Assembly (NCBI GenBank): GCA_027858965.1
Contig: JAQIBS010000025.1
Span: 1-64,000, forward strand
DNA length: 64,000 nucleotides
Source of the DNA: Kiritimatiellia bacterium
Lineage (GTDB): Bacteria > Verrucomicrobiota > Kiritimatiellia > RFP12 > UBA1067
Reading direction: 5' to 3'
Part shown: positions 1-64,000 of the stretch, in pieces
Position numbering within the stretch: the stretch's first letter is position 1
Layout of the letters: the number at the start of each line of letters is the position of its first letter
Translations under genes and position numbers: made by a program
The notes under the pieces: generated by a model
Told to the model about the DNA's origin: nothing
Database searches by the model: none
Seen by the model: only the letters and a program-made list of their open reading frames with translations

Positions 1-131
1 TTTGCGTCCTGCCACGTTAAGAGCGGCAACTCGATGGCCGTATCGCTCAGGAAATCATGCGCTCCAACAACAAACACTCCAAAAATCAACAATGCACAGT
101 TCAAAATTAGAATTGCTGACCTTATCCACAT
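1..131 (-). CDS. N-terminal part of a putative secreted protein (truncated by window edge)
   Basis: An ATG at 131 on the minus strand opens a frame without stop to the window edge (43 complete codons), so it is missing from the ORF track. The N-terminus starts MWIRS and continues with a hydrophobic stretch (AILILNCALLIFGVFVVGA), which looks like a signal peptide or membrane anchor. No Shine-Dalgarno sequence is obvious upstream. A perfect DnaA-box-like TTATCCACA occurs within it on the plus strand but is probably chance. Function cannot be assigned; the frame could be spurious because only 131 bases are visible. Confidence 0.4.
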   Translation of the reverse strand, partial: MWIRSAILILNCALLIFGVFVVGAHDFLSDTAIELPLLTWQDA

Positions 132-423
132 ACGAAATTACTCGTTGAAACACAGATCGCTTAGACTTTCACGAAGGGTAAAACAAACATATTTGAGTTA
201 AAACGTGTTATCGCAAAAAACAAAAAATTCGTGATAGTTTAAGTGGTTAAAATTGTTAAAAAGGTTGAAATGGTTTCCACCATCCGCCTTTATGCACCCT
301 CCCGCATTCGCGCATAAGCGGGAGAAGCGCGTCCTACAAGAATTCGGCCCCTTTACCCGCTTCAACTTTTTTAACCTTCAACCCTTTTAACCAACTCTCC
401 TATGCAACGCAAAGCGTTGTTGT
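132..423. repeat. Intergenic repeat with inverted GGTTGAAA-type arrays and hairpins
   Basis: This stretch has no gene. Bases about 212-285 carry a quasi-tandem array built on GTTAAAA/GGTTGAAAT units, and bases 361-398 carry the inverted counterpart (CAACTTTTTTAACCTTCAAC), so the arms could pair. Between them is a GC-rich hairpin-prone segment (CTCCCGCATTCGCGCATAAGCGGGAG). The whole block from the GATAGTT motif to the CTTCAAC arm is matched, in inverse orientation, at 47662-47810 after maf, and partly at 23627-23680. At 402-422 a GCAACGC-AAA-GCGTTGT hairpin precedes the 95-bp element copy E. Confidence 0.7.
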
Positions 424-519
424 CTAAAGCTGCGGTGCCTAACACACAACGGGACATTTAGAGAGGCTGGTTTCGTACATCACAAGAGCTTAGTTTTTTT
501 CGGCGGAAAGCAGCTTTAG
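424..519. repeat. 95-bp inverted-repeat element, copy E
   Basis: The element is bounded by perfect inverted 10-mers CTAAAGCTGC and GCAGCTTTAG, 96 bp overall. Its right terminus contains the galM stop codon (TAA read on the minus strand), so galM ends inside the element. A palindromic hairpin (GCAACGC-AAA-GCGTTGT) lies just left of it, the same arrangement as copy B at 23744. The interior is the most diverged of the six copies. No ORF is present. Confidence 0.7.
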
Positions 520-1637
520 TCTTTAACCGAAAACTTATAAATCGTTGTGGTCTTGTATTCCTCACCAGGCTTCAAAATAGTCGAGGGGAAGTTCTTCTGG
601 TTGGGAGAGTCAGGATAGTGTTGTGTTTCCAGACAAAGCCCGCTACGGAAAGAATAGGGTTTTCCAGACTTACCTGTAAGACAGCCGCTCAGAAAATTAC
701 CGCAGTAGAACTGAACACCAGGCTCGTCGGTATATGTTTCCATCACACGTCCGCTCTTCGGCTCACAAAGCACTGCAGCCAGGGTCATCCCACCAGTGCC
801 CTTATTCAGAACAAAGTTGTGATCATATCCATTACCATACTCCAGCTGCGTATTCTTCTGATTAATATCACGCCCGATCGGCTTGGAAGCTTTAAAATCA
901 AATGGAGTTCCCTTAACCGGACGAAACTCGCCAGTAGGGATAAGCGCGTCTGTTACAGGAGTAAAGGCATCAGCGTTGATCATCATCTCATGATCAACAA
1001 TAGACCCGGAACCTTCACCAGCCAAGTTGAAATAAGCGTGATTAGTCAGATTGACCGGAGTTGCCTTGTCGGTTGTTGCAAAATATGAAATCTTTAACTC
1101 ATTCTCATCTGTCAGAGTGTAGGTTACGGAGATATCAAGATTGCCAGGATAGCCCTCTTCACCATCATGTGACTTAAAAGTAAATACCACTGCATTAACA
1201 CCTTCAGTCTCTGCATTCCAGACCTGCTTATCAAAACCTATATTTCCACCATGCAAATGATTGACCCCGTTATTGGTTGCGAGTTCATACACCTTTCCGT
1301 CCAAAGTGAATTTGCCCTTGGCAATGCGGTTTCCGTAACGACCAACTACAGCGCCGAAGTAAGGACGATCCTGCGCATTAATATACCCTTCAACAGAGCT
1401 GTGACCAAGAATAACATCCGCCATCTTTCCGTTACGATCCGACACTTTTATCGCGGTGATACGAGCGCCATAATTGGTAAGACGCACCTCAACCCCGTTT
1501 TTATTGGTCAGACAGAATTCTTTTATCGAACTAAAATCCGATACCTTGATGCCCGAGGGAGCCTTACAGCCACAACAAGCCATCATACCTAAGACCCCTA
1601 GAAGGGCTAATTCGTTGATAATCGAAAAACTTTCCAT
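516..1637 (-). CDS. galM: Aldose 1-epimerase (galactose mutarotase), predicted lipoprotein
   Basis: The product interconverts alpha and beta anomers of galactose/glucose-type sugars. The galactose mutarotase fold is recognisable from NRIAKGKFTLDG, NNGVNHLHGG, NLTNHAYFNLAG, NGYDHNFVL and the late GLCLETQHYPDSPNQ segment that carries the catalytic Glu; the two expected His (HLHGG, NHAYFN) are present. I moved the start from 1712 to ATG 1637, preceded by AGGAGAA at 6-nt spacing. The new N-terminus is a lipobox signal (LLGVLGMMACCGC), so the enzyme is likely anchored facing the periplasm. It is monocistronic among repeats. The stop codon falls in the terminal repeat of element copy E. Length about 373 aa is normal for the secreted clade. 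Confidence 0.93.
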   Translation of the reverse strand: MESFSIINELALLGVLGMMACCGCKAPSGIKVSDFSSIKEFCLTNKNGVEVRLTNYGARITAIKVSDRNGKMADVILGHSSVEGYINAQDRPYFGAVVGRYGNRIAKGKFTLDGKVYELATNNGVNHLHGGNIGFDKQVWNAETEGVNAVVFTFKSHDGEEGYPGNLDISVTYTLTDENELKISYFATTDKATPVNLTNHAYFNLAGEGSGSIVDHEMMINADAFTPVTDALIPTGEFRPVKGTPFDFKASKPIGRDINQKNTQLEYGNGYDHNFVLNKGTGGMTLAAVLCEPKSGRVMETYTDEPGVQFYCGNFLSGCLTGKSGKPYSFRSGLCLETQHYPDSPNQKNFPSTILKPGEEYKTTTIYKFSVKD

Positions 1638-1639
1638 CT

Positions 1640-2092
1640 CTATTCTCCTATAGTAATTACACCCCTTGGGGACTGAATATATACGAGTAATTTTACCTGA
1701 GTTAATGGGCATTGTCCAATTGAATATCAGGCAAATGCTCTCACTTTTAACGCGTCCCCTACGGGAGGCACGTCCTGCACCTGATAATCCTCAACGACAC
1801 TCCAAAATTCTGGAGGGCATGCCTCTCCCGCCTATGCGCATACGCGTCAACCTAAGAGATGTTTCTCTTAACCAACCCGCGCAGCGGGTGACACACCCAT
1901 AGCCACGGGTTACAACCCGTGGAACTCAGTAAACAAAGCACATTCTAGCCCCCGCAGGGTGGCGACACAATCTTCTTCCGCACCCTGCGGGCGCTCATTA
2001 GAGGGAAACATGTTTACAGATTTGTTTATGTCCATAATTCTACATGAACGGGGAAGATAAAGTCCATGCTGAAAAACACGCAGTGTTTTCTC
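1640..2092. repeat. Hairpin-rich intergenic region between galM and the FAD oxidoreductase gene
   Basis: About 550 nt separate the two genes and I see no credible ORF (1666..1902 is low-complexity repeat read-through). The region contains several near-perfect hairpins: CCACGGGTT-ACA-ACCCGTGG at about 1896-1923, a CCGCAGGGTG/CACCCTGCGG pair at about 1950-1992, and AAAACAC-GCA-GTGTTTT at 2073-2090. The motif CGGGAGGCACGTCCTGCA near 1760 recurs as CGGGAGGCACATCCTACAA near 5029, so it belongs to a dispersed family. The hairpins could act as mRNA 3' ends or REP-like sequences; none has a clear U-tract. Confidence 0.6.
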
Positions 2093-2188
2093 CTAATGCA
2101 GCAATGCGCATCACACAACTCAACAATGAATAAAACATGATCTCGCATATCACTCAAAGCAAGTCTGGTAGCGGATCCGCTGCATTAG
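2093..2188. repeat. 95-bp inverted-repeat element, copy A
   Basis: The ends are inverted CTAATGCAGC and GCTGCATTAG, 96 bp apart. The interior shares GCATCACACAACTCAA and TCGCATATCACTCA with copies B, C and D. The right end lies one nucleotide beyond the stop codon of the FAD oxidoreductase gene. An AAAACAC-GCA-GTGTTTT hairpin abuts the left end, as in copy C. Confidence 0.8.
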
Positions 2189-2189
2189 T

Positions 2190-4991
2190 TTAATACGCCC
2201 GGATCTCAAACACCCGTGCCGATGGGTCACCATAGGTGGCCTCAACTGTCAGACGCATTTTAGAAGCAATGATCGACTCAAAAGAGTGCACGCAATGGCG
2301 TTGAATATTGTCCTTAACGAATGCCATATCCACCCATTTTCCCTCTTTCAATATTGAAATTTTATAATCCTTTACGCACTCCTTTGGAACAGGAGCGGGA
2401 GGAAAACGAGCATTCAGCTCTGTATCAAATGTAAGCTGCACACTACTGAGCTTAACCGGCTTTTGAAAATCCAGTTCAATCCACTGCGGAAAGGGCTTCT
2501 CCTGATCTGATGCCCAGCAATGTTTTTCGCTACCAACAATGCGGGCAACGCCATCGATCACGTTCGCCGGGGAGTAGTTCTCTCTGATCTGAATTCCCGG
2601 TTCCAGATAGGCGGCATACTGCTGGGAGGCAACAACTGTCCATGTCCCGCGAGAGGCACTACCATAGGCGCGACACCCTTCAACACGCGCACTCTTCTTC
2701 AACTCCCACTCCAACCCATCTTTTTTCGGAATGAAGAACCACATAAACGGATCATCAACATCCGCATTGAAAACAAACTTCACATACCTGCGTCCAGGAG
2801 CTATGGTTTTCTCAGCCACTGCAATATCCTGCTTTGATGAAAAATCCTGATTCTCAGCTGCACCGCGAAGGTGCAGTTTCACTTTAAGAGGTTTATCAGT
2901 TGTGTTTATCAGTAGAAGTCGAACAGCTCCGACCTTTTTTTCAAGTCCATTCCTGAACATTACAGCACGTTCCATGTTCAACGAATGCCGTTTAGAGTCC
3001 GACTTATAGGTGCTCTTATCAAAGAGGTCATAGTTACGAACACTGGAAGCTGACACAATAGCTTTACAGGCAAGGTCGGCAGAGTCCTCGTTTTTCATCT
3101 CCGGAATATAGCAGTCGTCTTTCAACAGCTGCTGCTGCAAAACCTTGATATGTTTCTGAGCAATATTACGCGGTGTCCATGATTGCTTGATGCATATGGC
3201 AGAGGCTGTGCCTACAGCCTGTCCCAGAACCGACAATGTTGCCTGGACCCTGACAGTTCCAAGTGCAATATGAGTCACACTCGCATGCCTCCCGGCAAAA
3301 AGAAGGTTCTCTATGTTGACTGAATAAAGAGACCGGAAAGGAATACTGTAGAGCGGAACCCGTCCATCAAAATCATAGGGGCCATCCTTACCAGAGTGAA
3401 TACCTTTAGGATTATGTACATCCAGACTCCAGCCACCGTAGCCAATACGGTCATCAAACATAGTTCCCGCCTCAGCATCCTGCTGCTTCAAAATATAATC
3501 ACCTATCAAACGCCGTGTTTCGCGGCGGGCATCAATATAGGGAACATAGGTCAGCTTATAATTTCTGGCATCATCCTTATAATCCGAGTACTGCTTGATC
3601 CAGTTCCAATAGGCAAAAACAATCCGGATCAGCTCGTCACGGGCCAGCTCCGGTTCTTCCAGATCATCAAATGTGCCGGGATGCTCCATCCACCACTGAC
3701 CACTCTGAAAACCGCGTGGCTTTCTATGAAACTGATCCGGCGGAAGTAGCTTAACCGCCCATGGCGGCATTGTGTATTCAACAGGACGTCCCTCATTCTG
3801 CGCCCGGTAACCACAGGCCAGATTACCCATCACACAGCCACTCATAGTAATTTTATCGGCAGTTTCCGGCGCAGCGCTTTCACCGAATTCGCTGCTTGCC
3901 TCGCGACCAAAACGATACTTCGCCCCGGCAAAAAATCCCACCCATCCATCACCGGTGCAATCTATAAACATCTTTGCCGTAAAACGCTTACGGACCAGCG
4001 TCAATGTATTGACAGATATAACCGATTTGATCGTAGTCTTATCTTTCATCTCCGCATCAATCACGCGGCTGTTATAAAAGACCTTGAGGTTAGGCTCTGC
4101 ATCCGCCAACTGCTGATAGGCGGCACTCATCTTATGCTGCCCGTTCTTGACGCGAATCAAATTTGCCTCTTCAACAATACCTGTCTCACGTGCATTGGGC
4201 TTAGAAACGCTGGCTCCATCGGTACCCACACCCAATTCAATACTGGAGTTGCCTCCCAATACAGGCCGGTCCTGAATCAAAGCAGTCTTTGCACCTCCCC
4301 GGGCGGCAGAGATAGCCGCAGAGCAACCGGCCGTCCCAGCACCCACCACAATCACATCAAAATCACCGCCGGCTGTTACATCCAGTGAAATTCCCGTCAG
4401 ACGGGCACGTTCCTTCTGACACTTTGCATAGTCATCCGGTGGTTGATAACCGACATCGGTTGTCAACACCAGCGCATCACAACGGGCAAATGCTCCGGTG
4501 AGATCTTTCAATGCCAGTGTGTTCTCGCCCTGCTTGAGGTTAACATCACCAACCAGCTCCCAGCCCCATTTTTCTTTTTTAGCACACCCAAGAATCTTTT
4601 CTCCCTGTTTGCCGTTAACCGCAATGCAAAACTTACCAGGTGAGTGCGCTGGAACCCAGTTCTTTGTTCGCGCCCAGACGCGCCAGCTTCCCTCCTTATC
4701 AATATTGATCTTTGTGGTAGCATCGGCAATAGGCTCACAGATGCCGACTGCCAGCAGATAAGCAGATCCCATCTTATGCACAAACTGCGTATCAAGTTTC
4801 CAAGCTCCATAGCTGTCAAAATCTTCCGCTTCCACCCAAAGATAACCGGGAACCACCATTTCGAGTTCCTGTTTCGGTTTGCGAAAACCATCAACCCCCG
4901 CGAGAGTACCTGCCACAGGCTTCTCGGCAACATCCGCACCAAAAGCCGCTGCCGTTATCATTACCATCACAATTATTTTGATACATTTCAT
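2190..4991 (-). CDS. Secreted FAD-dependent oxidoreductase with CBM-like and discoidin-like flanks
   Basis: Residues 1-18 form a signal peptide. Residues about 45-180 look like a carbohydrate-binding jelly roll (WVEAEDFDSYGAW, RVWARTKNW). From about residue 210 a PF12831-type FAD domain starts with the dinucleotide motif VIVVGAGTAGCSAAISAA, followed by GNSSIELGVGTDG and CTGDGWVGFFAGAKYRFGREA, and ends with LFAGRHASVTHIALGTVRVQ. Residues about 800-930 resemble an F5/8 type C (discoidin) domain (NVIDGVARIVG, WIELDFQKPVKLSSVQL). This architecture is common in PVC glycan-degradation loci, but the substrate is unknown; oxidation of a polysaccharide or oligosaccharide is an inference. The start has AAGGA seven bases upstream. 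A helicase gene lies upstream on the same strand (70-nt gap) and element copy A follows the stop. Confidence 0.88.
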   Translation of the reverse strand: MKCIKIIVMVMITAAAFGADVAEKPVAGTLAGVDGFRKPKQELEMVVPGYLWVEAEDFDSYGAWKLDTQFVHKMGSAYLLAVGICEPIADATTKINIDKEGSWRVWARTKNWVPAHSPGKFCIAVNGKQGEKILGCAKKEKWGWELVGDVNLKQGENTLALKDLTGAFARCDALVLTTDVGYQPPDDYAKCQKERARLTGISLDVTAGGDFDVIVVGAGTAGCSAAISAARGGAKTALIQDRPVLGGNSSIELGVGTDGASVSKPNARETGIVEEANLIRVKNGQHKMSAAYQQLADAEPNLKVFYNSRVIDAEMKDKTTIKSVISVNTLTLVRKRFTAKMFIDCTGDGWVGFFAGAKYRFGREASSEFGESAAPETADKITMSGCVMGNLACGYRAQNEGRPVEYTMPPWAVKLLPPDQFHRKPRGFQSGQWWMEHPGTFDDLEEPELARDELIRIVFAYWNWIKQYSDYKDDARNYKLTYVPYIDARRETRRLIGDYILKQQDAEAGTMFDDRIGYGGWSLDVHNPKGIHSGKDGPYDFDGRVPLYSIPFRSLYSVNIENLLFAGRHASVTHIALGTVRVQATLSVLGQAVGTASAICIKQSWTPRNIAQKHIKVLQQQLLKDDCYIPEMKNEDSADLACKAIVSASSVRNYDLFDKSTYKSDSKRHSLNMERAVMFRNGLEKKVGAVRLLLINTTDKPLKVKLHLRGAAENQDFSSKQDIAVAEKTIAPGRRYVKFVFNADVDDPFMWFFIPKKDGLEWELKKSARVEGCRAYGSASRGTWTVVASQQYAAYLEPGIQIRENYSPANVIDGVARIVGSEKHCWASDQEKPFPQWIELDFQKPVKLSSVQLTFDTELNARFPPAPVPKECVKDYKISILKEGKWVDMAFVKDNIQRHCVHSFESIIASKMRLTVEATYGDPSARVFEIRAY

Positions 4992-5060
4992 ACTTTATTC
5001 CTTTTTTCCTTAAATACGCGACCCCTCCGGGAGGCACATCCTACAACTAACTCGTTTATC

Positions 5061-6995
5061 CTAGTACTGCATCCCATGACGTGTACGAACCATCTCCGGC
5101 GGTATCTCCTGAATGAACCGCGAGGGTTTGCAATACAGCACACCCCCATCACGCATGCGACGCATGCGGGGTGACATCAAAGCCAGTTCATTCATGGCAC
5201 GGGTAACAGCCACATAAAAGAGACGTCGCTCCTCGCGATCATCCTCATTTTCACCAATGGCCCGGGCAGAAGGAAACATTCCCTCGGCGGTCCACACAAT
5301 AAAGACCACCGGCCACTCCAGCCCCTTGGCCTGATGCACCGTGCTGAGATGAATCTTATCCTCATCGCTGCGGGCATCTACATCAAACTGATGATCAATA
5401 TTAGTCAGAAGTGCCACCTCCTGCAAAAAATCTTCAAGCTTATGCGCTTTCATGATCTGCAATGCCAACTCGTCGATATCTTCTTCGCGCTTCTCGGCAT
5501 TATCATAGGTACGATAAAGATGATCCTTATAAAAGGCCTCACAAAATCCTTTGATAACCTCACCGCCAACCTCTGAAACACTCTGCGCATAGCTTATCTC
5601 GAGGAAATCATTAATTGCCTCCCACTGCTTAAGAGCAGCAGGGCGCAAACTTTTCAACAGAATCTCCCTTTGATCGGCATCACCTAATTCAAAAGAGCCA
5701 CCCAGCTTCTTCCACAGACGTTCGGCGGTCTTTTTTCCCACGCCACTCAACAAACAGATTAAACGGGAAAAAGCAATAAAATCACGCTTGTTGATGATCA
5801 ATTGCAACAGAGATAAAACATCCTTAATGTGTGCCTGTTCAAACACACTGATGCCTGATGTAATAGAGTATGGTATGCCATTGCGGCCCAGAATCATCTG
5901 CATCTCAATAGAGTGAAAATGCGCACGGTAGAGAATCACCATTTCGTTGAGCTTATAACCATCCTCCTGATAACGGTGAATCATAGAGAGAACACTCATG
6001 GACTGCTCATCTCCATCGCGCACAAAACAAACCTGTGGCTTATTTCTTGAGGGTCTGGTAGGACGCAAGGTCTTTTGAAACTGCTCCGGGTTACCTTTAA
6101 TGCTCTCATTGGCCACATCCAGAATTTCAGGCACGCTGCGATAGTTCTGCTCCAATTTTACGATCTTGCAATCCTGCCAACGATCAGGAAAATTCATGAT
6201 GTTTTTAAAATCCGCTCCACGCCAGGAGTAGATGCACTGAAAATCGTCACCCACCGCCATCACATTCCGATTTCCGGCGGCTAAAATATCAACAATTTCA
6301 GCCTGAATCATATTGGTGTCCTGATACTCATCCACCAGCACATGCTTAAACTGTTTTTGATAATGTGCGCGGACATCTGGACACTCTTTCAAAAGACGCA
6401 AGCCATTCACCAGCAGGTCATCAAAGTCCATGACCTCCATTTCGCGTTTACGTTTTCCATAGAGATTAACAACTTCCACAGCATCGCCCTTCATATCATC
6501 GGGGATACCGGCGGCATCTTCAACAATCTCATCAATATCTTTAGACGAGTTGGCCGCTTCGCTGATCCATGATCCGACAATATCCTTTTTAGGGAACTCC
6601 TTCACATCGGAGACACACTCTTTGATACAGCTGTCGATTAGAGAGCGCGAGTCATCCTGATCCATAATCCGGAACCAGGGCTTATAAGCCAGCTTGTGGC
6701 CGAAACGACGCAGAAAACGGTTGCAGATATGATGAAAGGTTCCGCTCCAGAGTTCGCCGACACTGCCACCGGATATCTCACGCGCCCTCTCAAGCATCTC
6801 ACTGGCCGCACGGTTGGTGAATGTCAGAAGGAGAATGTTCTCAGGATCAACCCCCTTCTCCATAAGATAGGCAACCCGGTAAACCAGAGTACGGGTCTTG
6901 CCGGTACCAGCAGCGGCCAGCACCAACAGAGGTCCATCATTGGCTGTGGAAGCCTCACACTGCTCTTCATTCAAAAGTTTCGCAAAATCAATCAT
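5061..6995 (-). CDS. UvrD/Rep/PcrA-type superfamily 1A DNA helicase
   Basis: This is an ATP-dependent 3'-5' DNA helicase. SF1A motifs are in order: Q-motif LNEEQCEA, Walker A AAAGTGKTRTL, motif Ia TFTNRAASEM, Walker B VLVDEYQDTN, motif III VGDDFQCIYSWRGAD, motif IV LEQNYRS, motif V VHQAKGLEWPVVF and motif VI EERRLFYVAVTRA. At 644 aa it is slightly shorter than typical UvrD/PcrA (about 720) and lacks a long C-terminal Tudor-like tail; whether it is UvrD, PcrA or Rep cannot be settled by eye. The ATG at 6995 has no clear Shine-Dalgarno. The C-terminal coding end runs into a CGGGAGGCACATCCTACAA dispersed motif region downstream. Confidence 0.93.
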   Translation of the reverse strand: MIDFAKLLNEEQCEASTANDGPLLVLAAAGTGKTRTLVYRVAYLMEKGVDPENILLLTFTNRAASEMLERAREISGGSVGELWSGTFHHICNRFLRRFGHKLAYKPWFRIMDQDDSRSLIDSCIKECVSDVKEFPKKDIVGSWISEAANSSKDIDEIVEDAAGIPDDMKGDAVEVVNLYGKRKREMEVMDFDDLLVNGLRLLKECPDVRAHYQKQFKHVLVDEYQDTNMIQAEIVDILAAGNRNVMAVGDDFQCIYSWRGADFKNIMNFPDRWQDCKIVKLEQNYRSVPEILDVANESIKGNPEQFQKTLRPTRPSRNKPQVCFVRDGDEQSMSVLSMIHRYQEDGYKLNEMVILYRAHFHSIEMQMILGRNGIPYSITSGISVFEQAHIKDVLSLLQLIINKRDFIAFSRLICLLSGVGKKTAERLWKKLGGSFELGDADQREILLKSLRPAALKQWEAINDFLEISYAQSVSEVGGEVIKGFCEAFYKDHLYRTYDNAEKREEDIDELALQIMKAHKLEDFLQEVALLTNIDHQFDVDARSDEDKIHLSTVHQAKGLEWPVVFIVWTAEGMFPSARAIGENEDDREERRLFYVAVTRAMNELALMSPRMRRMRDGGVLYCKPSRFIQEIPPEMVRTRHGMQY

Positions 6996-7172
6996 TCAAT
7001 AATTCCAGATTTACATATAGTTAAGGGGGAAATTGTGATTGTAATGATATCATGGACGGTGAATTTATTGAACCACGAATAACACGAATTACAGGAATGA
7101 TAATTTCTTTGGATTTTCCCGCCGGTCGCGGCTAATTTTCTGCATTACTGATGAAAGCATCTGAAATTGCTG

Positions 7173-7922
7173 CTAAATTGTGTGATCCGTCAGACGCGCA
7201 ACCAGATCCTTGAAACGGCCACGCAGAATTGACAGGTCGGAATCAACTGCCTGAACCGAAAACCCTTTTACCTTGAGGGCCTCCACCTCGGTGTCGTTCC
7301 GATTTAACAAACCTGCCTGCCTGCCATTTACAGCCGCTGCCTTGGCAACAGTTTCAAGACACTCCTCATAACTAAGAGAAGATTCAAAAGCCTTAAGATC
7401 AAGATTGAGATCGGCGGGTCCTACAAACAACACATCCACTCCATCCACCGCTGCAATTTCGTACACATTAGAGACCGCCTGAGCACTCTCGATCTGAGTA
7501 AAAATCAACGGATCAACCGAGGAACCTGAAAGATCAAAGCCGTAATCGCAGGCACGGACCGAACGCGAGTACCCACGCATACCGCGCGGAGGAAAACGTG
7601 AAGCTCTCACGACAGCCTGTGCCTGTTCCGCAGTGTCGACATGAGGCACCATTATGCCGTCTGCTCCCCAATCAAGCACTCGCTGAATAAGGTCAGAATG
7701 CGGCGCACCAATGCGGACAATCACTGCGGTGGGTGTGCCGCGTAACGCTTGCAGTACCTGAAAAAGTGCCGACTCTCCAACGGCTCCATGTTCAAGATCG
7801 ATAAGCAGCCAGTCAAAGCCGCATAGTCCGGCAAGTTCGGCAATCACGGGTGATCCCATTGAAAGCCATGTACCAAGTTGAAAACTGTTGGAACGAAATT
7901 TCTCAAGTGTATTTATATTCAT
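7173..7922 (-). CDS. HpcH/HpaI family class II aldolase
   Basis: The family (HpaI, GarL, RhmA) cleaves 2-keto-3-deoxy or 4-hydroxy-2-oxo acids to pyruvate and an aldehyde with a divalent metal. Family signatures are GTWLSMGSPVIAELAG, DWLLIDLEHGAVGE, RIGAPHSDLIQRVLDWGADGIMVPHVDT, RFPPRGMRGYSRS and IFTQIESAQAVSNVYEIAAVDGVDVLFVGPADL; the metal-binding Glu and Asp sit in the last two, and an Arg (RIG) in the third. Length 249 aa is normal. The start ATG follows AAAGGACTTAAAA. It is the last gene of the minus-strand locus that starts at 21.6 kb, 164 nt after the APH-fold kinase gene, suggesting cleavage of a phosphorylated or free ketodeoxy sugar acid. The exact substrate is unknown. Confidence 0.9.
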   Translation of the reverse strand: MNINTLEKFRSNSFQLGTWLSMGSPVIAELAGLCGFDWLLIDLEHGAVGESALFQVLQALRGTPTAVIVRIGAPHSDLIQRVLDWGADGIMVPHVDTAEQAQAVVRASRFPPRGMRGYSRSVRACDYGFDLSGSSVDPLIFTQIESAQAVSNVYEIAAVDGVDVLFVGPADLNLDLKAFESSLSYEECLETVAKAAAVNGRQAGLLNRNDTEVEALKVKGFSVQAVDSDLSILRGRFKDLVARLTDHTI

Positions 7923-8086
7923 TTTTAAGTCCTTTGTTAAAAAATATCACAAGCATCCATCAGTCTTCGCCCACAGAGCGGGGCTACGCCCAGACAAGAA
8001 GGATGCAGGAGTTCAGGTGTTTAGACTGTTAGGCATTTAGCAACTCTCTTTGTGTTCTTTGTGCTCTTTCGTGGATAATATTTTTT

Positions 8087-9199
8087 TTATTTCAAAATTG
8101 AAAGATTACAATTTTCAGTAAGCCCACGTAAAGCGATCTGAATTCTCGCACGGGTAAAGCTCTCGAGGTCGGAACCATTGCTGCCGGAACCGATCAGATA
8201 AAACTGATCACCACGGGTGAAATACTCGGCACCGATACGGATCACAGCTTTGACCAGCATATTGCGCAGCAAATGCAGCCAGAACCTACGCATATAGTTT
8301 TCCGGTAAAGATCGCACCTCGGAGTAACCAGCGAATGCGTATTCCAACACGGGAGCATCATAAAAACACGCCAGCAGGGAGAGATCGTCCATCGGATCAC
8401 CGGAAATTGTATCATCCCAATCAATAAAGGCCTCAACTCGATCACAGCTGCCGAGAATATTCCACAATGCAAAATCTTTATGAACAAGACACCCCTGCTC
8501 CAAATCAAGCAAAACATCCTGATGGGCAATAGCCGCAGAGATGGCATCAGTTTCAGATTCCGAAAGAAAACTACGGGATTTTAAAAAATCAAGATGACGC
8601 TGAAGGTTAAGCAGAAAATAACTGCGGTAAAAGCTGTGAACTCCCCTCAGTCGCTTTTCCGTATGCGCTTCAGATGCACTGAAAGGCCCGAAGCCTGACG
8701 GTTTAAGCTCCTGCCAGCGGGCTATAGATGCACCTAGTGAACGTCCGATGCTTCCCCATACGAGATCGCCCTTCTTTGCATGAAAATTCAAATCGGCATA
8801 CGGAATGTATTCCAGCACCTGCCAGGCAAAAGGAGTTTGTGTACGATCACAGTCACAGGCCAGAACGCGTGGAACGGGAATGTCAAAACGAAGCAGTTCG
8901 GAGTAAACAAGAGATTCAACATCGAAATAATTGTCGTTCTCTGGACCATCTTCCGTACGTACAAAAGCTTCAAATGCGTCTATAGTCAACTTGAAGGTAC
9001 GATGATTACCTTGTCCGTTAGCCGGTGAAAGAGAGATCGATAGTCCCGAAAAATATTGTTTGAGCACAGGAAGAAGCTGATCTGCTATGGCATTTTCCCG
9101 ACCTTGCGCCTCGTCAGTACCATGAAAGGCAGCTGCCCGGTCACATTTCCAATAGTAAATATCGGTACGATCTTGAGATATGGGTGATGATATAGTCAT
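8087..9199 (-). CDS. Aminoglycoside phosphotransferase-fold (APH/choline kinase-like) small-molecule kinase
   Basis: A PF01636-type kinase. The catalytic loop reads LVHKDFALWNIL (the HxDxxxxN motif) and the magnesium-binding DxD-type loop reads AFIDWDDTISGDPMDDL. An N-lobe with a bipartite nucleotide-binding region (RTFKLTIDAFEAFVRTED, LRFDIPVPRVLACDCD) precedes. Context argues against antibiotic resistance: it lies between a BASS transporter gene and an HpcH/HpaI aldolase gene in a catabolic cluster, so phosphorylation of an imported sugar or sugar acid is the more likely job (inference). The ATG at 9199 lacks a strong Shine-Dalgarno. A long hairpin with TGTAGGCC ends lies between this gene and the upstream symporter gene. 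Confidence 0.8.
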   Translation of the reverse strand: MTISSPISQDRTDIYYWKCDRAAAFHGTDEAQGRENAIADQLLPVLKQYFSGLSISLSPANGQGNHRTFKLTIDAFEAFVRTEDGPENDNYFDVESLVYSELLRFDIPVPRVLACDCDRTQTPFAWQVLEYIPYADLNFHAKKGDLVWGSIGRSLGASIARWQELKPSGFGPFSASEAHTEKRLRGVHSFYRSYFLLNLQRHLDFLKSRSFLSESETDAISAAIAHQDVLLDLEQGCLVHKDFALWNILGSCDRVEAFIDWDDTISGDPMDDLSLLACFYDAPVLEYAFAGYSEVRSLPENYMRRFWLHLLRNMLVKAVIRIGAEYFTRGDQFYLIGSGSNGSDLESFTRARIQIALRGLTENCNLSILK

Positions 9200-9230
9200 A
9201 ATTTAATTCTACAATTCTGATAAATACACC

Positions 9231-9330
9231 TGTAGGCCGGGTGCCCCACCCGGCGAAACCAACGTCCGGTGAGGGCACCGGGCCTACAGACCCGGCCCTG
9301 CGGGATTTTTAAGGACCAATCCCGTAGGAT
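9231..9330. repeat. Long GC-rich hairpins between symporter and kinase genes
   Basis: A TGTAGGCCGGGTGCCC arm pairs imperfectly with GGGCACCGGGCCTACA about 30 nt later, and a second stem (CCTACGGGATT / AATCCCGCAGG on the minus strand) lies directly after the symporter stop codon. These may stabilise or end the upstream transcript; there is no strong U-tract. Similar GTAGG-type palindromes occur near 37739. Confidence 0.55.
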
Positions 9331-10286
9331 TAGTCATCTGATTCGGCATCTTCCGCATCGGGATTATCCACAGGACGAAAACGCCAGCAGGCGGCACAGA
9401 GACTGCCCACCAGAGTATGAAAAACGCTGGAGAATACGGCGGGAGATCCCGTCATTGCCGAAAAATGCTGCTGAGCCAACACCATGGCCAGACCTGAATT
9501 CTGCATTCCCACTTCAATCGAGACAGTCCGCGCAAAAATTTTCGGCTGTCGCATAATTCGCACAACACCGTAACCAATCAGAAAACCAATTGAATGAAGC
9601 AGAAAACTGGCAAGAGCCAGCAGCCTCCACTCTCCTCGAATGGTGTCCACATTCCTTGCGACTATACTGCCGGCAATAAACACGATAGCCAGCACAGCAA
9701 CGGCCGGCCCCACTTGATTAACCTTTTGGGAGACACGTGGAAAACGATAGTTGATATAAATTCCAAGAAGAACGGGTATCAACACGACCAGCAAGGTTGA
9801 CTTAAAAATGCCCCATGCGTCCACAGGCACATATTGCCCGGCCAGAAGATCGGTGAGGAGCGGAGTCATGACCGTGGCAAGCAGGGTCGAAACCATAGTG
9901 AGAACCACAGAGAGGGCCACATTGGCCCGGGCGAGAAAGGCGACAAGATTTGAGGCAGTCCCACCGGGACAACAACCAACAAGAATCAACCCCACTGCGA
10001 ATTCGGGACGCAGACCGAGCAGTTTGGCAATGGCGTAAGCTGTCAGCGGCATAACCGTGTATTGCAAAACAACACCAATAGCCACAGCCAGGGGTTTCTT
10101 CATAATTCCCTTGAAATCAGAGGCATGCAGAGTAAGCCCCATCCCCAGCATTACAAGCGAGAGTGCCCCACGAATCCAGGGACCATCAAACCAGGAAAAA
10201 CTTTCAGGCACGACAAACGCGAACCCGGAGGCACCTATGACCCAGACAGCATAGAGATTGGTAAACCAGAAAAGAATCTTTTTCAC
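9330..10286 (-). CDS. Bile acid:sodium symporter family (BASS/SBF) transporter
   Basis: An integral inner-membrane protein of 318 aa with about nine to ten hydrophobic helices. Family hallmarks are the MLGMGLTLHASDFKGI segment, the crossover helices around GLILVGCCPGGTASNLVAFLARANVALSV, and MQNSGLAMVLA late in the protein. Family members import organic anions (bile acids, pyruvate, pantoate) with sodium; here the cargo is unknown but probably the product of the secreted enzymes encoded upstream. The start is GTG at 10286; the preceding gene's stop TAG shares its G (TAGTG), and AAGGA lies about nine bases upstream, so translation is probably coupled. The Asp/Glu-rich tail (DNPDAEDAESDD) is hydrophilic. 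Confidence 0.9.
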   Translation of the reverse strand: MKKILFWFTNLYAVWVIGASGFAFVVPESFSWFDGPWIRGALSLVMLGMGLTLHASDFKGIMKKPLAVAIGVVLQYTVMPLTAYAIAKLLGLRPEFAVGLILVGCCPGGTASNLVAFLARANVALSVVLTMVSTLLATVMTPLLTDLLAGQYVPVDAWGIFKSTLLVVLIPVLLGIYINYRFPRVSQKVNQVGPAVAVLAIVFIAGSIVARNVDTIRGEWRLLALASFLLHSIGFLIGYGVVRIMRQPKIFARTVSIEVGMQNSGLAMVLAQQHFSAMTGSPAVFSSVFHTLVGSLCAACWRFRPVDNPDAEDAESDD

Positions 10287-12424
10287 TATTTTTGTTCCTT
10301 TGGATGTGCGCCTGTAGTATCAGTAGAACCGGTATAACCAGGACCGCCACCTGCCACATAACCATCGCTGCGGCCAGTGGAATCGCGGCTGACCCAGAAT
10401 GCATACAACGAGCCGCGACGTAAGCTAAAACGGAATCTTACAGGCTTTCCAATGAGTTCGGTCAGATTGTCAGTTTTGCTCCATACAACAGGAACGATTG
10501 TGCTGTCCGTCGATACCGGAGTGCAGTTGCCACGGCTGAAAGGTTCGATCACGCGATTCTTTTCATCCAGGATTTCGACTTTTAATTCACCTTGAGGACA
10601 ATCGACGTTAACAAACAGACGCTTGCCGGAAAAAATCACGGGGCGTGTGGTAATCACTCCCATTGAGGCTCCCGCATTCAGCGAAGCGAATCCATCACGC
10701 CGCAGGACGGAAATACCAATTGCATTGGGATCATACATGCTGTGCCCGTTAACCGAACCGTCAGGACGGATCGCTCCATCCATATCGCCACAGCATCCGG
10801 AGTGGTAAAAGTAGAGTTTGTCACCCACAACGGCACAGATGTTGCCTCCCCCCTCTATAAAACCACGATCCCATGTATCTTTTCGGCTGGCAGGAATCTG
10901 CGGACGACGGTCGGGGCGGGAGAAATGAAATCCATCTCGGCTGTAACCAAAGGAGATTTCGTTAAGCTTGGGCAGCCCCATTCGGGCACAGCGACCATTA
11001 TCCGGCCCCCGGTGCAGCTCAAAGAAACCTAGCATTATACTTTCATAGGCCACGGCATCGAAGTTGTAGAGTTGCGTTTTGTGCTTGTATCCAGGCTCCG
11101 GTGCGTCAAGACGGTCGGCTGCCAACCAGGGTGCCGTTTCCGAGGAACTCCATTTAGCACCGGCCAGGAAATCGTCGCACTCCCAATAATTGCGGGAACG
11201 CCCTCGGAAGGATGTGCGGAGACTGTAAACCCATTTTTTGCGAAACGGATTGTAGAACATGGAGCTGCGGTCACCAGTGGGACCGGTCTCTGTTTTGTTA
11301 ATCCAGTGAATGCCGTCAGCTGAAGTGAAGCTGGAAGCGGGTGGTTTACAGCCGGGATGAGTGGAAAAGAGCTTGAAGCGCTGCTGCGGATCATTTGCTT
11401 CCCAGTCGGCAACAATGCCATAGGAGTCCGGTTGAAAACCGAGCGGCAGGGCCTGATTTGAGCCGGGATTAACATCCAGTTCGGGCCGATCCCAATGAAG
11501 ACCGTCCTTGCTGGTTGCCAGGGCGATGGTTCCTTTGAAATAAGCGCCGGCCTGGTACCAGAGATAAAAATTCTGTTTAAGCGGGTTCCACCAAATACAG
11601 GGACGGCAGGTGCCGCCGATAATTCCGCTCTGGCGTTCAAGCGCAGTCTCGCAATGCAGAACCGGGTTACCAGCATATTTTTCCGGCAGATGGTACATGT
11701 GCAGCAGATCCGTGGATTCAATAAGAAACTCATCCACAAAGAGCTGACGACCCACATCAATGCGGATCACTTTAGGCAACGCGCTCAGATAAGGAACCGG
11801 CATTGGTTCATCCGACTTGGTATCGACATCTTGCGGTGGCCACTCCTCAGGTAATACGATACCGTTATAGAGCTGTTCGCCCTCATTTTCCGCCCATGGC
11901 TTTTTAACATAAGCTTTGCCTGTCGCTTGAGCGAAGCCGACCAGAATGCACCATTTTCCGAGTCGGAGTGTCTCTCCTGCTTTTAACTCTTTGCGGTAGA
12001 GGTTGACGCATTCGTGGGCGTTTTTGCCGAAGAGCTGAAACGATTGCGGATCAGTCACCCGTTCGAAACCGGAGGCAGTCAAGCTGGCAGCCAGCGAGGT
12101 AGCTTGAGGGACTTCCGGTGGGGTGAGCGCGGTGATTTTGCCGGGGGTGACGCAGCGCACGCGCATGCCGGCGATGCCTGTTCTGAGGAAGAGCTTTCCT
12201 TTCAAAGAAGGGGGAGCCTCAGCCAATGTGTAAGTCCTGTCGGAAAAAAGGCGTGCGCCAGGCTCGAACACATCACTCTCACAGGTGCCGCCATCGCGCA
12301 GAATAACCTCAAGGGTAGGCGCGGTAGCATAGATAGAAGGAGCACAAAAAAGCGCAAATAGTGTCAACACAAGAATAGTACATCTCTGCCTTGAAATTTT
12401 CGTCCACCGTGTAACGGCGGACAT
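10286..12424 (-). CDS. Secreted propeller protein, paralogue of the next gene upstream
   Basis: The ORF opens at 12520, but its first 32 codons overlap a degenerate copy of the 95-bp element and give a poor N-terminus. Starting at ATG 12424 yields MSAVTRWTK followed by a normal signal peptide ending APSIYA, and 712 aa, close to the 686-aa paralogue. Residues about 35-150 form a module shared with the two neighbouring proteins. From GRQLFVDEFLIE onward it resembles a GH32/GH43/GH130-type five-bladed beta-propeller (WYQAGAYFKGTIALATSKDGLHWDRPEL, YSRDGFHFSRPDRRP). No catalytic acids can be assigned with confidence. Probably periplasmic or extracellular glycan processing. Its stop overlaps the symporter GTG start. 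Confidence 0.78.
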   Translation of the reverse strand: MSAVTRWTKISRQRCTILVLTLFALFCAPSIYATAPTLEVILRDGGTCESDVFEPGARLFSDRTYTLAEAPPSLKGKLFLRTGIAGMRVRCVTPGKITALTPPEVPQATSLAASLTASGFERVTDPQSFQLFGKNAHECVNLYRKELKAGETLRLGKWCILVGFAQATGKAYVKKPWAENEGEQLYNGIVLPEEWPPQDVDTKSDEPMPVPYLSALPKVIRIDVGRQLFVDEFLIESTDLLHMYHLPEKYAGNPVLHCETALERQSGIIGGTCRPCIWWNPLKQNFYLWYQAGAYFKGTIALATSKDGLHWDRPELDVNPGSNQALPLGFQPDSYGIVADWEANDPQQRFKLFSTHPGCKPPASSFTSADGIHWINKTETGPTGDRSSMFYNPFRKKWVYSLRTSFRGRSRNYWECDDFLAGAKWSSSETAPWLAADRLDAPEPGYKHKTQLYNFDAVAYESIMLGFFELHRGPDNGRCARMGLPKLNEISFGYSRDGFHFSRPDRRPQIPASRKDTWDRGFIEGGGNICAVVGDKLYFYHSGCCGDMDGAIRPDGSVNGHSMYDPNAIGISVLRRDGFASLNAGASMGVITTRPVIFSGKRLFVNVDCPQGELKVEILDEKNRVIEPFSRGNCTPVSTDSTIVPVVWSKTDNLTELIGKPVRFRFSLRRGSLYAFWVSRDSTGRSDGYVAGGGPGYTGSTDTTGAHPKEQK

Positions 12425-12425
12425 A

Positions 12426-12512
12426 CTAAATAAAGCACAGTATATCCGCCGGTATCCGGTGGATAAGTTCTTCTTTTCTTGCACGGAAGTTGATTGATGC
12501 TCTGCTGCGTTA
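12426..12512. repeat. 95-bp inverted-repeat element, degenerate copy F
   Basis: The right end GCTCTGCTGCGTTAG matches copy B (GCTCTGCTGCATTAG), including the preceding TTGATT. The left end CTAAATAAAGCACAGTATATC is a decayed version of CTAAAGCAGCAGTGCATATC. The element lies 20 nt past the stop codon of the 12533-14593 gene, again at a gene 3' end, and immediately before the preferred ATG of the next gene. Confidence 0.5.
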
Positions 12513-12532
12513 GATTGCATAAAAGATTACTT

Positions 12533-14593
12533 TCATTTGTCGATGATGCCCTTTTGTCCTAAACTGCCTGCAGCAAGATAGCCGCGGCTAGCTCCAGACA
12601 AAGAAGAGCTGATCCAAAAGGAATAAAGATTACCATTTCTGAGATAGAAGCGAAAGTGTACAGGTTTATCTGCAGAACAGGCATCGGCACCTGTCCATGT
12701 CAGACGGTAACAGGTTTTATCATCTGTAAAGGGCATACAATTTTCACGAGTGTAAGGACGAATGACATTGCCATCCGTATCCAGGATTTCGGCACGGAGT
12801 TCACCCTGCGGACAGTCAGCGTTGACAAACAGATACTTACCGGTAAAGGAGAGGGGACGAGTGGTGAGTGTGCCTTCTATTGCTAGGGCATCCATGGAGG
12901 CAAATCCGTCGCGACGTAAAATTCCGTAACCGACACTTGCGCCCATGTACATCCCGCGTCGGCCATCCGGCGTTACCCCGGAAAAGGCACAGTAAGGAAA
13001 GAGCAGGCGGTCGCCATCTATCAGGCAAACCCCACCGGTGCTATGAAGATACGCGCGATCCCATGTTCCCGCCTTGCGGGAGGCGGGGATGAAAGCGCGG
13101 CGGTCGGGACGCTGCCAGTGAAAGCCGTCGCGACTGAAGCCCAGCTTGAGTTCCGTGATCTTTGGAACCTTCTCTTTGGAGCAGATCTGGTTGGGCGGTC
13201 CGAGATGCACATAGAATATACCAAGCATCAGACTCTCGTAAGCAACGGCGTTGAGGCTGTAGAGCTGAGGTGCGCAGCCGGCAACCGGGTCAGGTTCATC
13301 CAGCCGATCGGCATTGCACCAGTAGACAGCGCGATCAAAAGCGTTTGATGAAAGAAAGCTCGAACTTTCGGCGTAATAACGGCTGCGACCGCGAGGGCCG
13401 CCGCGTTTGACGCTATAGACCCAGAGGTGTCGGAAAGGATTGTAGAAAAAGGAGCAGTAGTCGCCAGCATGCCCAGCCGGTACGGGCTGCGACCAGCTCT
13501 GTCCATTGGCGGAGGTGGCGAGCCAGTGCGGATCTTTGACATCGCGCTGAGTCAGGAATTTGATACGCTCGCTGGCATTGGTGGTGAGCGTATCAAGCCA
13601 GAGACAGTTGTCGCCGCCTGCATGAGTTCCGCGAGTGCGTCCGCCATGTGGAAGAAGCAGATTTCCTTCAGCGGGAAGACCGAGCTCGGGGCGTTGCCAA
13701 TGAAAGCCATCAGCGCTGGTAGCGTAAGCGAGTGCTCCATCCAGTTCACCTGCGCTGTACCACATCTTGACTAGCTTTTCGATTGGGTCATAAAACACGC
13801 CTCCATGACCGAGGTAGCAGACGGCTTGTTTCAATTCAACCGGGGTCTCAGGTTTGAACACGGGATTGCCTTCATATTTTTTCGCCGTGTAAAAAGTGCG
13901 CTTTAAATCTGTTTTTTCGATCAGGAAATCATCTACAAAGAGCTGACGGCCGGTGTCGATGGGGAGAATAGAAGGCGGGGCTTCAAGGTAGGGAACTTCC
14001 ATCGGTTCATCTGATCCGGGATTGCCATCACGCGGTGGCCAGATACGCGGCAGACAAATGCCGTTGGGGAGAGTTTCGCCATCGTTTTCGCTCCAGTTGC
14101 GGCTGTGTGACGGAGCTGCAATACTCAGTTCACCCTGTGCAAGCAGGACCACCCATTTGCGGGTGGATAGTGGTTCGTCTTTCTGCAGGTTTTTACGAAA
14201 AACAATAGCGCGGTCTTCAGGAGCTCTGCCAAAGAGCTGAAAGGGTTCAATTGCGCACTGTTTAAAACCACGTGCACGCAGTTCAGCCGCCAGGCTGTTA
14301 TGAGGATGTGATGCGGGAGTGATGGCGTAAAGGGCACCGGGTCGCGTACAGGTCAGCGTCTGTCCAGCTTCAATAGTGGTGCGGATAAATCGAGCCCCCT
14401 TCAGTTCAGTGGGCACATGCAGGATAGTGAAGTCGCGATTACGGAACAATTTAGTGCCGGAAACGAAGGGCTCAACAGAGCCATTTAAAACCTCAAGAGC
14501 AGGCGCATCCGCATGGCAGATGGAGGCGAAAAACAGGGATGAAAGAAGCAGAACAGTTCTTCGTATTATTTCGTAAGGAAGAGAAACAGACAT
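12533..14593 (-). CDS. Secreted propeller protein (GH43/GH130-like fold), paralogue of the 10286-12424 product
   Basis: About 686 aa from ATG 14593; the track start at 14635 is a TTG that overlaps the sialidase-like gene. The N-terminus MSVSLPYEIIRR...SLFFASICHA is a signal peptide. Residues about 35-145 are the module shared with both neighbours (LFRNRDFTIL, FQLFGRAPEDRAIVFRK). The remainder matches the paralogue segment by segment: GRQLFVDDFLIEKTD, MWYSAGELDGALAYATSADGFHWQRPEL, FFYNPFRHLWVYSVKR, LGFSRDGFHWQRPDRRAFIPASRK. This pattern fits a five-bladed propeller hydrolase-like protein; the reaction is unknown. Side-by-side paralogues with complementary signal peptides suggest tandem duplication and divergence in substrate preference. 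Confidence 0.78.
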   Translation of the reverse strand: MSVSLPYEIIRRTVLLLSSLFFASICHADAPALEVLNGSVEPFVSGTKLFRNRDFTILHVPTELKGARFIRTTIEAGQTLTCTRPGALYAITPASHPHNSLAAELRARGFKQCAIEPFQLFGRAPEDRAIVFRKNLQKDEPLSTRKWVVLLAQGELSIAAPSHSRNWSENDGETLPNGICLPRIWPPRDGNPGSDEPMEVPYLEAPPSILPIDTGRQLFVDDFLIEKTDLKRTFYTAKKYEGNPVFKPETPVELKQAVCYLGHGGVFYDPIEKLVKMWYSAGELDGALAYATSADGFHWQRPELGLPAEGNLLLPHGGRTRGTHAGGDNCLWLDTLTTNASERIKFLTQRDVKDPHWLATSANGQSWSQPVPAGHAGDYCSFFYNPFRHLWVYSVKRGGPRGRSRYYAESSSFLSSNAFDRAVYWCNADRLDEPDPVAGCAPQLYSLNAVAYESLMLGIFYVHLGPPNQICSKEKVPKITELKLGFSRDGFHWQRPDRRAFIPASRKAGTWDRAYLHSTGGVCLIDGDRLLFPYCAFSGVTPDGRRGMYMGASVGYGILRRDGFASMDALAIEGTLTTRPLSFTGKYLFVNADCPQGELRAEILDTDGNVIRPYTRENCMPFTDDKTCYRLTWTGADACSADKPVHFRFYLRNGNLYSFWISSSLSGASRGYLAAGSLGQKGIIDK

Positions 14594-14613
14594 ATAAAAA
14601 CCAGATTGAAAAA

Positions 14614-16323
14614 TTAAAAGGCCAAAACACCCCAACGGCCGAAACGGACAGTTTCGCCGGGTTTGAGTATTTTCTGATAGACCGAGCAGGTCTCCTGAGG
14701 GCGTGCAGCCCCTCTAACAAGAGTGATCACGAATTCAGGAACAGCGGCTTTGACAAAGCCTTGGGCAGTCAACTCTGCTTCAGGGTTGTCGTTAGGATTG
14801 CGTTGCGGTGTGGCGCAGAGCACATAAACAACGCCGGCTTTGCTACAGACTGCATCCGTTGTCTCCAGTTCCGAAAATATATATCTTTTACCGGTGAGCG
14901 GTGTGGGCAATTCGTAGAAGGTATAGGTGCGGTTGCTGTAGATACTGGCATTCTTCTTAAGTTTCCTCACCTCACCACCGGGTGTTTCAAGTTCCGCCTG
15001 CGGTCCAGTGAACAACGCTTGCTCGCTGGCATTAGCTTTGCGTTTGACTGCCTCAGCTCGGGCTTCCCTCTTAAGCGGACGGCTGATCAGCATGCGGAGT
15101 TTCGATTTCGGGCCGATAAGTTTTTTTGCCAGGATATCCTCTTCGGTGAAACGCGCCATCAGGATTTCACCATCGCTGGCGCGGTTGTGGTCGTAGGAGA
15201 TATAGAGGGTGCCGTCGGGTGCCTGAAAACCATCGGGATAAGAGACTCCCTTGCGCTCATCCAGCATCAGACCTCCAATCCAGCTCTGGCCCTCGTCTTC
15301 AGAGAGCCAGGCTGTCAGCAGGGAACGCCCTTCATGAGTATCGATGGTCCTGCCATGTTTGATCAGCAGAATACGACCGGACGCGAGCCGCCGGATATAA
15401 AAGCGGGCTACCGGCTGTTTAATATTTGCGGGAGCTGAAGGTTCTGACCAGGTTTTGCCATTATCAGAGGAGAAGCTTTGCATAATTCCTTTGCCAGTGC
15501 GGGCAAGCATCCAGATACGACCGTCCTTGAGTTCCACAAACATGTGTTCATCCCAGTTAGGATTTGGAAAACGCACACAGGCACGTCGGCTCCAGCTTTT
15601 GCCCTTGTCGGAGGAAACAAAGACGTTTGCGCCACGCAGCGGTTCCAACCCCTGATGGATTGTTTTGAACTCACGGCCCGCATTCGGAAAATTCGGAAAT
15701 TCAAGAGGAAGCAGCCACTCGCCATTGGAGAGTTCCGTAGGTTTGTTGAGCACATACCCATGCCAGATGCGACGGGGTGCCGACCACACCGGTGTTTCAA
15801 CATCAGGGTTGTTGCAGACCGTTTCCCACGTGCCTGCCCGTCCGTCATAGTTATACATCGACTGACTGAAAAACAAGTGAAGAGCACCATCCGGAGCGGT
15901 CCAGAAGTTGCCCACAAGCGTACTGCGCGGAATCAGGATACGGTCCGGGGCATGGGCATTGATTACCAGACATGGTTTGCTCCAGGTTTCGCCGTCGTCA
16001 TCGCTGCGATTAACAACAAAAAAGGCCTTGGGCCCATCCTCACCGGCAACCCAACAGGCCCAGAGACGACCGCCCGGAGAGCGTTCAATTCCAATGGTCA
16101 TACCATAGTCAAGCTGATCATAATCATACTTGGGCAGCGGATTTGTATTGATAACCGGAGGGATCAGGGCGAGATCAGCTACATGTTTCATGGTATCCTG
16201 TTCATAAGCACGAACTTCTTCCGGCGACATAGCCGCAAAGCGTTCCTCAGGAGCGGAGGCAAGAACAGTGAACAGTGAAAAATGAACTGCGAAACACAAA
16301 ATATGATTGATGCGTAGTTTCAA
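14614..16323 (-). CDS. Secreted sialidase-like BNR/Asp-box protein with C-terminal accessory module
   Basis: A six-bladed sialidase-superfamily protein. Four Asp-box motifs are visible: SDDDGETWSKP, SSDKGKSWSRR, SSDNGKTWSEP and SEDEGQSWIGG. GIERSPGGRLWACW near residue 70 occupies the place of the RIP-type arginine region. A signal peptide covers residues 1-24. After about residue 450 comes a 115-residue domain homologous to the N-terminal module of the two downstream paralogues (SIYSNRTYTFYELPTPLTGK, GETVRFGRWGVLAF). The start is TTG at 16323 with AAGG seven bases before it. It may act on a sialic-acid-like or other exo-glycosidic substrate, but catalytic residues were not verified. Confidence 0.82.
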   Translation of the reverse strand: MKLRINHILCFAVHFSLFTVLASAPEERFAAMSPEEVRAYEQDTMKHVADLALIPPVINTNPLPKYDYDQLDYGMTIGIERSPGGRLWACWVAGEDGPKAFFVVNRSDDDGETWSKPCLVINAHAPDRILIPRSTLVGNFWTAPDGALHLFFSQSMYNYDGRAGTWETVCNNPDVETPVWSAPRRIWHGYVLNKPTELSNGEWLLPLEFPNFPNAGREFKTIHQGLEPLRGANVFVSSDKGKSWSRRACVRFPNPNWDEHMFVELKDGRIWMLARTGKGIMQSFSSDNGKTWSEPSAPANIKQPVARFYIRRLASGRILLIKHGRTIDTHEGRSLLTAWLSEDEGQSWIGGLMLDERKGVSYPDGFQAPDGTLYISYDHNRASDGEILMARFTEEDILAKKLIGPKSKLRMLISRPLKREARAEAVKRKANASEQALFTGPQAELETPGGEVRKLKKNASIYSNRTYTFYELPTPLTGKRYIFSELETTDAVCSKAGVVYVLCATPQRNPNDNPEAELTAQGFVKAAVPEFVITLVRGAARPQETCSVYQKILKPGETVRFGRWGVLAF

Positions 16324-16400
16324 TGGGCAACCTTTCTTTTAAGTTATTTGAGAGCATCGGAGTCATCGATATTCTCGATAATTCCGATGCTCTTGAAAAA

Positions 16401-19400
16401 TCAACGTAGCAAAATAAGCATGCCGCTGTAACTGATGTCTATCGTGACCAGTCCATCCTCAGCGGCGACAATGGTGGCGTAGGCTTTGCCCACAGGCAAG
16501 CCTGTGCCCACTGCCTTCCACCCGATGAATGATCCGGAGAACACGTCGTAGGACATGACAGTGGCGTGGAACGGTATGGAGATCGGGGCTTCCTCCGTGC
16601 GACCGAGGTCGACGAAACCCGCGCCTTCCGACGCAAGTGTACCGGTCACGGTTACGAAATCATTCGTTACCTCTCCCAGCGCGTTGGTGGTCCAGTCGCA
16701 GGCAAAGGTAGAGTCGCCGACCAGACTCAAATTCTCGACAATCATTGTTGCGCCGGCGGGAGCGCCGTTAGTGCCTGCATCGAGCGTACTAGTGACGGCG
16801 ATAACACCGTTAGTGAGAGTGCCGTTACCGCGCAGGTCGCCGACCGTAGCACGCAAGCTCGTGGCATCGAAGAATGCATCAGTCGCGACAGACAAATCGT
16901 TCGTGGAGAGCACCGGGGCACTCAGCAAGCCGCCCTGGACATCGATCGGACCTGTGAAGGTGTTGGCTCCGGTCAGGGTGAGTGTATTGTCCCCCTGTTT
17001 CACCAGGCCCCCGTCCGATGCACCGCCAAGCAGAGGATCATGCGTCAGCTTCTGCGCGATGGTGTAGGAGGCGAGAGAGGTGTCAATGACTGCTCCGTTG
17101 GTGGAAACGACAGCGCTGAGAAAATTGTCCGCCATCGTCTGCCCTGCAAGGCGGGGCTGAAATGTGCCGCCATTGAAGGTGAGATATTCACTGCCGCTGC
17201 TGGCAGTGATATTGCGGACGCGCAGGGTGCCGCCATGAAGGTTGACGCGGGACGTGCTGCCGGCATTGCCCATCTTGAGATCCGCGTAATCTTCAACCAG
17301 ACCACCGTAGAGGTTGAGCATGTTGTCGCCACCCCGGTTACTCCCCATGCCTATGCTTGAAGAGGTATGAATAAGGGCGCCGCTGGTGACATTGATAGTG
17401 GCAAGCATGTCGCTCCCCGGTTGGTCACCGAAACGGAAGCCGCCGGTGACGGTCAGTGTACCGCCGGCAATGTTCAGAACTGCGTGGCTGTTCGGATAGG
17501 CGGAACCGAAGTAGTTGTAGCCAAAGGAAATAATTATGCCGGCTGCAGTAACCGTGCCGCCGGAAACAGTGATGGTGGGCTCCAATGGAGTCGGCGCCGT
17601 AAGTGTCGTGCCGTTGTAATACCCGATATCAAGGTAGCTCTTGAAAATGGAGTGACCATCAATAAACTCAAGTTCGCCGGTCGTCTCCTGCCCCGCCTCA
17701 CTGGTGGTGTAGGATCCGACTGTTACCTCCTTGTTGAAGATGTTGGTTTGACCGGGAGCACCCAGGATAAATTTGCCCTGGGCAACGGTGAGACAGCCGA
17801 ACCCGTTGACAGGTGCGTCGCCGTTGGCGGGATACGCAGCCTGCGTGCCCATGGAACTGCTTTGATCGGCACCGATGATGGAAGATGCGTGTTCATGGGT
17901 GTACCGCAGCGTGCCGGGTCCGGTTTTAATGATCGCCCCGCCGGTGTTGTTTATCAGACCCGAGACTGTGAGATCGTTGTCGATGCGCAGAAGGGCGGCT
18001 TTGCCGCTGCCGGGATTGACTGTGAATCCGCGGTTGATGGCGGTCGAGGGGCCTGTGTAATGAAACGTCCCGCCAGCGAGATTAAGGTTGACGGTATCCG
18101 ACGAGGATTGTCCAATGGAACTGGCCGCGTCGCCGTCGGCCAATGCGGGCACGGACAGAGTGCCACCTTTCACGGTGGTGATGCCGGTATACGTGTTGGC
18201 TGCACCCAGTGTCAGTGTACTGGAGCCCGTCTTTGTGAGGCCTCCCTCTCCGGAAAGTATACCGGTCAGCCCAGCAGAAGCATCGGTAGCGGGCGTAACG
18301 GTGACGGCGCGCATCAGGGCGACAGGCGGCGTGATGACGAGTGATCCCTCCAGATCGAGCGTGTCCACATCGATTTCCAGCGCATTGACTTGCGGTGCGG
18401 CATTCAGGGCAAGAGAGCCATCTCCCTGAGCAGTCAGAGTTCCGCTGCCACTGAACGCTCCAAGATTCAGGTCGGCTGTTAAACCAAGGTTAAGCAGAGT
18501 GTCACCTGATGCAGTGAGCGGGGCCGTAATGGAATGAGTTCCACTCTCAACGTTAACTTCTGTCGGCTCTGCCCCGTTATCCAGCGTCAAACCGCTGCCG
18601 CCGAGAGTATAGGATTCAGTATTATTAATATAAATTTCGCCCACGGTTTCATCTGCTGTTGTTACCGTGACGGGAGCACTGCTAACAGCATCATCAAAAC
18701 GCACCTGACTGCCTGCCGCATCAGCGGGGGCAACGGTCCAGTTTCCGGATGTCGCCCAGGCGCCGCCCGCATCGACATTCCACACAGAAGCACCGGACAT
18801 TGCGGAGGCGATGGTTATCGTGACACTGCCGCTGGCAGCAGCGAAAGTATAGGATTTACCAAAGACCGGATTAGCAACGGTCATTCCGCTGACTACCGGA
18901 TCTGAACCAGTATAGGTGAGAACAGCATAGGTGCCGTTTTTAGTAAAGGGGCTGTCGCTGTTATCCACTACCAGATTCATCTTACCACTTCCCAGAACAG
19001 GCGTGCCTGCGATGGAAAGCTTGTCGTTGGCTGAACCGTCTATGGCAAAGTCGAGGGTGACCATACCATTGCCTGCGAGAGTCAGAGCACCGGCGGAAAG
19101 AGTAGTACCGACAGTGCTGCCGATTGAGAGCTTAGCTCCGGTAGCCACTGTGAGGACATTGTCGTCTGGAAGTGCGCCAGTCACGAGCAGCGTACCGTTG
19201 GAGACAAGAGTAGGCCCGGTGTAGGTTGACGCAGTGCTGCTGAAGACCAGAGTGTTGGTGCCGAGCTTGATAAGACCGCCATCGTTCGCTCCTCCAAGGG
19301 TAGTATCATGCAGAAGGTCCTGAGCAATCGTATAGGATGCGAGGGAGGTGTCAATGACGGCACCGTTCGTGGAGACAACGGCACTGAGAAGGTTGTCCTC

Positions 19401-21569
19401 CATCGTCTGTCCCGTCGTGCGGGGCTGGAACGTGCCACCGTTGAAGAAGAGGTATTCGCTACCGCTGCTGCCTGTAATATTGCGGACACGCAGGATTCCG
19501 CCATGAAGGTTGACACGGGAGGTGCTGCCTCCCGCACCCATTCTGATATCCGCGTAATCATCCACCAGTCCGCCGTAGAGGTTGAGTGTGTTGTCGCCGC
19601 CCCGGGTACTTCCCATGCCGATGCTTGAATGCGTATGAATAAGCGCACCGCTGGTGACGTTGATAGTGGAGAGCATGCCGCTGCCCTTTTGGTCGCCGAA
19701 ACGGAATTCACCATCCACCTGAAAAGTTCCACCGCAGATGTCAAGAATCGGCCGGGTGTTCTGTTCAACATTGTAACCTATCCCCATAATAAACCTACTC
19801 GCCGAAAGCGTGCCGCCGGAAATCGTCACATGGGGTTGAAGCGGAGTCGGCGCATTTGTAACATCTCCATTGTGATGACCGATATCAAAGAAGTCATTGA
19901 CACGTGTGTAGCCATCGCGGATCTCCAACTCGCCGGTAGTTTCCATACCTGCCTGATCAGTGGTATAGCCGCCAACAACAACCTCAGAGTAAACAAAGTT
20001 GGTTTGACCCGGTACCCCCAGAACCACCTTGCCATCGGCAACCGTAAAACTGGCAAAACCGTTGGCTGGAGAGTCGCCGTTGGCTGGATAGGTTCCGACT
20101 GCATTAGCACTGCCTGAATTGTGCCGTCCCAGCACGTTGGTGCTGCCTGTAAGGATCAAAGTGCCTGGACCTCGCTTGATGAAAGCACCTGATTGTGCAA
20201 GAACCGAACCGGAAAGCGTCAAGTCGTTGCTGATATGAAGCATAGATGCTTTTTCGCTACCGGAATTGATGGTAATGCCGCGGTCAATTGTAACATCAGG
20301 CCCTGTATATTGAAGTGTGCCTGGGCCGACAGTCAGATTCTCCGGTGCGGCGGAAGAAACACCGACTGAGCTCGGCATACCGCCGTTAGCCAGTGATGAC
20401 ACACTGAGAGTGCCGCAGCCAACTGCCGTGGGGCCGGTGTAGGTGTTCGCGGAGGATACTGTGACGGTTCCCCCTCCGCTGGCTGCCGGATTGACAGCGA
20501 AACCACCTGCGCCGCTGATTGTTTCCAAGAATGTCAGAGCGCCAGAGTCAGATGTTGCGGCAACGACTCCGTTCGGCATTGTCTGGACCGGAAGATCAAT
20601 GACATGGCTGCTGCCGAAGACATCAATCCGCGAAGAACTGAAGTCATTGGTGAAGGTGATGGCATTTCCCGTGAATGTGTGGCTGCTGGTACCACTGACA
20701 AAGAGCGAGCCTAGGCGGAGTCCGGCCATGTCGTTTGTGACGGTTATGGCTGCTGCGGGGGAATTGGTAAAAGTACCGGTTACATTAACGCCTTGAGCCC
20801 GAATATTGTTAAGCCAGTTTCCAGCTACGGACCAGTTGCCGCCAGTGGACGATGTCCACACGCCTTCAGGCGAGCTCGTCAAGGGCAAATTCGGATCGGT
20901 TGTCCAAGTTGCGCCGGTGATAGTACCGTCATCGGTTGATGCGAGATTATCGGCGGTTGTCCCCGTGCCTTCGTCAAGTGGCCAGTAATGAGTCAGACCG
21001 ATTTCACTCCCTGTAAGGCGCGTGTTCATAGCGATCTGGATCTCCGCCTGCGTTCTGGCTGTGCTCCAGACACGTACGTCGTTGATCTCTCCGCGAAAGC
21101 CGATGGTGGATATGCGGGGGAGCCTGCCGATGGCGATATTAGCGGCAGCTATGGCTGCAGTACCGAAAGTACCGCTTTTATCGAGTTCTCCATCAATATA
21201 TATGTATCCGGACCCGTCAGTTTCCCGAACAAATGCGAGATGATACCAGGTATCTGCGGTCAGAGTCGTTGTAGCGTAGAGCTGCGTGCCGCCAACCTGA
21301 AAACGTGGTTTACCATTAACCGTGGCCAGGAACATGCGTCCCGCATTTCCAGAGATATCCTGATTGAAGATCTGGTTCTCAGAATCGAAGCTGGGCTGCT
21401 GAATCCACATTTCAACCGTGAAGGCGGTTGTTGTGATGCGGGCATCAGTAGTGATATAGCACTGCTGTGTACGTGCGAATGTAAGAACGTTCTCAGCTTT
21501 TACAACACCCGTAAAGAGGAGCACCAAAACCGCAATTTTTTTCAGAGTATCGTTGAATCGTAATTTCAT
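16401..21569 (-). CDS. Giant secreted LamG protein with autotransporter-associated beta-strand repeats
   Basis: About 1,722 aa. I chose ATG 21569 (second of a tandem ATGATG) with AGGAG six bases upstream; it begins MKLRFNDTLKKIAVLVLLFTG, a signal peptide ending VVKAE. Residues about 25-210 form a LamG/concanavalin-like domain (TVEMWIQQPSF, WYHLAFVRETDGSGYIYIDG, FRGEINDVRVWSTART). The rest is a repetitive parallel-beta passenger with PATR units (GGTVTVSSANTYTGPTAVGCGTL, GTNTLVFSSTASTYTGPTLVSNGTLLV). Two blocks of about 350 residues are closely related copies. No C-terminal autotransporter barrel is visible; the tail ends SGMLILLR. Probably a surface or extracellular glycan-binding/adhesive protein. 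It heads the GntR-controlled locus. Confidence 0.88.
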   Translation of the reverse strand: MKLRFNDTLKKIAVLVLLFTGVVKAENVLTFARTQQCYITTDARITTTAFTVEMWIQQPSFDSENQIFNQDISGNAGRMFLATVNGKPRFQVGGTQLYATTTLTADTWYHLAFVRETDGSGYIYIDGELDKSGTFGTAAIAAANIAIGRLPRISTIGFRGEINDVRVWSTARTQAEIQIAMNTRLTGSEIGLTHYWPLDEGTGTTADNLASTDDGTITGATWTTDPNLPLTSSPEGVWTSSTGGNWSVAGNWLNNIRAQGVNVTGTFTNSPAAAITVTNDMAGLRLGSLFVSGTSSHTFTGNAITFTNDFSSSRIDVFGSSHVIDLPVQTMPNGVVAATSDSGALTFLETISGAGGFAVNPAASGGGTVTVSSANTYTGPTAVGCGTLSVSSLANGGMPSSVGVSSAAPENLTVGPGTLQYTGPDVTIDRGITINSGSEKASMLHISNDLTLSGSVLAQSGAFIKRGPGTLILTGSTNVLGRHNSGSANAVGTYPANGDSPANGFASFTVADGKVVLGVPGQTNFVYSEVVVGGYTTDQAGMETTGELEIRDGYTRVNDFFDIGHHNGDVTNAPTPLQPHVTISGGTLSASRFIMGIGYNVEQNTRPILDICGGTFQVDGEFRFGDQKGSGMLSTINVTSGALIHTHSSIGMGSTRGGDNTLNLYGGLVDDYADIRMGAGGSTSRVNLHGGILRVRNITGSSGSEYLFFNGGTFQPRTTGQTMEDNLLSAVVSTNGAVIDTSLASYTIAQDLLHDTTLGGANDGGLIKLGTNTLVFSSTASTYTGPTLVSNGTLLVTGALPDDNVLTVATGAKLSIGSTVGTTLSAGALTLAGNGMVTLDFAIDGSANDKLSIAGTPVLGSGKMNLVVDNSDSPFTKNGTYAVLTYTGSDPVVSGMTVANPVFGKSYTFAAASGSVTITIASAMSGASVWNVDAGGAWATSGNWTVAPADAAGSQVRFDDAVSSAPVTVTTADETVGEIYINNTESYTLGGSGLTLDNGAEPTEVNVESGTHSITAPLTASGDTLLNLGLTADLNLGAFSGSGTLTAQGDGSLALNAAPQVNALEIDVDTLDLEGSLVITPPVALMRAVTVTPATDASAGLTGILSGEGGLTKTGSSTLTLGAANTYTGITTVKGGTLSVPALADGDAASSIGQSSSDTVNLNLAGGTFHYTGPSTAINRGFTVNPGSGKAALLRIDNDLTVSGLINNTGGAIIKTGPGTLRYTHEHASSIIGADQSSSMGTQAAYPANGDAPVNGFGCLTVAQGKFILGAPGQTNIFNKEVTVGSYTTSEAGQETTGELEFIDGHSIFKSYLDIGYYNGTTLTAPTPLEPTITVSGGTVTAAGIIISFGYNYFGSAYPNSHAVLNIAGGTLTVTGGFRFGDQPGSDMLATINVTSGALIHTSSSIGMGSNRGGDNMLNLYGGLVEDYADLKMGNAGSTSRVNLHGGTLRVRNITASSGSEYLTFNGGTFQPRLAGQTMADNFLSAVVSTNGAVIDTSLASYTIAQKLTHDPLLGGASDGGLVKQGDNTLTLTGANTFTGPIDVQGGLLSAPVLSTNDLSVATDAFFDATSLRATVGDLRGNGTLTNGVIAVTSTLDAGTNGAPAGATMIVENLSLVGDSTFACDWTTNALGEVTNDFVTVTGTLASEGAGFVDLGRTEEAPISIPFHATVMSYDVFSGSFIGWKAVGTGLPVGKAYATIVAAEDGLVTIDISYSGMLILLR
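16930..17960 (-). repeat. Internal duplication in the passenger protein, C-terminal copy
   Basis: The encoded segment (from the GTQAAYPANGDAPVNGFG region to the NTFTGPIDVQGG region) matches the N-terminal copy at about 19190-20230. The best-conserved blocks are NLYGG, SRVNLHGG, SGSEYL, NGGTFQPR and SAVVSTNGAVIDTSLASYTI. Many synonymous positions differ, so the duplication is not recent or the protein is under strong constraint. Boundaries are approximate. Confidence 0.75.
19190..20230 (-). repeat. Internal duplication in the passenger protein, N-terminal copy
   Basis: This is the partner of the block at about 16930-17960. It runs from the VLGRHNSGSANAVGTYPANG region to ASTYTGPTLVSNGTLLV at the protein level. 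Boundaries are approximate and were judged by eye from the translated ORF. Confidence 0.75.
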
Positions 21570-21591
21570 CATATTCTCCTGTTTTAAAACA

Positions 21592-21627
21592 TATGTATAC
21601 CGGTTACACAATCTGTGTATACCGGTT
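21592..21627. promoter_or_regulatory. Tandem 12-bp candidate GntR operators
   Basis: The 12-mer TGTATACCGGTT occurs twice in direct orientation (21594-21605 and 21616-21627), 22 bp apart, about two helical turns. Each has the GTATAC palindromic core typical of FadR/FCD-type GntR operators. They lie between the candidate -10 box and the Shine-Dalgarno of the passenger gene, directly next to a GntR-family gene. Repression relieved by a sugar-acid ligand is the natural inference. Confidence 0.65.
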
Positions 21628-21655
21628 TTTTATCACAAAAAAAAATAGGTGTCAA
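21627..21655 (-). promoter_or_regulatory. Candidate sigma-70-type promoter for the 21.6-7.2 kb locus
   Basis: On the minus strand a TTGACA -35 box (21655-21650) is followed after 17 nt by TAAAAA (21632-21627) as -10. Transcription would start close to the first candidate operator. The -35 is consensus and the -10 is weak, as expected for a regulated promoter. Confidence 0.5.
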
Positions 21656-21698
21656 GCTGATAATCTGTTTCATAAACAAAAGCAATAAAGCTGTCATT

Positions 21699-22502
21699 TC
21701 ACTCGAAACGATCAATCAACTGGGCAAGCGCATCACTCACAGGGTCCCGCCCAGCGTTGGCCGCATTCGCGGCAGCCTGGTCAAAAGCCGCCAATGCATC
21801 GGATTGACTACGAATGATATGTGCCCGCATCCAACATTCGGCTTTAGGAGCATCACCCTGTCGCAAGGCCCGTTCAATCTTGGAATGGTGGCGCCAGACC
21901 CAGGCGAGATGCTGCAGATCGCGTCTATGACTATGGTGTCCGAAAAACTGATTACGCTGATAGGCGCTTGTCACAATCTGAATAGCCAAGCGGTTTCCCG
22001 CCGCCTTCAGCAACAGAAGATGAAAAAGCAGATCAAATGACAGAAAGGAGACAAGAGCATCACCTTCAAGCACCTGCTTTTTTTTCAATCGCAGATCCAC
22101 GATAATACAATGCATTTCATCACAGAGACGACGAAGTTCCTGCCTTGATTCTTTCGTAAGCGTCCGAACCGCCTGATGGATGGCAGCACATTCGATCAAA
22201 GCGCGCATTTCATAGGCATCCTGAATCTGATTGCGATCTACGTGAGCCACAAAAGTGCCGATTGAAGGAATTTGATAAAGCACCCCTTCCTGAATAAGTC
22301 CCCGTATCGCCTCCCGAACAGGGGTTCGACTTATACCACATTCCGCAGCGATGGTCTGTTCTGATATTTTCTGCCCCGACACCAATTCTGAAGTCAAAAT
22401 TTTTCTTATAATGTGTTTATATGCATTATCACTTAATTTTTCGGCCACTTTCACCTCACCACTTAGCATGTGTTTCTTGAAAAGAAATAAATATGAGGGC
22501 AT
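21699..22502 (-). CDS. GntR family transcriptional regulator, FCD subfamily
   Basis: The N-terminal winged helix (about residues 20-90) shows ILTSELVSGQKISEQTIAAECGISRTPVREAIRGLIQEGVLYQIPSIGTFV, a classic GntR HTH. The C-terminal all-helical FCD ligand-binding domain contains AYEMRALIECAAIHQA and FHLLLLKAAGNR with ALRQGDAPKAECWMRAHI. FCD regulators sense carboxylic acids and sugar acids using bound metal. Start choice is uncertain: ATG 22502 and ATG 22469 have no Shine-Dalgarno, while GTG 22448 follows GAGGTGAAA. It lies directly upstream of the operator pair and the passenger gene on the same strand, so it most likely controls the catabolic locus. Confidence 0.9.
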   Translation of the reverse strand: MPSYLFLFKKHMLSGEVKVAEKLSDNAYKHIIRKILTSELVSGQKISEQTIAAECGISRTPVREAIRGLIQEGVLYQIPSIGTFVAHVDRNQIQDAYEMRALIECAAIHQAVRTLTKESRQELRRLCDEMHCIIVDLRLKKKQVLEGDALVSFLSFDLLFHLLLLKAAGNRLAIQIVTSAYQRNQFFGHHSHRRDLQHLAWVWRHHSKIERALRQGDAPKAECWMRAHIIRSQSDALAAFDQAAANAANAGRDPVSDALAQLIDRFE

Positions 22503-22653
22503 TCTGAAAAGAAGTCAACCAACAATTTTTTAAGCCACTGATTTAACCGTATGACTAGCACTCCTTCGTTGCATACGAAGCGCATCCTGCAATATTACAT
22601 CATTCCGCTTCAATGTTAACCATGCTTCTCCCGCACATACGCGGAAGCATGTA

Positions 22654-23472
22654 TCAAATCGAACCCAACGCAAGCAGGGCATAGAAGGTGTGTTCAAGAT
22701 CGCCATCGACCTGACCCGGTGCGGAGCTGAAAAGGCCATCATCCTGCCAGCAGAGCTCAATAAATGCACGATCATTTTTATCAACCGTGATTGAAATTTC
22801 ACAGAGAGAATATGCAAAGAGAACCACTGAAGTAGAAAGCAGATCAGCAGAGATACCCGGTGCTGAGGAATAACCACCCGAGGAACGATGACGCTGCGTA
22901 AGAAGTGTCTGCATACGCTCCAGCGCCACTGCATCACCACTCTCTGAAGCCAGAAGCAGACATACAACCGCAACAGGTGTACTGAGAGAGCTGAAGTCAT
23001 CAGAGGCCCTGCGCTTGAGAGTGGATACCGCAGCGCGTTTAAGCAAAAATCGGTTAATGCCCTCCGGCAGCAGCTGCTCCATCAGGAGAGATGTTAAAAA
23101 CAGCTTATAGGAATCAGCCGGACCGATTCTCAAAAGAGATTTCAGAAGGCTCAACCGTGCGGCACTTTTTGAGCGTTTTCCTGAACGAAGAAGCAGCAGT
23201 TCAGCGCAGATACGGTCAACTCCATGTGATTTCGGAAACTCCCTGCAAACCCACTGCATTAACAGATCAACATCATATTCCGAGCCATGCGCCTCCAGCA
23301 TAAACACGGCAAAATATGAATAGTAGAGATCAGACTTTCCATCCAGCCCGCAAAACCCTCCCTCACTACACTGCAAACTCAGTACAGAGGAAAAGAGTTC
23401 AGCCAACGCACTGAAATCCAAAGCCGAGATCCCCTGTTTAACAGCTAGCTGCATATCTTTAAGTAATTGCAC
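22654..23472 (-). CDS. Prenyltransferase/terpenoid-cyclase-like alpha-alpha barrel repeat protein
   Basis: The 272-aa product carries repeats of the prenyltransferase beta-subunit type: EGGFCGLDGKSDLYYSYFAVFML, SSGGYSSAPGISADLLSTSVVLFAY and DDGLFSSAPGQVDGDLEHTFYALLAL. Such repeats build an alpha-alpha toroid. No signal peptide or membrane segment is visible, and the zinc ligands of true protein prenyltransferases are not obvious. Related small proteins occur in many PVC genomes without known function. It is separated from its neighbours by 150-370 nt, so probably monocistronic. Confidence 0.7.
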   Translation of the reverse strand: MQLLKDMQLAVKQGISALDFSALAELFSSVLSLQCSEGGFCGLDGKSDLYYSYFAVFMLEAHGSEYDVDLLMQWVCREFPKSHGVDRICAELLLLRSGKRSKSAARLSLLKSLLRIGPADSYKLFLTSLLMEQLLPEGINRFLLKRAAVSTLKRRASDDFSSLSTPVAVVCLLLASESGDAVALERMQTLLTQRHRSSGGYSSAPGISADLLSTSVVLFAYSLCEISITVDKNDRAFIELCWQDDGLFSSAPGQVDGDLEHTFYALLALGSI

Positions 23473-23743
23473 TGACTACTCTCCATTCAAAACGCGAAGC
23501 GTTTTTCCTGATACGGACTTCGCCCGCAACCCAATATCCTCACCACGAAGAACAGGAAGTTGATGTTATAGCTACTAAAGCTGTTACGCAAAACCCATGG
23601 CCTCACATAAAAAGGTCATGGATTTATCGTTCAAATGGTTGAAATGGTTTCCTTCTTCCGCTATTCCGGCTCTGATATGACGGCGTGATATGTTTTCTCA
23701 CAGCTATTCAAATTTTATTCTATGCAACGCGAAGCGTTGTTGT
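23473..23743. repeat. Mosaic of dispersed intergenic repeat modules
   Basis: There is no gene here. An AAAACGC-GAA-GCGTTTT hairpin lies near 23490. Bases 23521-23552 (GCCCGCAACCCAATATCCTC and on) match the reverse complement of 53455-53490. Bases 23549-23581 (ACAGGAAGTTGATGTTATAG) match 49478-49511. Bases 23627-23680 (GGTTGAAATGGTTTCCTTCT) match the array blocks at 260-285 and after maf. A GCAACGC-GAA-GCGTTGT hairpin at 23723-23741 precedes element copy B. Confidence 0.65.
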
Positions 23744-23837
23744 CTAAAGCAGCAATGCATATCACTCACATAAGCAATGAGTCAAAATTGTTCGCATATC
23801 ACTCAAATCCTGTTTGATTACGGCTCTGCTGCATTAG
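23744..23837. repeat. 95-bp inverted-repeat element, copy B
   Basis: The ends are CTAAAGCAGCA and TGCTGCATTAG, 94 bp apart. The interior shares AATGCATATCAC and TCGCATATCACTCAAA with copy A. The right end stops two nucleotides from the stop codon of the AsmA-like gene. A hairpin abuts the left end. Confidence 0.8.
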
Positions 23838-23839
23838 TC

Positions 23840-24742
23840 TTATTTACCGAAAAGACCCTTCAGTTTATCAGAGGCTCCCTTAACCGCATCCCCGGCGGCA
23901 TCAGCAGCATCACCCGCCACATCAGCGGCACCTTTTGTCAGGTTACCCGCCGTATCGGCCGCCTTTTTGGAAATATCACCGACCGCTTCCGTCCCGCCTT
24001 TGGTGGCATTACCCAGTGCTTCAATCGAACCTTTGCTGATCCCCTTGAAGGCACCCGCAGAACCTGTGGCCAGTTTAGTAATCGCATCCTTGAGTCCGCC
24101 AACGATGCTGGCAATCACCTGATTAATCACTTCAATCATGGTCGCACCACCGCTGGCTTTACCAATATCATGAAGAGTCATAGACGGAAGCGGAATTGTG
24201 ATCGGCTTGCCAAAGGTAAGTGCAGAAGCATAGGAAACTTTACTGCCGTTCAGGATAAATTCATCGATAACGACCTTTTTCTGCGCTTTTGCATCAGGCG
24301 TACCCTTAGGGTCTTTAGCCTTCTCCTCCTTTTCCGCTGTCTGAGCGTTGGCCATTATCGTATCAAAATTAGATTTACCATTTTTGGTTTCAAAAGAAAT
24401 TTCAGGGGTTTCAATCAGAATTTTCTCAATTTCAATCACATCCCCCTTCAAAAGTGACATAATTTTCAGATCAATATCAACTGTCTTCACCGCAAAAGCA
24501 TCTTTAGAAGAGTATGCCTCAGGGTTCCCTACAACAAGATCAGATATGATCAACTGACCGGCAATCGGTTTTAGTTTAACATCGCCTATTGAGACATCAA
24601 CGCCCAACACCTTGGGGCCTCCGACTGCCGCGGCGCTTTTAACCAACGGACCAATGGTCAATGGCAGAGTGAGAATTGCTCCCAAAAGTAAAATTACAAG
24701 AACAACGACAATACCAATAATAATTTTAAAAACTTTCTTCAT
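23840..24742 (-). CDS. AsmA-like membrane-anchored protein with Ala/Gly-rich amphipathic tail
   Basis: The N-terminus MKKVFKIIIGIVVVLVILLLGAI is an uncleaved anchor or signal. Residues 25-190 resemble the AsmA/DUF748 type beta-rich region found in inner-membrane bridge proteins (VLGVDVSIGDVKLKPIAGQLIISDLVVGNP, IEIEKILIETPEISFETKNG). The last 100 residues are low-complexity 11-residue-like amphipathic repeats rich in Ala, Gly and Lys (KAADTAGNLTKGAADVAGDA), as in LEA or apolipoprotein-like helices. It probably sits at the periplasmic face of the inner membrane; its role is unknown. Element copy B follows the stop codon. Confidence 0.7.
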   Translation of the reverse strand: MKKVFKIIIGIVVVLVILLLGAILTLPLTIGPLVKSAAAVGGPKVLGVDVSIGDVKLKPIAGQLIISDLVVGNPEAYSSKDAFAVKTVDIDLKIMSLLKGDVIEIEKILIETPEISFETKNGKSNFDTIMANAQTAEKEEKAKDPKGTPDAKAQKKVVIDEFILNGSKVSYASALTFGKPITIPLPSMTLHDIGKASGGATMIEVINQVIASIVGGLKDAITKLATGSAGAFKGISKGSIEALGNATKGGTEAVGDISKKAADTAGNLTKGAADVAGDAADAAGDAVKGASDKLKGLFGK

Positions 24743-24817
24743 AATATATCTCCTTTATTAGTGTTTCTAATCTATCCGAATATATTGACATTATAACTTA
24801 CACACAAAATCGCGACA

Positions 24818-24849
24818 ACAAAAAAGGACGCTGTTGCCAGCGCCGCAAA
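24818..24849 (-). terminator. Rho-independent terminator of the PIN toxin-antitoxin operon
   Basis: On the minus strand the stem GGCGCTG-GCAA-CAGCGTCC is followed by TTTTTTG, a compact GNRA-capped intrinsic terminator about 25 nt past the toxin stop codon. Confidence 0.75.
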
Positions 24850-24873
24850 TCGTTGCACTTTGCAGCCTAATGG

Positions 24874-25287
24874 TTACGTTTTTTGCAAGTATTCCCCGGC
24901 ACTCAGGATAAGGATCAACTTCCAAACATTCAAATCAAGAAGGTGTGAATCTCCTGTGACAATGAAGTCAGCATGGGCTGTGATTGCGCATTCGATGACA
25001 TGATCATCGTCAGGATCGTCAGGGACAATGCGTATCGGCGTGTCGGATGTCTCCACGATCTGTGCATTTTCAATGACCAGCTCAAGGATGTCGTTTGAGG
25101 AAAGATTACGCCGTTCGAGAATACGGGAGATCTTCGGATAGTTGAGAACCTTCGCCAGCTCCTGCAAGAGATGATAGCTAGTGTAGAGCGTATCACGTCC
25201 TGTTTCAATGCGCTCCAATATGCGGCCAGGAGTTCCGCCCCACAGGAGTGCAGAAATCAACACATTTGTATCGCAGACAATCCTCAT
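24874..25287 (-). CDS. PIN-domain toxin of a type II toxin-antitoxin pair
   Basis: A 137-aa PIN-fold ribonuclease of the COG1569 type. The N-terminal acidic strand MRIVCDTNVLISALLWGG, a central DDDHVIECAITA with acidic residues, and FIVTGDSHLLDL near the C-terminus carry the metal-binding Asp/Glu set. Family members cleave RNA and are blocked by the cognate antitoxin. Its ATG overlaps the antitoxin stop by four bases (ATGA), so the pair is translationally coupled. A strong terminator follows. Confidence 0.85.
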   Translation of the reverse strand: MRIVCDTNVLISALLWGGTPGRILERIETGRDTLYTSYHLLQELAKVLNYPKISRILERRNLSSNDILELVIENAQIVETSDTPIRIVPDDPDDDHVIECAITAHADFIVTGDSHLLDLNVWKLILILSAGEYLQKT

Positions 25288-25568
25288 GCCCCATCCCTGC
25301 GGCGGGAACGTACCTCCTTGAGGATACTGTCCAGATCACCGGACGACAACTCATCACTGCCTGCCGGATTTGCGTCCATACGCTGCCTTAGATCCGAGAA
25401 GGATTTAACTTTTGTCTGCGGCACCACCTCTTCCGGCGCATTAAACGGCACAATCCTGAACGCGGGACGCGAATTGCGCAGGACAATAAACATTTCGCCA
25501 CCTGCGGCGCGATCAGCAATGGCGGCAAGTTCTGTCCGCATGTCTTGCATGGCTATGAGCGTTTCCAT
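25284..25568 (-). CDS. Antitoxin of the PIN toxin pair (Phd/YefM-like)
   Basis: About 94 aa from ATG 25568, which has GGAGT with good spacing; the track start at 25586 has no such site. The N-terminal part METLIAMQDMRTELAAIADRAAGGEMFIVLRNSRPAFRIVPF resembles a Phd/prevent-host-death DNA-binding domain. The C-terminal part (DLRQRMDANPAGSDELSSGDLDSILKEVRSRR) is charged and would wrap the toxin. As in related systems it probably autoregulates the operon; no operator was assigned. The antitoxin-first order with 4-nt overlap is typical. Confidence 0.8.
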   Translation of the reverse strand: METLIAMQDMRTELAAIADRAAGGEMFIVLRNSRPAFRIVPFNAPEEVVPQTKVKSFSDLRQRMDANPAGSDELSSGDLDSILKEVRSRRRDGA

Positions 25569-25696
25569 GTTCACTCCTTTTAACATATGAAATTAGTATA
25601 GTTTTACCGTATGTTTGTGTTTTCTGCAAGCCTATTTTTTGACAGGATTAGAACGAAGGTTAAAGAGTTACGGCATCTCATTCGTTCAACGCTCTA

Positions 25697-25735
25697 GCCA
25701 AAAAAAGGGCGCTGTTTCCAGCTCCCTTTTTTTTA
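25697..25735 (-). terminator. Rho-independent terminator after gnd
   Basis: On the minus strand GGGAGCTG-GAAA-CAGCGCCC is followed by TTTTTTT and preceded by an A-run, so it could also work in the other direction. It lies about 60 nt past the gnd stop codon and shields the toxin-antitoxin operon from read-through. Confidence 0.8.
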
Positions 25736-25793
25736 ATCTCTTTATCGTTCACCTATTCCGCGCAGCGGAATCATCTGATTCGCTGGAAGCGAA

Positions 25794-27374
25794 TTAGACA
25801 ATATAGGTTGAAGCAGCGGTATTGCCTCCGGTCTCAGTCCAGATATGATGATGAAAATCACCACGTTCTTTGTCGACACGCTCAAAGGTATGTGCGCCAA
25901 AGTAATCACGCTGCGCCTGCAGCAAGTTAGCAGGCAGACGTGCACTGCGATATGAATCATAGTAATTCAACGCTGTACTCATTGCCGGAACCGGAATACC
26001 CAGATCCACTGCCGTCTTAATGACCTCACGCCATGCAACCTGCGCACGGGAGATTACACCCTTGAAGTATGGGTCCAACAGCAGGTTGGCCATCTCAGGA
26101 TTCTTGTCAAATGCTTCTTTGATCTTACCAAGGAAACGAGCGCGAATAATACAACCCTGACGCCATACCAATGCGATTTCACCGTAGTTTAAATCCCAGT
26201 TGTACTCACTAGCTGAAGCACGCATCAGCTGATAACCCTGTGCATATGAACAAACTTTAGAGGCGTAGACGGCCTGCTCCAGCTGTTTAATAAAGAGTTT
26301 CTTATCAACTTCAACCGTCTCTTTGGGCCCTTTAAGAACCTTGGATGCCGCAACACGTTCTTCCTTGATAGCAGAGAGGCAACGTGCAAACACAGCTTCG
26401 GCAATCTGCGGAATAGCAACGCCCAGATCAAGGCCGGCCTCGGAGGTCCATTTTCCGGTTCCCTTCTGTCCTGCGGTATCCAGAATCACATCCACCATCG
26501 GTTTACCGGTCTCTTCATCATACTGAGAAAGAATGTCAGCAGAGATATCAATCAGGTAGCTGTCCAGATTACCCTTGTTCCATTTGGCAAAGACCTTCTG
26601 CATCTCTTTTGCGCTCATTCCCAGACCGCGGGACATCAGATCGTAAGCTTCACAAACCAGTTGCATATCACCATACTCAATACCGTTATGCACCATCTTC
26701 ACAAAATGACCAGCGCCATCCTTGCCGATCCATGAGCAACAGGGAGTTCCATCTTCAACTTTGGCAGCAATATCCTGAAAGATCTTTTTAACAAAACGCC
26801 ATGCAGATGGGTCGCCACCAGGCATAATAGCAGGCCCCAGAAGAGCACCCTCTTCGCCACCGGAAACACCTGCACCGATATAACGCAATCCCTTTTCCTT
26901 CAAATACTTTGTTCTGCGCACAGTGTCAGGAAAATGGCTGTTACCGCCATCAATAATAATATCGCCTTTTTCCAATACAGGAATCAGTGATTCAATTGTC
27001 TGATCCACGGCTCCGCCAGCTTTAACCATCAACATCACACGACGTGGTTTTTTAAGACTCGCGGCAAGTTCTTTCAAAGAGTGGCAGCCAATCAGCTTCT
27101 TACCGGCGCCACGGCTTTCAACAAAGGCATCGACCTTAGAAACCGTACGATTGAAACATGCAACTGTGTAGCCCTTGCTCTCCATATTAAGAATCAGATT
27201 CTCGCCCATTACAGCCAGACCGATCAATCCAATGTCAGCTTTTTTAACAGCCTTTGCTTTCTTGACAGCCTTTGCTTTCTTAGTTGGCGCCTTTTTTACA
27301 GCAGCTTTCTTAGCCGGTGCTTTCACCTTCTTGACAACTTTTGTCACCTTTTCACTCTTTACTTTCTTAGCCAT
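25794..27374 (-). CDS. gnd: 6-phosphogluconate dehydrogenase with lysine-rich histone H1-like N-terminal extension
   Basis: It catalyses NADP-dependent oxidative decarboxylation of 6-phosphogluconate to ribulose 5-phosphate. Canonical motifs: [51 protein letters not shown] (catalytic Lys), and [11 protein letters not shown] close to the end. Length of the catalytic part is about 480 aa, as usual. The start at ATG 27374 has GAGG seven bases before it; the track start at 27536 gives an implausible leader. Residues 2-46 are an unusual basic stretch with [14 protein letters not shown] and [15 protein letters not shown], resembling histone H1 or Hc1 tails. It is third in a larA/SDR/gnd group and is followed by a strong terminator. 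Confidence 0.95.
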
Positions 27375-27552
27375 TTTCATTCCTCTATTGCATTCTTTAA
27401 TGTATTTCGTTAAATTTTTTGACGCACGACTCTCGACCTGATGACGCACACTTGCGAGGAAATCTCTTCGCACGGGCAAGCATGCATCAACCAATGTCAG
27501 GCAGGCAAAACCTAAAGCCCAACCACCTAAAGCCAACGTTCATCGAACGTTG

Positions 27553-28410
27553 TTAAACTCCGCTATAGGCAGAGAAACCGCCATCGATCGGAACCACAAC
27601 GCCAGTCACAAATCTAGAGGCATCAGCGGATACAAGCCAAAGCATTGCACCGATCAGATCCTCCGGATTGCCGAACTCACCCATGGGAGTGTTATTTAGA
27701 ATCTTCTCTGAACGCGGAGTCATTGATCCATCTGGATTTATCAGCAACGCCTTGTTCTGAGCGGTCAGGAAAAAGCCGGGAGCAATAGCATTCACGCGAA
27801 TACCAGCCTTAGCCATATGAACCGCCATCCACTGCGTAAAGTTACTCACAGCAGCTTTGGCGGCGCTGTAGGCCGGAATCTTGGTCAACGGACAAAAAGC
27901 ATTCATCGATGAGATATTGATGATAATACCCGATCCACTCTTGGCCATATTCTTAGTAAAGGCCTGTGAAGGAAGCAGAGTTCCCAGGAAATTCAGATTA
28001 AAAACAAACTCAATGCTCTTAGGGTCAAGATCATAGAAAGTCACGAAATCGCGATTTTCGATGAGAAGATCATCAGGATTGAGATACTCCATAGAGGTGG
28101 TTCCCTTAGGATGGTTGCCGCCAGCGCCATTGATCAAAATAGAGACAGGACCCAGCTCAGCCTCAATCTTCTGATTAGCGGCTTCCAAACTCTCTTTTTC
28201 CAATGCATTACAGCCTACGGCCAGAGCCTTACCACCCGCTGCAACAATATCATCAACGACTTTCTGCGCTGCAGCCTCGTTCAAATCCGCTACAGCCACA
28301 GCTGCACCGCATTCAGCCAGAGCTCTTGCCATTGTACCGCAAAGCACTCCACCGCCACCAGTGACAACAGCCACCTTTCCATCTAAATTCACCTTAAAGG
28401 GAACTCCCAT
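27553..28410 (-). CDS. SDR family oxidoreductase, likely D-mannonate/fructuronate-type
   Basis: A classical short-chain dehydrogenase of 285 aa. The NAD(P)-binding motif is VAVVTGGGGVLCGTMA, the adenine-pocket Asp follows in VAVADLNE, ILINGAGGNHPKG carries the NAG motif, the catalytic Ser is in INISSMNAF and the YxxxK pair in YSAAKAAVSNF. The inserted stretch after GNHPKGTT and the length match the subfamily annotated as D-mannonate oxidoreductase (fructuronate reductase activity), though this call is from memory of the family. AAGGAGATGAAAAATG gives a strong start. Neighbours are a LarA-family gene and gnd, which fits hexonate metabolism. Confidence 0.85.
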   Translation of the reverse strand: MGVPFKVNLDGKVAVVTGGGGVLCGTMARALAECGAAVAVADLNEAAAQKVVDDIVAAGGKALAVGCNALEKESLEAANQKIEAELGPVSILINGAGGNHPKGTTSMEYLNPDDLLIENRDFVTFYDLDPKSIEFVFNLNFLGTLLPSQAFTKNMAKSGSGIIINISSMNAFCPLTKIPAYSAAKAAVSNFTQWMAVHMAKAGIRVNAIAPGFFLTAQNKALLINPDGSMTPRSEKILNNTPMGEFGNPEDLIGAMLWLVSADASRFVTGVVVPIDGGFSAYSGV

Positions 28411-28470
28411 TTTTCATCTCCTTAGTTTAATTTTAAAAATTTTCTGCGTTATGGGCCGTATGAGCCATAG

Positions 28471-28508
28471 CAATATCCAACACCCAACACGGAATATCCA
28501 ATATCCAA
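28471..28508. repeat. Left 38-bp terminal inverted repeat of the S23 cassette
   Basis: Quasi-heptameric sequence (CAATATCCAA, then CAACACGGAATATCCAA) that is the inverted counterpart of 28884-28921, with 34 of 38 positions identical by eye. Confidence 0.8.
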
Positions 28509-28519
28509 GTTGAGAGCCG

Positions 28520-28891
28520 CTATCGCTCCTTACTTTGCTTAGCAGTCCCAACACTCGTAAATAGGATTGCAATCAATTCATCAGTTTCTTTCATCAGCGA
28601 ATCTAATTTCGATGACATCTTAACCATCTCCGCCCTTGCAATAATCTTCAGCCAAATCTCTGTTTCCCTAAGTTCCTTAAGCGCAATCTTTAGTTTATGA
28701 ACAAAATCCGCTTTCGATTCTACGCTTTGAGACTCTCCATAATTTGCAGCAGGCGAAGTGCCACTCCGCAAAATTTGTAAGGAAATATGCTTACCGGCCT
28801 TTGTATCAGGAAGCGCCTCCGAAAGGTTTATAATCCTGACAGCATAATCGACTAAGCGATTCTGTAAATCATATTTCTTTTCCTTGGACAT
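28520..28891 (-). CDS. Four-helix-bundle protein (S23/23S rRNA intervening-sequence protein family)
   Basis: A 123-aa PF05635-type protein from ATG 28891; the longer track ORF reads back through larA. Family signature segments are KKYDLQNRLVDYAVRIINLSEALP, QILRSGTSPAANYGESQSVESKADFVHKLKIALKELRETEIWLKII. Family members form pentameric four-helix bundles; the best-known relative is the Avd accessory protein of diversity-generating retroelements, but no reverse transcriptase is near. The start codon itself is inside the right inverted repeat, with no Shine-Dalgarno. The gene separates larA from the SDR gene and appears to be a cassette inserted exactly after the larA stop. Confidence 0.9.
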   Translation of the reverse strand: MSKEKKYDLQNRLVDYAVRIINLSEALPDTKAGKHISLQILRSGTSPAANYGESQSVESKADFVHKLKIALKELRETEIWLKIIARAEMVKMSSKLDSLMKETDELIAILFTSVGTAKQSKER

Positions 28892-28921
28892 TGGATATTC
28901 CGTGTTGATTATTGGATATTG
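28884..28921. repeat. Right 38-bp terminal inverted repeat of the S23 cassette
   Basis: This inverted copy of 28471-28508 starts one nucleotide after the larA stop codon and contains the S23 start codon. It is built of 7-nt-spaced ATCCAA-like words. Confidence 0.8.
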
Positions 28922-28922
28922 A

Positions 28923-30206
28923 TCATTCTCCCGCGAACCGCGATTCCACCGCCCACAAGCCGATGGCCGGGTTACTGATATAAAAAATCTCTTCACCATC
29001 CGGCATTACATTAACGCCGTCTTTTAATACTTCAGGATTGTAGCGCTGCATGGAGGCATCACAATCAGCATATTTAAAACCAGCACTTTCAATTTCTTCA
29101 CGAGAGAGTTTACCGGCAGCATAGGTGATGCCGAAGCGTCCCTCTGAGGAGCCATGAATCAAATGAGCAGCCGCCCCGAGATTATCCCGCAACTCCTGAC
29201 TCTCATCAACAAACTGCATTGTTTTCTCTGTTCCAAAATATCCATACTTGCGAATCAAAGCATCAATCTGCGGGTCTTCCCCAAACTCCTCAACACCTGG
29301 AGCCAAAACAAGAAGTTCGCCATCATCAGCCATTGCCATGCGGGTTCGGTAAATCGCCTTATTGCCCAACCATGTGCTCTTGAATTCAGAGGGGTCCAGA
29401 TAAACAACGCATTTTTTGATCGGTTCTGATAGCATCTCAAAATTAACCTCAAGCGAGAGGGCAGCGGCTTTATTGAAAACCTCAATATCCGCACCTACAT
29501 AAAGTCCACGCACGGCAAGACCACCCGCCTCTTCATCACGTCCAACCACAGTCTGCACATAAACCGTTTCCGGAAGCTGGTCACAAAAGTGGTCGGTACC
29601 ATAGTTATAAAGTCGACGCACGGGAGTATCCGCCCGCCCCATGATACGCTCCATGCCATATACTGCTCCCACAAAATGGCTGCGATGAATGCCAACGGAT
29701 CCGCCAGTGCCCACAAAAAGATTCTTGTTATAGTTGGCCATGCCAATAACTTCATGCGGCACAACCTGTCCGATCGAGAGGATTAAATCAAAGTTCCCCT
29801 CTACCAACAGTTTATTGACCTGCACAGGCCAGTCAAAATCAAGAGCTCCCTCTGTGACTTCGCTCATGTATTCACCGGGAACAGTTCCGAGAGTAACAAC
29901 ATCATTGCGCCAATCATGCACCTTAAAGAGATCCAACGGTATCTCACCAAACATCTCTTTAATCTGCTCTGGCGTCATAGGTGTGTGTGTGCCGAGAGCA
30001 GGCAGTACAGCGGTCAATGCATCACCGTAATACTCCCAGGCAAATTGAGTCAGCAAACCGGCCCGCGAATGAAATCGCGTAAAATCCGGGGGAACAATCA
30101 GAACATTTTTACGTTTACCCAGCTTATCCAAAGCCTCAAACAATCCACGCTTCATTTGCGCAGCATCAAGCTTTGATTCAACAGATCCATCTTCAAAAAG
30201 CAACAT
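28923..30206 (-). CDS. LarA-family nickel-dependent 2-hydroxyacid racemase/epimerase homologue
   Basis: A 427-aa DUF2088/LarA-type protein. Characteristic segments are VLIVPPDFTRFHSRAG, ALGTHTPMTPEQIKEMFG with the metal/cofactor-site His, VPHEVIGMANYNKNLFVGTGG, and KYGYFGTEKTM. LarA uses a nickel pincer nucleotide to racemise lactate; homologues act on other 2-hydroxyacids, including gluconate 2-epimerisation. Next to an apparent mannonate dehydrogenase and gnd, a hexonate substrate is more likely than lactate (inference). No larB/larC/larE cofactor genes are in the window. AAGGGAG precedes the ATG. It is divergent from mscS with 130 nt between. Confidence 0.85.
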   Translation of the reverse strand: MLLFEDGSVESKLDAAQMKRGLFEALDKLGKRKNVLIVPPDFTRFHSRAGLLTQFAWEYYGDALTAVLPALGTHTPMTPEQIKEMFGEIPLDLFKVHDWRNDVVTLGTVPGEYMSEVTEGALDFDWPVQVNKLLVEGNFDLILSIGQVVPHEVIGMANYNKNLFVGTGGSVGIHRSHFVGAVYGMERIMGRADTPVRRLYNYGTDHFCDQLPETVYVQTVVGRDEEAGGLAVRGLYVGADIEVFNKAAALSLEVNFEMLSEPIKKCVVYLDPSEFKSTWLGNKAIYRTRMAMADDGELLVLAPGVEEFGEDPQIDALIRKYGYFGTEKTMQFVDESQELRDNLGAAAHLIHGSSEGRFGITYAAGKLSREEIESAGFKYADCDASMQRYNPEVLKDGVNVMPDGEEIFYISNPAIGLWAVESRFAGE

Positions 30207-30338
30207 AACTCCCTTTCCTCTAAATAAGCCATCTATTTTGACATAATTACACTCCCTGAATCAAGCTTGCAAAAATCCCCTTTGCATAAATGCACGACGA
30301 GAGTATCATAGACGTATTCATTTAAAAGGAAAAGTCCC

Positions 30339-30812
30339 ATGATAGTTAACCAATTTTTTCCCGCCCTGATTATCTTCTCTGCTTTTGTAGCGGGCAGCTT
30401 CTTTTTCAGCCACCTGCTCAGAGAGGTCAGCTCACGTTTCGATGTATCCACCAATGAGGTATTTCGCCTGCTGGCCAACTTCCAGCAAGCCATTATGATT
30501 TTTATCGGATCAGTGCTGGCTCTGGCCAAACTGGGATTTAATGTTTCGGCACTGGTCGCCGGACTGGGCCTGACCGGATTTGCACTGGGATTTGCCCTTA
30601 AGGATGCCATTGCAAACCTTGTGGCAGGCATTATGATTGTCATCTACAAGCCGATAGAAATCGGCCACATTGTAGAGGTATCCGGAAGCCGGGGAGAGGT
30701 CATCAACATCAACCTGCGTTATATCACAATTCAAAAAGAGGATGCGATTGACTTGGTTCCCAACTCCCTTTTCCTAAACAAACAGATCACTGTTTTTAAA
30801 CCGAGCAGCTAG
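30339..30812 (+). CDS. Small MscS-type mechanosensitive channel
   Basis: A 157-aa protein with two to three membrane helices and the MscS core. The pore-lining TM3 segment is ALVAGLGLTGFALGFALKDAIANLVAGIMIVIYKPIEIGHIVEV, rich in Gly/Ala, followed by the beta-domain stretch GEVININLRYITIQKEDAIDLVPNSLFLNKQI. It ends there and lacks the large C-terminal alpha-beta vestibule of E. coli MscS (286 aa), so it is a minimal member. AAAGGA lies upstream of the ATG. It acts in the inner membrane to relieve hypo-osmotic stress. It is the only plus-strand gene in the first 40 kb. Confidence 0.88.
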   Translation: MIVNQFFPALIIFSAFVAGSFFFSHLLREVSSRFDVSTNEVFRLLANFQQAIMIFIGSVLALAKLGFNVSALVAGLGLTGFALGFALKDAIANLVAGIMIVIYKPIEIGHIVEVSGSRGEVININLRYITIQKEDAIDLVPNSLFLNKQITVFKPSS

Positions 30813-31210
30813 CTGGGCGGAAATGCGGAAGTTTCACACATCTAGCTTCGTGCTCTGCGTCTACGCCCTGACAAGCCAGAAACGTAGCTCAGCATAGCCG
30901 CAACCTAATATTTTAAGATTTATTTACCGCAGATTGCCATTCTCTTCGGTCATTCCCGCCCTTTGGACAGCCTTACTCAATTGTGCTTCGTTTATCGCAG
31001 ATTTATCTGCATCGCAAAAGGCCGCTTGTTGTAGCGTTGCTTCTCAGAAGCAAAATCTTCCCTGTAGCGTCAGCTCTAATAGCTGAAATAGGGCTGCGTT
31101 AATTGGCTCTGAGAGCCAACACTACAGTTTCAGGTAAATTCCTTGATCAAACTCACTGATTATTTACCACAAACTTCTTTGACTAACCTTAAAACACGCA
31201 GTGTTTTCTC
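30813..31210. repeat. Gene-free region with dispersed intergenic repeat modules
   Basis: No credible ORF. The stretch 30883-31018 is homologous to 44598-44720: both start with GTAGC-CAGCATAGCCGCAACC and later share GGTCA...CC and GCCTTACT with TGCTTCGTTT. TTGCTTCTCAGAAGCAA near 31045 is a hairpin. An AAAACAC-GCA-GTGTTTT hairpin at 31193-31209 precedes element copy C. Confidence 0.6.
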
Positions 31211-31415
31211 CTAATGCAGTAATGCATATCGCACAACTCAATAAAAGATGTAGCATAATCTCGCATATCACTCAGGATAAGTTTGAGGCCGCAACTTGAG
31301 CTGGTAGCTGGTAGTCTGTAGCTGGCAGCAAATACAGCAGAGCAAACTACAAGCTACTGGCTACTGGCTACTGGCTACTGGCTACAAGCTGGGTTGCGTG
31401 CATAGCCCGCATTAG
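31211..31415. repeat. 95-bp inverted-repeat element, copy C, expanded by a heptamer array
   Basis: The left half is like copy A (CTAATGCAG, ATGCATATCGCACAACTCAA, TCTCGCATATCACTCA). The right end is GCCCGCATTAG and contains the stop codon of the PF10091-type hydrolase gene. Between them, 31299-31390 is an added array of 7-nt words: GGTAGCT/GGTAGTC/TGTAGCT, then CTACTGG repeated four times, in partly inverted arrangement. This makes the copy 205 bp. Confidence 0.75.
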
Positions 31416-32998
31416 TCTTTGACAAACCCGATCTTCTTCAGCATCGGAGCAATCTCTGGATTTTTCATGAAGTTCTTCCAGCAAAGACCGGTACGGTAAT
31501 TTTCAATCATGCAGATAATCGGACCCTGATCAATGGCGATATGGCTCTTTGCTACCCAATCTCTCTGCTGGTTGAATGAATCATAAAAGCCGAATGGCCC
31601 CCATAACCTGTCGCCCATTTCATAGTAAAAGTGCTTCAGTGCGGCCATCGATTCTTTAGGGGTAAAAGGGAAAGAGCCGATTGCTGCAGTTGGTGCTATA
31701 GTTCCATTATCACGCTTTTCGCCTGGAGCAAAGGCGCTGTAGCCATCAGGGCCATCGCAGGCGGTCAACCCCCAGACACGATCACTGTAGCCCTTAAACC
31801 CCTGAGGATTATCGTTGCAGTATGCCTGATGAATCTGCGAGATCGCGCGTGAGTTATTGTAGTAGTTGGTATACTGATCGCGTTTATTCCGCGGATCAAA
31901 ACAGGTGAATGAATATTGCGAGAGAAACAGCGGTCCCCCCATCGGAATGCCGACTTCCTGCTTAATCCCGTAGTACTTCTGTCCATTGAGATAACGATCC
32001 CCTCCGGCCCATCCGGTTTGCCAGGTGGTGGCAGGAATAGGATAAGTTGGAGATGCGACTCCCAGCAGGTAGACAATCATACATTCGTTATAACCGCGCA
32101 CCTTGTGATTCTTCTCCCACCCGAAGTTGGGTGACCAGTGCCAGTACATGACACCACTGTTTTCATCCTTGAGATACCAGTTCCACTCAACCGTATGCCA
32201 AAGCTCGGTGATCAAGCTGCGCAGCTCTGTTTCACTACGGAGATCACCATCAAAATACTGCCGCACTGTAAGCAATCCCTGCATCAGCAGAGCGGTCTCT
32301 ACGATATCACCGCCGTCATCATCCTTGGAAAAGCGGATAACCTTTCCGGTTCTTCCATTAAGCCAGTGCGACCACGCCCCGTGAAAGCGATCTGCCTTGC
32401 CGAGAAACCGGACAATCTTCAGCAGTCGTTCAACCCCCTGCTCCCGGGTGACAAATCCGCGCTCAACTCCTATCATAAGAGCCAGCACACCAAACCCTGT
32501 TCCGCCGCTGGCGCAGGCACCGCGCGAACTATAATAGCGTTCTTTGATCAAGCCGGAGTCTTTATGGGCATAATCCCAGAAGTAACGAAAGGTTGCATGC
32601 TGGATTGAAGTAAGAAGCTGATCCTCATTCATCGAAAAAGGAGATGATTCAACAGGCCTATCATTAACCGCGATCTCCTCAGCACTCTTCTGCAGAGCTT
32701 TAACCTTATAATAAAACTTCCTGCCGTTGGCATTTTTTCCGATCCAATCTGAGTAGACCTCGACAGGGTGCGCTTTTTTATTCAGCTTTAAATACTCTCC
32801 ATCGGAGAAATCGCTGCGATAGATATTATAGCCTTTAGCTCCATCGACTGAGCTCCACGTAATATCTACGCGGCTGTCGGCAGGAGAGTGTGTAATGTTT
32901 CCCGCAGCTAAAGCAAACGGAAGAAAAAGGGACAATAATGCCGTGAAATGACTAAACAACGAGTAGTTCATATAATTACAATCGTTAACTTTTCGCAT
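31412..32998 (-). CDS. Secreted PF10091-type glucoamylase/GH144-like hydrolase with FnIII-like domain
   Basis: Signal peptide (MNYSLFSHFTALLSLFLPFALA region), a fibronectin-III-like domain at about residues 35-115 (SRVDITWSSVDGAKGYNIYRSDFSDG), then an alpha/alpha-barrel hydrolase. The catalytic part shows TFRYFWDYAHKDSGLIKERYYSSRGACASGGTGFG, FHGAWSHWLNGRTGK, DDDGGDIVETALLMQGLL, YWHWSPNFGW and YNECMIVYLLGVASPTYPIP. Such proteins are annotated as glycoamylase (PF10091); characterised GH144 members cleave beta-1,2-glucan. Whether this copy has that specificity is unknown. GGAGG precedes the ATG at 32998. The stop codon is supplied by the terminal repeat of element copy C. Confidence 0.87.
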   Translation of the reverse strand: MRKVNDCNYMNYSLFSHFTALLSLFLPFALAAGNITHSPADSRVDITWSSVDGAKGYNIYRSDFSDGEYLKLNKKAHPVEVYSDWIGKNANGRKFYYKVKALQKSAEEIAVNDRPVESSPFSMNEDQLLTSIQHATFRYFWDYAHKDSGLIKERYYSSRGACASGGTGFGVLALMIGVERGFVTREQGVERLLKIVRFLGKADRFHGAWSHWLNGRTGKVIRFSKDDDGGDIVETALLMQGLLTVRQYFDGDLRSETELRSLITELWHTVEWNWYLKDENSGVMYWHWSPNFGWEKNHKVRGYNECMIVYLLGVASPTYPIPATTWQTGWAGGDRYLNGQKYYGIKQEVGIPMGGPLFLSQYSFTCFDPRNKRDQYTNYYNNSRAISQIHQAYCNDNPQGFKGYSDRVWGLTACDGPDGYSAFAPGEKRDNGTIAPTAAIGSFPFTPKESMAALKHFYYEMGDRLWGPFGFYDSFNQQRDWVAKSHIAIDQGPIICMIENYRTGLCWKNFMKNPEIAPMLKKIGFVKD

Positions 32999-33104
32999 TT
33001 ATGTGAGCCTCCCCCTCGCAAAGACGCAAAAAGCGCAGAGTTTGATTGCTATGTGTCATTGCTACGCAGATTTTCTAACCCGTCTACGCCCGCCAGCAAA
33101 GCGA

Positions 33105-33417
33105 TTACAAGAGCAGAATGATCGTACCTGATGGAGGTAGCTCATTCACCTGGTTGATCAGCAGTGCCCTCTCAGGATCTACTGTGCCGGGCACGAAGGT
33201 GAAAACGCGAACCTGATCGATGTCGCCATCGAAGCGGCTGGCGACCTGTCCCGTGATTCCGAGATGAATATCGGTGCCGGTGACAAATGCGTCCGTCTGA
33301 GTGCCAGCCTGGGGTTCGCCGTTGAGGTAGAATGTGCTTGTGCCACTCTCCCGGATGACTGCGATATGGGCCCACTCTCCCGATATAATAGGCTGTCCGC
33401 TACCATTTATGCCACCA
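33105..33417 (-). pseudogene. Remnant of a secreted LamG-domain protein (C-terminal fragment)
   Basis: Reading the minus strand in one frame from about 33417 gives a clear LamG C-terminal half: SGEWAHIAVIRESGTSTFYLNG, then FVTGTDIHLGITGQVASRFDGDIDQVRVFTF, ending in SGTIILLL and a TAA at 33107-33105. The frame has an in-frame TAG just upstream and no start codon or signal peptide, so the 5' portion is lost. The two ORFs listed here on the track are out-of-frame shadows of this remnant. The tail resembles that of the large passenger protein (GMLILLR). Confidence 0.75.
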
Positions 33418-33510
33418 CGCTACTGCCGGAAAAACGTATTATTATACCCCCCCCCTTTTGACCGTAATACAAGATAAAACGCAAAATCATAATATTGATT
33501 ATAATACAAC

Positions 33511-35079
33511 TCAGTCCTGAGTTGCCATGCTTCCCCACCAGTTTTTATTCGGCTGCCAACCCTCATTCAATATTACAGCATGGCTCTTCTCAAGACCCGC
33601 CTTGCGTTTGATTGACTGCTGTTTCTTCTGCTCAACCCATGCCGGATCATAACCATCGAAAGGCAGAGGGCGCTTTGCCCCGCAGGATTCCAAAAAAGCA
33701 TCCAGCTCTTTCCACAACGCATCCGTGCGCTCAGGTTCAGACCCAGCTAAGTTTTTCTGCTCACCAATATCCTTTCCCGGACGATAGAGTTCATTACGGC
33801 CATCTTCATAATAGTGAATCAGCTTATAATCACCCTTGATAATAATGGAAGAGGGCTCTCCTCCCTGGTTGCCGTAGTGCGGATAATGCCAGAAGACAGC
33901 GCGCTCAGCAATCTTATCCCCCTGCAGCAGAGGTTTAAGGCTCACACCATCCACATGCTGCTTCGGCATCAGGTCAAGTCCGGCCAGATCCAGCATTGTG
34001 GGAAAGAAATCAACGCCAGTTACAATTGATCCGCAAAGCGTACCCGCTTTAGTAACACCGGGAGCCTTGATATAGAAGGGAACACGAATGCCCCCCTCCC
34101 ACTGACGTCCCTTGCCACCACGGTAGGGGAGCATACTGGTAGAGAAACTATCACCAGAGCTGACACCCCCGTTGTCACCGGTAAAGAGCACAATAGTATT
34201 TTCATCGAGCCCCTGTTCTTTCAAACACTCCATCACCCGACCTACAGCACTGTCCATATTCTCAATCAGAGCAGCGTAAACCGGATTATCCTGCACCTGA
34301 CGAACAGGGAGAGTACGGTCTATCTTGAAACGATCACCCCGATGCGGATTCTTTGCGGCGATATCTCGATACTTCTTCCAATGCTCGTGTGAGCATTGAA
34401 TCGGACCATGTACCGCATAAAAGGAGAGATACGCCAGGAAGGGTTTATTCCTGTCGCGGTTCTTAATGAAGTTAATTGTCTCATTGGCTAGCCGCTGTGT
34501 CAGCGGTTCTCCATCCTGACCGGATTCCAGGTTGGGATTCTTCCAGGGAGCAAAATACCCTCCGATAGGCGAGCCGACATGCCAGCCGCCTTTATTAATG
34601 TCAAAACCATGATCAGTCGGCCAGGAGCCCTCGCCACCGAGATGCCACTTACCCGTAAAGAATGTTGCATAACCGCCAGCCTTGAGAGCTTCGGCAAGCG
34701 TAACATCCTCCTTGGGAAGATTATGCAGATACTCAGTGGGCATAACGCAGCCCTTTTTTGCCTTTGCCATCTTCGCACCGACTGACGCACCGATCCAGTC
34801 GGTGATTCCATGACGCGCTGGATACTTACCGGTCATTATGCTGGCACGTGAGGGCGAGCAGACCCGACAGGTTGCATACCCACGGGTAAAGCGCATCCCG
34901 GAGTTGGCAAGTTTATCAATATTCGGAGTCTGATAGAACTCACTTCCCTCAACTCCCACATCCATAATGCCGTAATCATCAACCAGCACAAAAAGAAAGT
35001 TCGGTTTCTTAGCTGCAAAGAGAGAGAGCTGCACCCCCGCAACCATCACAATCATCGTTATCTGGAAAAACTTTTTCAT
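33511..35079 (-). CDS. Secreted type I sulfatase (arylsulfatase A-like)
   Basis: A 522-aa formylglycine-dependent sulfatase with signal peptide (MKKFFQITMIVMVAGVQLSLFAA). Metal-binding Asp pair in FVLVDDYGIMD, the maturation motif CSPSRASIMTGKYPARHG at residue 74 (Cys converted to formylglycine), then FTGKWHLGG, and GDNGGVSSGDSF with the second Asp/Asn pair. It removes sulfate esters from a glycan in the periplasm or outside. No sulfatase-maturating enzyme gene lies in the window. AAAGGA precedes the ATG. It is separated from the upstream PL11 gene only by element copy D, which suggests co-transcription and action on the same sulfated pectin-like substrate. Confidence 0.93.
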   Translation of the reverse strand: MKKFFQITMIVMVAGVQLSLFAAKKPNFLFVLVDDYGIMDVGVEGSEFYQTPNIDKLANSGMRFTRGYATCRVCSPSRASIMTGKYPARHGITDWIGASVGAKMAKAKKGCVMPTEYLHNLPKEDVTLAEALKAGGYATFFTGKWHLGGEGSWPTDHGFDINKGGWHVGSPIGGYFAPWKNPNLESGQDGEPLTQRLANETINFIKNRDRNKPFLAYLSFYAVHGPIQCSHEHWKKYRDIAAKNPHRGDRFKIDRTLPVRQVQDNPVYAALIENMDSAVGRVMECLKEQGLDENTIVLFTGDNGGVSSGDSFSTSMLPYRGGKGRQWEGGIRVPFYIKAPGVTKAGTLCGSIVTGVDFFPTMLDLAGLDLMPKQHVDGVSLKPLLQGDKIAERAVFWHYPHYGNQGGEPSSIIIKGDYKLIHYYEDGRNELYRPGKDIGEQKNLAGSEPERTDALWKELDAFLESCGAKRPLPFDGYDPAWVEQKKQQSIKRKAGLEKSHAVILNEGWQPNKNWWGSMATQD

Positions 35080-35093
35080 AATACATGTCCTTT

Positions 35094-35188
35094 CTAAACC
35101 AGCAGAGCTGGAACCAAACTGAGCCTATGTGATATGCAAATACTTTTTTACATATTAAACAGTTGTGTGATATGCACTGCTGCTTTAC
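35094..35188. repeat. 95-bp inverted-repeat element, copy D (reverse orientation)
   Basis: Read on the minus strand it begins TAAAGCAGCAGTGCATATCACACAAC, and ends GCTCTGCTGGTTTAG, matching copies A and B in the same order but in the opposite orientation to them. It fills almost the entire spacer between the PL11 and sulfatase genes, and its terminus supplies the PL11 stop codon. Confidence 0.8.
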
Positions 35189-37611
35189 TCCATCAACGAG
35201 TATTTTTTAACGAGCATCTCTCCGGGTTTAAGATCAACCGCGAGCGTTTTCTGCTCAATTTTTCTGCCCATCGGGGGCTGGAGTTTGACCTCGCCCTTGT
35301 ACCCCTTGTCCAGCGAAGCCTGGACAACAACGCGGCAGATCTCTTTATCGTTCTCTTTAATGACGGTTAGGTTGACATTGAGTGACCTGGCTGCCGGAAG
35401 ATACGAGAGAGTAGGCGTCTGCTCATAGCCCATGGCATTCATCACTGTGCGCATGCGGTAGGGATCATCCTGCATTAAACAGACCCGACGGTCCATCGCA
35501 GGAATGCGGGTTGTGTAGATACGCACCTCCCCCTTCTCGGTACAGATAACCTCTTCACGCCAGTCACCGATCACATCGGCCACCTGCAGAAAACTCCCTT
35601 TGATAGAGCCGCTGGCATTACCGCCATCATAATTCATTGCCCTACCACGAATCAGTTCGCGCTGCAGGTCGGCATCCCACCAGGCGCAGGACACACCGAA
35701 TTTATAGTTAACATCTGTGCCCTCACGAATGATGGTTCCATCGGCAGCCATCAACCAACGATGCTCCGTCAGCTTATGATTGTCGGCATCAGCACCATAG
35801 ACCTCCATGCCCAGATGCATAACATCCAGATCAGAGCAGATACCACGGCTGTGAACATGCCTGGTGGCCCCCTGCAGTTGCCAGAGGAATTTACCGGTTA
35901 AAGCATCAATTACATTAAGCCCTCCCTCTTTTTGCTGACGGGTCTCAATCACGTACGCAATCTCCATACCGGGATGCTTTGGGTCAATATCGCCATAGTA
36001 GTGAGCATCGGGGTGTCCCTTACCGGTTGACCACAAAACAGAACCATCATCATCCAGAGTCATTGAGCCGAGAACAATCTCATCACGTCCATCCAAATCT
36101 ACATCAACACAGAGGCAGCTATGGGCCCCCTGCCCCAAGACAGGTCCCCAGAGATCGTTATTAGAGAACTTCCAGAGCTCTTTCAGCTTGCCATCCTCCA
36201 GCATCCATGCCTCAGCCATCATCAGTCCGTATGTACCACGCAGTGTAATCAGGCAGGGAGTTTTTCCATCCAGATACGCAACCGCAATCTGATTCCGGGA
36301 GGCATGGTTATAGGTGCCAAACTCATCACGGTCAGGCCAGGGAGCACGGGCAATCTCTTTGCCGGTCATCCCATTATAGACAGCCACCCATTCCTCGCCT
36401 TTCTGCACTTTGCCCTCTTCATCGCGCATATCCTTATCCGGCCCGATCTTAGCAGCCACCTCAGCACGGCCATCGCCATCAAGGTCTGCCACCACAATAG
36501 GGGAGTACCAGGTGCCACGCTCAATATTCCAGCCCAGATCCTTGATCCAGAGCATCTTGCCATCCGCCAGACGTGCCTCAATCTTGTAGGTTTCGGGTGA
36601 TTTATACCAATACTTGATCCATGGGTCCACATTGCCACCGGGGTGTTTGATAACATAATCATAAATGCCATCGCCATCCAGGTCAGCAATGCCGACCTTA
36701 TGTGCTTTAGCCTCTTTATCGGAGATCGGCACAGAGATGTATGACTCCTTATCTTTATGAGCCTTCACCACGGAAGAGCTGCCTGCGGGCCCTTTGAAAC
36801 CTTCGGCAGTCTCAACCGAGTAAACCGCTTTAACATCGGCACCCTCGCGATCAATAAAGTCAGTGGTTTTCACGACCGGTTCTTTATTACATTTAACACG
36901 ATTTCCATCCAGCTCGCGATAGACATCAAAACCGGTCCCAGCCTTATCCTCTTCCAGCAGCCGCCACCCGACGTATACTCCCTCGTCGCACTTCAGGGCC
37001 ACCACGCCACGATTCATCTTTTCATAACGCCGCTCTTTGACCCAGCCGTTGACCTGAGCTCCCCCTTTTGGCCACTCCATCTTCTCGCGGGGGATCATCT
37101 GCGCATCATCCACCAGCACATCAATTTTTCCATTACCGACATAGCGAAGGTAGATGGTATCCACACTCTCGGGAACCTCAACAAAGCCCCGATACTCCCT
37201 CCACCCATCCTTTTCCGTTTTTACGCTGGAGGTAGCACCGATCGACCAGTTATAAAGTTTTTTGCCGCTATATCCAACTACAGTCAAGCGGGCGCTTCCT
37301 CCTCCGCTCATACGTTTCATGCGGCATCTGACTTCGAAGAACTGTCCACCCTTGACCGATGTCCTGAGTTTATTAATAAAGGCCCAGTCGCGATCTGCCT
37401 TATGAACAAGACGAGCCGCATAATCCCCGACGGCGGCATTCTTGACCTGAGAGGAAGAGAACTTCCCCTTTTCGCGGACAAAAAAGCCCCACTCAGGAAT
37501 CTTTCCCTCTACAACCGGGTCTTCAAATCCGGGATTGCTGATACGCTTAACATCCTCAGCATGTACTGACAAAACCGATGCCAACAAATATATACCAATA
37601 ATAATTCTCAT
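35185..37611 (-). CDS. Rhamnogalacturonan lyase, PL11 family
   Basis: An 808-aa secreted lyase that cleaves the rhamnogalacturonan I backbone by beta-elimination. Signal peptide MRIIIGIYLLASVLSVHA, an N-terminal carbohydrate-binding-like domain (residues about 22-175; GFEDPVVEGKIPEWGFF), then the PL11 eight-bladed propeller beginning NRGVVALKCDEGVYVGWRLL, with Ca-binding-type blades ADLDGDGIYDYVIKHPGGNVDPW, VADLDGDGRAEVAAKIG, VDVDLDGRDEIVLGSM and the final GDWREEVICTEKGEVRIYTTRIP. Family members are calcium dependent. It precedes the sulfatase gene on the same strand. Stop codon TAA falls within element copy D. Confidence 0.93.
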   Translation of the reverse strand: MRIIIGIYLLASVLSVHAEDVKRISNPGFEDPVVEGKIPEWGFFVREKGKFSSSQVKNAAVGDYAARLVHKADRDWAFINKLRTSVKGGQFFEVRCRMKRMSGGGSARLTVVGYSGKKLYNWSIGATSSVKTEKDGWREYRGFVEVPESVDTIYLRYVGNGKIDVLVDDAQMIPREKMEWPKGGAQVNGWVKERRYEKMNRGVVALKCDEGVYVGWRLLEEDKAGTGFDVYRELDGNRVKCNKEPVVKTTDFIDREGADVKAVYSVETAEGFKGPAGSSSVVKAHKDKESYISVPISDKEAKAHKVGIADLDGDGIYDYVIKHPGGNVDPWIKYWYKSPETYKIEARLADGKMLWIKDLGWNIERGTWYSPIVVADLDGDGRAEVAAKIGPDKDMRDEEGKVQKGEEWVAVYNGMTGKEIARAPWPDRDEFGTYNHASRNQIAVAYLDGKTPCLITLRGTYGLMMAEAWMLEDGKLKELWKFSNNDLWGPVLGQGAHSCLCVDVDLDGRDEIVLGSMTLDDDGSVLWSTGKGHPDAHYYGDIDPKHPGMEIAYVIETRQQKEGGLNVIDALTGKFLWQLQGATRHVHSRGICSDLDVMHLGMEVYGADADNHKLTEHRWLMAADGTIIREGTDVNYKFGVSCAWWDADLQRELIRGRAMNYDGGNASGSIKGSFLQVADVIGDWREEVICTEKGEVRIYTTRIPAMDRRVCLMQDDPYRMRTVMNAMGYEQTPTLSYLPAARSLNVNLTVIKENDKEICRVVVQASLDKGYKGEVKLQPPMGRKIEQKTLAVDLKPGEMLVKKYSLME

Positions 37612-37874
37612 AAAATTCCCCCTTTTTTAGAACTTGGGCTTTGCCCAAAACTCAGCTTGTAGCACGTAGCGCGTAGCTTGTAGATTGCTCTGCATTTTCA
37701 ATTCAGAACCCGTACTTCAGCAGGTCCCGATTTCATCGGGACTTGTCCGGTTGGAAACCGGACCTACATTGCTGACGCGCCAACGGGCGCTCCCTCTTCA
37801 CTCGCTACTTTCCCAAACCGTTAACCCCTTCAACCATTTCAACCTTTTCAACCATTTCAACCATTTCAACCGTT
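37612..37874. repeat. Period-7 and period-9 arrays plus hairpins between PL11 and GH-A genes
   Basis: At 37651-37684 a 7-nt-period array (TGTAGCA CGTAGCG CGTAGCT TGTAGAT) lies upstream of the PL11 start. Two adjacent hairpins follow at about 37730-37767 (GTCCCGAT-TTC-ATCGGGAC and GTCCGGTT-GGA-AACCGGAC). From 37817 to 37880 a 9-nt-period array (ACCATTTCA units) runs up to and through the stop codon of the GH-A gene. Confidence 0.7.
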
Positions 37875-40655
37875 TCAACCTTCTCCAAACAGTGCATTAC
37901 CAGCCTTCATCTCTTTCATCCAGCCATCTTTGCCGCCGATTCCCAGAGCACCGATCACCACAACGGGATTAGCAGGACGAAATATATCACCCGGTTTAAG
38001 ATCCATTTCAACTGTATAAAGGGCATCAGGATGAAATGACTTAATGGTCTTGTCCTTCCAGAAATAGATCTTCACCCCGGCATATTTCAATGAAGCCAAT
38101 GCGCCGTAGTAAGCACCGGTTCCCTCCTGTATCCAGCAGCCGTACTGAGGGACACCCCATAAATTGGGAGGAGCCTTAGCCTCATCCCAGTTTTTCCCCA
38201 GCACATCAAAGCGACAATAAAGCCCCATCAAAGAAAGATCGCTATCGCCGATATTCCTGACCTGAAGCACCTCACATATAAATTTTGCAGAACCGGGCGG
38301 AACGATAATACGGTGAGTGACGGCAAAAGGAGACTTCTGCTGATACTCACCACTGATCTCAATAACGGCACATCCGCTCTGCATGCTGCAGTTCACAGCG
38401 GTCACCCTCTGAATGTTACGCCACGGATTACTCCCCTTATTGGAAGTATACACCATTGCATTATAGGAACCGTAAGGGGTACCATCCAGTGAAATTTTAT
38501 CAATAAAACAGCTGGAACCCACCGAACCTTCCAGAGTCAGCCGTCCGTTATCAACCACAAATTTATCGCCATCTCTGGTAACAGCAACATCCTTTGCATC
38601 CGGATTCTGCTGCTTCAGTTTCAGGGCACTCTGCATGGGAGAAAGGGCGCATTTCTGAACATCATCTCTACGCTTCGGAGCTACTGCATTACGATGCGTC
38701 CACAGATCCGCATGCAGCTTTTCAAACATTCCGGTAAGCAGCGGATAAGGTTTGTTATCTCCATTAACCAGACCGTAGTTGGAATCCTCGGGGAAAGGCG
38801 TGCTGATACCCAGAGCCGGTTCATCCACCCACATAAAATAATCATAACCGATCAGGAAAGGAAGCGAGAGCATTGTTCTTGCAAACAGCTCTGTGGCAGC
38901 TGTACGTCCGGTCTGCGTTAAGAAACGCTGTCCGGCACCGTGCACAGATGGCAACCCGGCATCCAGAGCCGGAAAAGACCACTCGGTGATCATCATCGGT
39001 TTTTTAACATAGGCATAATATTTGGCAAAGTGTTCTGTGACCGGTTCGGCATCAACTCCGAATCCGCTGTAAACAATGCCCTCATCCAGATCCGCTTTGG
39101 GGTAGCAGTTGAAAGTGACAACATCGCAATATTTTCCAGTGATCTCCCACACCGCGGGATCCGCTCCGCCGGTTCCCGCAAAACGTGCACCCAGCATCAT
39201 ATGGTTGGGATCAACCTCGCGAATCACCTTGGATGTCGTACTGAAGTAACGTTCGGCAGCCAGCTTGAGAAAGTCATGCTTAATTTCAATCTGCGTTTCG
39301 CTCTCTGCCGGCAGCTGCGTGAGTTTCAGAACATCATCAAAGCTACCGCACTTGGTATGCCACACCGCATTAAACTGCTCAATCCCATTGCCGGCCCTCT
39401 GTTTCACAAAATTCACCAAGGCCTGCTTGGCGGTGTGCGAAGCACCTAACTTCATAGCGGCATCAAAGAGGCCGGTAGCCTGCTTACCGCGTCCCCACCA
39501 GGCCAGTTCGTTATCACTGAAATATCCGAACATCCAGGGATCATTCAGATTCGGACGGCATTTAGTGCGGGCCACATAACGACAGTAGCTCTCAAACTCG
39601 GGGTGAAAGACATTCGGAAAAGAACTGCACGGACGCTTTTCATTAGGAGTGATATAGTACTCCTCCTCAAAGGTGGCCAATTGTGTACCTATCCCCAGGT
39701 TCACACAGTGGAAAAGTCCTCTGCGACGCAGACTCTCCTGACTGCCGGCACCCAGCATAGTAAACCCCCAGCTTTTGAGACGGGTGAGGGTCTCCTCCTC
39801 CCACACCTTGGGATCAGGATATTTCTTCTCATTCTCCCTACCATAGGGCTGATATCCCAGTGTCTCGCACCAGTGCCCCCAGAAGGTTGTATGATCCACC
39901 CCCAGAACAACGACACCACGCCCGAGCGGATCAATGGCCCACCAGCGGCCATCTGCAAACTGCTTCACATAAAAGTAACCGGTTGCCTTGGCTTTGATCT
40001 CTTTAATGTAATTATCGCTGTTATAAGGAGGGAAACTCTGAGTCTGCTCATCAACCACGACGGCAGCCCCTGTGGAAAACTTAAGATCAGCAAAAACTCC
40101 GCTCAACCCGGTGCTATGCAGCGCAGGACGTCCCACGGTCACAGCACGGGAGGTAAAAGAGTAGCGCTGACGGAAAACGATTTTTCCATGCACATCTTTT
40201 ACTTCGCCGGTAATACCCTTTGGATCGAGAGCAATTTTGAGGTTCCAGCGACTGCCTACTGCAATTTTCACAGCAGGGTCTCTCTCTGTAAACTCAAGCT
40301 TCAGAGAACTTTGAGCTAGCCATTTACCATCCAGCATCTCACAGAGCTCGAAGGTGTAATTAAAGTTATGTTCCTTGGGAGGCTTCACCACACCCAGATG
40401 CCAGAAATTGCGATGATTCTCAACAACCGCAACCGCAGCAACATACCAGTTATCTGCAGGCTCTGATGGCATGATGGTGAAATCACCCTCCACCGAAACA
40501 TCTTGAGAGAGCGGCAATTCATCACGCATCGCAAATCCGGAGCCCTGCTCCGCCAGCTCAAATCCGGCCTCCACCTTCCTGAATGCAACCGGATTCCTAA
40601 ACCACTCCCCATGTGCAAGCGATGCTGCCAAAATCAATAAAAAAACAAACCTCAT
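37875..40655 (-). CDS. Secreted clan GH-A glycoside hydrolase (agarase-like TIM barrel)
   Basis: A 926-aa protein with signal peptide (MRFVFLLILAASLAHG), an N-terminal jelly-roll-like domain (residues about 20-200), a TIM barrel (about 215-640) and a C-terminal beta domain. The barrel starts DGRWWAIDPLGRGVVVLGVDHTTFWG; GYFSDNELAWWGRG provides an Asn-Glu acid/base pair and MITEWSFPALD the likely nucleophile Glu, the clan GH-A arrangement. The fold and motifs remind me of agarase/GH50-type and related unclassified PVC enzymes; the CAZy family is not settled. The stop codon TGA is embedded in a GGTTGAAAT array, so the last codons (GEG) are part of the repeat. Confidence 0.78.
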   Translation of the reverse strand: MRFVFLLILAASLAHGEWFRNPVAFRKVEAGFELAEQGSGFAMRDELPLSQDVSVEGDFTIMPSEPADNWYVAAVAVVENHRNFWHLGVVKPPKEHNFNYTFELCEMLDGKWLAQSSLKLEFTERDPAVKIAVGSRWNLKIALDPKGITGEVKDVHGKIVFRQRYSFTSRAVTVGRPALHSTGLSGVFADLKFSTGAAVVVDEQTQSFPPYNSDNYIKEIKAKATGYFYVKQFADGRWWAIDPLGRGVVVLGVDHTTFWGHWCETLGYQPYGRENEKKYPDPKVWEEETLTRLKSWGFTMLGAGSQESLRRRGLFHCVNLGIGTQLATFEEEYYITPNEKRPCSSFPNVFHPEFESYCRYVARTKCRPNLNDPWMFGYFSDNELAWWGRGKQATGLFDAAMKLGASHTAKQALVNFVKQRAGNGIEQFNAVWHTKCGSFDDVLKLTQLPAESETQIEIKHDFLKLAAERYFSTTSKVIREVDPNHMMLGARFAGTGGADPAVWEITGKYCDVVTFNCYPKADLDEGIVYSGFGVDAEPVTEHFAKYYAYVKKPMMITEWSFPALDAGLPSVHGAGQRFLTQTGRTAATELFARTMLSLPFLIGYDYFMWVDEPALGISTPFPEDSNYGLVNGDNKPYPLLTGMFEKLHADLWTHRNAVAPKRRDDVQKCALSPMQSALKLKQQNPDAKDVAVTRDGDKFVVDNGRLTLEGSVGSSCFIDKISLDGTPYGSYNAMVYTSNKGSNPWRNIQRVTAVNCSMQSGCAVIEISGEYQQKSPFAVTHRIIVPPGSAKFICEVLQVRNIGDSDLSLMGLYCRFDVLGKNWDEAKAPPNLWGVPQYGCWIQEGTGAYYGALASLKYAGVKIYFWKDKTIKSFHPDALYTVEMDLKPGDIFRPANPVVVIGALGIGGKDGWMKEMKAGNALFGEG

Positions 40656-40691
40656 GATATTCCCCTTAATATTTTCACAATTACGATTTAG

Positions 40692-40735
40692 TTGTTATTC
40701 TCTCAACTCCTGCCGAGAAAAACAAGAAACTTAGG
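40692..40735 (-). promoter_or_regulatory. Conserved upstream element shared with the gene at 60357-61211
   Basis: On the minus strand this reads GTTTCTTGTT..CAGGAGTTGAGAGAATA. Nearly the same 40-odd bases occur at 61231-61272, and both copies lie 20-40 nt upstream of a minus-strand start codon. This placement suggests a promoter or 5' leader element rather than random repeat spread. Confidence 0.5.
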
Positions 40736-40783
40736 AAATCATTAATCAAAATCAGCGAAGAACCATTATCTTCATTATTTTCA

Positions 40784-40813
40784 TTGACACAAAATATTAT
40801 TTTTGTTTATTCT
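40784..40813 (+). promoter_or_regulatory. Candidate sigma-70-type promoter of the secreted protein at 40840
   Basis: TTGACA at 40784-40789 and TATTCT at 40808-40813 are separated by 18 nt in a very AT-rich context, about 27 nt upstream of the ATG. Confidence 0.55.
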
Positions 40814-40839
40814 TATTAAGTAATTTTGGAGTGATAATT

Positions 40840-42297
40840 ATGAATATTTTTAATTTGTTCGTTTGTATCTCAATCTTTGCCTTGCCCATGCTAGGGCAAA
40901 CGCTTCCAATCTGTCAAAGTTTTGAGGAGTCAATCTCTGACAACTGGAATTTTACTACCAACCCGGCTGCGTTTAATTCAGACGGTGATGTATGGGATCG
41001 GGTAAGTGATACCGGGGAATACTTCAGTCCTGCACCGGATGGCACAAATTTCTGGGAGTTTTATGATATTGATGCCATACCTGGAGTGCCGGAGGATAAA
41101 GTCTGTCATCTGATATTTGATACCATTGATCTATCCACTCAGCAAATATGCACCTTCAGTTTCAGCTACTGCAACCGCAGTCTTGATTCAACGGACTACA
41201 TGTCTTACACCGTTGCCTTTAATAACAGCAACAACTGGGATATTGCTGATGAAGTGATATTACCGAAGCATGAAGAGGATCTATGCGCATGGCATACGGT
41301 GTACATTCTCATTCCCGCAGATGCACAATACTGCCGACTGCGATTATCCGCCAAGGCAAACTACAGTGCTGATTGCGGAGGTTTTGACAATATTCAACTG
41401 ATAGCTGGCGAAACAATCCTACCCGAACTGGTCATCCAAAGCCCTGCAGACGGCAATTTTTGTGCAAACTGCATCTCCAACATAGCCATCAGCGGAACTG
41501 CCACTAATATATCGGGGATGATTGTCTGGAGCAATGAGTTCAATGATGTGTCCGGTGAAATTGCAGCCACCAGCAAATGGAGCATTGCCTCAATTACACT
41601 GACAGAGGGAAACAACAACATATCCGTTACAGCGACCAATGAAAACGGATTAAACGTTACAGATTCGATTAATATTTTACGGGGAAAGTCATTTTCCTCA
41701 GCACATCTGGGCAGCATTGCTTTTGTGGGTTTCAACACAAGCACTGACTCTTTCTCGTTTGCCGTACTGAAGAGTCTTCCTGCCGGAACTGTTATACGGT
41801 TTACCGATGAGGAGTGGGGCGGAACAGATTTTAGCTCTGAGACCATTGAAACTGATCTAGTCTGGAGTAACACCGTTCAAACCGCAGCGGGAACTATTGT
41901 AGAGTTCTACGAATGTGACAGCGCCTCCACCATCAGCAATAATATCGGCGTTATTATCAGCGGCAGACAGGATCTATCCCAAGCGGGAGAAGGAATCATC
42001 GCCTATTACGGCCCTGCTGAACGTGAACCCAGCGCCTTCCTGGCGGCGATCAGCTCCAACAACGGCAATCTTACCGGTACCGGCCTGACCTACGGAGAGA
42101 CCGCAGTGAATATTCCGCAAACACCAAAAAGTCTGTATTACTGTGGAATAAGAAGCAATAAGCAGATGTGGAGTAGTTATCTGCCGCTGATAAACAGTGA
42201 TGCAAACTGGGAGGGAACGGAGGGTGTTACAGAGAGTTGGGGTTGCTGCGCGGCATTCAGCTGCAATAAAGCGGGAGCGGTGATGCTTGTGAAGTGA
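40840..42297 (+). CDS. Secreted protein of unknown function
   Basis: The start is ATG 40840 with TTGGAG eight bases upstream (the track begins at a GTG inside the Shine-Dalgarno region). Signal peptide MNIFNLFVCISIFALPMLGQ, then a jelly-roll-like N-terminal half (residues about 20-190; FSFSYCNRSLDSTDYMSYTVAFNN), an Ig-like middle (SPADGNFCANCISNIAISGTATNISG, about 200-280) and a C-terminal domain opening LGSIAFVGFNTSTDSFSFAVLKSLPAGTVIRFTDEEW. That last pattern is seen in other secreted multi-domain bacterial proteins of unknown function. The tail AGAVMLVK resembles the ends of other secreted proteins here. No catalytic motif was recognised. Confidence 0.75.
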   Translation: MNIFNLFVCISIFALPMLGQTLPICQSFEESISDNWNFTTNPAAFNSDGDVWDRVSDTGEYFSPAPDGTNFWEFYDIDAIPGVPEDKVCHLIFDTIDLSTQQICTFSFSYCNRSLDSTDYMSYTVAFNNSNNWDIADEVILPKHEEDLCAWHTVYILIPADAQYCRLRLSAKANYSADCGGFDNIQLIAGETILPELVIQSPADGNFCANCISNIAISGTATNISGMIVWSNEFNDVSGEIAATSKWSIASITLTEGNNNISVTATNENGLNVTDSINILRGKSFSSAHLGSIAFVGFNTSTDSFSFAVLKSLPAGTVIRFTDEEWGGTDFSSETIETDLVWSNTVQTAAGTIVEFYECDSASTISNNIGVIISGRQDLSQAGEGIIAYYGPAEREPSAFLAAISSNNGNLTGTGLTYGETAVNIPQTPKSLYYCGIRSNKQMWSSYLPLINSDANWEGTEGVTESWGCCAAFSCNKAGAVMLVK

Positions 42298-42336
42298 CAG
42301 TAAACATCGGCAATAATGCCGATACGCGGTAACTGA

Positions 42337-43590
42337 TTAACTGCAAGATTCTCCGGCCAGGACGGCAGAGGCAAAAGCCCAGGTCAGGTTATAGCCGCCG
42401 CAGGCGCCGTCAAGATCGACAACCTCACCCACACAATAGAGGTTGGGAATTCCGCGGCAGGCCATTGTCTGCGGATCAAGTTCCTGAACATCCACTCCGC
42501 CACGTGTGACCATTGCTTTGCTCCAGCCATCAACCGCTTTAATCTTGAGGGGACAGGTGGTCAGCAACTTACTCAGATGGATCAATTTATCTTTAGGTGA
42601 ACGGGCAATAGCACTCTCCTCCAGAGCGGCTTCACGGCAAAGTATCTGCGCCAGGCTGCGCGGCAGCTCACCGGAGAGCAGATTGTGTACAGCACGCCCC
42701 CCTGTCTGCCTGCGCCACCCGTCAAACAGCTCAAGCCACTGCTCGGCACTGCGGCTGCAATCCATATTCACTTCAACCGAGACAGAAGCATCCGGGCCAT
42801 CAACTCTCTGAGAGAGAAGACAGGCAATTTCCCCGGAGAGAGCCAATGCCGGTGGTGCGCTGAGTCCCTGGTGGGTGAAAAGCAGTTCCCCTTCGAACCA
42901 TTTTTTAGAGGCCCCTTTTTCAGCCAGCCGAATAGCGGCATTTTCAAGAACAATACCGGTGACCCCGGCGGGCCAGCTTTCCACGGTTTTAAGTCCGGCC
43001 AGCGCGGGAAGCGGTGGAGTAACTTTGAGTCCAGCCTGCTGCGCCAGCTTAAAACCGGAGCCATTAGAACCGAGGGCTGAGTAGCTCATGCCTCCAGCTG
43101 CAAGAATCACACGCTTAGGGCATATCTCACCGGCTGAGGTGATTACCTTTGTCACATGGCCCTTTGCATCATCCATCGGTTCAATAATCAAACGTTCAAC
43201 TGTTGTTGATGTTTGAAGATGAGATCCATTGGATTTTGCTTTGCCGACAAGAGCATGAAGCACATCAGCGGCTTTCTGGGAGCGAGGAAAAACGCAACCG
43301 TCCGGTTGGACAAGAGTTTCAACCCCATTTTTCTGAAAAAATTCACAGATCTGATCTGGAGGAAAATTATATAGAGCCGGAGCCATAAAGCGGGCATTGC
43401 GCCCAAAATGCTTCATGATGCCATCAGGATCGCTCTGATGGGTGAGATTACAACGGCCGCCACCCGTTACAAGCAGCTTGAGTCCAGGAGATTTCATGCG
43501 ATCAACAAGCAGAGTGCTTCCTGAACAGAAACAGGCTGCCGTTAAACCGGCAGCCCCTGCTCCAATCACAAGCGTATCCGGATGGTTCAT
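42337..43590 (-). CDS. YhiN/HI0933-family flavoprotein (NAD(P)/FAD-dependent oxidoreductase)
   Basis: A 417-aa PF03486 protein. The FAD dinucleotide motif is TLVIGAGAAGLTAACFCSG; family signatures are KLLVTGGGRCNLTH, AAGGMSYSALGSNGSGFKLAQQAGLKVTPPLPAL, GELLFTHQGLSAPPALALSG, VTRGGVDVQELDPQTMACRGIPNLYCVGEVVDLDGACGGYNLTWAFASAVLAG. Biological role is unclear in most bacteria. Its ATG shares a base with the stop of the upstream gene (TAATG), so the two are translationally coupled. It ends convergently against the plus-strand gene before it. Confidence 0.93.
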   Translation of the reverse strand: MNHPDTLVIGAGAAGLTAACFCSGSTLLVDRMKSPGLKLLVTGGGRCNLTHQSDPDGIMKHFGRNARFMAPALYNFPPDQICEFFQKNGVETLVQPDGCVFPRSQKAADVLHALVGKAKSNGSHLQTSTTVERLIIEPMDDAKGHVTKVITSAGEICPKRVILAAGGMSYSALGSNGSGFKLAQQAGLKVTPPLPALAGLKTVESWPAGVTGIVLENAAIRLAEKGASKKWFEGELLFTHQGLSAPPALALSGEIACLLSQRVDGPDASVSVEVNMDCSRSAEQWLELFDGWRRQTGGRAVHNLLSGELPRSLAQILCREAALEESAIARSPKDKLIHLSKLLTTCPLKIKAVDGWSKAMVTRGGVDVQELDPQTMACRGIPNLYCVGEVVDLDGACGGYNLTWAFASAVLAGESCS

Positions 43591-44060
43591 TACAGCTGTT
43601 GTTCTTCAGAAATAATACTCTGCATCCGGTTAATGGAACCGACAAGATCGTTATTTTGTTTAAGCATGGTCTGACACATTGTCACCAGCTCTGCACAACG
43701 GTGCAGAGTTGTGATTCGTGACTTTTCCAGCTCTTTACGCCGCAACTTCAGACTGTCAATACTCTCTTCAAGAGTTGCAATCCGTTGCTCCGACTTAAGA
43801 AGCGTTCTTCTTGTCTGGAAAAGCTGAGTGAGAACCTCACCGGTAGACAGATCAAGATCATCAATAATCATTCCAGCCGGAATAGGTACTGTGACAGGCT
43901 GTTTGCACTCAACGCAATCAATTTCTAAGCCGGCACCGCGATAGTCTATAACCAGACTATGATTGCAATGAGGGCAATCAAATACAATATCTGTAGCGTG
44001 AATTTCCTCTTCACTGCTGTTACTCTGAGCAACAACTGTATCCGTTGAATTATCTTCCAT
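43590..44060 (-). CDS. Zinc-ribbon plus coiled-coil protein of unknown function
   Basis: A 156-aa protein. Residues about 28-58 form a zinc ribbon (FDCPHCNHSLVIDYRGAGLEIDCVECKQPVTVPIP, CxxC-x17-CxxC). Residues about 75-150 are predicted coiled coil (LLKSEQRIATLEESIDSLKLRRKELEKSR). GGAGG five bases before the ATG gives a strong start. It sits between rpmB (70 nt upstream) and the YhiN-type gene, with which it overlaps by one base. Similar zinc-ribbon/coiled-coil proteins recur in PVC genomes; function is unknown. Confidence 0.75.
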   Translation of the reverse strand: MEDNSTDTVVAQSNSSEEEIHATDIVFDCPHCNHSLVIDYRGAGLEIDCVECKQPVTVPIPAGMIIDDLDLSTGEVLTQLFQTRRTLLKSEQRIATLEESIDSLKLRRKELEKSRITTLHRCAELVTMCQTMLKQNNDLVGSINRMQSIISEEQQL

Positions 44061-44134
44061 AATTGCCTCCTTGCAATAGATGGTCGAAACACGCGCTGAT
44101 AATTAAACCGGCCAGATTAAACAATATATTGCAA

Positions 44135-44365
44135 TCAGGGTTTGACGACTTTTCCAGCTTTAATACAAGCTGCGCAAACCTTCATACGTGTAACGGTTCC
44201 ATTACTTGTCTTAGCACGAACCACTTTAATGTTCGGTAAAAAACGACGTTTAGTGATACCGGTTGTGTGTAAACCAATACCGCCCTTGTACTTGGCAAGA
44301 CCATGACGGACAATTGTATTTCCAGCCCGAGGGCCCTTACCACATATTTCGCAAATCTTTGACAT
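44135..44365 (-). CDS. rpmB: 50S ribosomal protein L28
   Basis: A 76-aa L28: MSKICEICGKGPRAGNTIVRHGLAKYKGGIGLHTTGITKRRFLPNIK then VRAKTSNGTVTRMKVCAACIKAGKV. The two CxxC pairs (CEIC, CAAC) mark the zinc-binding C+ form. GGAGA precedes the ATG. A ribosomal structural protein of the large subunit. It is followed by the zinc-ribbon gene on the same strand. Confidence 0.96.
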   Translation of the reverse strand: MSKICEICGKGPRAGNTIVRHGLAKYKGGIGLHTTGITKRRFLPNIKVVRAKTSNGTVTRMKVCAACIKAGKVVKP

Positions 44366-44835
44366 AACTAATTCTCCTACTCGAAAAGGGTGGCATGTTA
44401 TCAGTTTTGGCGACCCTGTTCAAGGGCAAACAGTAATTTTTCCATTGCGAACACATTACTTATATATATCGTATACAGTATTTGAGATTTTCTCAAGATG
44501 AAAACATCAGAAATTGTAAAAATATCGGTATCGGTATCGCTATCGGCATCGCTATCGAATAAGTTTTCCAGTTAAAATATAAAAGATGCTTATTTTACGT
44601 AGCGCAGCATAGCCGCAACCAAATTCTTTTTTTTGACAGGATTGCCGCTCCCTGCGGTCACTGCCACCACAAGGGTGGCCTTACTGTACTGCGCTTCGTT
44701 TTCCAGAATTTACATGATGTCATTGCTTCTCGAATTGTCTCTAGTAGCGCACCCAGACCCTGATGGTGCGTTCTGCCCAGTATCCTGGATTCCAGACCTG
44801 AACAACCCTACGTACCCCATTTTTCACCTCAAACT
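44366..44835. repeat. Gene-free region upstream of rpmB with hexamer array and mosaic repeats
   Basis: No credible gene (44633..44917 has no family resemblance and consists of repeat modules). A 6-nt-period array (TATCGG/TATCGC units) spans 44523-44559. A copy of the GTAGCGCAGCATAGCCGCAA module starts at 44598 and is followed by a TTTTTTTTGACAGGATT module. The rpmB promoter is presumably near 44400-44500 but I could not define it. Confidence 0.6.
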
Positions 44836-44923
44836 CTATCCAGCTGCAACAGATCATTCTGTCAAAAACAACCTACCAAGCTGCAACAGATCTTTTACCC
44901 CCAATTTTTTACCTTAATTTTTA
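44836..44923. repeat. Left inverted repeat flanking dppD-dppF
   Basis: The sequence contains two AGCTGCAACAGATC words, ATTCTGTCAAAA, CTACCAAGCTGCAACAGATC and TTTTTTACCTT. The same words in the same order occur as the reverse complement at 46931-47028. The remaining 220 nt to the dppD start contain ATCCACAAATAAAAAACGCG repeat modules and no gene. Confidence 0.8.
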
Positions 44924-45146
44924 ACCCAAAAAACGCGAATGACGCGAAAACAATTACTACACATGTAAGTATCCACAAATAAAAAACGCGCACAAAAAAC
45001 AAGCCAGCATACTGTTTTCTCCGTACCCTCCGTGGTAAAAAAAAGAGCATAATGCTACTGGTCAGCTTTCAAATACCGATAGCTGACATCTATTCTATAT
45101 TTAGCGGATTGTATCTGAGCAGGATAACGGTTATATTATATCTTCT

Positions 45147-46097
45147 ATGGATAAACCATTACTCAAAGTGCAAAATCTTGAAATTTGCTTTCACAGGGAG
45201 GGATCTGTCACAAAACCTGTGCGTTCGGTCTCATTTACAATGGACAAAGGCGAAAGAGTTGCGATTGTCGGCGAAAGCGGTTGCGGCAAAAGTCTGACGG
45301 CCCTATCTCTGACACGGCTTCCCCCTACTGACAGAGCTGAAGTTTCCGGCGAAATCTTTTTTAACGGCAGAGAGATCAGCTCTTCAAAGGATTTTGAGGG
45401 TATACGGGGAAAAGACATTGCATATGTTTTTCAAGACCCCGGTTCGAGTCTTAATCCGGTGATGCGGGTGAAAGATCAGATTGCCGAGTGTATTTCCGAA
45501 CATTCCCGGGAGCGACAGAGAGCTATCATCCTGGATTTACTCGAACGCACCGGCCTGCCCGATCCCGTACGTGCGGCAGAGGCCTGGCCCTGCGAACTCA
45601 GCGGAGGTCAGCAGCAGCGTATAATGCTGGCCATGGCACTGGCCTCCAGCCCGAAGCTGCTGGTGGCAGATGAACCGACCACCGCACTGGATGTTACCAC
45701 CCAGAAACAGGTGCTTGATTTAATTGACGAGCTGGCCACAGCCTCAGGCATGGCGGTACTGCTGATCACCCATAACCTGGGACTGGTGGCAGGTCACATG
45801 TCGCGCGTGAATGTGATGTATGCCGGCAATGTGGTTGAATCTGGCAGAGTGCAGGATGTTTTAACTGAGCCACGGCATCCCTACACCTGCGGATTACTGG
45901 GAGCCGTTCCCATGCTGGACACACCGCAGGGAGCAGAGCTGCAGGATATTCCTGGAACCGTACCATCCCCGGACAGCTGGCCGCCAGGCTGTGCCTTTGC
46001 CCCCCGTTGCAACAGGGCCACAGAACAGTGCTCCTCCGAACAACCGCCCCTTGAACAAAACGGTGAGCGCAGTTTCTGCTGCTTTAACCCAGTATAA
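45147..46097 (+). CDS. Dipeptide/oligopeptide ABC transporter ATP-binding protein (DppD/OppD type)
   Basis: A 316-aa ABC ATPase: Walker A GESGCGKSLTALSL, Q-loop YVFQDPGSSLNPV, signature LSGGQQQRIMLAMAL, Walker B LLVADEPTTALD, H-loop LLITHNLG, and the C-terminal oligopeptide-type zinc/iron-sulfur Cys region PGCAFAPRCNRATEQCSSEQP. It would energise a peptide or other solute importer. No permease or binding-protein gene is adjacent, so partners must be elsewhere. The pair with the next gene lies inside a unit bounded by long inverted repeats. Confidence 0.93.
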   Translation: MDKPLLKVQNLEICFHREGSVTKPVRSVSFTMDKGERVAIVGESGCGKSLTALSLTRLPPTDRAEVSGEIFFNGREISSSKDFEGIRGKDIAYVFQDPGSSLNPVMRVKDQIAECISEHSRERQRAIILDLLERTGLPDPVRAAEAWPCELSGGQQQRIMLAMALASSPKLLVADEPTTALDVTTQKQVLDLIDELATASGMAVLLITHNLGLVAGHMSRVNVMYAGNVVESGRVQDVLTEPRHPYTCGLLGAVPMLDTPQGAELQDIPGTVPSPDSWPPGCAFAPRCNRATEQCSSEQPPLEQNGERSFCCFNPV

Positions 46098-46113
46098 ACA
46101 AGAAATTGAGCTT

Positions 46114-46920
46114 ATGTCAAAACAAACAAAAACTCCGGTTTTAGAGCTGAACGATGTCTCGGTGATTTACAAACGCGCCGGGCAAAAGGCTGTACACGCC
46201 GTCAATAAAGTTTCCCTTTCGCTAGAGCAGGGAAGCTCGCTGGGTATTGTAGGCGAAAGCGGATGCGGAAAGACCTCACTGGCACGAACTATCATGGGGC
46301 TCCACCCTCCTCATGGCGGAAAGTTGCTTTTTGAGGGGAAAAATATCGCGACATTCAACCGCAGAGAACACGCACAATATCGACGCAAGGTACAGATGAT
46401 ATTCCAGGATGCGGCTGGATCACTTAATCCGCGAATGACCGCACGACAGACAATCGAAGAGGTCCTCAGGGTACACCGAATCTGCCGTCCGGATGAGGTT
46501 AAGGCTCAGATTAACATACTGCTGGAGCGGGTGGCGCTACCGGAGAAAATCCTGAATGTCTACCCGCGTGAAATGAGCGGCGGTCAATGTCAGCGTGTCA
46601 GCATCGCACGCTGCCTGGCACTGGCACCCGAGGTGATTATTGCCGATGAGCCAGTAAGCGCACTGGATGTTTCGGTACAGGCACGCATACTGAATCTGCT
46701 GCATCGTCTGCAGCAGGATTTAAACCTGTCTGTTATCCTGATCTCACACGACCTTGCCGTGGTGCGGCACATCTGCGATCATGCCATTGTGATGAACCAA
46801 GGTATATTTGTTGAAACCGGCCGTACCATAAATATTCTTGAAAACCCGCAGCACCCCTACACCAAAACCCTGCTGGCGGCGGTTCCTGATGTGAAACGCG
46901 GATTGGCGACAAGAAAATGA
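46114..46920 (+). CDS. Dipeptide/oligopeptide ABC transporter ATP-binding protein (DppF/OppF type)
   Basis: About 268 aa from ATG 46114, 16 nt past the dppD-type stop; the longer track ORF reads back into the upstream gene. Motifs: Walker A GESGCGKTSLARTIMG, Q-loop MIFQDAAGSLNPRM, signature MSGGQCQRVSIARCLAL, Walker B VIIADEPVSALD, H-loop LISHDLAVVRHI, and the typical tail NPQHPYTKTLLAAVPD. It forms a heterodimer with the upstream ATPase. It lacks the extended C-terminal region that some OppF have. Confidence 0.92.
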   Translation: MSKQTKTPVLELNDVSVIYKRAGQKAVHAVNKVSLSLEQGSSLGIVGESGCGKTSLARTIMGLHPPHGGKLLFEGKNIATFNRREHAQYRRKVQMIFQDAAGSLNPRMTARQTIEEVLRVHRICRPDEVKAQINILLERVALPEKILNVYPREMSGGQCQRVSIARCLALAPEVIIADEPVSALDVSVQARILNLLHRLQQDLNLSVILISHDLAVVRHICDHAIVMNQGIFVETGRTINILENPQHPYTKTLLAAVPDVKRGLATRK

Positions 46921-46930
46921 TTCTGTCGAA

Positions 46931-47028
46931 TATTTGAAGGTAAAAAATGTTCAGGTAAAAGATCTGTTGCAGCTTGGTAGAATTTGACAGAATCATTTTT
47001 GACAGAATAATCTATTGCAGCTTGGTAG
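46931..47028. repeat. Right inverted repeat flanking dppD-dppF
   Basis: It starts 10 nt after the dppF-type stop codon. Its reverse complement reads CTACCAAGCTGCAATAGATT, ATTCTGTCAAA (twice), CTACCAAGCTGCAACAGATC and TTTTTTACCTT, collinear with 44836-44923. A period-7 array (ACACTGG units, 47039-47062) follows immediately. Confidence 0.8.
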
Positions 47029-47085
47029 TTGTTTTTGGTTGAACACTGGACACTGGACACATTAGCAATCCAAAGAAAAGACTTT

Positions 47086-47685
47086 ATGAACAAACCTCCC
47101 TTAATATTAGGCTCCGCTTCGCCGCGGCGCAAAAAAATTCTGCAGACGATCACCCAGGAGTTCACAATTGCCACAGCGGATGTTGAAGAGATTCATGATG
47201 CTTCTGATCCGGTCCGGACGGTGACACATAATGCACTGGTCAAATACAACGCCTGCCGTAAACTCCATCCCGATGCGGCTCTCATTGCAGCGGACACCCT
47301 GGTCTGGTTTGAGGGCAGATTGATCGGCAAACCGGTTGACCTACAGGAGGCAGCGGAGTTCCTGCGCACTTTCTCAGGCAGATCTCAAATTGTGTTTAGT
47401 GGAATTGCACTGGGAATGCCCGAGGATGCAACACCGGATATCCGGGTGGAAGCTTCATCCGTACACTTCAATGAACTGAGTGAAGCGACCATACAGGGCT
47501 ACCTGCAGAAAACCATGCCGCTGGATAGGGCAGGAGCCTATGACATTGATGAAAACGGCGATCTACTGGTGGCTGAATACAGCGGCTCATATACCAATAT
47601 CATGGGAATGCCGAGAGAGGTTATACGCGACTGGCTGAAGGCAAACGGAATGATTGAACAGAAGGTTGAAGTGGTTGAAGGTTAA
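47086..47685 (+). CDS. maf: Maf family nucleoside triphosphate pyrophosphatase
   Basis: A 199-aa house-cleaning NTP pyrophosphatase. Family motifs: LILGSASPRRKKIL, ALIAADTLVWFEGRLIGKPVDLQEAAEFLRTFSGRSQIVFSGIAL, and DRAGAYDIDENG, followed by YTNIMGMPREVI. I placed the start at ATG 47086; the track start reads through the ACACTGG array. The C-terminal residues QKVEVVEG are encoded by a GGTTGAAGT-type array that continues past the TAA stop, so the true ancestral end was probably nearer IEQ. It hydrolyses non-canonical or regulatory nucleotides such as dTTP/UTP or m7GTP in the cytoplasm. Confidence 0.92.
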   Translation: MNKPPLILGSASPRRKKILQTITQEFTIATADVEEIHDASDPVRTVTHNALVKYNACRKLHPDAALIAADTLVWFEGRLIGKPVDLQEAAEFLRTFSGRSQIVFSGIALGMPEDATPDIRVEASSVHFNELSEATIQGYLQKTMPLDRAGAYDIDENGDLLVAEYSGSYTNIMGMPREVIRDWLKANGMIEQKVEVVEG

Positions 47686-47810
47686 AAAGTTGAAGCGGTT
47701 AAAGTGGCCAAGGGCGCGTAAAGGCGGAACAACGGAAGAAGGAAACCATTTCAACCTTTTTAACGATTTTAACCACTTGAACTATCGCAAACTTTTTCTT
47801 CTTTTTTGCA
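47662..47810. repeat. Inverted GGTTGAAGT array block overlapping the maf 3' end
   Basis: A 9-nt-period array (47662-47706) starts inside maf and crosses its stop codon. The inverted array (CCATTTCAACCTTTTTAACG...) occupies 47739-47776, and a TATCGCAAACTTTTTCTTC segment ends the block. The reverse complement matches 212-398 over almost its full length. It fills the maf/pgsA-like intergenic space and could serve as a bidirectional 3' structure. Confidence 0.75.
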
Positions 47811-47831
47811 GAAAATGAGCGATAAGCAACT

Positions 47832-48449
47832 TTATTTCTTCTGCAGAGATCGTTTCAGATAGGGCATGTACTCTTTTGTGTATGTAATCATCGACCACAC
47901 ATTAACCACAATCAGAAATGCCTCTAAAACATAGATCAGCGCCTGTGGCAGAAAGAACGGATGCATTGAGACGTATACATAGATCACACAGGCAATCGGA
48001 AAACTGGCTGCCGTTCTAAACTTTCCAACCCAGTTGGCACCGCAATCGGCATCAAAGAGTGTTCCCACCGAACGCAGAAAAGTGACCCACTGATCCCTTA
48101 ATATGTACAGAACCGTAAAAACCAGCATCACCAGCGCATGACTACCTTCATTCGGCTGACGGCCAAGAAGCCACAGAAGCGTAGGAAAAGTTACCAAATA
48201 AAAGATCTTGTCCATCAAAGGGTCAGCCATTGCCCCGAATTTTGAGACAACCCCCCACTTGCGCGCAAGCTTGCCATCAAACAAATCCGTTAAAGCAGCC
48301 ACCGCAAGTGAGATTGTTCCCAAAACAGGCATCACCCATGATCCAGGTCTGTATGCGTTCACCACCGCCAAAATCATAAATAAAACAACAAAAGGTACCC
48401 TCGCAAAGGTAACGATATTAACAATGAGCAATCTGCGCGTTTGAGACAT
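47832..48449 (-). CDS. CDP-alcohol phosphatidyltransferase (PgsA-like)
   Basis: A 205-aa membrane enzyme with the CDP-alcohol phosphotransferase signature DGxxAR-x8-GxxxDxxxD, here DGKLARKWGVVSKFGAMADPLMDK. Several hydrophobic helices surround it. The best match in size and context is CDP-diacylglycerol-glycerol-3-phosphate 3-phosphatidyltransferase (pgsA), the first step of phosphatidylglycerol synthesis, but the alcohol specificity cannot be read from the motif. It is convergent with maf, separated by the inverted array block. Confidence 0.88.
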   Translation of the reverse strand: MSQTRRLLIVNIVTFARVPFVVLFMILAVVNAYRPGSWVMPVLGTISLAVAALTDLFDGKLARKWGVVSKFGAMADPLMDKIFYLVTFPTLLWLLGRQPNEGSHALVMLVFTVLYILRDQWVTFLRSVGTLFDADCGANWVGKFRTAASFPIACVIYVYVSMHPFFLPQALIYVLEAFLIVVNVWSMITYTKEYMPYLKRSLQKK

Positions 48450-48480
48450 GAAGGTATCAAACCATAAAGATCACAGTTTG

Positions 48481-48660
48481 AAAACCTCATTCTTTATATA
48501 TTTCTGTTATCAACAACTTATAAACTATATCAACCAAAGGTTATAAACAGTTGATAATAACTCTGTTAATAAGTTTTATCATCTTGTCTATCAACTATTT
48601 AAACCTGTATACAAACTGTTGATATCTTATACTTGTTAAAAAATAGCGAATTGCGTCATA
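48481..48660. promoter_or_regulatory. AT-rich region with five TATCAAC iteron-like sites
   Basis: TATCAAC occurs at 48508-48514, 48528-48534 and 48589-48595, and its complement GTTGATA at 48550-48556 and 48618-48624: five sites in 117 bp of very AT-rich DNA, with additional TTATAAAC words. The first overlaps a TTATCAACA that differs from a DnaA box by one base. The cluster lies between the divergent pgsA-like and XRE genes, so it may be an operator array or protein-binding centromere/origin-like site. Confidence 0.5.
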
Positions 48661-48682
48661 CTATTGCCACGGAGTTATTAAC

Positions 48683-48800
48683 AGGTTACAGTCTACAGTC
48701 TCCAGTTTACAGTTTACAGTGAATCCGCTTTCGCACGCTACAGCGTAGCAAGCAATGGAAAGAACACTGAACACTGAACACTGGACACTGGACACTGAAA
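48683..48800. repeat. Two period-7 arrays upstream of the XRE gene
   Basis: At 48683-48718 there are TACAGTC/TACAGTT words and at 48762-48800 ACACTGA/ACACTGG words, each spaced 7 nt. The second array ends six bases before the start codon of the XRE-type gene, so it occupies the ribosome-binding region. Its words match the array in front of maf (47039-47062). Confidence 0.75.
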
Positions 48801-48805
48801 ATATT

Positions 48806-49342
48806 ATGGCACACCTACCAACAGAATTTTGCAAACAAGTTGCGGCCGCGCGCCGCGCACAGGGAATCACACAGAGCGCACTGGCAAAGAGCGCTGGATG
48901 CAAACAGTCGGCGGTCAGCATGTTTGAATCAGGACATCCTGAAAAGCTCTCAATGGAGGCTGTTGAAAAGATTGCCAAGATCCTGAATATTCCGCTTGAA
49001 GCGCAGAAGCATAAAGAGCTGCCGGCTGCCAGCTGCAGTAAAAAAGGTTATTGCCCTAACAGCGCATGTTTATCTAATATTCCCTATATTATTAATTGCG
49101 ACTTGTTTATCTGGCCGAAACTTATCGGATTAACCGATGAGCTAAAGTACTGCTCAATCTGCGGCGAGGTGCTGGAGCGAAGCTGCCCTCAATGCGGAGG
49201 TCAGGTTACCGAAGGAGCCTGCTGCGGCATCTGCGGACACCCGCGGGTGATGACGGCACTGCCACCGGGCACGGACCCGACAGAGTGGGTGACGGAACGC
49301 CGAAATGAGATCCAGCAGTGGCGGAGATTGACGGATAAGTAG
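48806..49342 (+). CDS. XRE-family HTH regulator with C-terminal zinc-ribbon domains
   Basis: About 178 aa from ATG 48806; upstream codons of the track ORF are the ACACTGG array. Residues 5-60 are an XRE-type HTH (EFCKQVAAARRAQGITQSALAKSAGCKQSAVSMFESGHPEKLSMEAVEKIAKIL). The second half is Cys-rich with zinc-knuckle pairs: YCPNSAC, YCSICG, CPQCGG and CCGICG. Such a fusion may sense metals or bind nucleic acid. No Shine-Dalgarno is visible because the array occupies that site. Five TATCAAC sites upstream are candidate binding sites. Confidence 0.82.
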   Translation: MAHLPTEFCKQVAAARRAQGITQSALAKSAGCKQSAVSMFESGHPEKLSMEAVEKIAKILNIPLEAQKHKELPAASCSKKGYCPNSACLSNIPYIINCDLFIWPKLIGLTDELKYCSICGEVLERSCPQCGGQVTEGACCGICGHPRVMTALPPGTDPTEWVTERRNEIQQWRRLTDK

Positions 49343-49524
49343 ACAGGCAAAGCCGCAACCAAACAAGATAACTACGAAAGGCGCGAAAAACACGAAAATT
49401 GTTTTTGACGATTAGTCATACGAGGGAAAATGACTTCATTCTTTTGTGCTTTTCGTAGTTAAAAAACGTGCATAAATAACAAGAAGTTGATTCTATAGCA
49501 ACTAAGTGCGGGAGTAAAAGCTGT

Positions 49525-50463
49525 ATGAAAAAGATTCTGATAGTAACAGATGGAAAAGCGGGACATGAGAATCAATCCAAAGCACTTTGTGAAGCGCTGG
49601 GATATTCACATGATCTTCTGAAGGTCTCCTACCCTTTTCGACTATGCAAAGCTCTATCATACGCAGCTGACAAAGCCGGTATCCTAACCACCTCTCTATT
49701 TAGCGCCGAAAAGGTCCACAATGATTATGAGGCCGTAGTCTGCACCGGCTCCACCGCGTTTTATCCAGGCAAGGTGATTGCCCGCCAGCTGAAGATATCG
49801 GTGGCCGCGCTGCTTTTCCCGAGCGGTTACAAGCTGGACTTCGACTGCATCCTGGCCCCCGCATTTGACAATCCGCCGGACAGGGAGAACATTATTCCGA
49901 TTCCGATTAATCTAACGGCCGTTAATACAGATTTTTACGAAAAGGGAACCAGCGCATTCCTAAAACGGCACACTCCGCAGAAACCGGCAGTTGCCGTGAT
50001 TGCAGGTGGTCCCAACAGCATTGCATCTATGACCACGGCGGAGATGAAGGTGCATCTTGACCGAATCTTTAAGGCAACTGAAGGGTTTGAACGCTGCGTC
50101 ACCACTTCGCGACGCACCCCGGCGGCGGTTGATGAACTGATCGACAGCTACCCCTTTGATTACAAGCTGATCTACAGTCGTGATCAATTCAACCCTATTC
50201 CCGCATTTGTTTCGCTCTGCGAACGGCTCTTTGTCACAGCTGACTCAACCGGAATGATCAGCGAAGCAGTCACCCGTGGCAAAGCGCATGTTGAAGTTTT
50301 AATGAACCTGAACAACCCGCACTCAAAATTTGCACGTTTTATTGACGGACTTGTTAAAGAGGGTTGCGCCCATATCTTTGAGGGGACTCTTGCAGATGCC
50401 AACCGCAAGGTATCTCTGGAGAGCGCCATTGAAAAAGCGCGGAAACTGCTGGGGCTGGGCTGA
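49525..50463 (+). CDS. ELM1/GtrOC1-family putative nucleotide-diphospho-sugar glycosyltransferase
   Basis: A 312-aa PF06258-type protein: ILIVTDGKAGHENQSKALCEALG at the N-terminus, VVCTGSTAFYPGKVIARQLK, AVAVIAGGPNSIASMTTAEMKVHLDRIF, VTTSRRTPAAVDELI, and FVTADSTGMISEAVTRGKAHVEVLM. Plant ELM1 acts in mitochondrial fission; bacterial relatives are presumed GT-B glycosyltransferases of lipopolysaccharide or cell envelope, with no proven reaction. GGGAG precedes the ATG. The 180 nt upstream contains TAACAAGAAGTTGATTCTAT repeat modules and CACGAAA-type repeats. It is convergent with mutS. Confidence 0.8.
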   Translation: MKKILIVTDGKAGHENQSKALCEALGYSHDLLKVSYPFRLCKALSYAADKAGILTTSLFSAEKVHNDYEAVVCTGSTAFYPGKVIARQLKISVAALLFPSGYKLDFDCILAPAFDNPPDRENIIPIPINLTAVNTDFYEKGTSAFLKRHTPQKPAVAVIAGGPNSIASMTTAEMKVHLDRIFKATEGFERCVTTSRRTPAAVDELIDSYPFDYKLIYSRDQFNPIPAFVSLCERLFVTADSTGMISEAVTRGKAHVEVLMNLNNPHSKFARFIDGLVKEGCAHIFEGTLADANRKVSLESAIEKARKLLGLG

Positions 50464-50559
50464 TAATACGCCTGTAGCAACTCGCGCACCCCGCAGCCGC
50501 GGGGCCGGCAAAGCCGGCTAACAAACTTCTTCACCCTTCACCCTTCACCCTTCACACTT
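50464..50559. repeat. Heptamer array abutting the mutS stop codon, with hairpins
   Basis: The array TTCACCC/TTCACCC/TTCACAC (AAGGGTG units on the minus strand) covers 50527-50559 and starts directly after the mutS TAG. Next to it are palindromes GCCGGC-AAA-GCCGGC and CCCCGC-AGCC-GCGGGG, which may form the 3' end of both convergent transcripts. Confidence 0.75.
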
Positions 50560-53055
50560 CTAAAACAGCGTCATTTGATCAGGGGAGCTACTGGCTCCCT
50601 TTTTTCTTTTATACTTAGCTAATTTAGGCAGACCTGCCTCGAGTTCACCCTCTTCCAGATTAGAAAGAATTTCATTGGAGCGGGCTGTCACCTCAACCGG
50701 CATTCCGGCCAGTCGAGCCACATGAATACCGTAACTCTTATCGGCGGTACCGGCGGCAATCCTACGCAGAAAGACAACACTATCGCCATGCTCTCGCACC
50801 TGAACCGTATAGTTCTTAACCCCTTTGAGGGTCAGAACAAGATCAGTTAACTCATGGTAATGCGTTGCAAAAAGAGTTTTTGCTTTAACCTTCGGGTTGT
50901 TATGCAGATACTCAGCCACCGCCCAGGCAATACTGATGCCGTCAAAGGTGCTTGTGCCACGGCCGATCTCATCCAGAATAATCAAACTGCGTTCAGTGGC
51001 ATTGTTTAAAATATTGGCGGTCTCCTGCATCTCAACCATAAATGTGGAGCGGCCACGGGCCAGATCATCGCCGGCACCCACCCGGGTAAACACACGATCA
51101 ATCAGAGGTATACAGGCCTTTGAAGCCGGCACAAAAGAACCGATATGGGCCATAATGGCAATCATAGCCACCTGCCGGATATAAGTTGATTTACCAGCCA
51201 TGTTGGGACCGGTTATGAGCATAATCTGATTGCTGGTGCAATTGAGAAAGGCGTCGTTGGCAACAAAGGCTTCGGCATCAGGGAGCTGTTCAATCACCGG
51301 ATGACGTCCATCACGGATATCCAGTTTATCGCTCTCTGTGATCTGCGGACGTACATAATCCAGAGCCAGAGCGCGATCGGCCAGCGACATCAGAACATCC
51401 AGCTGCGCTATAGCATCAGCAGTCTCCTGAATGGCGGCGGTCTCGGCGACAACCTTAGCGCGAATTTCGCAGAAGAGTTCAAATTCAATCGCAGTTGATT
51501 TATCCTGGGCACCAAAAATTTTCTGTTCATAGGTTTTCAGTTCTGCTGTGATATAGCGTTCCGCATTAACCAGAGTCTGGCGGCGCTCATACTCAGGAGG
51601 CACCTGGGAAACCTGACCTTTAGAGATCTCAATATAAAAACCAAAGACCTTGTTGCGTCTGACCTTGAGAGTTTTAATACCGGTGCGCTCCTGCTCGGAG
51701 GCCTGATATTTTGCCAGCCAGGCATGACCCTCTGAGGCAAGCGCCCTGATCTCATCCAGCTCCGCATGGTAACCCGGACGGATAATGCCACCATCTTTCA
51801 GTCCGACAGGCGGAGAGTCGTCAATGGCCGACTGCACGAGAGCAACCAAATCAGGCAAGGCATGCATACGTGAGGAAACTGCAGCAAGCAACTGAATGCA
51901 GGGTTGCTGCATACGCTCAGCAATCTGAGGTACCGGCATAAGAGAGCCTGCCACCGCTTTAAGGTCCCGGGCATTGCCGCGGCCGGAGTCTATCCGGGCA
52001 ATCAGCCTTTCCAGATCGCGAACGCCTGAGAGCATATTGCGAAGGTCGGTCAGCAAAAGACGCTCTTTCACCAAACACTCAACCGCATCAAGCCGGGCGT
52101 TGATAGCATCAGAATCACGCAAGGGGCGGGTAATCCAGTTACGAAGCATGCGTGATCCCATAGGAGTCTGGGTATTATTAAGAACACCCTGCAAGGTAAA
52201 CTCACGAGGTTTACCGCGACTGGCAATCAGATCCAGATTAACACAGGTACTTTCATCCAAGGTCAGAAATGAGGCGGCATGGCAAACATGAATGGTGCGG
52301 ACATGACTGACCTTATGGCGCAATGTCTGGCTGACATAGTGCAGCAGCGCTCCAGCGGGGCAGATCAGCTCTCGATCCCCCTCGCAGCCATAACCCTCCA
52401 AAGAGTGTACATTAAAATGACGAACCAGCATGTCATAAGCGCAGTCATACTCAAAGATCCAGTCATCAACAGAGCTAACCGCTCCGGCCTGTCCGGAGGT
52501 CAGGGCCTCTTTCAACTGAGGATGTTCCAGCTGTTCCCCCGCTACCAGAGTTTCGCTAGGAGCGCAACGCTTGAGATGTTCAATCAGACCGGCCGCATCA
52601 TCGGAACGCTCAACCGAAAACTCACCTGTTGAGAGATCCAGCAGCGCCAATCCAAATTTTTTGCCTACATAAACCGCACAGATAAAATTATTACGCTCCG
52701 AATCAAGGATCTCATCCTCAGTAACCGTGCCGGGGGTCACTACTCGGGTAACCTCGCGCCGCACAATGCCCTTTGCCTGCGCAGGGCTCTCTACCTGATC
52801 GCAGATGGCGACTTTGCAGCCGGCACGAATTAATTTGGCCAGATAGCCATCCAAGGCATGATGAGGCACACCGCACATGGGAGTCCCACCGCGCTGAGTA
52901 AGAGCAACCCCCATAATCGGAGCGGCCTCACGGGCATCTTCGAAGAACATTTCATAAAAATCACCCAATCGGAAAAGAAGAATCACTCCCTCGGGCAGCT
53001 CCGACTTAATTCTTCTATACTGACGCATCATGGGGGTTAGTTCGCCACCGGCCAT
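50560..53055 (-). CDS. mutS: DNA mismatch repair protein MutS
   Basis: An 831-aa MutS. Mismatch-binding motif GDFYEMFFEDA (Phe-x-Glu), MGVALTQRGGTPMCGVPHHAL, core and lever domains, clamp segment GIKTLKVRRNKVFGFYIEISKGQ, Walker A LITGPNMAGKSTYIRQ, Walker B SLIILDEIGRGTSTFDG and LFATHYHELTDL. Length is slightly below E. coli MutS (853). It recognises mismatches and recruits MutL. The TAG stop is immediately followed by a heptamer array. The 5' side carries AGGA-poor sequence (AAGAGGATTTTTAAATT before ATG). Confidence 0.97.
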   Translation of the reverse strand: MAGGELTPMMRQYRRIKSELPEGVILLFRLGDFYEMFFEDAREAAPIMGVALTQRGGTPMCGVPHHALDGYLAKLIRAGCKVAICDQVESPAQAKGIVRREVTRVVTPGTVTEDEILDSERNNFICAVYVGKKFGLALLDLSTGEFSVERSDDAAGLIEHLKRCAPSETLVAGEQLEHPQLKEALTSGQAGAVSSVDDWIFEYDCAYDMLVRHFNVHSLEGYGCEGDRELICPAGALLHYVSQTLRHKVSHVRTIHVCHAASFLTLDESTCVNLDLIASRGKPREFTLQGVLNNTQTPMGSRMLRNWITRPLRDSDAINARLDAVECLVKERLLLTDLRNMLSGVRDLERLIARIDSGRGNARDLKAVAGSLMPVPQIAERMQQPCIQLLAAVSSRMHALPDLVALVQSAIDDSPPVGLKDGGIIRPGYHAELDEIRALASEGHAWLAKYQASEQERTGIKTLKVRRNKVFGFYIEISKGQVSQVPPEYERRQTLVNAERYITAELKTYEQKIFGAQDKSTAIEFELFCEIRAKVVAETAAIQETADAIAQLDVLMSLADRALALDYVRPQITESDKLDIRDGRHPVIEQLPDAEAFVANDAFLNCTSNQIMLITGPNMAGKSTYIRQVAMIAIMAHIGSFVPASKACIPLIDRVFTRVGAGDDLARGRSTFMVEMQETANILNNATERSLIILDEIGRGTSTFDGISIAWAVAEYLHNNPKVKAKTLFATHYHELTDLVLTLKGVKNYTVQVREHGDSVVFLRRIAAGTADKSYGIHVARLAGMPVEVTARSNEILSNLEEGELEAGLPKLAKYKRKKGASSSPDQMTLF

Positions 53056-53582
53056 AATTTAAAAATCCTCTTAAAATTGAATTTGATGTTTAATATTTCA
53101 TCAAGAACGATTATTGTCGCAAAGAGAGCATAAATAATCAATATCAGAAGTCATTTAAAGCAGACCAAAACAAATATATACAGTTTTTTCTATTCACCAA
53201 ACAAATCCGGCGTGAAATCTGCTTTAATAACTGTTATTTATCTCACTGTGTGCTTTTTTAATTGGCCCTTGTTCTAGCACTTAGTTGCCAGGAAACCAAC
53301 TTCTTGTTTTTTATGTGCGTTTTTCATCCACAGAGTTATGAAGGTCATTGCTAATCAAGTATTTAGACAGGATTACAGGATTAACAGGATTTAAGAAGCA
53401 ATGACATCCTGTAAATCCTGCTCAAAAATTTATTGCGGCTATGCTGCGCTGCGTTCTTTGTGGTGAGGATTTTGGGTTGCGGGCAAAGCCCGCATTAGGT
53501 ACTATAGTATTTAGTTAAGCTAAATCAGTCAGCTTTGCGTTATTTCATTTTTTATGTTTACAACTTTAGGACATTGAATTTT
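53056..53582. repeat. Gene-free region between mutS and the histidine kinase with mosaic repeats
   Basis: No gene seen. The stretch 53273-53498, read on the minus strand, strings together modules found elsewhere: TTGCGGGCTTTGCCCGCAA hairpin (compare the end of copy C), CCCAAAATCCTCACCAC (23521), GCAGCATAGCCGCAA (30883, 44598), an ACAGGATT/AATCCTGT palindrome cluster, and AACAAGAAGTTG...CAACTAAGTGC (23549, 49478). It probably holds promoters for mutS and the kinase gene that I cannot define. Confidence 0.6.
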
Positions 53583-56282
53583 ATGGGGAAGAAACCTTTA
53601 AAGAAAATAAGGAACAGCATTAGAACCCATCTGGGATTATTAACTGCGATCATTCTTCTGTCATTGCTATTTGTATTCTATATTGGCGGACGTTTTATTC
53701 TGATTAATATTGTCCGGCAGGCCGAGACAGAGGTAACAACTGTCAGCAACAGCATTAAATCTGTGATTTTGCAACAGATGAACTCCCAGCAGACATTATC
53801 TAGAGAAATTGCCAATAATTATGCCGCCCTTCCCGATGCTGAAAAGCGCACAGAGTTTTTAAAGGCAACCATCCATCCCAACAACAAAAATCTTCAAACC
53901 CAGCTTGCATCAATTTTCAACGAAGACGGATCTTTGCTAGAGGGCTTTTACAGCTCGGGTAACAGCGCGATTAAGGCCATTGAACCACAGATGCTCCACC
54001 CGTATTTCAACTCGGAGAATATATTTACAGAGATTCTGCAAAGCAAGAAAACAGTCTCCGGTGTAATCAGTTTTCAGAAGATTCCGCATTATATATCCAT
54101 CTCCCCTATTTTCAATAGTGAGAATAAAGTTCAGTCTATTCTCATAATTGGCTCAAATGTTCACGGAAATCAACTTTTTATGAAAATGAGCCATTTTTCT
54201 CATGGATTCTCTATTAATCTCAATGAAACAAAGGCTGCAAAAAATAAAATTGGCGAAAAATCTTCACTGATATCAGGAAAAATATCCTCGATATTTGACG
54301 AAAATAAGATTTTTTCGGCTGGTGGACTGTGGCATATTGGCAAAAATTCCTTTCAAGCCATTATTCCAATATTTGATATTCAGGGCGATGAAATTTCATC
54401 GCTATCGATCACATTTCCAAACAGTTTTTCCTCTCTCACAGCTATTGCCCTGGGACAACTGACTGTTTTTGTGGCCATTGTCGGAATCATCTTCATCATT
54501 CCCATGTTCTGGCTCCAAGGCCACATTATTCTCGATCCACTCTCAAAACTGGAACACCAGATCAAAGATATCAGCGCCAAATACAAAGAAGATCAAATCG
54601 AGTACCTCAACTACAAAAGCAATGATGAATTTGGAATAGTAGCCCAAAGTGTTGACAGTCTTCTGCAAGAACTCAACCGCAAATCAGAGATGTTTTCATT
54701 CAACTCACAACGACAGAAGGCACTCATCACCAGCATTCCAGACTGCCTGTGTATATTCAACAAGGCACGGGTTCTGATTTCAATTGAAAAACAGCCGGAT
54801 AATTTTACGTCAATCCCCGGACTCAAAACCAATCATCCCCTCTCACCTGATGTTTTCAAAGAAGAGTACGTCCGACTTTTTAACAGAGCCCTGGCCAAAG
54901 CGTTTGAGAGCCGTCAAACAATGAACACATCTTTGGCCTGCCATGAAACTTCCAGCAAACCGCGTTACTTTGAAACCCATATCACCTGTATGGATGACTA
55001 TTTCGCACTGGTTGTTTTCAGGGATGTCACCTCTGATTTCATTAAGCGCAAAAAACAGGAGAGGCTGGACACCCATGCCACCAAAATTCAACAAATGTCC
55101 AGCCTTGGCAATCTGGCATCAGGTATTGCCCACGACTTCAATAATGTATTCACCATTATCGGAAACACACTTGACACGATGGGCGCCGCCAGCACCTCTG
55201 ATTCAGCCGAAAAGGAAGACGCCGTATTTACCGTAAGACAGGCATCCAATAAAGGAACAAGCCTTGTTCAGGAACTCATGACATATGCCGGCCAAACTCA
55301 TACAAACATGAGAAATCTCGACCCAAACAACGTTATTATGGAGCTTCAACCCTTATATAAAGGAATAATTAACCCCGGCGTCGCCCTGGAAATAGGCAAC
55401 GGAGAGAACCTGCATCAGGTCATGGTTGACACCGACCAGTTCTGGAAGGTCATCGTTAATCTGGTAAAGAATGCAACCGAATCAATTAAGAGTAATCGCG
55501 GATACATAAAGATTTCAACCTATAACTTTGATATCACAAAATCAAACGCCATCAAATTCTTCAGCAGTCATCCGCTGGAACCGGACCAAGGGGTGATTTT
55601 TGAGGTTGCAGACAATGGGGCTGGGATACCACAGGAGATTATCGACCGCTTGTTCGAACCTTTTTTCTCGACAAAAGCCGTTGGGCGGGGTCTTGGGCTG
55701 GCAACTGTATTTGGCATTGTTGACAGCCATAACGGTGGCCTCAGTATTGTTTCTCACGAAAACATAGGAACAAAATTCCGTGTATGGCTGCCAGCAGCCG
55801 CACTTGAATCCGATATCAACGACCTCTCCGACCTGAATGATGAGGCACTGGATGCAAAATCATCCACAATGGGAACGCTGACAGTGGCCGAATCACTGAG
55901 CAAATCAGGCAAGCCATGCGTGCTGATCATTGATGACGATCATTCCATCATCAAAACAACCGCTCTCCTCCTAGAGAGAATGGGCATCACTGCATTAACG
56001 GCAACCACAAATACTGAGGCAGTGGCACGCTTCAGAAAATACCACAGTACGATTAATATGGTGATGCTGGATGCACAGCTGGGGAACCTTGACAGTATAC
56101 GCCTACTGGGAACTCTAAGAATGATAAATGAAAATCTACCGGTTATTATTTGTTCCGGTCACTCCAAGGAGAAGGTGGAATCCATGTTCATGGATTCACT
56201 TATTGATGGAATTCTTATCAAGCCTTACACCATGAATGAATTAAGAAGCACCCTCTCTACTTTTAACATCCTAAATACCTAA
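53583..56282 (+). CDS. Hybrid sensor histidine kinase with C-terminal receiver domain
   Basis: About 899 aa from ATG 53583. TM1 at residues about 20-45 and TM2 at about 300-325 enclose a periplasmic sensor; a HAMP-like linker (LDPLSKLEHQIKDISAKY) and a PAS-like segment follow. The H-box is SSLGNLASGIAHDFNNVFTII, the N-box NLVKNATESI, G boxes DNGAGIP and GRGLGLATVFGIV. The receiver begins VLIIDDDHSIIKTTALLLERMG with phosphoacceptor in VVMLDAQLGNLDS-type strand (VMLDAQLG) and the Lys in GILIKPYT. It probably controls the neighbouring pilus/secretion genes or chemosensory functions (inference). No separate regulator is adjacent. Confidence 0.92.
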   Translation: MGKKPLKKIRNSIRTHLGLLTAIILLSLLFVFYIGGRFILINIVRQAETEVTTVSNSIKSVILQQMNSQQTLSREIANNYAALPDAEKRTEFLKATIHPNNKNLQTQLASIFNEDGSLLEGFYSSGNSAIKAIEPQMLHPYFNSENIFTEILQSKKTVSGVISFQKIPHYISISPIFNSENKVQSILIIGSNVHGNQLFMKMSHFSHGFSINLNETKAAKNKIGEKSSLISGKISSIFDENKIFSAGGLWHIGKNSFQAIIPIFDIQGDEISSLSITFPNSFSSLTAIALGQLTVFVAIVGIIFIIPMFWLQGHIILDPLSKLEHQIKDISAKYKEDQIEYLNYKSNDEFGIVAQSVDSLLQELNRKSEMFSFNSQRQKALITSIPDCLCIFNKARVLISIEKQPDNFTSIPGLKTNHPLSPDVFKEEYVRLFNRALAKAFESRQTMNTSLACHETSSKPRYFETHITCMDDYFALVVFRDVTSDFIKRKKQERLDTHATKIQQMSSLGNLASGIAHDFNNVFTIIGNTLDTMGAASTSDSAEKEDAVFTVRQASNKGTSLVQELMTYAGQTHTNMRNLDPNNVIMELQPLYKGIINPGVALEIGNGENLHQVMVDTDQFWKVIVNLVKNATESIKSNRGYIKISTYNFDITKSNAIKFFSSHPLEPDQGVIFEVADNGAGIPQEIIDRLFEPFFSTKAVGRGLGLATVFGIVDSHNGGLSIVSHENIGTKFRVWLPAAALESDINDLSDLNDEALDAKSSTMGTLTVAESLSKSGKPCVLIIDDDHSIIKTTALLLERMGITALTATTNTEAVARFRKYHSTINMVMLDAQLGNLDSIRLLGTLRMINENLPVIICSGHSKEKVESMFMDSLIDGILIKPYTMNELRSTLSTFNILNT

Positions 56283-56438
56283 AACCTTTAAACTATTTTT
56301 TGCAGAAACTAGTGCTTAGTAACAATTTTCGTTTTATTTGCGCACGATTTATGCTATTAATTAAATTGAATTTGTTATATTGAAAATCATCATGTTAGGA
56401 ATATCCACAAGGATAATTCCAAAGGAGGTTTGATTAAA

Positions 56439-57539
56439 ATGAAACAGTCAAAAAACGGATCAGCTCTGCTCGTAGTTGTCGGAAGCACAGCAATAGTTGT
56501 CGGAGTCGCAGCAATGCTTCACCTTTCAACATCTAGACAAAGCAGGTTCTCGGTTATCAACCGAGATCGACTGAAAGCAAGAATGATTGCTGAGTTAGGA
56601 TTGAACAAAAGCTATAATAAAATCAAAAAAAAGTTTGATTTAGTTGACGAGTATTCAGTATCCCAGGATTTTGCAAATGGGTACTACAAGGTCACAGGCA
56701 AACGTTTTACAGGAGAAAAGGAAAAACGGGGTCAGCTGACTGCAAAAGGAGTTTGCGGATTAAGCACAGTGATAGTCTCTGCAGATTTGGAAGCCCGCCC
56801 TATAAACCTCGGCAATGATTCTGGCTCCTATGTTGCACTAGATACATCAATATTCGTTAACGGAACTCTCTTTGGCCGGGGCAACGGCAATTACACAGTC
56901 AGTAGCATTCATGCCAATAACAATATTACGTTTAAAGGAAGTACGGACTTCTATACCCCGCCGGATCTTTCCAGCGGCGGAGATATTGATCTTGGGAAAA
57001 AGCAGACAGGCGATGTTGGCACGCAAGACGAGTACGTGGATCAGAAACCCATCCCCCAGGTACCGGTTGACACATTCATTGCCGTTGCAGAAAAAAATGG
57101 TCAGGTCTACGACTCCGTCAACGACCTGCCAGCCAATCCGCCGGGCGGAGTGGCAGTCTGCACAGCCACAAGCGCAAAATGGAATGATGAAGATCCACAA
57201 ACCGGATGTTATATATTTATGGGCAGTTTTCAAATCAGCTCCGGCCTCAACCTGAACGCCGACCCCAGCACGGGGTATCCCGCATTGATCGTTATGGGGA
57301 CATCCGTCCATATCTCAGGAAGCGGTAATAAAGCCTGGCACCATATTAACGGAGCCGTTTATGCCCCCAACGCTGCGATGCATATCACAGGAAGCACTAT
57401 TCGCGGGCCGATTGTATGCGGGCAGGATTTTGACTACTCCGGCACTGGAAGTGTCTTTGGTGGCGGCACAACGCAGGGATTCAGCCTACCCCCTGAGGAG
57501 AGCATAGCAGAAAAAGTTGTAATCACTGCCTGGCATTAA
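56439..57539 (+). CDS. PilX-like/DUF7305-type pilus assembly protein
   Basis: About 366 aa from ATG 56439, which follows AAAGGAGG by 10 nt. The N-terminus KNGSALLVVVGSTAIVVGVAAMLHLSTSRQSRF is a hydrophobic helix like those of PilX minor pilins, but without a canonical Glu-5 prepilin motif. The C-terminal half contains a right-handed beta-helix-like stretch (NNITFKGSTDFYTPPDLSSGGDIDLG, INGAVYAPNAAMHITGSTIRGPIVCGQDFDYSGTGSVFGGG) as in DUF7305 proteins. It is the first gene of the pilus/secretion module and is followed after 110 nt by a pseudopilin gene. Confidence 0.75.
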   Translation: MKQSKNGSALLVVVGSTAIVVGVAAMLHLSTSRQSRFSVINRDRLKARMIAELGLNKSYNKIKKKFDLVDEYSVSQDFANGYYKVTGKRFTGEKEKRGQLTAKGVCGLSTVIVSADLEARPINLGNDSGSYVALDTSIFVNGTLFGRGNGNYTVSSIHANNNITFKGSTDFYTPPDLSSGGDIDLGKKQTGDVGTQDEYVDQKPIPQVPVDTFIAVAEKNGQVYDSVNDLPANPPGGVAVCTATSAKWNDEDPQTGCYIFMGSFQISSGLNLNADPSTGYPALIVMGTSVHISGSGNKAWHHINGAVYAPNAAMHITGSTIRGPIVCGQDFDYSGTGSVFGGGTTQGFSLPPEESIAEKVVITAWH

Positions 57540-57650
57540 GGAACCCCGTGAAAAATTGTGACTTTATTTCCGAGCAGGCCTTAAGCAGGGGAGTCGGATT
57601 ACCACAACAGACAGGTCAATCTTGATTCAATTTAAAAAGAGGACTAATCA

Positions 57651-58112
57651 ATGGGTAAGTATGAACGAGATGGCATGACTATACTGGAATTGGTTATTGC
57701 AAGCATGCTGCTGGGGCTGATGCTGACATGCGCATTTCCCCTGATTGATTCAATGATGGGAAGAATCCAGGTGGCACGGGATCACTATATTGCTACAACA
57801 CTGTGCCAGGCTCGCATTGAGCGGGCACGGCAAATGGAGTATGACGATATTATATTGATGGCGGAAAAAGATTTTCTGGTTGATGAATACGGCAACCGGG
57901 CCGTTAACGGACGTTATAAAAGAACGACAATCATCACGCCTGAAAAACCGGAAGAAGGAATGACAGAGATGATAGTTGAAGTAAAAATGTGTATATGTTC
58001 ACGCTGGGGGTGGCGCAGAAAGCTACACCCGCTGACAGAGGGCAAATATATATGCCGCTTCGGAGATGTGCCACAGACAATGACTTTTTTATTTACAGAA
58101 TATGATGAATGA
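57651..58112 (+). CDS. Type II secretion/type IV pilus pseudopilin (GspI/PilV-like)
   Basis: A 153-aa prepilin-like protein. The processing site is DG|MTILELVIASMLLGLMLTCAFPLIDSMM, with Glu at +5 and a hydrophobic helix. The soluble part includes CQARIERARQMEYDDI and CICSRWGWRRKLHP. GAGG lies nine bases before the ATG. The gene is followed after 9 nt by a larger pseudopilin gene, so they are co-transcribed. It would be processed by a prepilin peptidase encoded elsewhere. Confidence 0.85.
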   Translation: MGKYERDGMTILELVIASMLLGLMLTCAFPLIDSMMGRIQVARDHYIATTLCQARIERARQMEYDDIILMAEKDFLVDEYGNRAVNGRYKRTTIITPEKPEEGMTEMIVEVKMCICSRWGWRRKLHPLTEGKYICRFGDVPQTMTFLFTEYDE

Positions 58113-58121
58113 GGTTATACC

Positions 58122-60287
58122 ATGCGTAAAGGCTTTACACTTTTAGAAACAATGATTACAACAAGTATCATGACTCTAGTTGTTATTGCATCCGTAGGAT
58201 CATGGGTATTGTATTTACACAAATCCAACCGTGTAATCAATCAGATCATACTTGATCTGGATTCACGTAATGTTGTTGAACGGTTCAGATCAGAGATGCG
58301 CAATGCAGCCCGAGAGACGATCATATTCTACCCTGAAAATGCTGAGCCATATGAGGCGATTGGATTTGCTCTTGCTCAAGACACCGATGGTGACGGCCTG
58401 ATGGACATGGATGCAACAGGATCCAATATTTTATGGAGAGTGACAGTCATTTATCATATATGGGATAAAGAAGACATTCCCCAGATGAGGCGCACGGAAT
58501 TTTCCAATAGGAACAATGATGCCACCACTGACGATTATTACCAGCAGCTTGCCACCGTGGTGTCAACAGGGGAAGGCAACACTGCATGTTTGTCAGGTGA
58601 AATATCTAAAACCTCTACTATGTTTGAAAATCTTTTTTCTGGAAAATTATGGCATGCAGACTCTATCTTTGATGCATACGCTCCCGAAGCCAACACTCTT
58701 GAAAAAACAACATTTGGCAGTTTATCCCTTAAACCAGGAGCCCACACTCTGGAGTTCACTCCAGCCGGAAAACACCCGGATTCGAGCGGGTACAATATCA
58801 GGGTTGATCAATTGAGCGCCAGCGTAACCGGATGGCCTCTGGAGGCGGAAAACTGTAAATGCACAGGAGGCCTCGCAAGCCCGCTATTTATCGGTCCCAA
58901 CCAGGCGGCCGCTGCTTATGGACTACTGGTGACACCCACCGATGACAACGATAAAATCTCATTTAAAATATACAACGATGCAATTGAGGAGTCGGAGTTT
59001 ATCGGCAATGGAAGAAACGTATCAATGTCCAATACCGTTGTACAATTTGATGAAGAGTATAATCCCGAGGGTTTCGCCAGCGGAACCTATGTTACAAAAC
59101 TGGATGGCCGATTTGAAACCATGTGGACTGCCGCACAGCAAAGCGGCTACTACCGCAACGAGTATTTTTATCCCGAAACCAATACCTGCGCCATCCGTGT
59201 TCCGATCATGGCCCCATATGTGCTTCAAGATGGTTACGGGCCGGTATTTCGCTTGTATAAAGGGGCTCAAAATGGAGCGTTAACTCTTGAAAACCCCTGT
59301 TTCGCAATCGTTGAAAACCCTGACCCTGACAACCTCTACGCTGAGCCACCACCCGATATGGACGATTCATACGACCCAGACACAGACAGCATAGATCTGG
59401 AGTTTTATCAATTCGGCATCAAAAAATCAAGCTGGGCGGTATGTGAAAAACAAAACTTTGTTGACCTGCGGCCGACCGAAAGCATTAAAATTGGGATCAA
59501 CAGCACCCTGATGTTATCGTTTGTGGTCAAGGTGGTCAACCTAAGCAGCGATGGCCTCACTCGATTTGGCATAGACAAGCCCAACACACCGGGGTGCTGG
59601 ATCATTGAGGGCGGCGATTCCGCAACAGTCAAAAGAGGAAAATGGAGCACCGATTCCAAGTATGACCCAATCACATCGCCGAGGGCCTTTCTGCCGGCAC
59701 TTGAATTCATTGCCGCTAATTACGCGGACAGCGGTGAATATATATCCAATGTTTATGATGCGGGATCAGATGAAAGTCAATACAAGACAATTGAGTGGCT
59801 GGCAGATATTCCATCTGGCACAGAGTTCGCCATGTACGCACGCTCCGGCAACCTGCTCTCTACTGATGGCTTTAAGATTGCAGATGCCCCTTTATGGGAG
59901 ACATTAACCCCAGTTTCAAACGGAGATATGATTAATGGATCAGGACGGTATTTCCAATTCAGAACCGTAATGAAGGCTCAGCCTTTCAGCCAGTTTCCCG
60001 GTTCATCCGGCAGCTTAACCGGTCCATATCGAAGCGAAACACCCAGGTTACAACATGTTTTGATAAAATGGAATGGTGAATCAAAATATGTGGATGTCAC
60101 CGCCAATTTGCTTAAAAGCCCCGACTGCGGCAGGTTTAAGGTGGAGGTGGATGGCAAACCACTGATCAAAGGGGTAACTATGGAAATTGAAGTTTTTAAA
60201 GACGTCCCGATGATGGGTTCAAAAATGCAACGATTACGCTCCGCTGTAATGGCAGAGGTTGAACCGCGTAACAGTCAGACAAAATAA
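58122..60287 (+). CDS. Unusually large prepilin-type protein (GspJ-like N-terminus)
   Basis: A 721-aa protein starting MRKG|FTLLETMITTSIMTLVVIASVGSWVLYLHK, a near-perfect prepilin site (Gly-1, Phe+1, Glu+5). The N-terminal 120 residues follow the GspJ/PilW style (VVERFRSEMRNAARETIIFYP, WRVTVIYHIW). The remaining 600 residues form a large extracellular region without recognised domains. Normal GspJ is about 200 aa, so this is probably a tip or adhesin-type pseudopilin. GAGG precedes the ATG by eight bases. The C-terminal region ends EVEPRNSQTK. Confidence 0.82.
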   Translation: MRKGFTLLETMITTSIMTLVVIASVGSWVLYLHKSNRVINQIILDLDSRNVVERFRSEMRNAARETIIFYPENAEPYEAIGFALAQDTDGDGLMDMDATGSNILWRVTVIYHIWDKEDIPQMRRTEFSNRNNDATTDDYYQQLATVVSTGEGNTACLSGEISKTSTMFENLFSGKLWHADSIFDAYAPEANTLEKTTFGSLSLKPGAHTLEFTPAGKHPDSSGYNIRVDQLSASVTGWPLEAENCKCTGGLASPLFIGPNQAAAAYGLLVTPTDDNDKISFKIYNDAIEESEFIGNGRNVSMSNTVVQFDEEYNPEGFASGTYVTKLDGRFETMWTAAQQSGYYRNEYFYPETNTCAIRVPIMAPYVLQDGYGPVFRLYKGAQNGALTLENPCFAIVENPDPDNLYAEPPPDMDDSYDPDTDSIDLEFYQFGIKKSSWAVCEKQNFVDLRPTESIKIGINSTLMLSFVVKVVNLSSDGLTRFGIDKPNTPGCWIIEGGDSATVKRGKWSTDSKYDPITSPRAFLPALEFIAANYADSGEYISNVYDAGSDESQYKTIEWLADIPSGTEFAMYARSGNLLSTDGFKIADAPLWETLTPVSNGDMINGSGRYFQFRTVMKAQPFSQFPGSSGSLTGPYRSETPRLQHVLIKWNGESKYVDVTANLLKSPDCGRFKVEVDGKPLIKGVTMEIEVFKDVPMMGSKMQRLRSAVMAEVEPRNSQTK

Positions 60288-60356
60288 CGAACTGAAAACA
60301 CATCATATCAACGATGATAATTGGAAAAAGATTGCGGCTGGCTGCGAAAGTTGAAA

Positions 60357-61211
60357 TCAAAGATCGAACTTATTCACTAAAACATCCTGAACTATTCGGG
60401 GATGCACAAGAAAGAAGTGACACTTTGCCCCCAACCGAGCGGTGAGATCCTCCTGTAAAGCCTTATCAAGCGGATTCATAACTCCAACCAAAAACTCATC
60501 CGCCATCATCGCAAATGGAATCACACCTCTAACTTTAATATAAGCCGAGGTAATCGCGGATAACACCCCCCCCTCACAATCAAAGAGCTCCAGAGGAATG
60601 GCGGGCATATTACTGGATTTTTGTAACTGACACATCACCTTCTCAGTCCATTCAGGGTGAGCATCATCCAGAAAGGACATCGCTGAAATAAGCTGGGGAT
60701 TCTCAGTTACCGGATATTCACTCAATGCACGAATCAACTCCTCACAAATTTCCGGAGGTAGAATCTCGTTGTCTTTCAACATCCAGACCAAATCCATCTC
60801 GGCCGATAAAGCTGCTCTGGAATAGACATGCACCTCAATTACAGGATCAGGCACATTCAAAGAACCATCGCCCTGCTTTTCAAGTGCCGCACCCTCATAA
60901 GGCAACTCCTTTTTTTGCGAGAGCGCCTGTAATTCACAAGCCTTATTCAACCGAGCAACGGCTGCCTGCGCATCGCTGTCCTCAGAAAACACTTTTAAGT
61001 GGCCTGCAATCATTTTTGCGTCATTCAATTCCCCTTCTTTTATAAGGGTGTCCACCAGGTCAATCAAACAGCGGCAACGTTTATCCAGCGCGCCTACCTG
61101 TTCATAGGCCACGACCAAGAACTCCAGACTGGTTCTGTCACCAGGCATACTCTCAAGCATCGTCTCAAAAAACTCAATTGCCTCGCTAATTTTCGGGTCT
61201 TTATTTTCCAT
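60357..61211 (-). CDS. Protein with TPR-like N-terminus and MshEN/GspE-N-like C-terminal domain
   Basis: About 284 aa from ATG 61211 (GGAGT six bases upstream); the track start is 17 codons earlier without such a site. Residues 1-95 look like tetratricopeptide-type helices (EAIEFFETMLESMPGDRTSLEFLVVAYEQVGALDK). Residues about 170-284 resemble the GspE N-terminal (MshEN) domain: LPPEICEELIRALSEYPV, IKVRGVIPFAMMADEFLVGVMNPLDKALQEDLTARLGAKCHFFLVHPRIVQDVL. MshEN domains of ATPases can bind c-di-GMP. It is transcribed opposite to gspE, from a shared upstream region, and may regulate the ATPase. It shares the 40692-type upstream element. Confidence 0.72.
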   Translation of the reverse strand: MENKDPKISEAIEFFETMLESMPGDRTSLEFLVVAYEQVGALDKRCRCLIDLVDTLIKEGELNDAKMIAGHLKVFSEDSDAQAAVARLNKACELQALSQKKELPYEGAALEKQGDGSLNVPDPVIEVHVYSRAALSAEMDLVWMLKDNEILPPEICEELIRALSEYPVTENPQLISAMSFLDDAHPEWTEKVMCQLQKSSNMPAIPLELFDCEGGVLSAITSAYIKVRGVIPFAMMADEFLVGVMNPLDKALQEDLTARLGAKCHFFLVHPRIVQDVLVNKFDL

Positions 61212-61230
61212 ATGAACTCCTTTCTTGATT

Positions 61231-61272
61231 GCTATTCTCTCAACTCCTGTCAGAAATAACAAGAAACTTCAG
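61231..61272 (-). promoter_or_regulatory. Conserved upstream element, second copy
   Basis: On the minus strand GAAGTTTCTTGTTATTTCTG followed by ACAGGAGTTGAGAGAATAGC, nearly identical to 40735-40692. It ends about 20 nt before the ATG of the MshEN-like gene. Confidence 0.5.
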
Positions 61273-61450
61273 AGGCTATTCACATAAGTTGTTTAGTTTG
61301 GTTGTAATTGAAAGCAACTCTAGTATGTTAGAGATAATTCGCATTATGGACAACATAAAGAATTATAAATGAACAAATTACCTTGCGGCGTGACCTCGGC
61401 TTGCGATAAAATGAAGATATCGATATTGACAGAATCTGCGGAGAATTTTA

Positions 61451-63172
61451 ATGAGCCTGATTAACAAAAAAGATAGTTTCGAAAGCATCCTTTTAAAAAG
61501 AGGTGTCTTGACCGAAGAACAACTCAAAAGATCACTGAATAACTCGAGCCACCTGCCCCTGGAAAAACATCTCTCCCAAAACCCCGTAATCAATAAAGCC
61601 AAGCTGACATTGGCGATGGCCGACTACTTTAATACCCACCCCATCACTCTGCCGGAAACGCTAGTCCTTCCACAGGAGTTGCTTGAGTTAGCCCCCCTAA
61701 GGCTCTGGAAAAAACTTAAAGCCGCACCGCTGATGAAATTGGAAAAGGTTTTGACCGTTGCATTTGGCGATCCCTTTGACCTACTGGCGCAAGAGGATAT
61801 CTCCCAGGTCGTTAAGATGAAGATCATTCCACTGATTGCTCTGGAAACAGAGGTGCTGGCAGCGCTCGTTCGCTCTGACGATAAAGATGACGGGGCAATG
61901 GGAATTGAGATGGAATCCATTATGCATTCGCCAGATGCCGACGTGGAAGTCACGAATGTTGACGAGAAGAAAGACGACAACCTTGACAAGACTCTTGAAA
62001 CAGCCGGGGAGGCTCCGGTTATCCGGATGGTTAATATGATGCTGGTGGAAGCGCTGCGAACCAACGCCAGCGATATTCACTTTGAAGCCATGGAAAAAAC
62101 CTCACGGCTGCGCTATCGTATTGACGGAGCTTTGATTGAACGTCCCAGCCCCCCCCGCACACTGCACAACGCAATCGTCTCTCGAATCAAGATTATGTCC
62201 GAACTTGATATTGCGGAGAGACGAGTCCCTCAGGATGGCCGCTTCAAAATCAAAGCACTCAAAAAAGAGGTGGATATCCGTGTGAGCATCCTGCCAACCG
62301 TTCATGGCGAAAAAGTTGTAATGAGAACACTGGACAAAAGCAATCTGGCACCCAGCCTGGCAGCACTGGGTCTTGACGCATTTGCCTATAAGGCCATGCG
62401 CTACGCCATTGATCAACCGCATGGCATTATCCTGGTGACGGGTCCTACAGGATCTGGCAAAACAACAACACTCTACTCCTGCCTTCAGGACTTAAACAAA
62501 CCGGATGTCAACATAGTCACGGCTGAAGATCCGGTCGAATATCAGCTGCATGGTGTAAATCAGGTGCATGTTAATCCGCAAACCGGACTTACGTTTGCCT
62601 CTGTACTCCGCTCCGTTTTACGACAAGATCCTGACATTGTACTTGTAGGAGAGATCCGTGATGGTGAAACCGCAGATATCGCGGTTAAAGCCGCATTAAC
62701 TGGACATCTGGTACTTAGCACCCTGCATACAAATGACGCAGCAGGTGTTATCGCTCGTCTGATCGACATGGGCGTGCCCCCATTCCTGATGGCATCATCT
62801 CTTATTCTAGCCCAGGCACAACGTCTTTACCGCAAGCTCTGTCCCATCTGCAAAAAGCCCTCTGAACCCGACCCGAAAGTTCTTATTGCTAACCACATTA
62901 ACCCGAAGATATTTGAAGGAAAACTGATATACTCTCCGGCTGGGTGCGTAAAGTGCAATAATATCGGATACAAAGGCCGAGGTGCAATCATGGAGGTTCT
63001 CCCTATTTCAGAGAAAATCAGAGAGGCTGTTATCAGAGGAATGACCACCTCCGAAATACATAAGATTGCAATTCAGGAGGGCATGGTTTCTTTAAAAGAT
63101 GCCGGTTTATTGAAAGTGGCAGATGGAATTACCTCAATTCAGGCAGCTATTGAGGTTACAGGCGGTGGGTAG
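61451..63172 (+). CDS. Type II secretion/type IV pilus assembly ATPase (GspE/PilB)
   Basis: A 573-aa hexameric secretion ATPase. N-terminal MshEN domain (residues about 1-150), then N2 domain ASDIHFEAMEKTSRLRYRIDG with Arg/Asp boxes, Walker A LVTGPTGSGKTTTLYS, Asp box VNIVTAEDPVEYQL, Walker B DPDIVLVGEIRDGETADIAVKAALTGHLVLSTLHTND, and a tetracysteine zinc element CPICKK...CVKCNNIGYKGRGAIMEVLP. It powers pseudopilus or pilus extension at the inner membrane. The next gene on the same strand encodes GspF/PilC, 233 nt later. Confidence 0.95.
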   Translation: MSLINKKDSFESILLKRGVLTEEQLKRSLNNSSHLPLEKHLSQNPVINKAKLTLAMADYFNTHPITLPETLVLPQELLELAPLRLWKKLKAAPLMKLEKVLTVAFGDPFDLLAQEDISQVVKMKIIPLIALETEVLAALVRSDDKDDGAMGIEMESIMHSPDADVEVTNVDEKKDDNLDKTLETAGEAPVIRMVNMMLVEALRTNASDIHFEAMEKTSRLRYRIDGALIERPSPPRTLHNAIVSRIKIMSELDIAERRVPQDGRFKIKALKKEVDIRVSILPTVHGEKVVMRTLDKSNLAPSLAALGLDAFAYKAMRYAIDQPHGIILVTGPTGSGKTTTLYSCLQDLNKPDVNIVTAEDPVEYQLHGVNQVHVNPQTGLTFASVLRSVLRQDPDIVLVGEIRDGETADIAVKAALTGHLVLSTLHTNDAAGVIARLIDMGVPPFLMASSLILAQAQRLYRKLCPICKKPSEPDPKVLIANHINPKIFEGKLIYSPAGCVKCNNIGYKGRGAIMEVLPISEKIREAVIRGMTTSEIHKIAIQEGMVSLKDAGLLKVADGITSIQAAIEVTGGG

Positions 63173-63405
63173 TGGGAGAAATGCGCGAGTGCTAAAGTTC
63201 TAAAGGGCGAGAGTTCTAAAATGGGTACTACGCCTTTGGCTCAGAGATGCAACTCTACATTTATAAGAACATCAGAAACTGTAGGGGTTGCTTCTCAGAA
63301 ACAAATGAGAATGAGTTTATGGAAAAAGGCATGGCATAAAACTAGCTTGTATGTGGATAGTGATTTATTTAAGTAGCGGATAAGTGAAAATTTGAGAGAA
63401 AATTT
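63173..63405. other. Intergenic stretch between gspE and gspF
   Basis: 233 nt without ORF. It includes AGTTCTAAAGGGCGAGAGTTCTAAAA, a short direct repeat, and a TTGCTTCTCAGAAACAA module found also near 31045. No promoter or terminator could be called with confidence. Confidence 0.4.
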
Positions 63406-64000
63406 ATGAGCAATAAAAAAAAAGCGATACGCGTACCAGGTGTCAAGCAGATAGTAAACCGGGAGCTGATCCCATTTACACGGCAGATCTCCAGCATGCT
63501 GAATGCCGGCATGTCAATTATGGCATCCATTTCAACCATTGAAGATCAATGTAAGCACCCTGGTTTCAAAATGGTACTCACAACCTTGCGGGAGAACATT
63601 GAGAGCGGTTCCCCGTTCTCCGAAGGACTGACCCTCTTTCCATCCGTTTTTAGCGACATGTATGTGAATATGGTTGCAGCCGGAGAACGTAGCGGACAAT
63701 TCGCAGATGTGCTCAAGCGACTTGCACTTTTGCTGGACTCATCCGCCCGGCTTGTCAGAAAAGTCAAGTCGGCGATGACCTACCCGGTAGTTATCTTGAG
63801 TCTGGCAATGATTATGGCATTCGGTCTGATAACCTTTGTTGTCCCGGTTTTCAAGGAGATGTTTGAGGGCTTTGGAGAACAATTGCCATTTCTAACACAA
63901 ATGCTTGTTAATGCAAGTAATTTTATTAGATCTCGTTGGTACATTCTTATTGTGATAGCGATTGGCGCTGTCACCTCTTTCCGATACTGGAAGTCTACGG
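63406..64000 (+). CDS. Type II secretion/type IV pilus inner-membrane platform protein (GspF/PilC), truncated by window edge
   Basis: An open frame from ATG 63406 to the window end, not in the ORF track because it has no stop. Visible GspF signatures: ELIPFTRQISSMLNAGMSIMASISTIEDQ, FKMVLTTLRENIESGSPFSEGLTLFPSVFSDMYVNMVAAGERSGQFADVLKRLALLLD and the first transmembrane helices KSAMTYPVVILSLAMIMAFGLITFVVPVF. About 198 of the usual 400 residues are visible. It is the membrane platform that works with GspE. The start is supported by the AUG context and the family alignment; the Shine-Dalgarno (TTGAGAGAA) is weak. Confidence 0.92.
   Translation, partial: MSNKKKAIRVPGVKQIVNRELIPFTRQISSMLNAGMSIMASISTIEDQCKHPGFKMVLTTLRENIESGSPFSEGLTLFPSVFSDMYVNMVAAGERSGQFADVLKRLALLLDSSARLVRKVKSAMTYPVVILSLAMIMAFGLITFVVPVFKEMFEGFGEQLPFLTQMLVNASNFIRSRWYILIVIAIGAVTSFRYWKST

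Follow-up and report, generated by a model that had tools for sequence, protein, structure and literature searches.

A probable mobile cassette: an S23 gene between inverted heptamer arrays at an operon junction of a Kiritimatiellia bacterium

The window analysed here is a stretch of 64,000 nucleotides from a Kiritimatiellia bacterium (assembly GCA_027858965.1, contig JAQIBS010000025.1, positions 1 to 64,000). A 451-bp cassette at 28471-28921 consists of a single intact S23 gene between two inverted arms and separates two genes of an operon (Table 1), in which a 6-phosphogluconate-dehydrogenase-like gene follows the SDR gene (this name comes from an earlier note on the DNA and from the translation, without a family search). 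That note, which was made from the letters alone, had called the 5′ host gene larA and the 3′ host gene an SDR. Profile searches narrowed the first to a LarA-family putative hexonate epimerase and the second to a D-mannonate-oxidoreductase-like SDR, and all genes of the operon are intact, as had been claimed.

Table 1. Features at the cassette and its host genes
Feature	Position	Strand	Description	Basis
LarA-family nickel-pincer putative hexonate epimerase	28923..30206	-	5′ host gene, unbroken	NF052594 1e-196
Right arm	28883..28921	-	5′ of S23 in gene orientation; CAATATCCAATAATCAACACGGAATATCCAATGTCCAAG; holds S23 start codon	repeat search
S23 / 23S-rRNA-IVP four-helix-bundle protein	28520..28891	-	123 aa, intact	PF05635, TIGR02436
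Left arm	28471..28509	-	3′ of S23; inverted copy, 35/39 identical	repeat search
Spacer between cassette and SDR start	28411..28470	-		comparison with G001/L165
SDR, D-mannonate-oxidoreductase-like	27553..28410	-	3′ host gene, unbroken	NF006132 5.7e-127

The arms measure 39 nt each, are 35/39 (90%) complementary and lie 373 nt apart; near-identical inverted arms had been noted before at 38 nt and 34/38, of which the near identity stands and the size does not. Their ungapped inverted-match score was 29, compared with a maximum of 14.5 in 2000 shuffles of the same flanks. The other features described in the earlier note were found again: the length of 451 bp, the 7-nt-spaced words in the arms (GGATATT and GGATATTGGATATT, then a 21-nt offset), the single base (28922) between the larA-like TGA at 28925-28923 and the arm, and the S23 ATG at 28891-28889 within the right arm. 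The S23 stop lies 10 nt inside of the left arm, and the left-arm sequence recurs at many S23-less sites of the same genome. With its start codon in an arm (28889-28891), S23 would have its start buried in the hairpin of a full-length transcript, and it may be translatable only until transcription reaches the second arm.

The S23 protein matched PF05635 (1e-16, 61.5 bits, curated cut-off 33.8) and TIGR02436 (1.4e-25, 89.6 bits, curated cut-off 24). An AlphaFold2 model with four helices (pLDDT 93) had its best structural matches in 2rld and 2gsc (TM 0.76-0.81 by query length), followed by Avd of diversity-generating retroelements (4dwl, TM 0.68-0.75) at a sequence identity of 14%. No catalytic domain was recognised in S23, the only ORF of size in the cassette, which encodes no transposase. 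Terminal inverted repeats as in an IS or DNA transposon are present and an own transposase is absent. The arrangement also shares with a 23S rRNA intervening sequence (IVS) an S23 ORF enclosed by inverted repeats able to form an RNA stem. No rRNA match was found in 24000-34000, and the cassette sits between two protein genes and not in 23S rRNA. The four-helix-bundle fold shared with Avd raises the possibility that S23 acts with a reverse transcriptase (RT) in trans. The resemblance of PF05635 to Avd described in a paper on diversity-generating retroelements (PMC10053308) and the orientation of cassettes along transcripts would fit such retro-mobility, but unlike Avd, S23 has no RT/TR/VR unit next to it. 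Neither the cassette nor the adjacent DNA contains an RT (the two RT matches of the genome are on other contigs), and none was found in several S23-carrying drafts, for example G014 (9 S23 genes), G018 (11), G022 (18), G036 (6) and G032 (4); we regard this route as improbable.

Comparison of LarA-family loci from the same bacterial family gave seven larA-SDR neighbourhoods, among which the window genome alone has S23 at the junction. In G001, G066, G014, G005 and G027, only a short spacer separates the LarA stop from the SDR gene, and S23 is absent; G001 belongs to the same genus as the window genome, and its LarA and SDR are 88% identical. The remaining relative, G006 (locus L163), carries an S23-less inverted pair of TGGAANNN octamers (identified by inspection) of about 80 bp directly after the LarA stop, which is an independent insertion of a different element at the window's junction. 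The search for an empty site in relatives, suggested in the earlier note, thus found S23 missing in six, one of them congeneric. The last ~18 nt of the spacer listed in Table 1 resemble the intergenic region with the RBS in G001 (locus L165), and the first ~42 nt, from the left arm to the SDR RBS, are absent from that genome. These ~42 nt may, to judge from this alignment, belong to the insertion.

Reciprocal evidence came from two Nostoc plasmids, NZ_CP040276 (L261) and NZ_CP046706 (L262), that are nearly identical around the insertion sites. In the first, one gene junction holds an S23 cassette whose words are GGAGTCA; in the second, the next junction, ~300 bp off, holds a different S23 cassette built of GGGAAAA words. 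Each plasmid is empty at the other's site, nearly base for base. At the first site a mere few bases separate the genes, and the cassette went in at the stop codon, which reads TAG when the site is empty and TAA when it is occupied. At the second, stop and start overlap in the empty site (TAATG), and the occupied site retains GTAATG to the left of the cassette and an ATG to its right. No target duplication was seen at the first Nostoc site, the second has possibly ATG, and none was clear at larA-SDR; no consistent target-site duplication was found, and the exact ends are uncertain.

The same class of cassette occurs at other sites. The closest relatives of the window S23 are L137 (G014), L126 (G017) and L131 (G005), with 71%, 68% and 62% amino acid identity, and their arms have the window word class (AATATCCAA...), with 78-100% identity over the aligned part. 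As read from translations, L137 follows a class II aldolase gene, L126 folD and L131 a kamA-like (lysine-2,3-aminomutase-like) gene. The outer flanks of these three and the window cassette are unrelated to one another, and in L137 and L126 the arm extends over the final codons and the stop of the 5′ gene. G014 and G005 thus hold a window-class cassette elsewhere and have an empty larA-SDR junction. Adjoining the window-class cassette of L126 (G017:C17:22550-25000) is a long tandem tract of AATATCC-type units at ~600-1050. Taken together, these genome comparisons show that arms and S23 travel as one unit.

The generality of the arms was determined by scoring the inverted match between the 200-nt flanks of each S23 gene, with genes scoring at least 14 counted as armed. 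In the same bacterial family, 75 of 89 S23 genes (84%) reached this score (median 22.5). Exchanging the flanks among loci lowered the share to 2.5% (median 7.5), and none of 174 shifted positions within the same loci reached it. A second set of 77 genes was taken from a GTDB-wide scan that kept the best 80 matches to the protein, in phyla from Acidobacteria to the Candidate Phyla Radiation; because these were the best protein matches, the set was not selected on flanks. Arms were present at 57 of these 77 genes (74%) from about 20 other phyla, with controls of 1.6% (swapped) and 0 of 143 (shifted), so that no shifted position scored in either set (0/317 pooled). At least two loci apparently stand in both sets (L096/L173 and L070/L175), and 16-26% of S23 genes lack clear arms by this score. 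The flanks of LarA genes, used as a gene control, never scored above 11. Lag 7 (and 14) was the dominant periodicity on both sides, with ~19/28 matches compared to 12 in controls. The word period agreed between the two sides at 7/7 in 65 loci, 8/8 in 13 and 9/9 in 3, and was discordant in 4. The arms have a median length of 32 nt, or ~4-5 words. Ten of 11 plasmid-borne S23 genes (ten cyanobacterial, one from Riemerella) have arms; no S23 match was found in 50,697 phage records. That an S23 gene might merely lie near unrelated repeats, by coincidence or through misassembly, has only the draft nature of the genome in its favour. The shuffled, swapped and shifted controls, the 82-kb length of the contig and the same pattern in complete plasmids speak against it; the flank controls and the Nostoc sites refute this explanation, to which we give practically no weight.

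Several individual loci in these sets are unusual. S23 cassettes lie inside CRISPR operons on cyanobacterial plasmids (L255, L257, L264): two part cas6 from cas4 in type I-D loci, and the third separates cas10/cmr2 from a cmr3-type gene in a III-B locus. In the window genome, L007 and L010 (C181, C205) are decaying S23 genes, one cut short by a stop and one split by frame, that still lie beside word arrays. The arms of L001 (C91) in that genome are GGTTTGA words spaced by short variable palindromes rather than plain tandem repeats. L009, L011 and L012, also from the window genome, encode longer S23-like proteins with a weak PF05635 match and no heptamer arrays seen alongside; their flank scores were 14.5 (borderline) for L009 and 8.0 for L011, and L012 was judged by eye only.

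For analysis of the words we used the 132 armed loci among 165 non-redundant S23 loci, which fell into 71 word clusters. None of 74 same-genome S23 pairs with less than 40% identity had similar words. A word determined by the host through genome-wide bias was rejected on this ground, since different S23 genes of one genome have unrelated words. Word similarity climbed with protein identity, from 13% of pairs at 60-70% to 42% at 70-85% and 71% above 85%, and the two similarities were correlated (Mantel r 0.163, 0/2000 permutations). Arms are better conserved than the gene in some S23 pairs, such as L230/L189, in which the S23 DNA is 62% identical, the arms are 33/33 identical and the outer flanks are unrelated. 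Values of dN/dS were mostly 0.05-0.14 among close S23 pairs, indicating that the protein is under purifying selection. Across these loci, then, the word goes with the S23 protein lineage rather than with the host. Recognition by S23 of its own ends is inferred, without binding data; it fits the coupling of protein and word, part of which joint descent would explain. This coupling is established by the data, and mobilisation by the bundle protein itself, which the earlier note had considered, is not.

In 98 loci S23 pointed the same way as both of its neighbours and in 15 it ran against both, with neighbours taken from simple ORF calling, as they were for stop distances. Where the 5′ gene was co-directional (n=95), the outer arm edge lay a median of 3 nt from its stop codon. 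The heptamer-type inverted repeats and stop-codon placement that the earlier note had proposed to look for at other S23 genes thus occur bacteria-wide. On the coding strand, G makes up 35% and C only 12% of the arm 5′ of S23 (G>C in 113/132), with the window cassette, L137, L126 and L131 forming a minority of opposite G/C polarity. Stop triplets were modestly enriched on the arm coding strand (369 vs 279 in shuffles and 214 on the complement). Supply of stop codons by the arms was nevertheless rejected as a general rule, because 38 of 132 arms contain no stop triplet at all.

Words also occur away from S23. The doubled window word had 92 genome matches with at most 1 mismatch, compared to 1 for the reversed control; a second S23 word (from L003/L004) had 157 vs 0, and a third, GTTACAG, had 32 matches at several sites in G022. 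Among the fetched loci were 14 miniature two-armed elements of 126-294 bp without S23, all in cassette orientation and none reversed. They are mostly intergenic by crude ORF calls, and several share S23 3′-end sequence (GAGAGCCGCT..CGCTCC). Being short, non-coding S23-less copies that share the ends of a larger element, they meet the criterion for MITEs.

A DNA-binding regulator whose operators are the arms and scattered words could account for the tie between word and S23 protein and for the many S23-less word sites. Its operators would, however, stand at gene 3′ ends right after stop codons instead of at promoters and would enclose the S23 gene itself as inverted pairs, and the empty sites, differing locations and miniature elements are marks of insertion; we consider this explanation very improbable. 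A REP/RAYT-like or other single-strand (Y1) transposase might instead move the hairpin-capable ends in trans. Y1_Tnp is present in 36 of 41 family genomes, the ends are inverted repeats and several miniature elements contain hairpins. Against this stand two drafts with S23 cassettes and no Y1_Tnp match, G032 (~90% complete) and G019 (84%). REP ends also differ in kind: they are not built of private heptamer arrays coupled to a second protein. This proposal seems about as doubtful to us as the RT-based one. RT and Y1 are each missing from some S23-carrying drafts (neither was matched in G032), which suggests that neither is clearly required; because the genomes are drafts, such absences are weak evidence.

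A different possibility is that the cassette is an RNA-level element, an intervening sequence kept for hairpin formation and RNase III processing of the operon mRNA, with the arms conserved as an RNA stem. The predicted fold of the cassette transcript is much more stable than that of shuffles (z = -6.65, -147 kcal/mol), the cassettes have a strong co-directional bias, and in the Coxiella S23p IVS a 28-bp stem, with GACAGAT heptamers before S23p, is cut by RNase III (PMC4990558). By inspection, three of the four mismatches of the window arms are G-U compatible. Over 132 loci, however, G-U-compatible arm mismatches (154) were not in excess of mirror-image transitions (176), so that stem-level selection is not detectable, and we rejected RNA-stem conservation as the driver of the arms. 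Moreover, a hairpin has no need of 7-nt words tied to a protein lineage. As an account of the cassette the RNA-level explanation is unlikely, if less easily dismissed than the others. RNase III processing as in the Coxiella IVS is itself likely in view of the strong predicted hairpin, an inference made without RNA data.

The explanation that we favour, and think probable, is that the 451 bp arrived at the 3′ end of the larA-like gene as a mobile cassette and belong to a bacteria-wide class for which end binding by S23 is the proposed mechanism. The earlier note had suggested that S23 genes bounded by terminal inverted repeats travel as a minimal mobile element, and the empty larA-SDR and Nostoc sites and the bacteria-wide flank repeats support this suggestion. 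It would have been refuted had all relatives kept S23 at the site with unrelated flanks or had S23 flanks elsewhere lacked inverted repeats, and neither was the case. Each member of the class would be a single S23 gene bracketed by inverted arrays of a 7- or 8-nt word; the insertions are co-directional, lie mostly a few nt from the 5′ stop codon and leave both genes intact. We infer that an S23 oligomer may bind its own word array and pair both ends, and that the paired ends would then be mobilised by an enzyme supplied by the cell; no such enzyme has been identified. Cassette expression would ride on the host operon, and once transcribed the arms would pair into a long RNA hairpin like that of 23S rRNA intervening sequences. 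Since 2gsc is reported as a homopentamer (PMC4990558) and arms have ~4-5 words, one may speculate that each S23 protomer binds one word. Movement is not frequent everywhere, as some close S23 pairs share an insertion site through vertical inheritance.

The closest known kind of element is the S23-encoding 23S rRNA IVS of Leptospira and Coxiella, and the best reading of the cassette is as its intergenic relative. Both have an S23-family ORF within inverted repeats and hypothesised mobility. In Coxiella, tandem heptamers precede the S23p start, a terminal stem of 28 bp closes the IVS, and translation of the S23 within the rRNA is reported to be improbable; the mobility of S23-encoding rRNA IVS has been proposed by others (PMC4990558). 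Unlike the rRNA IVS, S23 cassettes lie outside rRNA at operon gene junctions and have lineage-specific word arrays at both ends, dispersed S23-less copies and purifying selection. The S23-less miniatures resemble MITEs in sharing the ends of a larger element, but the parent has no transposase and the ends are word arrays. The GGGAATC heptamers of Xanthomonas often form close inverted pairs between co-directional genes, at most 50 bp after the stop and on the sense strand (PMC4692102). This geometry is that of S23 cassettes, Nostoc GGGGA[C/T]T is also a heptamer array, and Xanthomonas campestris has the S23 protein XCC0516 (2gsc). The heptamer paper described no connection of its repeats with S23 or, in general, with mobile elements (PMC4692102), and neither GGGAATC nor GGGGA[C/T]T was enriched in the S23 arms analysed. 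TAACTGA repeats in Beggiatoaceae, Cyanobacteria and Bacteroidetes are intergenic heptamers whose patchy spread was read as possible transfer (PMC4679880). They are mostly direct, whereas S23 arms are inverted, and the text does not mention S23 (PMC4679880); the doubled word matched 2 of 132 S23 arms, within the range of shuffled words. Identity of S23 arms with published orphan heptamers by direct match was not significant. Our literature search, which left subscription papers largely outside, found no paper joining S23 genes to heptamer arrays in general.

S23/IVP is a very common orphan family with two crystal structures of unassigned function, and it gains a context and a testable role from these observations. 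We see an even chance that S23 proteins are the sequence-specific end-binding factors of bacteria-wide transposase-less elements, with ends of private 7/8-nt word arrays, in which new words arise with new S23 lineages, and that S23-less descendants of these elements make up at least some of the heptameric repeats, long without explanation, and of the rRNA IVS of bacteria. The cassettes connect S23 with the surplus of heptamer repeats that bacterial genomes show without known reason, and their widespread operon-junction form takes rRNA intervening sequences out of isolation. If true, a transposase-less mobile element whose word ends are specific to a protein lineage would be an unusual design, and the private mirror-image tags of S23 genes would point to a very small type of mobile element that has escaped notice.
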